From the IMG/VR virus record IMGVR_UViG_3300012920_000182, positions 1 to 29,055 of that record: a stretch of DNA of 29,055 nt; one strand, given 5' to 3'. The stretch is from a virus. The notes under the pieces are model-generated. The model was not told the origin of the DNA, did not search any database, and worked only from the letters and a program-made list of their open reading frames with translations. Shown one piece after another: positions 1 to 29,055 of the stretch (the stretch's first letter is position 1; each line of letters starts with the position of its first letter). A program made the position numbers and the translations under genes.

Positions 1-3000
1 CCTGGCGCCAGGTACAGGGCCACCAGTATTCCTCGATAGCACGGGGCCTCCGCTGTTAAACCCAGGCGCCACGGGCAGACCAAGTGCCGTAAGAATTACA
101 CGGAGAATCAGAGCTTGAATGATTGCCTGGCCAATTTGAATCAAGAGCTGACCGAAGAACTGACGGAATGCGTCCTCTGCGCTCTTGGTGCCATTGATCA
201 GATCAGTAATCACATTTGTTGTAAGCTGAGCAAAACCTTGCGCGATCCCCTCAATTAAGTCTCCAGCAGCGTTGGCAACAGTTTCTATAATTAATGGAAC
301 AGTTTCAAATCTTTCTACGAGTGACTGCGTCAGTGCCGAAAAAGGGCCAAGAGCCGCAGTTGAAAGTCTTTCTATTTGAATAAGTTGCTTTTCGGTTTCA
401 ACCAATTGAGTATTAAGTTCTCGAATGTTTCTAGTTGCTGATGTAAACAACTCTGGCTGAGTTTCTGCAATTTTCGTCTGGATTTTTAGTTCATTTAAAA
501 TCTTTTCTCGCTCGGCTTCCAAGAATCTCTGTTGCTCATTCAAAAAAGATGCATCCAGAGCCCTCCCGCCCTCAAACACATCACCCTGAGCAAAAACTGC
601 TGCTTGTTTCAAATCAGTCTTGGGGGCATCAAGTCGTCTCCTGACAAACAGTCCCTCCAAAGTAGTTTGAAAAGCTTGTAGGGCCTCATTTCTTTCCCTT
701 CCAATCTGTGCGATTCTGGCTTCGGCAAGTTTTTGCTGGGCGAGTAGTGCAAGTACTTCCTTAAGTCTCTTGGCCTTTTCCTGAGCAAAAGTGCCTTGTT
801 GTTTTTCGAGTTGTTCAATTTCGATATCGAACTTTCTGATCTCCTGTTTAGCGGCCAATATTTCAGTCTGCCCTTCAAGTTGGAGTTGGAGGTCTCCAAT
901 CCTTTCCTCTTCAAACCGTTGAAGCTGTTCGCCAACCACAAGCGCTTTCTTTAACGCATCCTCTTGATCTTTAAGGATTGCCTCGCCGTCTTCAAAACTG
1001 GCATTTGCCAAATCAGACTGGTCTTCAATTTTTTGCAGGTTCAAAACCAGTTCGTCTAAAATGGCGTTCTGCTGTTGTTGGGTAATGCCCAACTGAGAGA
1101 GTTGAGTTGCCGCACTGGCAGGTATGGCTCGACGATTAGCAAAAATGTCCTGCCTCTGCAAAAAGTTAATGCCAGGGGCCGAAGGAGTCTGCCTTTGCGG
1201 AAGACCTTCGGTTGCTCGATTAATAGTTTCTATAGAACTTGTAGTAACACCAATATCCCTTACAGCCGTTCCGATTTTTTTGAGCTCATCAACGGCAGCA
1301 TTTTCTCGTGCCGCGTTCCTTGCTGTGAGATCATCTTGTGCTGCCTGTTCTCCGGCTCTCAGCAGATCTCGGTTCAAAAGTGGTGCGGCTTCAAGTTCAA
1401 GTATTTTTCTTTCAAGTTCACGTATTGCCAATAAAGGAGTGGTGGATTTCCCCACATTCCGAATGATGTCTAGAAGATTCCCGCCTTGGAACTGGTTGAG
1501 AAGATCGGCGAGATTTAGCCCCCTTTCACTCCTGATCAAATCACTGGGCAAATCTTGGAATCGCTTCTGGACATTATCCACCGTTCTTATTAAACGGGCA
1601 AAGGCCGTGTTGAAATCTTCAAGATCACCAGTGCGTCTCAAAAAAGTTGTACGTCCAGCACCAGCATCTGTTTTGAAGGTTCCTCGGCTTCTTGCGACGG
1701 AATCAAGAATTTCTTCCCTCTCGACCCGAAGTCCTTTAAGGTTATCCTCAAATAGTTTCAGTTGCCTCAATTGTTCGTCAAGAACTGGAATTTCGCGCAA
1801 CGACTCTCTAGTACGTTCTGCGTTTCTCAGTATTGAGTTTATTTCTTCAAGTCTGTCGGAAAGCGCCCGATTAGCGTTTGCAAAAGCAGAAATGCTTAAG
1901 TCATCATCAAAAACCGGAAAACCAGTGCGAGTGGTGCCGATTCGATCGCCTTGTCCCAGTTGAGCGATTTCTTTGAGAACTTCTATAGCCTCGTTTAAAT
2001 CGCCGCGCGCAACAAACCCTCTATCGGGAACCTGCTGTAAGAAATTCTGGGCTGCTGGAGCTATTGGTCCTGGTCCAGTAGTAATACTTTGACCGATAAA
2101 AGCAGCCCTTTCGGCAGCCTGCCTTGCAGAGAGTTGTCGGCTTCTATCTGGAGGGGTGAGAAGGTTGCTGAACCCAAACTGCTGTGCCAGGCCATTAATC
2201 AAATCTGTACCAGCACTCAAGAAGGCAAAAGTAAATTCTTCAATAAAGAAGATAAATGTCTCACCCAAAACGCCAGATACGCTCAGGGCCTCAAACCCAA
2301 ACTGGCTGGCAGCTGTTAAAAATTTGGCTTTTATGACTTCACCGCCTGCAATAAACGCACGCTTCAGGACACCAAGAGATTCTTGGATAACACCGCCCCT
2401 GCCTTGTGACACAGCCCTTTCGACATCAGCAATACGACGTTGGGCATCTGCAGGGGTGATAAGCTCCTGGTCTCTCGCAGACTGAATTCTTAAAATTGCG
2501 TCTCGCCCCTGAGACTGAAGGCCCCTGAGGTTGTCAACGATTCTCTCGATTGGCGTTAAAACATTCTGAAGAAAATCTTTAAACGTCGGGATCAGATTTT
2601 GTGCCAGTTCAACGCCAAGATCTTGGAGATTGACTTTAAGTTTCTGGAATGAGAATGATGCGGTATCAGTGATCAGCTCCACCGCTTTGGCTGCAGATCC
2701 AGCCTTGGTTGAGAACGGAATAAAGAAATCATCAAGTGCCCCGCCCTCGTTTCGGAGCAGCGAGAGAATACCGATGTTTGCACGGATACGTGGGAAGAGT
2801 TCTGCGAGAGCGTCAGCATTGTCTCCAGCCCTAAGTGCCAATTCTGACAAGTACCCAGCCAGCCCATCGTTCTCTCGAAGCCCTTGTGTGCCAAGTTCTG
2901 TAACCAGTTGTCTGGCAACTTCTAGGGATGATCCTGTTGGTCTGAGAACCTTCTGCAAGACGTTACGCAATGCAGTCACTGCTTCTGCAGTTGAAAGACC

Positions 3001-4551
3001 ACCAGTTGAAAGTGCGGCCAGTGCTCCGCCAAGTTCGTCAAGGCCAATGCCAACAGACTCGGCAACTGGAAGAACACGACCAAGCGAGCCAGCCAACTCG
3101 TCTGCCGTTGTTCTGCCGAGCCTAATGGTTGTGAAAAGAGAATCAACCTGTTCAGGTAGTTTGTCGATTTCCCTACCAGTGGTCTGAAAAACACTGACAA
3201 GAAGTTTGGTTGCAGTGCCAAGATCGGTAACACCACCGATCGCAAGTTTGTTTGCCTCTCTCAAGAAGTCAAGAAGCCTGGTCGCCGGAACACCAGCCGA
3301 GATTGCGTCATAGGCGGCTTGAAAGGCAGACTCAAAAGACTGGCCACCTTCTGCGGCCACGTTCCGAATCTCTGTAGATAACTGCGCAAGAGCAGCATCT
3401 CTGCTCGCGGGGTCCGTAAAATCAAAACCGACAGCAATATTTCCCGCGCCACCCTGGCCTTGCAAGAGGGTTGCAATACGAGCAGTCTTCAGTTCAACTT
3501 CCGTGGCAAGTTTGATTGTTTCTTTGAACTGATTGATTACCTTTGTCAAGCCGAAGGCACGTGCAACTGAAGACAGATCCACAAATGCAAACCTGATCGC
3601 ACGAAGACGAGTGATCAAAGTTGGCTTGATTGCATTGCCAAAGCCCTTGCCCAAAAGTTTGAGGCTGGTCCTCAAAACTGGGATTCTTCCGATTATCGCA
3701 ATGGCGGCAGCACGGAAGCCCCGGAACGCAAGAGACGCCTTCTTGGCCTTTTTCGCTGCTTCTTCTTTTTCTTTATTGGCTCTCTTGAGTTTCTTTTCTA
3801 ACTCAAACTCGGCCTGAGAAACAATCTTGGCTGCCCCGCCCAATGCCTTAAGGGACAAAAGAATCCTGTCAGCATTTTTCCTGGCAGTCTTGAGAATGCC
3901 GGCCAACTCTTTAAGTTTGGAAGGATCAAGAGTTTTAAGGGCCTCATTGACCTCGGCCATTGACGCCTTGATTTGCGTGGAGAATTCTTGAAGTTTAGGA
4001 ATGAACGCTTCAAGAGTTTTAAGAGTCTTATCGACGTTAGGGGCTTTGGATGCCCGCTTGGGGGCTGCAGTAATCGACCGGAGAGCCGACGCAGCTTCCT
4101 TCAAACTATCCAGTCTCTTTGGGTCAACCGCGTCGATATTGACCTTGATCTTGGGTAAATCCTTACCCTTGTCGGCAATCGACTTGATTGCGTTTGATGC
4201 CTGGGTAAAACCAGTGGCCGTGTCGAATACAACCTTGATAGGGTTGTTTTGATATGCCTCTTTCAGCTGAGTAAGCTTCTCGCCCTTCAGCCTGTTGATC
4301 TTGCCAAGAGCACTCTTGTTGTCGATCTCAATTTTGATCGGGTTTGAAGCGAAAGCAGTTTGAAGCTGCTGAAGTTTCTGCTTCTTAATAAAATCAAGTT
4401 TGCCCAGAGCGCTCTTATTGTCGATGACAATCTTGAGCCTAGTCTTGTCAAAAACCGCTTGGGCTCGGACAAGAGATTGCTGTATTCGCTTGATACCCTT
4501 TGAGAACTGGTCATCAAGTGTAATTTTTACTCTTGCGTCACCCTTAGCCAT
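1..4551 (-). CDS. Tail tape measure protein (C-terminus cut by window edge)
   Basis: An open frame runs from an ATG at 4551 to base 1, 1517 codons with no stop in the many stretches I translated. It sets tail length and is injected through the tail tube. The N-terminus carries three 33-residue repeats (Asp-Asn-Lys-Ser-Ala-Leu-Gly-Lys at residues 44-51 and 77-84, a decayed third copy around Asp110). A TP901-type tape-measure core follows (plus coordinates about 2640-3250, with a Leu-Ala-Ala-Leu-Ser-Thr-Gly-Gly-Leu signature), then long Glu/Gln/Arg-rich coiled coil (about 400-1900). The visible C-terminal end has a hydrophobic helix followed by two Gly-Gly-Pro-Val motifs, as in lambda-type tape measures. 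It starts 8 nt inside the end of the T-frame chaperone reading. At about 0.15 nm per residue the tail would exceed roughly 225 nm (inference). Plus-strand frames here, including a 279-codon one at 1124-1963, are shadows. Confidence 0.93.
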   Translation of the reverse strand, partial: MAKGDARVKITLDDQFSKGIKRIQQSLVRAQAVFDKTRLKIVIDNKSALGKLDFIKKQKLQQLQTAFASNPIKIEIDNKSALGKINRLKGEKLTQLKEAYQNNPIKVVFDTATGFTQASNAIKSIADKGKDLPKIKVNIDAVDPKRLDSLKEAASALRSITAAPKRASKAPNVDKTLKTLEAFIPKLQEFSTQIKASMAEVNEALKTLDPSKLKELAGILKTARKNADRILLSLKALGGAAKIVSQAEFELEKKLKRANKEKEEAAKKAKKASLAFRGFRAAAIAIIGRIPVLRTSLKLLGKGFGNAIKPTLITRLRAIRFAFVDLSSVARAFGLTKVINQFKETIKLATEVELKTARIATLLQGQGGAGNIAVGFDFTDPASRDAALAQLSTEIRNVAAEGGQSFESAFQAAYDAISAGVPATRLLDFLREANKLAIGGVTDLGTATKLLVSVFQTTGREIDKLPEQVDSLFTTIRLGRTTADELAGSLGRVLPVAESVGIGLDELGGALAALSTGGLSTAEAVTALRNVLQKVLRPTGSSLEVARQLVTELGTQGLRENDGLAGYLSELALRAGDNADALAELFPRIRANIGILSLLRNEGGALDDFFIPFSTKAGSAAKAVELITDTASFSFQKLKVNLQDLGVELAQNLIPTFKDFLQNVLTPIERIVDNLRGLQSQGRDAILRIQSARDQELITPADAQRRIADVERAVSQGRGGVIQESLGVLKRAFIAGGEVIKAKFLTAASQFGFEALSVSGVLGETFIFFIEEFTFAFLSAGTDLINGLAQQFGFSNLLTPPDRSRQLSARQAAERAAFIGQSITTGPGPIAPAAQNFLQQVPDRGFVARGDLNEAIEVLKEIAQLGQGDRIGTTRTGFPVFDDDLSISAFANANRALSDRLEEINSILRNAERTRESLREIPVLDEQLRQLKLFEDNLKGLRVEREEILDSVARSRGTFKTDAGAGRTTFLRRTGDLEDFNTAFARLIRTVDNVQKRFQDLPSDLIRSERGLNLADLLNQFQGGNLLDIIRNVGKSTTPLLAIRELERKILELEAAPLLNRDLLRAGEQAAQDDLTARNAARENAAVDELKKIGTAVRDIGVTTSSIETINRATEGLPQRQTPSAPGINFLQRQDIFANRRAIPASAATQLSQLGITQQQQNAILDELVLNLQKIEDQSDLANASFEDGEAILKDQEDALKKALVVGEQLQRFEEERIGDLQLQLEGQTEILAAKQEIRKFDIEIEQLEKQQGTFAQEKAKRLKEVLALLAQQKLAEARIAQIGRERNEALQAFQTTLEGLFVRRRLDAPKTDLKQAAVFAQGDVFEGGRALDASFLNEQQRFLEAEREKILNELKIQTKIAETQPELFTSATRNIRELNTQLVETEKQLIQIERLSTAALGPFSALTQSLVERFETVPLIIETVANAAGDLIEGIAQGFAQLTTNVITDLINGTKSAEDAFRQFFGQLLIQIGQAIIQALILRVILTALGLPVAPGFNSGGPVLSRNTGGPVPGAR

Positions 4552-4834
4552 CTTGAACCTGTTTTACGAGCTTTTGATACTGCCGCCCGCCTTTCTTATC
4601 TAGTAGAGAATACACGCCCAAACGTATAAGTTCGGCTTGCGTCAAAGATTTTCTACTGTCGGTTCCGGCCACTTTTGAGGCAAAAAACCAGAGTTGCTTT
4701 AGGCTGAGTTCGTCGATGTCTCTTCGGCACCATCCAGCTGCGGCGAGGATTCCGTAAGCGATCCCCATAGATTCGGATTCGTCCCCGTGAACCTCTCCAC
4801 CACTTGGTCGATCAAGGTCACCCAGGGTTTCACC
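4544..4834 (-). CDS. Tail assembly chaperone, T part of the G-T frameshift product
   Basis: This frame is open from 4843 to the stop at 4544 and is entered from the G gene by a -1 slip at 4834-4840. The fusion would be 113 residues of G plus 96 residues here, about 209 aa. An internal ATG at 4768 gives a 74-aa reading, but no good ribosome-binding site supports independent translation. The Gly-Trp-Cys-Arg-Arg-Asp-Ile-Asp-Glu-Leu-Ser-Leu segment resembles the Trp-plus-leucine pattern of lambda T-like C-termini. In lambda the T extension recruits the tail tube protein to the tape measure. The tape measure start overlaps its last codons, which fits coupled expression. Function rests on synteny and the frameshift signal rather than on sequence similarity I can measure. 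Confidence 0.82.
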   Translation of the reverse strand, partial: GETLGDLDRPSGGEVHGDESESMGIAYGILAAAGWCRRDIDELSLKQLWFFASKVAGTDSRKSLTQAELIRLGVYSLLDKKGGRQYQKLVKQVQDG

Positions 4835-5172
4835 TTTCCCTCGTCACCAAAGCTTTCGTCAAACCATTCCTTGGCGACAGTAGGGAATACCCAGACTGGG
4901 CAGCGAGGGTCTTGCAAGTCAATCCCATCAACCGAGTCATTAATGACATCCATCAAATCATCGGCGATCAAAGTGATAACGGTGCTGAAAATATCAGCCG
5001 TACCCAGCTCTGACTGAGTTAACTTCTGCAGTGAGTTATTCACGGCGTCTTTGAAGCGACGGAAATGAGCCACAGCCATTGGCCGCACAAGAACACGGAA
5101 TCTATGGCCGTTGATGTCAAGTTCAACAGTACGGCCTGGGAATAAAGTTGCGAGGTCGATTTGTTCTGTCAT
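4699..5172 (-). CDS. Tail assembly chaperone G
   Basis: A 157-aa protein directly upstream of the tape measure gene and downstream of the major tail proteins, the invariant place of tail assembly chaperones in long-tailed phages. Length is close to lambda gpG (140 aa). It begins with a short beta-rich segment (Thr-Val-Glu-Leu-Asp-Ile-Asn-Gly-His-Arg-Phe) followed by predicted helices, the usual architecture of this family. Codons 112-113 (GGA AAG) with the preceding G form a perfect in-phase GGGAAAG heptamer. Ribosomes that do not slip finish 43 codons later with an acidic Ser/Thr tail. It would bind the tape measure during tail assembly and is absent from virions in the lambda paradigm. Confidence 0.88.
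   Translation of the reverse strand: MTEQIDLATLFPGRTVELDINGHRFRVLVRPMAVAHFRRFKDAVNNSLQKLTQSELGTADIFSTVITLIADDLMDVINDSVDGIDLQDPRCPVWVFPTVAKEWFDESFGDEGKVKPWVTLIDQVVERFTGTNPNLWGSLTESSPQLDGAEETSTNSA
4834..4840 (-). promoter_or_regulatory. Programmed -1 frameshift site GGGAAAG
   Basis: On the minus strand the heptamer reads G GGA AAG exactly in the phase of the G gene (codons end at 4840, 4837 and 4834). This is the lambda G/T slippery sequence. The -1 frame is closed by a stop at 4846-4844, just upstream, and open downstream to 4544, so only a slip at or after this point gives a productive G-T fusion. No obvious simple hairpin immediately 3' was identified. Confidence 0.9.
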
Positions 5173-5227
5173 GCGGGCATCTTACTAGGCTGCCAGCAAA
5201 ATTGTGCAAAACTATCGGGTTTCTTTA

Positions 5228-6151
5228 TCAGGTTCCACCATCGTCGCCAGAATCTCCAGAACCCTGTCCGCCAACAAAATTGTTTTGGCCAGGTGAAACT
5301 GAAGGCTGAGTATTCGAAAGTTCCAACATGTGGCCTGCAACTTCCCCATCTGCTGCGTCGATATCCGTCAGAACAGAAACAGTGAAAGAGATAGTAGAAT
5401 AATCTTCTATCTGAAAGTTGGCAGCATTAGGCACGATGCTGCAGCGGAACTTGCGTACAGACTGTCGCTCGCCGTTGTTTCTGGAGAAGAACAAGAAGCC
5501 AGTTCCCTTTTTGGGAGAACCCAACTTCTGCGGCAGAATCTTACGGCCATCCCCATCATTGAGAGCATCCGCTGTACCAGTGATTTGAATCACGTTGCCT
5601 GCAACCACCGAGTTGGTGCCGGTGCTAAAGACACGAAGCAGCCCTCTTTCAAGAGACAAGACTTCGTAGTCTGCAGTATCAGGATTCGTGCCATCATACT
5701 TTTCAAGTGTTGCCGCGCCACCTGTGGTTCTAATTGCAGCTGTGATGGTGAGCAGGTTATAAAGAGCCACACCATTACTAAAGAGTTTGATAACAGCGCC
5801 CGGCTTGAAGTCTGCTTCTGTTACGGTGAACTGTGCATCATTGCTAAGGAGCGTGGTGTCCTGATTCAGTGTGCTTCTGCCATCACCAAACAGGAACAGA
5901 TTCAGGTTGTCCGAAGAGATGTTGTTGCATTCAATCTCATAGGACTCGTTGATGTCAGAGAAGGATTGATCAATCAGGTTCTCTCTGCCGCCATCTGAAT
6001 CTTTGAGATCCAAAGTGGTAGGTTCAAAGTTTGGGCTGATCGTGCCAACCGTTCCGAGGTCAAGGAGGTGAGGGTTGGCCTGCCCGTCTTCCTGAAAATA
6101 GAACCGCGAACCAGCAACCCAAAAGTCCTGGAATCCAACAATACCTGGCAT
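5228..6151 (-). CDS. Major tail protein, copy 2 (downstream paralogue)
   Basis: A 307-aa protein homologous along its N- and C-terminal thirds to the product of the gene 12 nt upstream. Both begin Met-Pro-Gly-Ile/Val-Val-Gly-Phe-Gln-Asp and share Val-Ala-Gly-Ser-Arg-Phe-Tyr-Phe-Gln, the Asn-Leu-Ile-Asp-Gln turn, Phe-Ser-Arg-Asn-Asn-x-Glu-Arg-Gln-Ser-Val-Arg and Ala-Asn-Phe-Gln-Ile-Glu-Asp. The middle (about residues 90-215) has diverged. The C-terminus here is longer and ends in a Gly/Asp-rich tail. Position between the tail terminator and the chaperones assigns the pair as tail tube proteins; no enzymatic motif is present. Which copy builds most of the tube is not decidable from sequence. 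Confidence 0.8.
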   Translation of the reverse strand: MPGIVGFQDFWVAGSRFYFQEDGQANPHLLDLGTVGTISPNFEPTTLDLKDSDGGRENLIDQSFSDINESYEIECNNISSDNLNLFLFGDGRSTLNQDTTLLSNDAQFTVTEADFKPGAVIKLFSNGVALYNLLTITAAIRTTGGAATLEKYDGTNPDTADYEVLSLERGLLRVFSTGTNSVVAGNVIQITGTADALNDGDGRKILPQKLGSPKKGTGFLFFSRNNGERQSVRKFRCSIVPNAANFQIEDYSTISFTVSVLTDIDAADGEVAGHMLELSNTQPSVSPGQNNFVGGQGSGDSGDDGGT

Positions 6152-6163
6152 CTTAGACTCCTA

Positions 6164-7060
6164 TCAACCAGTAGCGCCTTGACCCGGTGAAACAGTGGGC
6201 TCAGAACCTTTGTAGAACACATAGCGACCAGCGGTCTCTGATTCACTGACATCTGAAAGAACGCTGACAGACAGGGTGAACTCAGAGAAATCTTCGATCT
6301 GGAAGTTCGCAGACGAAGGAAGCACCGAGCAATCGAACTCGCGAACCGACTGACGCTCGTTGTTGTTTCTAGAGAAAATCACATAACCCTTGCCACGAAC
6401 CGGAGCGCCAAGGCTTTGAGGCTTGAGCAATCTAGTGTTTGAAGCGTTATAAGTGGTCAAGCCTGTGCCAGCAGAGTGACCAGAGGCAGGACCAACAGCG
6501 TCGCCATTCGCAAGGGTGTTTGTTCCGTTGCTGAAGAATCTGACAAGACCTCGTGAAGTGCTGACGATTTCGTAGTCTGCACTGGTGCTGTTCGTTCCAT
6601 CAAAGGCAACCAGAGAGTTGCCCGACCCGATGGAGGCGTCGACTGAAGCGTACTGCCTGAAGTCAACAGAGCCAATGTTGTAGATGCCCTTTCCAGCGGT
6701 GTCCTTGACCTTCATCAACTTGCCAGGTCCAATTTGAATCTTCTGGACAGAGATTGATGTCGCCTGCGTCATGTTTTCTGGCGGGTCAGCCAAGAACAGG
6801 AACTGCAGGTTTTCTTGGGAAAGGTTCTTTGTGACAACCTCGTAAGTTTCATTGACATCAGAGAATGCCTGGTCAATGAGATTCAAACGACCACCATCGC
6901 CATCCTTCAACTCGAGAACAGTAGGCTCGATTGCGGGCGAAATAGTATTAACCGTGCCCATGTCGAGCAGCGGATAAGTTTCGGTATCAGTTGCGTCTCT
7001 CTGGAAATAGAACCGAGATCCAGCAACCCAAAGATCTTGAAAACCAACAACACCTGGCAT
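6164..7060 (-). CDS. Major tail protein, copy 1 (upstream paralogue)
   Basis: A 298-aa protein, the first of two tandem homologous tail-tube genes. The family signature is the conserved N-terminal block and the C-terminal Gln-Ile-Glu-Asp-Phe strand followed by alternating hydrophobic residues. It ends in a short Pro-Thr-Val-Ser-Pro-Gly-Gln-Gly tail without the acidic extension of its neighbour. It is 22 nt downstream of the tail terminator gene and 12 nt upstream of the paralogue, so both are probably made from one transcript. The assignment rests on gene order between terminator and chaperones. Confidence 0.82.
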   Translation of the reverse strand: MPGVVGFQDLWVAGSRFYFQRDATDTETYPLLDMGTVNTISPAIEPTVLELKDGDGGRLNLIDQAFSDVNETYEVVTKNLSQENLQFLFLADPPENMTQATSISVQKIQIGPGKLMKVKDTAGKGIYNIGSVDFRQYASVDASIGSGNSLVAFDGTNSTSADYEIVSTSRGLVRFFSNGTNTLANGDAVGPASGHSAGTGLTTYNASNTRLLKPQSLGAPVRGKGYVIFSRNNNERQSVREFDCSVLPSSANFQIEDFSEFTLSVSVLSDVSESETAGRYVFYKGSEPTVSPGQGATG

Positions 7061-7082
7061 AAGAAGTTCTCCGTATTAGGTG

Positions 7083-7553
7083 TTAGTATTGTACCGTAAA
7101 ACTGATCATTATTCCCTGAATTGAAAAATCTGTGTTAGTCATTTCTGTGACGTCCACATTCAACAGGTCGAGATTCAGTACCAAAGTGTCTGAGGGAAAC
7201 AGAGGATCAGTAGACTCCATAAACTGACGGAGAATTTGCTCACCGTCAAACACAAGGCCCTCAATCTCGTTGTCGTCAAAGCCGTGGGTCTCATCTGTTT
7301 CTGAGTCCATGATCATGGATTCCATAGGCATTTTCTGCACAAGATCCATAGTGACATTCATCTGCTGCCGAACAGGCTGCAGAATTGTAAATTCAGGCGT
7401 CAAAATCGAAATCGCTTGGCTATGCCTGTGCCAAGGGAACTCGGCCCAGTTGATAGGTCCACGTCTGACGTAGTAGGCACCGCCCCTTTCAGTCTTGCAA
7501 ATGTTTACTAGGCGATCCAGCATTCTGGTACGGACTGATTCTACTTTTGCCAT
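7083..7553 (-). CDS. Tail terminator-like / minor tail protein
   Basis: A 156-aa protein in the slot normally held by the tail terminator (lambda gpU type), which caps the growing tube and joins tail to head. The sequence alternates beta strands and loops, with a mid-protein Gln-Met-Asn-Val-Thr-Met-Asp-Leu strand and a C-terminal Met-Asn/Thr-Asp-Phe-Ser-Ile-Gly-like segment as seen in small tail-completion proteins (Thr-Asn-Thr-Asp-Phe-Ser-Ile-Gln). It is followed by the tail tube genes and preceded, 2 nt away, by the gp10/Z-like gene. No residue-level diagnostic was seen, so the name is by position and size. Confidence 0.6.
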   Translation of the reverse strand: MAKVESVRTRMLDRLVNICKTERGGAYYVRRGPINWAEFPWHRHSQAISILTPEFTILQPVRQQMNVTMDLVQKMPMESMIMDSETDETHGFDDNEIEGLVFDGEQILRQFMESTDPLFPSDTLVLNLDLLNVDVTEMTNTDFSIQGIMISFTVQY

Positions 7554-7555
7554 GG

Positions 7556-8275
7556 TTATCCTCTGATTTTTTCTACAGCCCTGCTTGCTGCTGCTTGGAT
7601 GCGGCTAACAAATATTGGCCTAAATCTAGTGGAAACAGCCTGGAAAGGGTCTCTTTTCTTCAACTTTATTTCGGTCATCAATAGGAAAACAGTTGGAAGA
7701 GTTCTTCTGCTCTTGCTCGGCTTTGAGTTTTCCTTCTTAAGTCGATCCTTATCCACGCCCCTGAAGCGAATGGTCGGGTGGTTTCTGACAGGTATAAAGT
7801 GAATTTCCCCAGGATATTGAGAAATATTTGAGTAAGGAGCAGTAGGGTTCTGCTGCAAAAAGTACTTGCTAGAACCTGATGCTCTAAGACCCCTATCGAC
7901 TGGCACTGCCAAGTGCTTCTTTCGCTTCGGTGTGATTCGAGATCCTTTTTGGTGGGCCTCATAAATTTCGTTCAATCGAGAGGCGCCAGTGCCCGCTTTG
8001 AAAAATCCAATCTCTAACTCCGGCTTTCCAAATCTATCTTTCACGACCTGGAAATCCAAACTTCTTTTCATGGTGCCAGTTCTGCTGCCAAATCTATTTT
8101 GTCCCTGGTTGGAAAAGAACTCGTTCTTCGCCAGCTTGACATACTCTTTGCCAAGTGTTTTCGCTTCTTTTTCGAGCTCTTCCTGGATGGCCTGAATGCC
8201 GTCTTTTACACGGCTTGTGATTTTACTAAGTGGCCCAGTGTCGACAAAACCGACGATTTCAAAAGCGTCAGCCAT
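7556..8275 (-). CDS. HK97 gp10 / lambda Z-like tail completion protein
   Basis: A 239-aa protein with an N-terminal amphipathic helix (about residues 17-52), a Gly-Ser-Arg-Thr-Gly-Thr-Met-Lys-Arg-Ser segment at 63-72 and Ile-Thr-Pro-Lys-Arg-Lys-Lys-His-Leu-Ala-Val-Pro-Val at 114-126. That last pattern is characteristic of neck proteins of the HK97 gp10 and lambda Z type, which complete the tail end that meets the head. The C-terminal region is strongly basic. It overlaps the connector gene upstream by 8 nt and is followed after 2 nt by the terminator-like gene, so it sits in the normal connector-to-tail transition. Confidence 0.72.
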   Translation of the reverse strand: MADAFEIVGFVDTGPLSKITSRVKDGIQAIQEELEKEAKTLGKEYVKLAKNEFFSNQGQNRFGSRTGTMKRSLDFQVVKDRFGKPELEIGFFKAGTGASRLNEIYEAHQKGSRITPKRKKHLAVPVDRGLRASGSSKYFLQQNPTAPYSNISQYPGEIHFIPVRNHPTIRFRGVDKDRLKKENSKPSKSRRTLPTVFLLMTEIKLKKRDPFQAVSTRFRPIFVSRIQAAASRAVEKIRG

Positions 8276-8933
8276 GATTGAAATACCCGTACCTTTTGTA
8301 CAGTTTTACAATAGAAATAAAGAACGGATCATGGACATCTTCCTTGAGTCGTGAGGTTGCTCCTGAGATTGTCTCGTCTTCAAGAATCGCTTTGTTGCCC
8401 ATATATCGCAGGCGGTTATAAATGACCTGTCGGATGATCGCCAGCTTGACATCCTCTGGGGCGTCAGGCGGGGTGACTGAGTATGAGGTCAGATCTAAGT
8501 TCTGTGAGGCATAGCCGCCAGTCATGGTGATGGCGGTCCAGTAATGCCATCCCGCATAATCCTGAAGGGAGATGTAGCCCCTCTCCTTGATTACCTGGAA
8601 GTCATCATCGAGCACCAAGTCATCCGACTCAGACTCCTTGTCGCCATAATCCCAGCCCTTGACGGCAACACGAACTACCCCGCCTGATGTGAGAGCCACA
8701 GGATTCAGGGGTAGCCAGATTTTCGGCATGGATCTTTTACGTGGGGTGTCGAAGTTAAACACCTTCTTGTAATCGACCCTATACCCCCACAGTCGGCCTG
8801 TGAGGCTTTCGAAGAGAGATTCCGTTGCACTGATCAAGGACTGAATCAGCGGCTCCTCCTCGACCGTGACGGTCTGATACTTGCGAACATCAGACACCGT
8901 GACAAGAGATAAACCAGGAGTAATAAGCGACAT
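8268..8933 (-). CDS. Head-tail connector, gp6-like
   Basis: A 221-aa protein with the profile of gp6/gp15-like head-tail adaptors. An N-terminal segment (Val-Ser-Asp-Val-Arg-Lys-Tyr) precedes a helix Glu-Pro-Leu-Ile-Gln-Ser-Leu-Ile-Ser-Ala-Thr-Glu-Ser-Leu-Phe-Glu. Next come a beta-rich centre (Trp-Leu-Pro-Leu-Asn-Pro-Val) and a C-terminal helix Glu-Asp-Val-Lys-Leu-Ala-Ile-Ile-Arg-Gln. The Pro-x-x-Val-Lys-x-Ala helix near the end and the Ala-x-x-Glu segment near the start are typical of this family, which forms a ring under the portal. The gene overlaps its downstream neighbour by 8 nt and its upstream neighbour by 1 nt. Confidence 0.72.
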   Translation of the reverse strand: MSLITPGLSLVTVSDVRKYQTVTVEEEPLIQSLISATESLFESLTGRLWGYRVDYKKVFNFDTPRKRSMPKIWLPLNPVALTSGGVVRVAVKGWDYGDKESESDDLVLDDDFQVIKERGYISLQDYAGWHYWTAITMTGGYASQNLDLTSYSVTPPDAPEDVKLAIIRQVIYNRLRYMGNKAILEDETISGATSRLKEDVHDPFFISIVKLYKRYGYFNHG

Positions 8934-9256
8934 CAGATAATTCCCTGGGTTACGAAGACTTCAAAGGGATCAGTTATGATTGGATTGGCGCCGGAATCCT
9001 GGAATGCCACTTGAGCAACAAATTTTCCTGCAGGCAGGCTGGTTGTATTTGTGCTTGTGAGATTGATGGTCAGCGTCCCGGCGCTCAGTGTTCCGGACGT
9101 GATGTTCAAAAGCGATTTGCCACCGGCTGATTCCCGAATTCGGAAGTTCGTGAAGGTGAAGCCAGTGGTGACGGCAGTTGAACCATCAGCGTTCTCGAAG
9201 GTGAACTTCAGAGTTGTCGCGGATCCGGTTATCAGATAAATCACTCGGTCTTGCAT
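8933..9256 (-). CDS. Small beta-sandwich virion-module protein
   Basis: A 107-aa protein of unknown specific function. The sequence is almost entirely alternating Thr/Val/Phe strands with Gly/Asn turns and no cysteines, as expected for a compact Ig-like or BppU-N-like beta domain. It lies between the connector and a 60-64 aa protein with one-base stop/start overlaps on both sides, so it is translationally coupled to the connector cluster. Such folds decorate capsids or baseplates in other phages; here that is inference only. Confidence 0.6.
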   Translation of the reverse strand: MQDRVIYLITGSATTLKFTFENADGSTAVTTGFTFTNFRIRESAGGKSLLNITSGTLSAGTLTINLTSTNTTSLPAGKFVAQVAFQDSGANPIITDPFEVFVTQGII

Positions 9257-9438
9257 TATGACCTCGGGCCCCTGAATCTTAACTTCAGATTTTGAGGATT
9301 ACGCATCACCAGTTTTATATTTTGCTCCTTGGGTGCTTCAGGCTCCTGTGCAGCAGATCCAAACTGGACCACAGCCCCGACTGACTGTGGCCCACGAATC
9401 TCGGTTCCGAGTTGCTTGTAGTCATATCTACTTGCCAT
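9256..9438 (-). CDS. Small hypothetical protein at the head of the connector cluster
   Basis: About 60 aa from the ATG at 9438. A second in-frame ATG at 9450 directly abuts the U-tract of the terminator, leaving no room for a ribosome-binding site, so the shorter form is preferred. The product is basic at both ends, with a Glu-Pro-Glu-Ala-Pro-Lys-Glu linker and a C-terminal Lys-Leu-Arg-Phe-Arg segment. It is not recognised. It overlaps the beta-sandwich gene by one base and is the first gene after the internal terminator. Confidence 0.6.
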   Translation of the reverse strand: MASRYDYKQLGTEIRGPQSVGAVVQFGSAAQEPEAPKEQNIKLVMRNPQNLKLRFRGPRS

Positions 9439-9450
9439 GACAAATCCCAT

Positions 9451-9478
9451 AAAAAAGGGCCCCCATGGCGGGGGCCCT
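9451..9478 (-). terminator. Intrinsic terminator after the capsid genes
   Basis: On the minus strand an 8-bp GGGCCCCC/GGGGGCCC stem with a 5-nt loop (GCCAT) is followed by six T residues. It lies 24 nt beyond the stop of the 161-aa gene and only 12 nt before the next start codon. It probably lowers expression of connectors and tail genes relative to the capsid protein. Confidence 0.9.
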
Positions 9479-9501
9479 GATTTTCAAGTTGTAGGCCAGG
9501 A

Positions 9502-9987
9502 TCAGGTGGGCTGGCCGGCGGTAGCGAACACCGTGTCGCTGAAGAACTTGTCCGATGCACTGCCTGGAGGGCTGTAGAGATCGGAGATCGCGTAGGAGGC
9601 TGCTGCACCGCCGCATGTTGCTGCACTGCCGGTTGCAGTCAGGCGAACATACTTGGTTGTGCTGGCGAGGTGCGAGAATGGGATGGACCCAATGAACGCA
9701 TCCTGAGTGTCAGCTGCAGTCTCGAACGAGATGTCAGTGCTAGAAGCGCTGATCTTCTTGACGGTGGTGAAGGTCGAATTGTCGGCAGACTCTTCGACTC
9801 GGAAAGTCAACTCTTCACCAGAGATGGTGTGGAAGGAGACAAAGAAGGAAATCATGCGACCAGTTTTGCTGGAAACATTGATTGATTCCCCATTCACCTT
9901 TGCGGTGCCAATTGAGGTTTCAGCAGCCGACAGGTTGAAGGCATTGCCGAAGTCAATGGTTTCGTGTAAGTGTGGTCCAACTAACAT
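9502..9987 (-). CDS. Putative capsid-associated beta protein
   Basis: A 161-aa protein immediately downstream of the major capsid gene and just before a strong terminator, a position often used by decoration or head-fibre proteins. The chain is rich in Ser, Thr, Ala and Gly. It contains Thr-Phe-Arg-Val-Glu-Glu-Ser-Ala-Asp-Asn-Ser-Thr-Phe-Thr followed by Tyr-Val-Arg-Leu-Thr-Ala-Thr-Gly, the pattern of a jelly-roll-like domain found in phage structural proteins. A single Cys is present. Its sharing of the capsid transcript suggests high copy number. Decoration function is inferred from location. Confidence 0.62.
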   Translation of the reverse strand: MLVGPHLHETIDFGNAFNLSAAETSIGTAKVNGESINVSSKTGRMISFFVSFHTISGEELTFRVEESADNSTFTTVKKISASSTDISFETAADTQDAFIGSIPFSHLASTTKYVRLTATGSAATCGGAAASYAISDLYSPPGSASDKFFSDTVFATAGQPT

Positions 9988-10011
9988 ATTAAATACCTAA
10001 GTCCTTATTCT

Positions 10012-11439
10012 TTATGCGTAGTTCGCGTCGTCACAAACAACGATGGCTTGGTCGTGACGGAGACCAACATCGACATACATTCTCATCTTGAGGTAGATGT
10101 GATCACGGGTGAAGCCCTTGCCACGGCCCGCATCGTCATCAATCTCAATGCCGCCCCAACGCCCAAGCAGAACTTCGTTCCAGTTGCCGTAGAAGACGTT
10201 ACCGAAGGTCGAGCCGGCGTCGCCGTCGTCGATCCATCCGAGGTTCTTGCCAGGCTTTCTGGCGGACTCGACTTGAGTGGAGGTCACGTAAGGACCGATA
10301 ACTTCAGCCAAACGCTCATCAGAGATCATTGGCATACCAAGAAGATATGGCTGGCCAGTGGTCTGGGTGTCGTAGTTTTCAGTCTTCAGCTTCTTGAGGT
10401 TGCGGAAGAACTTGGGGTGAGCCAAGAAGGCAGCCGAATCATCAGGAGTCACGTCGTTTCCGGTAAGGAGACCGACCATTTCCATCAGATCATCGAAGTC
10501 AAGAGTGCCACCGTCAGCATCAGAGACAGCAGAGCCATCCCACGCAGCACTGGTGTCAGCACGGTAGACCTGAACAGATGGGAAATTCTTGAGATCAGAC
10601 TGTCCAAGGTTGGTAGCGTTAACCGCATTCACGATACCGCGTGGCTCGTCAGCAGAACCAGCACCATAAAGAATGGCGTTGTCGAGCTTCTTAGCAGCAG
10701 CACGGCTCATATCGCGACGAAGCAAGTCTTCGAATCCAAACCCTGCGTAGTTTCTCATCTCTTGAGTCAAGCGAACCATGACACCAAGTTTCTTGGGAGT
10801 CATGTTGACGTCGCCAACCTTGGTTTGCGATTCGGTGTACTCGTCTTCTTCACCGATGAAGTAGGCGACCATACCACCCAAGAATTTAGGAATCTTGACG
10901 TTTCCGCCTTGGAGGCCGTCGATCACAGAGATTCGGTTGGCTGATCCATCTTCGCCAGTCAGGTTGATAAGTGCCGACTGGGTGTAAATGGCGCCAATGA
11001 CATCATCAAGAACTTCATCAGGAACGAAGAAGCCACCAGCGGTGCCGACTCCGATTGTCTGAGCCTTGGTGCGGGCGGCGTCCATAACTTCTTTTTCGAA
11101 GCCAGCCTTTTCCCAGTTGTTTGAAGCGATTGCATCCATGCAGCGAATGAAGGAGAACTTGTGAGCCTCTTCCTTCAAACCAGCAATACCGCCACCGTTA
11201 CGTGAGCGGGCAGCTTCGGATTGCTGGCGAAGTTCATCGACTTGGGCACGCAAGACTTCGAACTGGGAAGAAACTTCCTTCATGTTCAAGCCTTCAGTGT
11301 CAATGCCGGCTGACTTCAAATCAGCTTGGATTTGCACAACCTCTTCGGAAAGACCGTTGTAGTCCTTCGAGAGGTTCTCGATGTTTTCGAGAAGCTTCTT
11401 AGCGACTTCTCTTTCGGAGGAGTTTGCGTTCCTGTTCAT
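10012..11439 (-). CDS. Major capsid protein, HK97 fold
   Basis: A 475-aa capsid subunit precursor. Residues 1-78 are a charged heptad-rich coiled coil, the delta/scaffolding domain normally removed by the prohead protease. The body begins near residue 128 with Gly-Val-Gly-Thr-Ala-Gly-Gly-Phe-Phe-Val-Pro-Asp-Glu, the usual start of HK97-type subunits (HK97 itself has the mature N-terminus at a comparable place). Further markers are the Asp-Asn-Ala-Ile-Leu-Tyr-Gly-Ala-Gly segment and a C-terminal Asp-His-Ile-Tyr-Leu-Lys-Met-Arg-Met-Tyr-Val-Asp-Val strand. It follows the protease gene by 7 nt. No separate scaffold gene was seen, consistent with a fused delta domain. Confidence 0.95.
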   Translation of the reverse strand: MNRNANSSEREVAKKLLENIENLSKDYNGLSEEVVQIQADLKSAGIDTEGLNMKEVSSQFEVLRAQVDELRQQSEAARSRNGGGIAGLKEEAHKFSFIRCMDAIASNNWEKAGFEKEVMDAARTKAQTIGVGTAGGFFVPDEVLDDVIGAIYTQSALINLTGEDGSANRISVIDGLQGGNVKIPKFLGGMVAYFIGEEDEYTESQTKVGDVNMTPKKLGVMVRLTQEMRNYAGFGFEDLLRRDMSRAAAKKLDNAILYGAGSADEPRGIVNAVNATNLGQSDLKNFPSVQVYRADTSAAWDGSAVSDADGGTLDFDDLMEMVGLLTGNDVTPDDSAAFLAHPKFFRNLKKLKTENYDTQTTGQPYLLGMPMISDERLAEVIGPYVTSTQVESARKPGKNLGWIDDGDAGSTFGNVFYGNWNEVLLGRWGGIEIDDDAGRGKGFTRDHIYLKMRMYVDVGLRHDQAIVVCDDANYA

Positions 11440-11446
11440 TTCTGAA

Positions 11447-14400
11447 TTAGTCCTTCATAAAACGAATTTGTTCAGTCATCTGCAAAGCTGTTAACAAAGC
11501 TTCATTGATGACATCAGATTCTACTTCGTCTGCGTGATTTTTATAGTTATTGGAAGAAATATTTTTCAGTTCAGTGCACAAATCTGAGATCTGCCCCTCA
11601 AGTGCAAAAATTCTTGACTCTAAAGATTCAGATACTTCACTAATCTTACTGCTAAGGGTTTCGATGGTGATTGATGCAGAGCCATATGAGCTGTCTTTTT
11701 CCATCTCCATAACCTTGCGATCAGTCCACTCGAATGCCTGCATTTGATTCGTGGTAGCGTTGCCACCCCACAGATACCAAGCAACTGCACCTGGACCAGG
11801 GAAGTCCTCATGGTCAGGGTTGTTGTTTTGTTCAGGCTCCAGATCCGTTTGGTGTCTCAAGAACCAGGCACGCATACGGCGGACCTTGTCTTCTGTGATT
11901 TCACCACGGGCCATGTCTCGAGCCTCCGCGACAGTTTGATCTCTAAGACCATCGCCGCCAAGACCCTCGTCGTAGTACTCAAGTCCTCGACGAGCATTTT
12001 CACGCACGTATTCGGGAACCGAAAGATCCACGTGACCATCTTTTGTTTCGGCATATTCTGCAAAAACCATAGATTTCGAAGACAGCGGATGCTCAGAGGG
12101 GAGCAGGTCGGTGTCATGCGGAGCATTGCGGAACTCAAGCGTTCGCAAGGCGTGCAAGAAACTATTGACACGACCGTAACCCCACTGCTCCTCCGAAACA
12201 ACAGTTGGGCGAACAGAGGATGGGTTCGTACGGTAAGCCCCTACGCCGCGATCAAAAACCTTCTCAAGAGTAGAAAGGGTTGTTTTCTTTCTTGAATCAT
12301 CACCATACTCTTCATTATGCTCCTCAACTTTATTCTCGAGTGCCGTAATAACTTCTGGCGAAGCATCTTTTTGCTCGGACATATTCACGATTTCTGGCAT
12401 TTCTATGACCGTGAGTCTTGAGATGTTTACAGGAACCGAGCGGTCTGTCATGAAATATTCTTCGCCACCAAGTCTGGCAAGAATGTCGACATGAGCAATT
12501 GGGTCACCGTCTGTTGCCTCTTGCCTGTCAACACCTTGCCCAGCCTCTCCATCGGTCTGGAGTCTGCTGACAATTCCTGTGTACATGCCCTTTCTTCCGT
12601 CCCACTGGACATAATCGCCAGGGCTTACTTTTGCCGCTGCAGTGACGGCTTCTTCAACCATCTCCTCTTCAGGCATTTCGTACATGTCATAAACATCTGG
12701 CACGGTCTCTACACCATGATTCATTGAACTGTCAGGCATGTAGAGGGTGACGCCTGGCATTTCCTCAAATGTATGAGGATGTGCTGTGCCTTCACCGCCC
12801 ATGGCGACATCAAGTTCTTCAGCCTCTTCAATGGTTTCATAAAGCGGGTAGAAGTAGCCGGACTCGCCCTCAGTAGGCCCTGACGCCGAAGTTCCCATCA
12901 CTGCATAACCATCGACAGCCTTTTCCAACTCCTTGGTCAACTCGTCAACGAGAAGTTCTGATCTTTCGATGAGATCCGGTGCGTCCATGTCGAACTGAGC
13001 GTAATGCCTTGTGAGGTGGCTGTAGATTTCAGATCTCTCATTTTCCGTGAGATCCATAGCCGCTCGGGCGCCATTGAGTGCTCCCATGGCTGCAATTACA
13101 CCACGGCGATGAGTAACAAGCTCGCCATTTTCGACATCATGGTGAGGCAATTTGTATCCGGCAAGAATGTCTTCATCGCCGGGCTCTACATAGGCAAAAG
13201 CCGTCATGTACTTGTCCCAGTCGATGTCTCCATCGCCATTCAAGGCCCAGTCTCTGATTCTTAGCTCTGCTTCAGAACTGTCCCAAGATGCCTCAGGGTT
13301 AGAAGAAACAGGGGTGTTCCCGTAAGGAACGACCATCTTATATCCCATATCAGGCTTGTGGTCCTCCTCTTCTTCTTCATCATCCTCGTCATCCTCATGA
13401 CCGGCTTTCATTTCCTCCTCTTCTTCTTCTTCTTCGTGTCCAGCCTTCATTTCTTCTTCTTCGTCTTCCTCATGACCCCCCTTCTTCTCATCATCGTCGT
13501 CATGCTGGTACTTCATTTCCTCTTCTTCCTCTTCTGAAGGTTCATGACCACCCTTCATTTCCTCTTCCTCCTCCTCGTCTTCCTTGTGCCCGGCCTTGGC
13601 AAAGTCAACAATTGGGCTAGAAATGCAGCAGTGATCGCCAGCCTCACAGTCAGGGAAGATGGATTTCCACATCTCGACCAGGTTGTAATCGTTAAGTTCC
13701 CAACCCTCTTCGTTTCCAGTAGAAAGGTCGTAGGTTCTTCTGATATCACGGAGAATCTTTAGGTCCTGTTCAGGCTGAATCATCTGATGCTTGGCAGCAC
13801 GGGAAATGACCTGCACGGCTCCTGTGTTTGCAGGCACAGGCGCAACAGTCCATTCGACGAGAACGTTCTTATCAAAAACCATTCCCTCTGGGCCCAAGCC
13901 AAGGGACTTTCTTTCTTCAGCATCTGTGACCTGAATAACATTCTCGGTAAAGAAACCAACACTTCCCGTTCGGATAATTCTGGCCTTGGCTAAGCGGTAG
14001 ATCGTGTCAGCCCACTGGTACTCATCAGCCATTGCAAAGATTGGCAAAAGCTGGAGGCTTGGCCCCTGGTAATCTTCAGCTCGCCTGCGAACCACATCCC
14101 ATTTGATGACTGATCCAATCGGCGGTGAGTCCCATTCGTGGGAATAGAGCATAACTGGGTTGTCTTTGAAGGTGTCAAAAACCCAGTTTTGCAAAACGAT
14201 ATCGCCATGTCGGTCGACTCGCTCGTCTGAGGCCCACCATGCAATCGCGCGATCAGCGTACTCGTCTCGCCAAACAAGGCCAGACTGCTCGGCCATTTGC
14301 CGCAGTTCGTCATTTGAATAGTTATGGGACTTGCGATTCGGCTGCATTGAATCACGGATGACTTTGCAGTTTCCCTCGTCATCGACTTTGACGTTGCTGG

Positions 14401-14488
14401 CAACATCATTATCGGACAGGTATCTGGCCACTTCATCAATATTCAGTGGTTCTGCAGATTTTAAGTTACTAATGTCAATTTTATTCAT
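11447..14488 (-). CDS. Giant mosaic prohead protease (S78-type) with acidic repeats
   Basis: A 1013-aa protein, several times the 200-300 aa usual for the family. Residues about 75-230 are an HK97-type serine protease: His117 in Tyr-Ser-His-Glu-Trp and Ser176 in Thr-Gly-Ser-Val-Gly-Phe are the likely catalytic pair, followed by Val-Ala-Pro-Val-Pro-Ala-Asn. Residues 299-381 hold about six units of Gly-His-Glu plus an acidic run plus Met-Lys. Then come a Lys-Leu-Pro-His-His-Asp / Leu-Asn-Gly-Ala-Arg domain (405-500), a Tyr-Pro-Leu-Tyr / Tyr-Met-Pro segment (545-590), a small beta barrel-like stretch (620-695), a Glu-His-Asn-Glu-Glu-Tyr / Arg-Gly-Val-Gly-Ala-Tyr domain (714-800), an Ala-Arg-Arg-Gly-Leu / Leu-Trp-Gly-Gly domain (826-910) and a C-terminal coiled coil (940-1010). 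It presumably matures the capsid. The extension may act as an internal scaffold (inference). Confidence 0.9.
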   Translation of the reverse strand: MNKIDISNLKSAEPLNIDEVARYLSDNDVASNVKVDDEGNCKVIRDSMQPNRKSHNYSNDELRQMAEQSGLVWRDEYADRAIAWWASDERVDRHGDIVLQNWVFDTFKDNPVMLYSHEWDSPPIGSVIKWDVVRRRAEDYQGPSLQLLPIFAMADEYQWADTIYRLAKARIIRTGSVGFFTENVIQVTDAEERKSLGLGPEGMVFDKNVLVEWTVAPVPANTGAVQVISRAAKHQMIQPEQDLKILRDIRRTYDLSTGNEEGWELNDYNLVEMWKSIFPDCEAGDHCCISSPIVDFAKAGHKEDEEEEEEMKGGHEPSEEEEEEMKYQHDDDDEKKGGHEEDEEEEMKAGHEEEEEEEEMKAGHEDDEDDEEEEEDHKPDMGYKMVVPYGNTPVSSNPEASWDSSEAELRIRDWALNGDGDIDWDKYMTAFAYVEPGDEDILAGYKLPHHDVENGELVTHRRGVIAAMGALNGARAAMDLTENERSEIYSHLTRHYAQFDMDAPDLIERSELLVDELTKELEKAVDGYAVMGTSASGPTEGESGYFYPLYETIEEAEELDVAMGGEGTAHPHTFEEMPGVTLYMPDSSMNHGVETVPDVYDMYEMPEEEMVEEAVTAAAKVSPGDYVQWDGRKGMYTGIVSRLQTDGEAGQGVDRQEATDGDPIAHVDILARLGGEEYFMTDRSVPVNISRLTVIEMPEIVNMSEQKDASPEVITALENKVEEHNEEYGDDSRKKTTLSTLEKVFDRGVGAYRTNPSSVRPTVVSEEQWGYGRVNSFLHALRTLEFRNAPHDTDLLPSEHPLSSKSMVFAEYAETKDGHVDLSVPEYVRENARRGLEYYDEGLGGDGLRDQTVAEARDMARGEITEDKVRRMRAWFLRHQTDLEPEQNNNPDHEDFPGPGAVAWYLWGGNATTNQMQAFEWTDRKVMEMEKDSSYGSASITIETLSSKISEVSESLESRIFALEGQISDLCTELKNISSNNYKNHADEVESDVINEALLTALQMTEQIRFMKD
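13370..13600. repeat. Acidic tandem repeat inside the protease gene
   Basis: A triplet-rich stretch, largely ctt/cct/cat on the plus strand, encodes about six imperfect units of 10-17 residues: Gly-His-Glu, then a 4-8 residue Asp/Glu run, then Met-Lys or Lys-Lys. Unit lengths differ, as expected from slippage or unequal recombination. The encoded segment is extremely acidic and probably disordered. Confidence 0.85.
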
Positions 14489-14605
14489 GATTATTTACCG
14501 TTTCGCAAATCAAGTGCAGTTTGGAAAGCACTCAGATCAATACTTTACCCGAATGACATGGAACCTTTTCGAATGACAAAAATCTTTGTGTCATTCATTT
14601 CCGTG
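14489..14605. promoter_or_regulatory. Intergenic control region with CGAATGACA repeats
   Basis: This gap separates the portal stop from the protease start. GAATGACA occurs at 14551-14558 and 14571-14578, exactly 20 bp apart, and its reverse complement TGTCATTC at 14589-14596, forming a convergent dyad with the second copy. The same 8-mer is repeated in the gap at 18127-18215, including a shared 12-mer (TCGAATGACAAA at 14569-14580 and 18174-18185). An operator or phage-specific promoter for the minus-strand protease/capsid unit is the likeliest reading. No clear sigma70 -35/-10 pair could be fixed. Confidence 0.6.
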
Positions 14606-16666
14606 TCAACCGTTGCCAATTCTCCACTCAGTAGGGGTTGATTCTGAAAGACGAAAAAGTTCATCGCGAAGACTTCTGATAAAAGAGTCCGCCTCGATAT
14701 TTGTAGCCAACTTGGTCTTGGCTTCGCTCGCAAGGATTGTGAACAATTGATCGACAGCAGACTTTCTTTCGCTTTCACTGATAGATTTCGAGTCAATCAC
14801 CGATAGATTGCTCTGTATAGCAGTGAAAGTGGTCTGCGTCAGTCGGTTGGCCTGGTTTTGAAGCCACTCAAAAATCTCTGGATGATCAATTGGAACTTCA
14901 CTGTTGTGAATCTCTCTGGAGGTCGTGTAGTCATATGCGAGACCCAAAGCGGTGGCGTACGCCTTTGAGAACCCCTCCTTGAGAGCAGAAGCCACATCCT
15001 CTTGAGAAATCCTGCCCTCTCCACTGGCCTCGTACTTCTGTTGAATTTTTGAGATCGACGACGACCATGCCGGTTCGAAGCTATTGGCAACGGCATCAAA
15101 TACCTGCTGTTGCTCTTCGACCGTCGGTTCATCGTCCATGACCATTGGCTCTTCCACTTCCTGCTCTTCATCATCTGGCCGGCGTGAGGGGCGAATGAAC
15201 GATGGATCAGGATCCGGGTTTGGAGGGTCTTCAACTACGTTTACCGAAGGGATTGCATTGGATGGATTGACAAAGGCAGTGTCATCGCCTGCATAACCTG
15301 GGACTGTAAGCCCAACAACTTCAAATGCCTTTGATGGGGGCATGTGGATGTTTTGAGAGGTGAGGCGGTCAACAACTTCTATTTTATCGACAAGACTCTG
15401 CCTTAAAGCTTCCACACCAGAAAGATCAAAAGCACCAACAACATCGTCTGTCTGGTTGAAGAAAATTGTGCCGTCAAGCAAATCTTCAAAGTAACGAACC
15501 TCGGGAATAAGGCATTTATCCCAGAAATTGAAGTCCTGTCCAAGCTGAGTTGCGTAGTTGAGTTGATCGGTGATGCCAGCAACAGATTTTGGCACACGCA
15601 TAGAGCCGAACACTTCTTCTCTGTTGTAGCGAATCGACTCCAAATAATCCATGTCTCGAGGCGACATGCCTGTATTGACGTACTCAAGAGAGCCAGTAAG
15701 GATTGCAAGTTCGCCCCTATTGCCTGGGCCCCTGTGACGCTGCTCCCAGCGATCGACGAACTCCTCTTCCTCCTCAGCCGTCCATGGTTCTGTCCCGCCT
15801 TTGTCGATCAGAAGTCCACCAGGATTAGCACCATTTTCGAGCACACTTTGGTTGTGCTGCTTGGAAAGCATGTCGGTCTTGATGGCCATTGCAGTTGGGC
15901 CAACAGGAGAGAAGCCGCGAAGCATGTTTTCAGGGTTGATGTACTTGAAGTGAATAATTTCACCTTTAGTCAAATAAATCGTCTGGTCCTGAGACTTCAT
16001 TGGGACGTATTCGCCCGTTGTATATCTTCCGCTTCTGTACTCCCATCCAACGTGTACGCCTTGGTCCACGACCTCACGCACAGCATCAGGATTGAGCGGG
16101 TGGATTTCCAAAGGCACCTCGCCCTTTTGATATGGCCGGTCATTGCTGCTTGCCAAGTACCAAAAGGCCTCACCCTTAGTCGCCATAAACAACTCTGTTA
16201 TTTGCCAAAGTTGATTTCCAGTCATGTGCTCGTTGGCACGATGGAAGACGTCATACAGCGGGTGTTCAAAATCTGGCTCAAGTTCCTTGACCTTCAGGCC
16301 TGCAAACCGGCTGGGATTTTGATTTTTAGTCAAGTGCCTATGGACAGCACGACGCTTGCGGCCTGCACGAGGCATCGACTTCGTACGCATCCTGCGTGTT
16401 GTAAAGTCTTCAGTCTCCCGATAAACATAGAACGGAGCCTGAGACAGGTTGATTGCCCTTAACATTGCCGTGCAATAAACCCAAGCGTGGTTTTGAAAGG
16501 GCTCAGTCGCACGGTAAAGGGCTGATTGATTCAAGCCGTAGAGGCTTGCAAAATAGTTCGCATAACTTTTGCGAATATGTTGCGACGCCTGCCGCTTTTC
16601 TTTTGCCGTTCCGTTGATTGATTCTTCTACGGGAAGAGGGCTTCCGTCTGGTCCATATAGAGGCAT
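14606..16666 (-). CDS. Portal protein, HK97/SPP1-like
   Basis: A 686-aa portal subunit, longer than the common 400-500 aa. Residues about 30-440 match the phage portal family. They include a helical N-terminal clip (Val-Tyr-Cys-Thr-Ala-Met-Leu-Arg-Ala), Gly-Asn-Gln-Leu-Trp-Gln-Ile near 150, Ile-His-Phe-Lys-Tyr-Ile at 238, Gly-Phe-Ser-Pro-Val-Gly-Pro at 251-257 and the hallmark Leu-Glu-Asn-Gly-Ala-Asn-Pro-Gly-Gly at 276-284. A Phe-Gly-x-Met-Arg-Val-Pro motif lies at 353-359. Residues about 490-550 are a Pro/Asp/Glu-rich linker and the last 130 residues are helical, an extension of unknown role. The twelve-subunit ring forms the DNA entry vertex with the terminase. The gene ends 118 nt before the protease gene. 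Confidence 0.94.
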   Translation of the reverse strand: MPLYGPDGSPLPVEESINGTAKEKRQASQHIRKSYANYFASLYGLNQSALYRATEPFQNHAWVYCTAMLRAINLSQAPFYVYRETEDFTTRRMRTKSMPRAGRKRRAVHRHLTKNQNPSRFAGLKVKELEPDFEHPLYDVFHRANEHMTGNQLWQITELFMATKGEAFWYLASSNDRPYQKGEVPLEIHPLNPDAVREVVDQGVHVGWEYRSGRYTTGEYVPMKSQDQTIYLTKGEIIHFKYINPENMLRGFSPVGPTAMAIKTDMLSKQHNQSVLENGANPGGLLIDKGGTEPWTAEEEEEFVDRWEQRHRGPGNRGELAILTGSLEYVNTGMSPRDMDYLESIRYNREEVFGSMRVPKSVAGITDQLNYATQLGQDFNFWDKCLIPEVRYFEDLLDGTIFFNQTDDVVGAFDLSGVEALRQSLVDKIEVVDRLTSQNIHMPPSKAFEVVGLTVPGYAGDDTAFVNPSNAIPSVNVVEDPPNPDPDPSFIRPSRRPDDEEQEVEEPMVMDDEPTVEEQQQVFDAVANSFEPAWSSSISKIQQKYEASGEGRISQEDVASALKEGFSKAYATALGLAYDYTTSREIHNSEVPIDHPEIFEWLQNQANRLTQTTFTAIQSNLSVIDSKSISESERKSAVDQLFTILASEAKTKLATNIEADSFIRSLRDELFRLSESTPTEWRIGNG

Positions 16667-16675
16667 TGGATTCCC

Positions 16676-17629
16676 TTATCTGATGGTTGGCGAAATCACG
16701 CTGGAAATTGTGTGATGGGTTTTGAAGTAATCAAAGAGTCCCTGTCGCTGAGTATTGGTCAATTGGCCCTCGTAACAAACCATTTCAGCAAATTTGAATG
16801 GCATTGGATCGACTGCTAGATTCGAATCAGTGCTGTCGCCAAGAATTAACTTGTTACTCGACTCCACAAGAGCACTTCCCCCAGACCTGGTGTCCCCAAG
16901 AATTCCAGGCCGAGTAGTATCTCTTGTACCACTGGATGTGAAAAAGACTTTATTGTTTCTTCTAATAACACCAAGAATTTGAGCGTCATCACTCAAGCTG
17001 TCGATTTTATTTGAGAAGGTATGAGTGCCAAAACTTCCTGTAACTTTGAGGGTGGAAACATTAGTTTCCATCTGCCAATTCATACCCATCCATCTGATAA
17101 AAGTTCCAAATTGTGAAACGCCTGACGACATTTTCACGACTGAATACCACTCAAAATCGCCTGCAGCAATTGAAGTTTCGGTCCCATTGCTATCGGATAA
17201 AAGATCTCCACTACCATCAAATGTGATACCTGGATGTCGTGCTTTAAAGCCGTTTGCGTTCCATGCTGGGTTCGTTCTTGTCCCTGGCGACTGAAGGTTG
17301 ATATCAGAAGAAATTTTTCCAGAACGTGCGGTAAGGCCTCGAATATCTGCGCCGCCCCTGCCCGGAACAGGGGTCAAAGAGCCACTGACACCGTCATGGG
17401 TTGCGTCAATCCAAAAATGAAGACCCTCTAGACTGCCTGGATCAGACACATTTGTCGGCTCTTGTACTCGACCCCGCGTTCGGCCCTTGCTCTTCGCTAC
17501 TGCAGAGACCACAGGCACACGCCCAAAGAGCTTGTACTGCTGAGCCATCTCAGGCGGAATTGCATAAAGCCTGCCCTCTCGCAAGGCTTGCAGGTAGTCT
17601 TCGTAAGTAGGAAAAAGTGGCCCGCTCAT
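16676..17629 (-). CDS. LamG/concanavalin-like virion protein
   Basis: A 317-aa protein with a short N-terminal helix region, including a Leu-Phe-Pro-Thr-Tyr-Glu-Asp-Tyr-Leu-Gln-Ala segment, and then a LamG-like jelly roll from about residue 68. The signature is Leu-His-Phe-Trp-Ile-Asp-Ala at 70-76, Gly-Ile-Thr-Phe-Asp-Gly-Ser-Gly-Asp at 134-142, and a late Lys-Leu-Ile-Leu-Gly-Asp / Ala-Glu-Met-Val-Cys-Tyr-Glu-Gly pair. Such domains bind sugars or serve as structural modules in phage virions. It lies between a small acidic gene and the portal gene, 9 nt upstream of the latter, so it is probably a head-associated glycan-binding or decoration protein. Exact role unknown. Confidence 0.7.
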   Translation of the reverse strand: MSGPLFPTYEDYLQALREGRLYAIPPEMAQQYKLFGRVPVVSAVAKSKGRTRGRVQEPTNVSDPGSLEGLHFWIDATHDGVSGSLTPVPGRGGADIRGLTARSGKISSDINLQSPGTRTNPAWNANGFKARHPGITFDGSGDLLSDSNGTETSIAAGDFEWYSVVKMSSGVSQFGTFIRWMGMNWQMETNVSTLKVTGSFGTHTFSNKIDSLSDDAQILGVIRRNNKVFFTSSGTRDTTRPGILGDTRSGGSALVESSNKLILGDSTDSNLAVDPMPFKFAEMVCYEGQLTNTQRQGLFDYFKTHHTISSVISPTIR

Positions 17630-17630
17630 T

Positions 17631-17867
17631 TCATTCCTCCTCAGAAGAATCGACGTCTTCCGCCTCTACAGGCTCGTCGTAAATAATCTGAGTGTTTTGT
17701 TCTCTTTCCTCGGCATTTTCCTCTTCGAGGTCATGGGCATCGAGATCCTTGGCCATTGGCGGGTTATAGATTCTGAATGTCATGCCACCGTTGTTGATCG
17801 CATCTTCGAGGTCGTAGGGGTTGAAAACGAAAGGAGGGCGTGAAACTTGTTCAGTCTTTTTGGTCAT
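17631..17867 (-). CDS. Small acidic protein upstream of the LamG gene
   Basis: A 78-aa protein of unknown function. The first half has a Phe-Asn-Pro-Tyr-Asp-Leu-Glu-Asp / Phe-Arg-Ile-Tyr-Asn-Pro segment. The second half is highly acidic (Glu-Glu-Glu-Asn-Ala-Glu-Glu-Arg-Glu, ending in Ser-Ser-Glu-Glu-Glu) and likely disordered. It overlaps the upstream membrane-protein gene by 17 nt and sits 1 nt from the LamG gene, so it is part of the portal transcript. A chaperone or assembly partner is conceivable but not shown. Confidence 0.65.
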   Translation of the reverse strand: MTKKTEQVSRPPFVFNPYDLEDAINNGGMTFRIYNPPMAKDLDAHDLEEENAEEREQNTQIIYDEPVEAEDVDSSEEE

Positions 17868-18126
17868 TTTCTTCGATCTTTCTTTCTAAGTTCTCGAGCC
17901 GACTTCTCATCTCGTACATATCTAGGTCGTATTTGGATTTTTGACTGGCAATTCTCCAGACGAGGATACCAGTAATTGTGATACCGCTGATAAAAACTCC
18001 AGCCGGCACCAGGGTTTCAGCACCCAGCACACCCTGATCTTGTCCCATGCCAGCTCCCGCTGAAGCCAGAGTTGTGCCAAGTAGGCCGTAAAAGTAAACA
18101 ATACCTGGATTAAGAAGCTCTGTCAT
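17851..18126 (-). CDS. Small membrane protein with coiled-coil tail (holin-like)
   Basis: A 91-aa protein with two hydrophobic stretches, about residues 8-26 and 39-60, and a charged heptad-like tail at 65-90 (Tyr-Glu-Met-Arg-Ser-Arg-Leu-Glu-Asn-Leu-Glu-Arg-Lys-Ile). Size and topology resemble class II holins, but its place at the head of the portal operon rather than next to an endolysin leaves other roles open. Its start codon lies inside the left arm of a TGTCATTC/GAATGACA inverted repeat at 18121-18145, so a regulator bound there would also cover the initiation region. Confidence 0.6.
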   Translation of the reverse strand: MTELLNPGIVYFYGLLGTTLASAGAGMGQDQGVLGAETLVPAGVFISGITITGILVWRIASQKSKYDLDMYEMRSRLENLERKIEENDQKD

Positions 18127-18215
18127 TCAGCCCTCGCGAATGACACTATGATACCCAAAGTATGATCGGTGACTCGAATGACAAACCAAATGTTTAAAAA
18201 GTTCTGGACAATCTT
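18127..18215. promoter_or_regulatory. Divergent intergenic region with CGAATGACA dyad
   Basis: This is the gap between the leftward portal operon and the rightward phosphoesterase island. TGTCATTC at 18121-18128 and GAATGACA at 18138-18145 form a perfect 8-bp inverted repeat, and a second GAATGACA lies at 18176-18183. TATGAT occurs at 18147-18152 and 18161-18166, 14 bp apart, and could serve as -10 elements for the rightward genes, although no good -35 is at standard distance. The same motif occurs at 14550-14596. Confidence 0.6.
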
Positions 18216-18635
18216 ATGAGTGGCTACTCGAAACTCAAAATTCTCTACATAATCAGGTCCTACGACGAAAGGGCTGGGCAGAAAATTGCCAAGTCTTTAG
18301 CGGGTAAAGAAATTTGTTCCGATCTCACATTCCGAGATGCACACGCAATTTCTGCTATTGATGACATTCATGAGTGGACCAGGGATTGCCTGAGGTCCTT
18401 TTTATTGTCGGAATCTAAGGTTGCAGCAGTCTACTCAAAGTTTGCGAATGTCAGCACCTTGCGTCCTTACATAGAACTTGCTAGAAATTATGGGTGGGTG
18501 CCATTTGTGTTAGATTGCAGAACGAATATAGTGCCGCCATCAGAATCACAAAGTGTTGATCAGTATAAGATGTCATGGGACGACATCTGGCTAACTGAGT
18601 TCAAAACTTCGCTAGAACAGGGTACGGAACAATGA
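18216..18635 (+). CDS. P-loop kinase-like protein with degenerate Walker A
   Basis: A 139-aa protein. The order of motifs mirrors small AAA_33/polynucleotide-kinase-type P-loop proteins of phages. A first strand Ile-Leu-Tyr-Ile-Ile-Arg is followed by a helix Gly-Gln-Lys-Ile-Ala-Lys-Ser-Leu, a Cys-Ser-Asp strand end, a helix with Cys-Leu-Arg-Ser, then Val-Ala-Ala-Val-Tyr-Ser-Lys-Phe-Ala-Asn. Next comes Leu-Arg-Pro-Tyr-Ile-Glu-Leu-Ala-Arg-Asn-Tyr-Gly-Trp (the helix after strand 4) and a C-terminal Val-Pro-Pro. The Gly-x4-Gly-Lys-Ser/Thr loop is replaced by Ser-Tyr-Asp-Glu-Arg-Ala-Gly-Gln-Lys, so ATP binding is doubtful. The stop overlaps the phosphoesterase start (ATGA). The family call is inference; otherwise unknown. 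Confidence 0.55.
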   Translation: MSGYSKLKILYIIRSYDERAGQKIAKSLAGKEICSDLTFRDAHAISAIDDIHEWTRDCLRSFLLSESKVAAVYSKFANVSTLRPYIELARNYGWVPFVLDCRTNIVPPSESQSVDQYKMSWDDIWLTEFKTSLEQGTEQ

Positions 18636-19498
18636 CTGAAAAAAGATGGAAAATAACTGAGCATCATCGGTATAGCCACACAATCGAGTTTGAACAGCCC
18701 AACAAGGACTGGAAGGGCAGAATACTTTTAAGAAGCGATGCCCATCATGACAACTCACATACGAGCTGGGAACTAGAAAAAAAACATCTTGACCAAGCAA
18801 TGGAAACAGGGTCGCCCATCATTGATGGAGGCGACCTTTTTTGTGCTATGCAGGGCAAGTGGGACAGGCGTGCAGATACGTCTGCCTGCCGGCCAGAGCA
18901 CAGAAACGGAAACTACTTAGATTCTTTGGTTTCTACTGCGGCAGAATTTTACCAGCCTTATTGCGAAAACTTTGCGTTACTTTGCCCCGGTAACCACGAG
19001 ACCTCGATTACCAAAAGGCACGAAACGTGTCTTACTTCGAGACTTGCAGAACGGATGAGATCAGATGGTTCCGAGGTCCACACTGGGTCATACGCTGGTT
19101 TTATCCGCATCAAGGTCAGAAGAAGTGCCAACGCAAGTTACAATTTAGTTATAGCAAGGCATCACGGATACGGCGGCGGGGGACCAGTGACAAGAGGCGT
19201 AATTCAAACCAACCGGCAGGCTGTATACCAGCCTGATGCAGATGTTGTCTGGAGCGGCCATACACATGACTCTTGGCAAGTGCCCGTTTCAAGAGTAAGG
19301 CTTCGACCAAATGGCGACATCTTCCTTGATCGGCAGTTGCACGTTAAGACAGCGGGATACAAGGATGAGTTCTCTCCCCATGATGGCTGGCATATCGAAA
19401 GGGGTGGCCCTCCAAAGCCACTCGGAGCAGCTTGGCTTTACTTCTGGATTGACCGGACGGCAGAAAGACTTCAATTTGAGGTAAGAGAGGCTTTGTAA
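18632..19498 (+). CDS. Calcineurin-like metallophosphoesterase
   Basis: A 288-aa enzyme with the complete metallophosphoesterase motif set: Asp36-Ala-His38, Gly67-Asp68, Gly120-Asn-His-Glu123, His177-His178 and Gly209-His-Thr-His212. These ligate two metal ions and hydrolyse phosphomono- or diesters; the substrate cannot be read from sequence. Length is near the family norm and there is no signal peptide, so it acts in the cytoplasm. The gene overlaps the kinase-like gene by 4 nt and is followed after one base by a small acidic gene, an apparent operon on the strand opposite to the structural genes. Pairing of a polynucleotide-kinase-like protein with a phosphoesterase recalls end-healing enzymes, but this is inference. 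Confidence 0.92.
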   Translation: MTEKRWKITEHHRYSHTIEFEQPNKDWKGRILLRSDAHHDNSHTSWELEKKHLDQAMETGSPIIDGGDLFCAMQGKWDRRADTSACRPEHRNGNYLDSLVSTAAEFYQPYCENFALLCPGNHETSITKRHETCLTSRLAERMRSDGSEVHTGSYAGFIRIKVRRSANASYNLVIARHHGYGGGGPVTRGVIQTNRQAVYQPDADVVWSGHTHDSWQVPVSRVRLRPNGDIFLDRQLHVKTAGYKDEFSPHDGWHIERGGPPKPLGAAWLYFWIDRTAERLQFEVREAL

Positions 19499-19499
19499 G

Positions 19500-19775
19500 A
19501 TGACAGGCGGTTCACGCTCTGACAAAGAGAAACTCAAAAAAGCAAGGGAGTTATTATTCTCTTTTGTAGAAGAGGTTGGTGCGGATGCTGTGATTGTAGT
19601 CTGGAGCGCAAGTATGCCCGGTAAGACCACAATTGATATCGAGCACTGGGGCAACGCTTTGACGTGCAACGGTCTTGCTGATTATATTGCCGAAAACTTC
19701 TCGTCAGAAATTGACCATGATCTTGATGATGTTGAAGAAGATGCAGAAGATCCTAGAGGGGATGAGGAAAGTTGA
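19500..19775 (+). CDS. Small acidic protein of the phosphoesterase island
   Basis: A 91-aa protein, not recognised. An N-terminal basic helix (Lys-Glu-Lys-Leu-Lys-Lys-Ala-Arg-Glu-Leu-Leu-Phe) leads to two strands, Ala-Val-Ile-Val-Val-Trp-Ser and Thr-Thr-Ile-Asp-Ile-Glu-His-Trp-Gly. A helix Gly-Leu-Ala-Asp-Tyr-Ile-Ala-Glu-Asn follows, with an acidic tail of about 20 residues. The strand-helix pattern and length recall small regulatory or adaptor proteins. It begins one base after the phosphoesterase stop and its stop overlaps the TTG start of the next gene. Confidence 0.65.
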   Translation: MTGGSRSDKEKLKKARELLFSFVEEVGADAVIVVWSASMPGKTTIDIEHWGNALTCNGLADYIAENFSSEIDHDLDDVEEDAEDPRGDEES

Positions 19776-20038
19776 GCGGATACGCAACTGTTGAACATGC
19801 AGGAGGGGAAACGCTTGCTCGCGACCCTTCTGCAGTGGCAACGGTTGCCATCCTTGATGACGGACTAACCGACATCAGCCCTGTTCTGCTGAAGATACAG
19901 ATTGCAGAAACTTATGTTCATCTACTTTTGGATGTTGAGTCAGCGAAAAACTTGGCTCACGATATGACCGCACTTGCCAACGGCGCTATCGAAGACTTCA
20001 AACAACGCGGGGGCGCAGCACCACGATACCGGGCTTGA
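19772..20038 (+). CDS. Small alpha/beta protein, overlapping the terminase 3' end
   Basis: An 88-aa protein beginning at a TTG whose last two bases are part of the previous stop codon; an AGGGG-type site 11 nt upstream supports the start. Sequence: a beta strand Val-Ala-Thr-Val-Ala-Ile-Leu-Asp-Asp, a second strand Val-Leu-Leu-Lys-Ile-Gln-Ile, and a helix Glu-Ser-Ala-Lys-Asn-Leu-Ala-His-Asp-Met-Thr-Ala-Leu. No family recognised. Its last 41 nt overlap the 3' end of the terminase gene on the opposite strand, a tail-to-tail arrangement. The stretch encoding Val-Ala-Thr-Val-Ala contains a perfect 15-bp palindrome (19836-19850). Confidence 0.6.
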   Translation: MSGYATVEHAGGETLARDPSAVATVAILDDGLTDISPVLLKIQIAETYVHLLLDVESAKNLAHDMTALANGAIEDFKQRGGAAPRYRA

Positions 20039-21614
20039 TTCGCTTCTGCTTCCTCATCATGACGCAGACAGCCCACTTCATAACGCAGTCGTCATTTGCC
20101 CCACTCGATGAGCCCCAGCCGTTCCCACGCTTGACATAAGTCAGACACTCCTGCAGCAAATCTCTGTCCCTAACCCAGGACTCGGCAACATCCTGGTTCT
20201 CGAGAAGGTCAGAAAGTTCATCAAGCATCTGAGGCTTCGTGATTGCATTCGTTGACCAGCCGGGCTTCCCTGGCTTGTGATGGAAAAGATTTTTCCTGTA
20301 GCCCAAATCCCAAATTTGCGAAAGGACCGCGTGCCCGTGGTTTTCTCGTTCAACACCGAGGAGTGCGTTGTTGTACTCCCTGCAAAGTCTCACAGCATGT
20401 TTCGCAAGCTCTTTAGGAGAGAGGAGACCATGGATTGCAGCAACCTGTTCAGCCGTATCGCGACGCATGATCCCAATGCCGCAGCGGTCGCCACCAGGTA
20501 GACCCTCAGAAGTATCGCATCCCGCAACATACTCCACACCCTCAACAGCATCAGCCCATCGGACCTCATATGTATGGGCGTTGAGTACTTTTTTCTTAAC
20601 GCCTGGGACGCTTTGCGCCAAGTAGTCCGGTATTGACTCAAGGAGGTCGACGCACACTTTTGAATTAAATCTGCATGACCCTCCAGTGAGAAAGCACGAT
20701 ACATCATCTTCAGGGTGTTCTTGTCTGAAAAGAGGCCCAAGTCTTCGCTCCGTTCTGCGACGCCATTTGATTTGATTGACATCTAAGTGGTGGAGCCTAA
20801 CAAGCTCCTCTTCTCGCTCTTCAAGGTTGTCCATAATCTCGAAGGCTTCATCTGGATCTTCAAGATCTAATCTGTTTGAGTCATCAGTGAACCACGGCAA
20901 GAAGATAGGGGTGTAGTCATTCTCGCCTCGTTTGGCTGCATGATAAATATCGTGGAACAGGTCCATGCCATTAGGCGTGGACTCGAGGACGATCTCTCCC
21001 TCTGCTGCGGCCTCCTCTAGGCCTGCAAGGACTTCACGCTGCTTATCCTTCTGGTTACCCCCCTGACACCAGAAGGCAACCTCAGAGCCGTGTATCCGCT
21101 GAAACGTGCCACCGCGAGCCTCAGAGTTTGCAGCCGCTGTACCACAGATAAATCTAGAGTTGAGAGATGGGAAGTCCATTCTGTAGGAATTGCCAACACC
21201 TTTTCTGTTGGGCCTACTGGGATCATTGTTGTAATACCGCTGAACAATCTCAAAAATGTCTGAGGTCTTGCGATGGGTATCGGCAAGCGTCATCACTGAA
21301 ACATTGTCACAGAGAGTCGCCATGTGATACGAGAGTGATTGCTCCAGTGTTGTGAATCCACCCTGTCGATACTTGAGCAAAACAAACCGCTTGGGACGGC
21401 CATCTTTAATAGTTTTTCTTTTTATATCCAGGTATTTTTTCTGGACTGGTCTCAGGTTGAAATTGATCAGCTGAGCCTTCTTGTTGACGATCATCAGACG
21501 GTCGGAGCAGAAGTTCTCGAAGTTATCAATGCTGTAACCCTTCGAGGCTTTCTCAATCGAATCAATCATCGACTGGAGTATTTTTTTATCAAACTCGTTT
21601 AGTTCTAATTCCAT
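19998..21614 (-). CDS. terL: Terminase large subunit
   Basis: A 538-aa packaging motor. The ATPase half has a Walker A variant Lys81-Tyr-Arg-Gln-Gly-Gly-Phe-Thr-Thr89 (standard form in this family is Arg-Gln-x-Gly-x-Ser/Thr), a Walker B region with Glu178 in His-Gly-Ser-Glu-Val-Ala-Phe-Trp, and a coupling motif Glu-Ser-Thr-Pro-Asn-Gly at 211-216. The nuclease half shows the RNase H-like acidic triad: Asp367 (Ala-Gly-Cys-Asp), Glu422 (Val-Glu-Arg-Glu-Asn-His-Gly) and Asp508/Asp509 near the C-terminus. It cuts concatemers and pumps DNA through the portal. The start overlaps the upstream stop. No small-subunit gene was recognised beside it. Confidence 0.94.
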   Translation of the reverse strand: MELELNEFDKKILQSMIDSIEKASKGYSIDNFENFCSDRLMIVNKKAQLINFNLRPVQKKYLDIKRKTIKDGRPKRFVLLKYRQGGFTTLEQSLSYHMATLCDNVSVMTLADTHRKTSDIFEIVQRYYNNDPSRPNRKGVGNSYRMDFPSLNSRFICGTAAANSEARGGTFQRIHGSEVAFWCQGGNQKDKQREVLAGLEEAAAEGEIVLESTPNGMDLFHDIYHAAKRGENDYTPIFLPWFTDDSNRLDLEDPDEAFEIMDNLEEREEELVRLHHLDVNQIKWRRRTERRLGPLFRQEHPEDDVSCFLTGGSCRFNSKVCVDLLESIPDYLAQSVPGVKKKVLNAHTYEVRWADAVEGVEYVAGCDTSEGLPGGDRCGIGIMRRDTAEQVAAIHGLLSPKELAKHAVRLCREYNNALLGVERENHGHAVLSQIWDLGYRKNLFHHKPGKPGWSTNAITKPQMLDELSDLLENQDVAESWVRDRDLLQECLTYVKRGNGWGSSSGANDDCVMKWAVCVMMRKQKRIKPGIVVLRPRVV

Positions 21615-22129
21615 CAGAGTCGCTGTCTGCTTTTTGTTCCTGCTATAGCATACAGGATCAACCCGGAAGGACCCGGTATCAGACGCGGTACATTTTCATC
21701 CTCTGTGATGAGATCAAAAATTTCTTTGCCTTGTTCCTGAATACCGAACCCTGGCAAATAAGAGCCTGAATAATCCACTGGCATCGGATATTCAATAAGT
21801 GCAGACGGCCTAGCAGCGAACTCAGACTTGTCCTGCTTTGGAAACCCTGTCAGTGGGAAGTCAAACCCGGTGGTGACAATTCTGGGCGAGCCTATATCCT
21901 CCGCTGCAGAGACAGAATCCACAACGGCGTCTACACCAGAAATGATCTCAACCACCTGATCGAATAACTCTTTGCCCATTAGGGTGCCCGCCACTGTAAG
22001 AGCAAGGGTGAGCCTTTGAGTTTTGACACTTAAAGACTCACACCTTGCTTCACAGTTCGAAAGGTTTTTCGATTCTTCTTGCGCACGCTTGGCGCAGGCC
22101 GGACAAGCCGGCGTCCCCTCAGCTTTCAT
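21614..22129 (-). CDS. Cys-rich N-terminus protein upstream of terminase, unknown
   Basis: A 171-aa protein of unknown function. The N-terminus has Cys9-Pro-Ala-Cys12, Cys26 and Cys30, which could bind zinc. A hydrophobic helix at about 38-55 and a second weak hydrophobic patch near 150-165 are present, with a Pro/Gly-rich central part. It occupies the position where a terminase small subunit is common, but it lacks the helix-turn-helix expected of that family. It is coupled by a stop/start overlap to terL and follows a 44-aa membrane protein after 6 nt. Confidence 0.6.
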   Translation of the reverse strand: MKAEGTPACPACAKRAQEESKNLSNCEARCESLSVKTQRLTLALTVAGTLMGKELFDQVVEIISGVDAVVDSVSAAEDIGSPRIVTTGFDFPLTGFPKQDKSEFAARPSALIEYPMPVDYSGSYLPGFGIQEQGKEIFDLITEDENVPRLIPGPSGLILYAIAGTKSRQRL

Positions 22130-22135
22130 TACAGA

Positions 22136-22270
22136 TTACTTTCGGAATCTGCTGGTCAGGCTGGCCATGGGGAAGATGTTTCCGCCAACCCAGCCGACCA
22201 CAAGGGTCAAAGCCGAGAACCAGATGGTGCCGAGAAACTCGGAGAAATTCATTGCAGCAAGAGTGCTCAT
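22136..22270 (-). CDS. 44-aa single-span membrane protein
   Basis: An ATG at 22270 overlaps the upstream stop in an ATGA arrangement and the frame closes with TAA at 22136. The product has one clear hydrophobic segment, about residues 12-33 (Phe-Leu-Gly-Thr-Ile-Trp-Phe through Gly-Gly-Asn-Ile-Phe), and a basic C-terminus (Ser-Arg-Phe-Arg-Lys). Size, single span and coupling to the lipoprotein-like gene suggest a lysis accessory (holin-like or pinholin-like) or membrane regulator. It is too short for confident family assignment, but the tight coupling makes a real gene likely. Confidence 0.55.
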   Translation of the reverse strand: MSTLAAMNFSEFLGTIWFSALTLVVGWVGGNIFPMASLTSRFRK

Positions 22271-22746
22271 GTGTTTCGCATCTTTCTTAATGCTTGATCC
22301 AGAAGAGGGTCTTCTGCACGCATTGCGGCAACGAGCTCGCGTGTGCTTTCGCCCTTTCCGTTATCAAGTACGGAGTTAATCATATCAGCTTTTCTTGAAG
22401 TTTTCGATGGTATCCAACCAATTACCCTGCGGAGCAGTAGCCCTATGCCCGATTGCCAAAGTATTACTACAACTAAAATTCCAAGTATAACCAATAAGCC
22501 TTCTTGAATTGCAGATACCCAGTATGGAACTGAATCTTGAACCTCGGTCAGATCAACCTGCACTCCCTGGATTATGTCTTGGATTTGCTGCTGCTCTTTA
22601 GCGCCAGCGGCGTCGCCGTGTTTTACGAATCGCTCTTCGGACCGTTCAGCAAGATCTTGAATCTTTACCCCTGCTTTTGCAATGTTGCTGCTTGCAGAAA
22701 CACATCCGCCGATTAAAACCCCAACTATCGCGGTATATTTTAGCAC
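22267..22746 (-). CDS. Lipoprotein with internal membrane span (unimolecular spanin-like)
   Basis: A 159-aa protein started by GTG at 22746. The N-terminus has Lys3, a hydrophobic h-region and Leu-Ile-Gly-Gly-Cys15, a good lipobox. Residues about 22-75 are a charged, helix-forming stretch, followed by a strong membrane span at about 83-106 (Leu-Leu-Val-Ile-Leu-Gly-Ile-Leu-Val-Val-Val-Ile-Leu-Trp) and a basic 50-residue tail. A lipid anchor at one end and a membrane span further on is the layout of T1-type unimolecular spanins, which link outer and inner membranes. The extra C-terminal domain is unusual. No endolysin gene is adjacent. Not settled whether it is a spanin. Confidence 0.6.
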   Translation of the reverse strand: MLKYTAIVGVLIGGCVSASSNIAKAGVKIQDLAERSEERFVKHGDAAGAKEQQQIQDIIQGVQVDLTEVQDSVPYWVSAIQEGLLVILGILVVVILWQSGIGLLLRRVIGWIPSKTSRKADMINSVLDNGKGESTRELVAAMRAEDPLLDQALRKMRNT

Positions 22747-22762
22747 TCATATATTTTATCAT

Positions 22763-22797
22763 CAAAATAAAAAAAGACCCTGGCTGTTACGCCAGGG
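22763..22797 (-). terminator. Leftward intrinsic terminator ahead of the lipoprotein-terminase operon
   Basis: On the minus strand a perfect 7-bp CCCTGGC/GCCAGGG stem with loop GTAACA (22778-22797) is followed by TC and a run of seven T then ATTTT. It points into the operon that starts at 22746, only 17 nt after the T tract. On the plus strand there is no U tract, so it cannot serve the rightward genes. Confidence 0.88.
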
Positions 22798-22886
22798 CCA
22801 ATAAGAAAGGGTACAAGGAGATCCTATCAAGTTGCACAACAACAGCGTGCAGTTTGCGAATCATTTTTCGTGTTAGGTTATTCAAG

Positions 22887-23414
22887 ATGGACCGAGAAGA
22901 ACTCATTCAACAATATCGAATCAAACACAAGAACAACCAGTCCTATGGGGTGGGAAGTTCTTTTTCTGAGATTGCAGAGTTGTTTGACCAGCTCGAGCCG
23001 TCGACGTCGATTCTTGATTTTGGTTGCGGCAAGGGAGCGTTAGTCAAGCAACTCAAGTTGATGGGCTTTGATGCGAAGGGTTATGACCCCGCCATCAGGA
23101 GGTTTGAAAAATTCCCAGAACGAAAATTCGACGCAGTAATTTGTACCGATGTTTTAGAGCACATCCGAAAGGATGACGTGGATGATGTTTTTCAGATGAT
23201 GCTTTCGGTCGAGCCGAAGTTTATCTTCCTTACCATCGCCCACTTCGTTGCCAATCATAACCTGCCGAATGGCCGTAACTGCCACGAGACCGTAGAGTCG
23301 CCGTTTTGGTGGTGGTCCAAGATTGGGCAGAACTTCAAGGAGTGGAGTGCTACTGGTCTTGAAGGGTTCAGGCCTCGCACGTCGAGATGGCTGCTCAAAA
23401 GGCCAGAAAATTAA
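22887..23414 (+). CDS. Class I SAM-dependent methyltransferase
   Basis: A 175-aa protein starting at the ATG at 22887. An upstream in-frame extension overlaps the divergent gene and lacks family similarity, so it is left out. Motif I is Asp44-Phe-Gly-Cys-Gly-Lys-Gly50, the acidic residue after strand 2 is Asp67, and Cys-Thr-Asp-Val-Leu-Glu-His at 86-92 is the post-II motif of small Methyltransf_23-type enzymes. A His-Glu-Thr-Val-Glu-Ser-Pro-Phe-Trp-Trp-Trp segment (133-143) marks the substrate side. The substrate (nucleotide, sugar or small molecule) cannot be told. A possible weak promoter precedes it (TTGCGA near 22854). It heads the rightward operon to 25376. Confidence 0.85.
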   Translation: MDREELIQQYRIKHKNNQSYGVGSSFSEIAELFDQLEPSTSILDFGCGKGALVKQLKLMGFDAKGYDPAIRRFEKFPERKFDAVICTDVLEHIRKDDVDDVFQMMLSVEPKFIFLTIAHFVANHNLPNGRNCHETVESPFWWWSKIGQNFKEWSATGLEGFRPRTSRWLLKRPEN

Positions 23415-23418
23415 ACAG

Positions 23419-23610
23419 ATGCAGGAAAATCTTTTTTCTAGCCAAGAGCCAGAACCTCAAGAAGAAGCGTTGGTCTGGACTCGAGAAAAGTTAATCGACT
23501 TCTTGTCTCAATTCGGGAAGTGCATTAAGGGGAAGTCTGGCAAGATCTTGCCTCTTGAGAAGTTCGTGCAGATGGTAGATCAAGCAATAGAAAGCGAAAG
23601 GCGAAAATGA
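23419..23610 (+). CDS. Small protein between methyltransferase and GNGPS genes
   Basis: A 63-aa protein from the ATG at 23419, 4 nt after the methyltransferase stop; longer starts run inside the methyltransferase gene. Glu/Gln-rich N-terminus, then a helix Trp-Thr-Arg-Glu-Lys-Leu-Ile-Asp-Phe-Leu-Ser-Gln and a basic segment Lys-Cys-Ile-Lys-Gly-Lys-Ser-Gly-Lys. Not recognised. Its stop overlaps the next ATG (ATGA), so it is coupled to it. Confidence 0.6.
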   Translation: MQENLFSSQEPEPQEEALVWTREKLIDFLSQFGKCIKGKSGKILPLEKFVQMVDQAIESERRK

Positions 23611-24143
23611 GTACGTGTCACCTGATAGGGAATGGAAGTTCGAAGTCACTTTATGAGTACAAGAACGGCGATAACACTTTCATGTGCAATATGCCTGACC
23701 CACACATCAACACTCTTGGGGTTTTTGTGAGAGACCGTGCTGTAGCGAACCTCTACATCGACGGTACATTTTCGGCAGGCAAAATTTTCTGCGATGAATC
23801 AGTTGCCTCGTATTTGAAAATGGGCGGGTATAGGGGCCACGTCTCGCCGTACCTTTCCCAGGGAGCAAATATTGGAATCCAGGCAATCCAGTATCTTGCC
23901 GTTCACTACAACACAGTAGAGCTGTGGGGCTTCGACTCTCTGTACTCTGGATCTCTCCAGTCTGAGATGTCAAAGTACTTGCCCTTCTCCCCAGAGGATG
24001 AGCATGACATTGAATCCTGGGCCTCCGGCTGGCACAGAGATGTGCTAAAGCAATTTCCAGACAATGTGTTTATACTCAACAAACCATCCCTTCAGGGATT
24101 CGAAAAAATTTATTTGAAAGAAATGCTAAATTTGCAGCATTAA
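23607..24143 (+). CDS. GNGPS-type (DUF115-like) protein, copy 1
   Basis: A 178-aa protein beginning Cys-His-Leu-Ile-Gly-Asn-Gly-Ser-Ser (residues 4-12), a nucleotide-binding-type loop after the first beta strand. It then has an Ile-Asp-Gly-Thr segment, Gly-Ala-Asn-Ile-Gly-Ile-Gln-Ala-Ile-Gln-Tyr-Leu-Ala at 86-98 and Leu-Trp-Gly-Phe-Asp-Ser-Leu-Tyr at 106-113. The same landmarks stand at the same residue numbers in the downstream gene, so the two are paralogues. The pattern resembles the DUF115/MptE-like fold linked with sugar or pterin metabolism; function in phages is unknown. It is coupled upstream by ATGA. The C-terminus (Trp-Ala-Ser-Gly-Trp-His-Arg) is shorter than in the second copy. Confidence 0.72.
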   Translation: MSTCHLIGNGSSKSLYEYKNGDNTFMCNMPDPHINTLGVFVRDRAVANLYIDGTFSAGKIFCDESVASYLKMGGYRGHVSPYLSQGANIGIQAIQYLAVHYNTVELWGFDSLYSGSLQSEMSKYLPFSPEDEHDIESWASGWHRDVLKQFPDNVFILNKPSLQGFEKIYLKEMLNLQH

Positions 24144-24159
24144 TCTGGAGGCAATCCAA

Positions 24160-24894
24160 ATGGCAGTGTGTCACATAATTGGTAACGGACCTTCGGCAAA
24201 ATATTTCAACGGATGGCCAGGCGATATCTTCGGCTGCAACATTCCTCACTTCGATCTGCCGTATCAAGCAACTGCCGCGATTGACATTGAAATCCCATAT
24301 TGGATCAAGCAAACGGGATATGTCCCGAACTACCCAATCCTCTGCCCGGAAACAGTGTACGACCACGTGCAGGAACACAACCTGCCCGGCATATGGCTTC
24401 CAGTCCTCCCGCTTTCGACCAATACTGGAGCAGCACTCGGAGCCTACTTGGCGGACCAATATGAGGAAATCCATTTGTGGGGCGTAGACAGCCTGTGGAG
24501 GCTTGGCACAGTCAACTCGGTCACAGACACCCATCATCGCGCGTACCCCGTCAGAGCGGCTACATCCGGCGTTCTGTGGCGAATCAATTGGGCCGAGAAC
24601 GTAGCCCCCAAAACAAACGTCATCTGCCATATGCCTAGAGGGGCAATCTGCGAAACCCCACTCGCCGGCGTGACCTACTCGCGAACGGATATGCCTGACG
24701 ACCCACCAACGCCGCTCGACAAACCAGCACTTGTCGCAAAGCAAGAAGATGAATACAAATGGGTCACAGAATTCATCGTCGAAGAAGATGGCGCTAAGTT
24801 GAGTATCCACTATGGTGACGCAGAAAGAATCAAAGCCCGGCGAAAAGAAATCAAATATCAAAACACAAGCCCGGAGCAAAACACCACCTCATGA
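24160..24894 (+). CDS. GNGPS-type (DUF115-like) protein, copy 2
   Basis: A 244-aa paralogue of the preceding gene: Cys-His-Ile-Ile-Gly-Asn-Gly-Pro-Ser at 4-12, Ala-Ile-Asp-Ile-Glu near 40-44, Thr-Asn-Thr-Gly-Ala-Ala-Leu-Gly-Ala-Tyr-Leu-Ala at 87-98 and Leu-Trp-Gly-Val-Asp-Ser-Leu-Trp at 106-113. It has an additional C-terminal 80 residues rich in Pro, Asp, Glu and Lys. A GGAGG site 8 nt before the ATG gives a strong ribosome-binding site. By analogy with DUF115 it may use an activated sugar or nucleotide (inference). The final ATGA overlaps the start of the next gene. Confidence 0.72.
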   Translation: MAVCHIIGNGPSAKYFNGWPGDIFGCNIPHFDLPYQATAAIDIEIPYWIKQTGYVPNYPILCPETVYDHVQEHNLPGIWLPVLPLSTNTGAALGAYLADQYEEIHLWGVDSLWRLGTVNSVTDTHHRAYPVRAATSGVLWRINWAENVAPKTNVICHMPRGAICETPLAGVTYSRTDMPDDPPTPLDKPALVAKQEDEYKWVTEFIVEEDGAKLSIHYGDAERIKARRKEIKYQNTSPEQNTTS

Positions 24895-25376
24895 AAAAGC
24901 CTAGATTTTCAACCGAAGATCTCGACTACGAGTACTCAGACCTGTTCTGGCAAGAGAACAAGGAATACTCCGCAGTGGCAACGGTCGCCATAGTGGTGCT
25001 CTGCAAAAGACTTGTCGAGGATGCCGGCGAACTCAAAAAGGCACTCATGGCTTCCTCATACGCATTCCACGTAGAAGACGGATCCGTCGCCAGGGAAATA
25101 CCAAACTTCGCCTGTGGTATCCAACTCCCCGAACTCGACGAACACGCAAACTCAAACCACAAAATCAACAAAGTCAAAGGCATCTACGAAGCACTCATCC
25201 CATACGCACTCTTCCACTCGCATGGGGTCCAAGAAGTTCTCGTATACCAAGACACACAACAAATCGAAGCAATACACGAACTCAAGCAAAAAGGCTATGG
25301 GGCTGTCGCTGACTTCCTCTTCTCATGGTGGCCCGAAGACGACGACGACGATGAAGATGGCTCAATCACTGCATAG
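24891..25376 (+). CDS. Acidic protein, end of methyltransferase operon, unknown
   Basis: A 161-aa protein, not recognised. A helical first half contains a stretch Ser-Ala-Val-Ala-Thr-Val-Ala-Ile-Val-Val-Leu that is either a buried helix or weakly membrane-seeking. It is followed by a central alpha/beta part (Ile-Tyr-Glu-Ala-Leu-Ile-Pro-Tyr-Ala-Leu-Phe-His-Ser-His-Gly) and an acidic tail with seven consecutive Asp/Glu residues. The start overlaps the preceding stop (ATGA). Codon use in the second half is markedly rich in C at third positions compared with the genes upstream. Confidence 0.6.
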   Translation: MKKPRFSTEDLDYEYSDLFWQENKEYSAVATVAIVVLCKRLVEDAGELKKALMASSYAFHVEDGSVAREIPNFACGIQLPELDEHANSNHKINKVKGIYEALIPYALFHSHGVQEVLVYQDTQQIEAIHELKQKGYGAVADFLFSWWPEDDDDDEDGSITA

Positions 25377-25380
25377 AGCG

Positions 25381-25500
25381 CGGTATATTTTCGGCATATA
25401 AACTTTTTCAGTTTGAAGTGACACCCTAGCCCTGGGAGCTTGTTAGGGCGATGTTAGGGTCGATGTGGATAACTTGTGGATAAGCCAGGCATTCGCTCAA
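25381..25500. other. Putative replication origin: AT-rich stretch and DnaA boxes
   Basis: 25381-25420 is AT-rich (TATATTTT, CATATAAAC, TTTTTCAG) and could unwind. GTTAGGG at 25442 and 25453 and GTGGATAA at 25465 and 25476 follow in 11-bp steps. The last two are inside perfect TGTGGATAA boxes (25464-25472 and 25475-25483), the reverse complement of the E. coli high-affinity DnaA site TTATCCACA. No gene covers this stretch. Together with the iteron-like palindromes at 25595 onward it fits a theta origin of a plasmid-like replicon. Confidence 0.65.
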
Positions 25501-25594
25501 GTTTGCATCCGGTCTTGCCGATTATGGTACTGTTCCCACTGTTAGACCGATTCCGTCCCCGTACCCGTACCGAGACCGAATCGACCTAACGACC

Positions 25595-25659
25595 GCCGGA
25601 AGTTCCGGCATTCAATCCCGCCGGAAGTTCCGGCATTCAATCCCGCCGGAAGTTCCGGC
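25595..25659. repeat. Three 15-bp palindromes with 25-bp period (operator/iteron array)
   Basis: GCCGGAAGTTCCGGC occurs at 25595-25609, 25620-25634 and 25645-25659, identical in all three and separated by the same 10-bp spacer ATTCAATCCC. Each is a perfect 7+1+7 dyad. The third lies between a -35-like TTCAAT (25636-25641) and a -10-like CATAAT (25659-25664). A dimeric DNA-binding protein is the expected ligand. Confidence 0.9.
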
Positions 25660-25664
25660 ATAAT
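25636..25664 (+). promoter_or_regulatory. Promoter overlapped by the third palindrome
   Basis: TTCAAT at 25636-25641 and CATAAT at 25659-25664 are separated by exactly 17 bp, and that spacer is filled by the third palindrome. Transcription would begin near 25671, very close to the GAGG site (25670-25673) of the gene at 25682, so either the leader is minimal or the true start differs slightly. Occupied operators would block this promoter. Confidence 0.6.
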
Positions 25665-25681
25665 CTAATGAGGTTCTTACC

Positions 25682-26176
25682 ATGTCCGAATTTACTTACT
25701 CCACCGAATCACTCGCTAATTCCGTCCGAATCGCCGCTGGCAAGATTGGCAAGATCGAACCTACGGCGTTCACCAAGAAGGATCGAACCGCGCACGGCCG
25801 TGCTATCTTGCTGCAGTGCTTCACCGCCGCCGCCGAAGTCAAGAAGGAACGCCGTGGCGCTATGGCCTTGCAAGACATCACCTTCGCCGAAGGTAACGTC
25901 GCCGCTGGCTTGGCTATCGCAGAAGACGTCGTTCACTATGTCCACACGATGCAAGGTATGATTCTTCCACTCTTGGCATTCTTGGAGACGGAGTACGCCC
26001 GCGACCAATCTGAATGGATTCGCGGACACACGGAAGAAGGCCAACCGCAGTACTTCACCATGCGAGACGCCGCACGCGTTGTTGCTCTCTCTCTCCCCGG
26101 AGCCAAGAAGGTACAGTCGGCTGCAGACCGTAAACTGGCCGATGCGATCGCATCCGCCGCCAAGCCTACGGCCTAA
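25682..26176 (+). CDS. Protein downstream of the operator array, unknown
   Basis: A 164-aa, mostly helical protein. A GAGG site lies 8 nt before the ATG. Features: a basic segment Lys-Lys-Asp-Arg-Thr-Ala-His-Gly-Arg-Ala, an Ala-rich helix with Lys-Lys-Glu-Arg-Arg, a hydrophobic helix Gly-Met-Ile-Leu-Pro-Leu-Leu-Ala-Phe-Leu-Glu, and Ala/Lys-rich C-terminus. No helix-turn-helix or Rep motif is evident to me. Its position behind three identical palindromes that cover its promoter, beside DnaA boxes, makes a replication or copy-control factor, or an autorepressor, the first hypotheses. A 10-bp stem follows the gene. Third positions are richer in GC than in the structural genes. Confidence 0.72.
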   Translation: MSEFTYSTESLANSVRIAAGKIGKIEPTAFTKKDRTAHGRAILLQCFTAAAEVKKERRGAMALQDITFAEGNVAAGLAIAEDVVHYVHTMQGMILPLLAFLETEYARDQSEWIRGHTEEGQPQYFTMRDAARVVALSLPGAKKVQSAADRKLADAIASAAKPTA

Positions 26177-26199
26177 GCCTAGGCCAGCCGCCAAGCCAA

Positions 26200-26226
26200 G
26201 CCCGCCGGATACGTCCGGCGGGCTTA
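26200..26226 (+). terminator. Hairpin after the 164-aa gene
   Basis: A perfect 10-bp GCCCGCCGGA/TCCGGCGGGC stem with a TACG loop (26200-26223) lies 24 nt past the stop codon. Only TTAT follows instead of a T run, so termination may be weak or factor-assisted. Confidence 0.6.
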
Positions 26227-26246
26227 TCGCGTTGCGCCCGAATTTC

Positions 26247-26545
26247 CGCGCCCGTACCCGTACCCTGCGCCGATATTCGCACGCCCGCCCGCGCATGATT
26301 TGCGCCCGCCCGAATCTATCCGCCCGCGCATGATTTGCGCCCGCGCATCCGCCCGCGCATCCGCCCGCGCCCGATTCGGAGACATCCCAGGAAAATCAAG
26401 CTCGTGCCTGGGTGCGCGCCCGCCCGCCCGCACGACCACGCATACCCCAGGTTTACCGCGCGCGAAGAGAGGGGGGATTTTGACCCTCTAGGTTTACCGC
26501 GCCCGAAGAACGGGGGGGATTTGCACAAGCTCTTTTCTGGATCCG
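26247..26545. repeat. GC-rich tandem repeats without a gene
   Basis: A 25-bp unit with the core GCGCATGATTTGCGC (itself an inverted repeat) occurs at 26285-26309 and 26320-26344, a 35-bp period, followed by two CATCCGCCCGCGC-type units to 26371. A second pair, AGGTTTACCGCGC plus CGAAGA plus a G6-7 ATTT run, starts at 26449 and 26490, 41 bp apart. GCACAAGCTC then occurs twice after 26522. Open frames here are biased Arg/Pro/Ala strings on several frames at once, typical of GC-rich non-coding DNA, so none is called. Confidence 0.65.
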
Positions 26546-26839
26546 CACAAGCTCGCGAAGCCTACCGGCATCGTTGCGCCTTCTCTTTGACAACTTCATA
26601 AGTGCCCAGCTTCGTCGCGCGAATTGTCTCGCGCAAGCTCGCGGTATCGTCGCGCCCAACACGCGCCCTCGGCCATTCCCGTATCCGTACCGGAACCGCC
26701 ACTAGGGGGATTGCATTGGATCCGTAGCCGATACCGTCGCCACATGGTGAGGGGCACAAGTGCAGAATTTCCTCGCCCGCATGTCGGTAGACAGTTGCCG
26801 AGCGGTTGGGGGGATTTTCCGTCGCGACCATCCGCGAAG

Positions 26840-27445
26840 ACCTACAGGTGTATTGCACACCTGCTCGGTCTGCTCCGGACTCTAATGAGAGCGTTCTAGA
26901 GGTGTCCCCTCTATGGCGTGCGGTTACACTCAGCGAACGGGGACGCAAGCCTACCGTGTACGCATTCGTGCCTACGCCGTAGCCCAGCATCCTTAGCATT
27001 CGTCTGCGGCGGGTTATTGTCCAGCTTTACGGCTGGGACGTATGGTCATAGTCATTGACCCGCTACGCCTGCACAACGCCTAGTGCCCTATCCCGTGTCG
27101 GGTGGCACTTCCTGGATACGTTGCGCCGTGACTCTCTCCCAAGTGGGGGGAATAGCCAAGTCCCTCCAGGGAACAACTGGGTCAATCGTCCAATCGAACC
27201 ATAGACCCAGGCAAGGTGGCAACCGTTTACACAGTGTCATTGTGTAGATTGGTATTGCCATCCCACCCGGCTAGGTGTAACTAACCACCGCAGGGGCGGG
27301 CCGCGTACGAAGAAAGCCGTCACAGGATTGGATTGTGGCCAGCTCGTGGTGCGTAGGCGTTCTATCAACATCAACCTATCTAGCAGTCCCATGCGGATTG
27401 CTATTTACGCCCCTGGGGGATTTGTTTCTCTCAGGGGTTTTTGCA
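26840..27445 (+). ncRNA. Candidate large structured RNA
   Basis: No convincing frame crosses this stretch, but stable hairpins are dense. 26845-26863 has a 7-bp CAGGTGT/ACACCTG stem, and 26897-26913 TAGAGG/CCTCTA. 27009-27063 has GCGGGT/ACCCGC enclosing GTCCAGC/GCTGGGAC at 27019-27039. 27082-27109 has AGTGCC/GGCACT enclosing CCCG/CGGG with a TGT loop. 27177-27210 has a 7-bp CTGGGTC/GACCCAG stem, and 27217-27260 TGGCAA/TTGCCA enclosing ACACA/TGTGT. An intrinsic terminator ends it at 27442. The 5' end is unknown and may lie near 26600. No match to tmRNA, RNase P or tRNA was seen. Strand is inferred from the terminator. Confidence 0.45.
27410..27442 (+). terminator. Intrinsic terminator closing the structured region
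   Basis: CCCCTG at 27410-27415 pairs with CAGGGG at 27432-27437, followed by five T (27438-27442). The loop contains one of the recurrent G-run ATTT motifs, which offers an alternative pairing with the CCCC. Confidence 0.7.
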
Positions 27446-27562
27446 TTCTCTCTGTGTGCCAATTATCTGGCACTTTCTTGATCCTTCCATATTGGGGGGA
27501 TTTGTCAAATATACCGGGCATTTGTTTGCCCCAGGTTTCTAACTAGAAAAGAGGCAGCTTTT
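27443..27562 (+). promoter_or_regulatory. Leader of the 112-aa gene
   Basis: Contains a G6 ATTTG motif (27493 area), a small GGGCA/TGCCC hairpin around 27520-27536 and a GAGG-type ribosome-binding site (27549-27554) 8 nt before the ATG at 27563. The hairpin is followed by a short T stretch and might attenuate, but no clean promoter pair was found. Confidence 0.4.
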
Positions 27563-27901
27563 ATGAGTACTAACACTCCCTACAGAACCATTGTTTCATG
27601 GTTTCGTGAACGCGGCATGAAGGTCATTTCTCCCTCATGGTGCAGTGACGGATGGTGTGCAGGTGACGAGCCAGGCATGCTGATTGTGAGCACTGAACAA
27701 AAGAGTCAGCTTAGTCCAGTGGTGGCCGACACTGTTGCCTACTACGAGAACAGTGAGGGATCGGACGAGTTCCAGCGGTTCCTTTTCGTGCACGGTCTCT
27801 GGTTCGAGTGGAACAACGCGGCAACCATCTGTATCTACGAGGACACTGCGCCTTGTGAGGATGTGGATGTGGCAGCTCTTCAGGACGGCCTGGTGAACTG
27901 A
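27563..27901 (+). CDS. 112-aa orphan protein
   Basis: A soluble, acidic 112-aa protein with no recognised family. It starts with a Trp-Phe-Arg-Glu-Arg-Gly-Met helix, has two cysteines in Trp-Cys-Ser-Asp-Gly-Trp-Cys, a central strand Met-Leu-Ile-Val-Ser and a later aromatic stretch Gly-Leu-Trp-Phe-Glu-Trp. The good ribosome-binding site and the downstream C6/G6 hairpin mark a single-gene unit. Its location in a cluster of small non-conserved plus-strand genes suits a host-takeover or accessory role (inference). Confidence 0.7.
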   Translation: MSTNTPYRTIVSWFRERGMKVISPSWCSDGWCAGDEPGMLIVSTEQKSQLSPVVADTVAYYENSEGSDEFQRFLFVHGLWFEWNNAATICIYEDTAPCEDVDVAALQDGLVN

Positions 27902-27929
27902 CCCCCCCAAAATTCGACGTCGATTGTCG

Positions 27930-27950
27930 CCCCCCATTCGGGGGGATTTG
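27930..27950 (+). terminator. C6/G6 hairpin between small genes
   Basis: CCCCCC (27930-27935), loop ATTC and GGGGGG (27940-27945) form a short, very stable stem followed by ATTTGT, a poor T tract. Same design as the fuller terminators at 28311 and 29024. Confidence 0.6.
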
Positions 27951-27980
27951 TCTGGGCTAAGAAAATGAAAGGACAGCCCC

Positions 27981-28277
27981 ATGTGTGAACAAACTACTGA
28001 ACTCCCAAGAAATCCCAACTCCTGGCGACAGGACAACGCCACCTATCGGTACTGGCAAACGGACCCTAAGACGAAGCGGGAATACTGCATCTGGTCCAGG
28101 TTTGACAAGGTGCGAGGCAAGTGGGTTTGCGTCATTGACCACGACGGTACGTACCATCTCGGCATCTCAGACAACAGTGCCGATGCGTTCCTTCAATCAT
28201 TGTGGAACCGCGACCTTGCTGATGCGAGAGCAGAAGCAGAGTGGAAGCGATTCTGGGAAGTCGCCCCAGGTTCCTGA
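27981..28277 (+). CDS. 98-aa orphan protein
   Basis: A 98-aa protein rich in Trp, Arg and Asp. AAAGGA (27968-27973) lies 7 nt before the ATG, in a leader nearly identical to that of the gene at 28362. The centre (Tyr-Cys-Ile-Trp-Ser-Arg-Phe-Asp-Lys-Val-Arg-Gly-Lys-Trp-Val-Cys-Val-Ile-Asp-His) looks like an antiparallel beta hairpin. A helix Asp-Ala-Phe-Leu-Gln-Ser-Leu-Trp and a charged end follow. No family recognised. Overlapping frames on both strands are shadows. Confidence 0.7.
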   Translation: MCEQTTELPRNPNSWRQDNATYRYWQTDPKTKREYCIWSRFDKVRGKWVCVIDHDGTYHLGISDNSADAFLQSLWNRDLADARAEAEWKRFWEVAPGS

Positions 28278-28310
28278 TACTGGCAACCGTTGCCACCTGG
28301 ATTGATTCGT

Positions 28311-28337
28311 CCCCCCAAAATAGGGGGGTTTTTTATT
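28311..28337 (+). terminator. Intrinsic terminator with C6/G6 stem
   Basis: CCCCCC (28311-28316), loop AAAATA, GGGGGG (28323-28328) and TTTTTTATT. A textbook rho-independent terminator between two small genes. Confidence 0.92.
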
Positions 28338-28361
28338 GGCTTCTAGAAGAAAGGACAAGCC

Positions 28362-28754
28362 ATGGCTAGAAAAAATACAAGTAAACCACTATGGGCAATG
28401 CGTGCTGATCCACAAGTGATGAGCCAAACCATCCCGTGCACCGCCATTCCTGGATCTCGCTCTCCCTCAAAGATGCAGCAGACATTGAACTCATGCAGCT
28501 CGAAAACCGCGAGCATCCGGAAGCTGCAGCGTCGTATGCACATGATGCTGAGGGTGCTGCGTTCTCGGTGTCAGTCGAGAATGATCCGCAACATGATCGG
28601 TATCCGGATGGAACTGTGTAAGGATCTCGTGCCCTACACAGACAAGAAACTTTCTCGGTGGTGCAAAGACACGATGCCGGTGATCGAAAAGGCTGCTGAG
28701 GACTGCCGCCTGGAAATCACAATCGACGAAAGCGGATTGCCCAAAGTCTGGTAA
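28362..28754 (+). CDS. Small gene with conflicting reading frames
   Basis: The frame from the ATG at 28362 (AAAGGA 6 nt upstream, leader shared with the gene at 27981) is open for 130 codons. Its middle, residues about 32-85, is an improbable Arg/Ser/Met-rich string, while the first 30 and last 48 residues look ordinary. In the -1 frame the middle (28409-28621) reads as a normal acidic protein. Either the gene carries a compensating pair of frameshifts (sequence error, decay or recoding) or two short genes overlap, with a second start at ATG 28610. The C-terminal part (Met-Pro-Val-Ile-Glu-Lys-Ala-Ala-Glu-Asp-Cys) is plausible as a helix. Unknown function. Confidence 0.45.
   Translation: MARKNTSKPLWAMRADPQVMSQTIPCTAIPGSRSPSKMQQTLNSCSSKTASIRKLQRRMHMMLRVLRSRCQSRMIRNMIGIRMELCKDLVPYTDKKLSRWCKDTMPVIEKAAEDCRLEITIDESGLPKVW
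28436..28621 (+). CDS. Alternative -1 frame within the previous gene
   Basis: From a GTG at 28436 the frame gives 61 aa with natural composition: Ser-Trp-Ile-Ser-Leu-Ser-Leu-Lys-Asp-Ala-Ala-Asp-Ile-Glu-Leu, then Ala-Ala-Ser-Tyr-Ala-His-Asp-Ala-Glu and a Tyr-Pro-Asp-Gly end. The frame is open from 28409 but lacks an ATG and has no clear ribosome-binding site, so it is more likely the middle of a gene begun at 28362 than a free-standing gene. Confidence 0.4.
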   Translation: MHRHSWISLSLKDAADIELMQLENREHPEAAASYAHDAEGAAFSVSVENDPQHDRYPDGTV

Positions 28755-28799
28755 CATCGGTTGCGCATCTTGGGGGGGATTGCAACTCAGGAGAAACCC

Positions 28800-28997
28800 A
28801 TGAGGTTTATCAAACTGACTCTGTACAGATTGCTCCATGTAGCTTTTACTGGTGCAACTCTTTTCTTCATGCTGGCGGCAACACTCCAATCGGATAAGCC
28901 GACCACGCAGGAAGTCGTACAAAATTTTGCAGGGTTCTTAGCAGGATTGCTGGGTTCCTGGATCCTTGTTCTGAGCGAGCAAAGATTCTTGCACTGA
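28800..28997 (+). CDS. 65-aa two-span membrane protein
   Basis: Start chosen at the ATG at 28800 because AGGAGA at 28789-28794 is at ideal distance; longer frames add residues without similarity. The product has a basic N-terminus (Met-Arg-Phe-Ile-Lys), a first hydrophobic span at about 12-30 and a second at about 42-58 (Phe-Ala-Gly-Phe-Leu-Ala-Gly-Leu-Leu-Gly-Ser-Trp-Ile-Leu-Val-Leu). It is small, hairpin-like and compatible with a holin, superinfection-exclusion or other membrane-acting phage protein; none can be chosen. It ends 27 nt before a terminator. Confidence 0.68.
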   Translation: MRFIKLTLYRLLHVAFTGATLFFMLAATLQSDKPTTQEVVQNFAGFLAGLLGSWILVLSEQRFLH

Positions 28998-29023
28998 CCT
29001 GCAAAAATTGTTTTGTGTTTCGA

Positions 29024-29048
29024 CCCCCCAGGTGTTGGGGGGTTTTTT
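29024..29048 (+). terminator. Intrinsic terminator with C6A/TG6 stem
   Basis: CCCCCCA (29024-29030), loop GGTGT, TGGGGGG (29036-29042) and six T. Strong rho-independent terminator after the membrane-protein gene. Confidence 0.93.
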
Positions 29049-29055
29049 CGTTTCA

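Follow-up and report, generated by a model that had tools for sequence, protein, structure and literature searches.

The segment from 26600 to 27445 of the viral record IMGVR_UViG_3300012920_000182 is, judging by sequence, probably non-coding, structured and transcribed. We give about even chances to the reading that it specifies an orphan structured RNA of the phage, noncoding, approximately 700 to 850 nt long and ending at a terminator. Its description as a candidate structured RNA is supported, and a giant ornate RNA of the GOLLD or ROOL kind is possible. The record derives from an uncultivated virus and was analysed over its whole length of 29,055 nt, which is referred to here as the window. 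The features that define the region and its setting are as follows.

25464-25483, minus strand: two perfect DnaA boxes (TTATCCACA) whose starts are separated by 11 bp (context)
26230-27545, no strand assigned: non-coding stretch between a 164-aa ORF (25682-26176) and a 112-aa ORF (27563-27901), from codon-usage scoring
26600-27445, plus strand: candidate large structured noncoding RNA; the 3' end is the terminator, the 5' end is uncertain (about 26450 to 26740)
27409-27445, plus strand: near-perfect intrinsic terminator closing the candidate RNA (z -5.5 on the plus strand)
27456-27480, plus strand: second, weaker intrinsic terminator (terminator scan)

Genomic context and absence of genes

The window encodes a portal protein (PF04860), a capsid protein (PF05065) and a large terminase that resembles annotated terminases. 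When the terminase was compared with those of named phages, every match was below 60% identity, the best being approximately 26%. One further protein is read as the tape measure; its ORF runs off the left end, and the record is therefore a fragment. Within IMG/VR, the window is most closely related to two short contigs, L002 and L003, whose terminase is 82% identical, and both end just short of the candidate RNA region. No Pfam or PHROG family was matched by the proteins neighboring the region (25682-26176, 27563-27901, 27981-28277, 28362-28754 and 28761-28997). Searching viral contigs with the 27563-27901 protein, the 25682-26176 protein or a concatenate of four neighbors as bait yielded no relatives, and the protein at 24160 retrieved, besides L002, distant relatives only. 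The proteins at 23607-24143 and 24160-24894 are paralogous, start with M..CH(L/I)xGNG(P/S)S and have no Pfam or PHROG match; L002 likewise carries two copies of this type (993-1727 and 1734-2345).

Coding potential was evaluated for ORFs of at least 50 aa, with a codon model derived from the genes of the window itself. All 14 such ORFs in 26224-27546 scored as non-coding, between -0.20 and -0.76 bits/codon, which bears out the preliminary description of the region as holding no credible gene. For reference, clearly coding genes scored from -0.03 to +0.36 and antisense shadow ORFs mostly at about -0.15, and every ORF inside 26230-27545 fell below even the shadow ORFs. Four short plus-strand ORFs to the right of the region scored from -0.14 to +0.06 bits/codon, so the weakly supported reading of these as genes relies mainly on their position and spacing. 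The G+C content of the region is 0.57 to 0.63, against approximately 0.48 for the remainder of the window, and any folding test must therefore control for composition.

To the left, three direct repeats of 25 bp (CCGCCGGAAGTTCCGGCATTCAATC) come after the tandem DnaA boxes, at 25593-25667, and boxes and repeats together likely represent a replication origin. A perfect hairpin with a 12-bp stem follows the 164-aa ORF at 26198-26225, and C-rich repeats, including CCGCCCGCGCATGATTTGCGCCCGC twice, occupy 26278-26376.

Folding in excess of shuffled sequences

Folding z-scores were calculated against dinucleotide-shuffled sequences, which control for composition. The plus strand of 26600-27446 folded to -353.3 kcal/mol, compared with -316.6 +/- 7.1 kcal/mol for the shuffles (n = 50), corresponding to a z of -5.2, with none of the 50 as low; the minus strand gave -4.2. 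For 26740-27446, the values were -5.8 and -4.0 on the plus and minus strands, respectively. Folding beyond dinucleotide shuffles, one of the features expected of a structured noncoding RNA, was thus observed for 26600-27446, and the claim that the region is dense in hairpins was confirmed by this excess as well as by approximately 10 helices with a mean pair probability of at least 0.8, which persisted when the 5' end was moved. Coding control windows of the same length mostly gave z-scores of -0.1 to -2.8, with two at about -5 from 12 shuffles each. In local 200-nt windows on the plus strand, z-scores were around zero or higher immediately to the left of 26600 and to the right of 27600, indicating that the limits of 26600 and 27445 are about right.

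The structural elements predicted within the region, all on the plus strand, are listed below.

26764-26818, plus strand: hairpin (26764-26780/26802-26818) with an inner stem (26784-26790/26795-26801), containing one copy of GGGGGGATT
26838-26917, plus strand: two hairpins, 26838-26871 (pair probability 0.98-0.99) and 26893-26917
26940-26993, plus strand: long imperfect hairpin (26940-26946/26987-26993 and 26949-26964/26969-26984)
27008-27064, plus strand: hairpin (27008-27019/27053-27064) with an inner stem (27021-27026/27031-27036)
27097-27271, plus strand: best-defined domain, a closed multi-branch structure with a 9-bp closing helix (27097-27105/27263-27271) and arms 27109-27172, 27177-27210 and 27215-27262
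27381-27403, plus strand: 9-bp hairpin with loop CAUGC (pair probability 0.98-0.99)

The helices that did not depend on the choice of 5' end were those at 26838-26871, 26893-26917, 26940-26993, 27008-27064, 27381-27403 and, in the terminator, 27409-27438, together with the 27097-27271 domain. The latter had a minimum free energy of -75.7 kcal/mol and a z of -4.1 on the plus strand (0 of 200 shuffles as good) and -2.6 on the minus strand. The segment 26740-26819 gave -2.35 on the plus strand and +0.17 on the minus strand, and 26600-26739, 26932-27064 and 27284-27403 were singly unremarkable on the plus strand. Two long-range helices, 26742-26763/27078-27098 and 26602-26607/26752-26757, are mutually exclusive and vary with the 5' end chosen. 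Because of these two alternative foldings in the 5' half, the 5' end and the overall architecture are unsettled. The sequence AGGTGGCAACCGTT at 27214-27227 is complementary at 13 of 14 positions to 28285-28298, just past the stop codon of a 98-aa ORF; this may be due to chance, and it would permit RNA-RNA pairing.

Terminators and probable direction of transcription

Of 13 terminator-like sites, where 3.5 were expected, the one at 27409-27445 scored highest, in agreement with the earlier proposal of a closing terminator. Both this terminator and that at 27456 lie on the plus strand only, and no plus-strand terminator was found inside the candidate RNA region. It is difficult to account for the terminators in another way, as the 1.2 kb upstream contains no plus-strand gene. 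When the closing terminator was left out of 26600-27446, z-scores were -3.5 on the plus strand and -3.45 on the minus strand, i.e., both strands were equally over-structured, and the direction of the RNA consequently rests on the terminators. The share of G-U pairs pointed in the same direction (14 to 15% in the plus-strand fold versus 8 to 10% in the minus-strand fold) but lay within the spread of control windows (0.06 to 0.21). No sigma-70-like promoter was found in 25300-29055.

Almost all non-coding gaps contain the recurrent motif GGGGGG(A/T)TT, always on the plus strand; allowing at most one mismatch, the window has 15 matches compared with 6.0 expected. Between 26471 and 29045, it is found at 26471, 26513, 26704, 26808, 27145, 27414, 27494, 27940, 28323, 28773 and 29037. 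Some copies make up the 3' arm of a terminator, and others have no C-run partner close by. The motif may serve this phage in regulation or transcription.

Search for homologues

No relative of the region was detected by BLASTN against phages or plasmids, where the single 34-nt match was due to chance, or against 50 records of terminase relatives. Nor was one found in 264 loci (searched also by nhmmer with its filters disabled), in 19 bacterial genomes that encode related terminases, or in 392 and 398 bacterial genomes of two phyla. A 31-nt match in one bacterial genome sits inside an ORF and was rejected as chance. Scanning IMG/VR for the 15-mer GACGTATGGTCATAG gave eight matches, all by chance, and TCCCATGCGGATTGC gave 60, the best of which falls in coding sequence and was dismissed. 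A 29-mer scan of genome contigs gave no match, and when a covariance model built from 27097-27271 as its single sequence was run against 44 records and approximately 1.5 Mb of loci, it produced no convincing match. Six more distant terminase relatives were checked for ORF-poor stretches over most of each record; the best, L107:5133-6243, proved by ORF listing and inspection to be a run of small genes. The searched collections may leave out very near records, and the absence of homologues is therefore of limited weight.

Interpretation and alternative explanations

We propose that the plus strand of 26600-27445 would give rise to an independent noncoding transcript of about 700 to 850 nt, folding into several independent hairpin domains and one closed multi-branch domain and ending at the tandem intrinsic terminators. 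Its most likely role would be that of a phage-specific structured RNA in the infected host, presumably acting in trans as a scaffold or by sequestering, like GOLLD or ROOL. Two terminators at the end and none inside make a single large RNA the simplest interpretation, and an mRNA leader is less likely because these terminators separate the RNA from the next gene. Most of the helices predicted with confidence, however, are hairpins of local range, the long-range helices are mutually exclusive alternatives that vary with the assumed 5' end, and stretches such as 27284-27403 are no better than shuffles, all of which would suit several small elements side by side (a hairpin-rich untranslated leader, small RNAs or attenuators). 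We regard such an arrangement as clearly unlikely, as the region has no plus-strand terminator within it and the 175-nt domain was closed and stable in all foldings.

The main rival, unlikely yet serious in view of the over-structured opposite strand and the nearby DnaA-box origin, is a palindrome-rich control region for replication or packaging that extends from the origin at 25.4 kb. In that case the hairpins would function at the DNA level or as protein-binding sites, with the terminators serving only to insulate transcription. The equal structure of both strands once the terminator is removed fits this explanation, as do the DnaA boxes, 25-bp repeats and C-rich repeats to the left and the G6 runs that fill the non-coding gaps. 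The origin-like repeats, however, lie 0.2 to 1.3 kb off and end before 26600, the region contains no iterated repeats except the G6ATT motif, and the one-strand terminator pair at its end implies transcription through it. Decayed coding or foreign DNA, whose folding would be a by-product of repeats and the high G+C content, is very improbable, considering that dinucleotide shuffles control for composition and that no similar DNA was found.

Comparison with known RNAs

To our knowledge, very few noncoding RNAs of more than 600 nt from phages are known. Those that are, GOLLD and ROOL, form unexpected cage-like structures and have no known function. A further unrelated class would mean that phages repeatedly invent such large RNAs. 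The candidate is currently one sequence, making it a lead rather than a finding, and for that reason its interest is moderate. That it constitutes a new, unrelated ornate class of about 850 nt without counterpart in Rfam or known phages, possibly an RNA-only particle like GOLLD or ROOL, seems to us quite improbable.

A role in replication control had been suggested from the nearby origin. The primer RNA II of ColE1 is likewise a structured noncoding RNA of several hundred nucleotides with G-runs and an origin nearby in the replicon. The two perfect DnaA boxes agree with the suggestion, but the putative origin lies approximately 1.1 kb upstream and not at the 3' end of the candidate, which ends at an intrinsic terminator. 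This layout does not fit a ColE1-type primer, whose 3' part enters the origin, and the idea of replication control is weak.

With Rfam, there was no match at the gathering cut-off, and the check proposed at the outset for GOLLD, ROOL, HEARO, group I introns and RNase P came back empty even at E <= 10. A permissive search returned weak chance matches only (RT-13, 21 bits versus a cut-off of 69). Membership of these five families is excluded at the sensitivity of Rfam. ARAGORN detected no tRNA genes (0) in the 29-kb window, a genome fragment. The initial likening to GOLLD and ROOL as giant structured RNAs thus holds insofar as the candidate is large, non-coding, terminator-ended and, on single-sequence evidence, structured; it does not extend to an Rfam match or a tRNA setting. 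GOLLD, which is encoded by phages and often exceeds 800 nt, is a large multi-domain noncoding RNA whose function is not known; ROOL is large, structured and noncoding and comes from phages and prophages; and both often occur near tRNA islands in phages or prophages (PMC12286853). Without an Rfam match or tRNAs in the window, the candidate is nevertheless like GOLLD in size, phage origin and possession of several domains. While it differs from ROOL in having no Rfam match, tRNA island or homologous set found, it is similar in being a large structured phage RNA.
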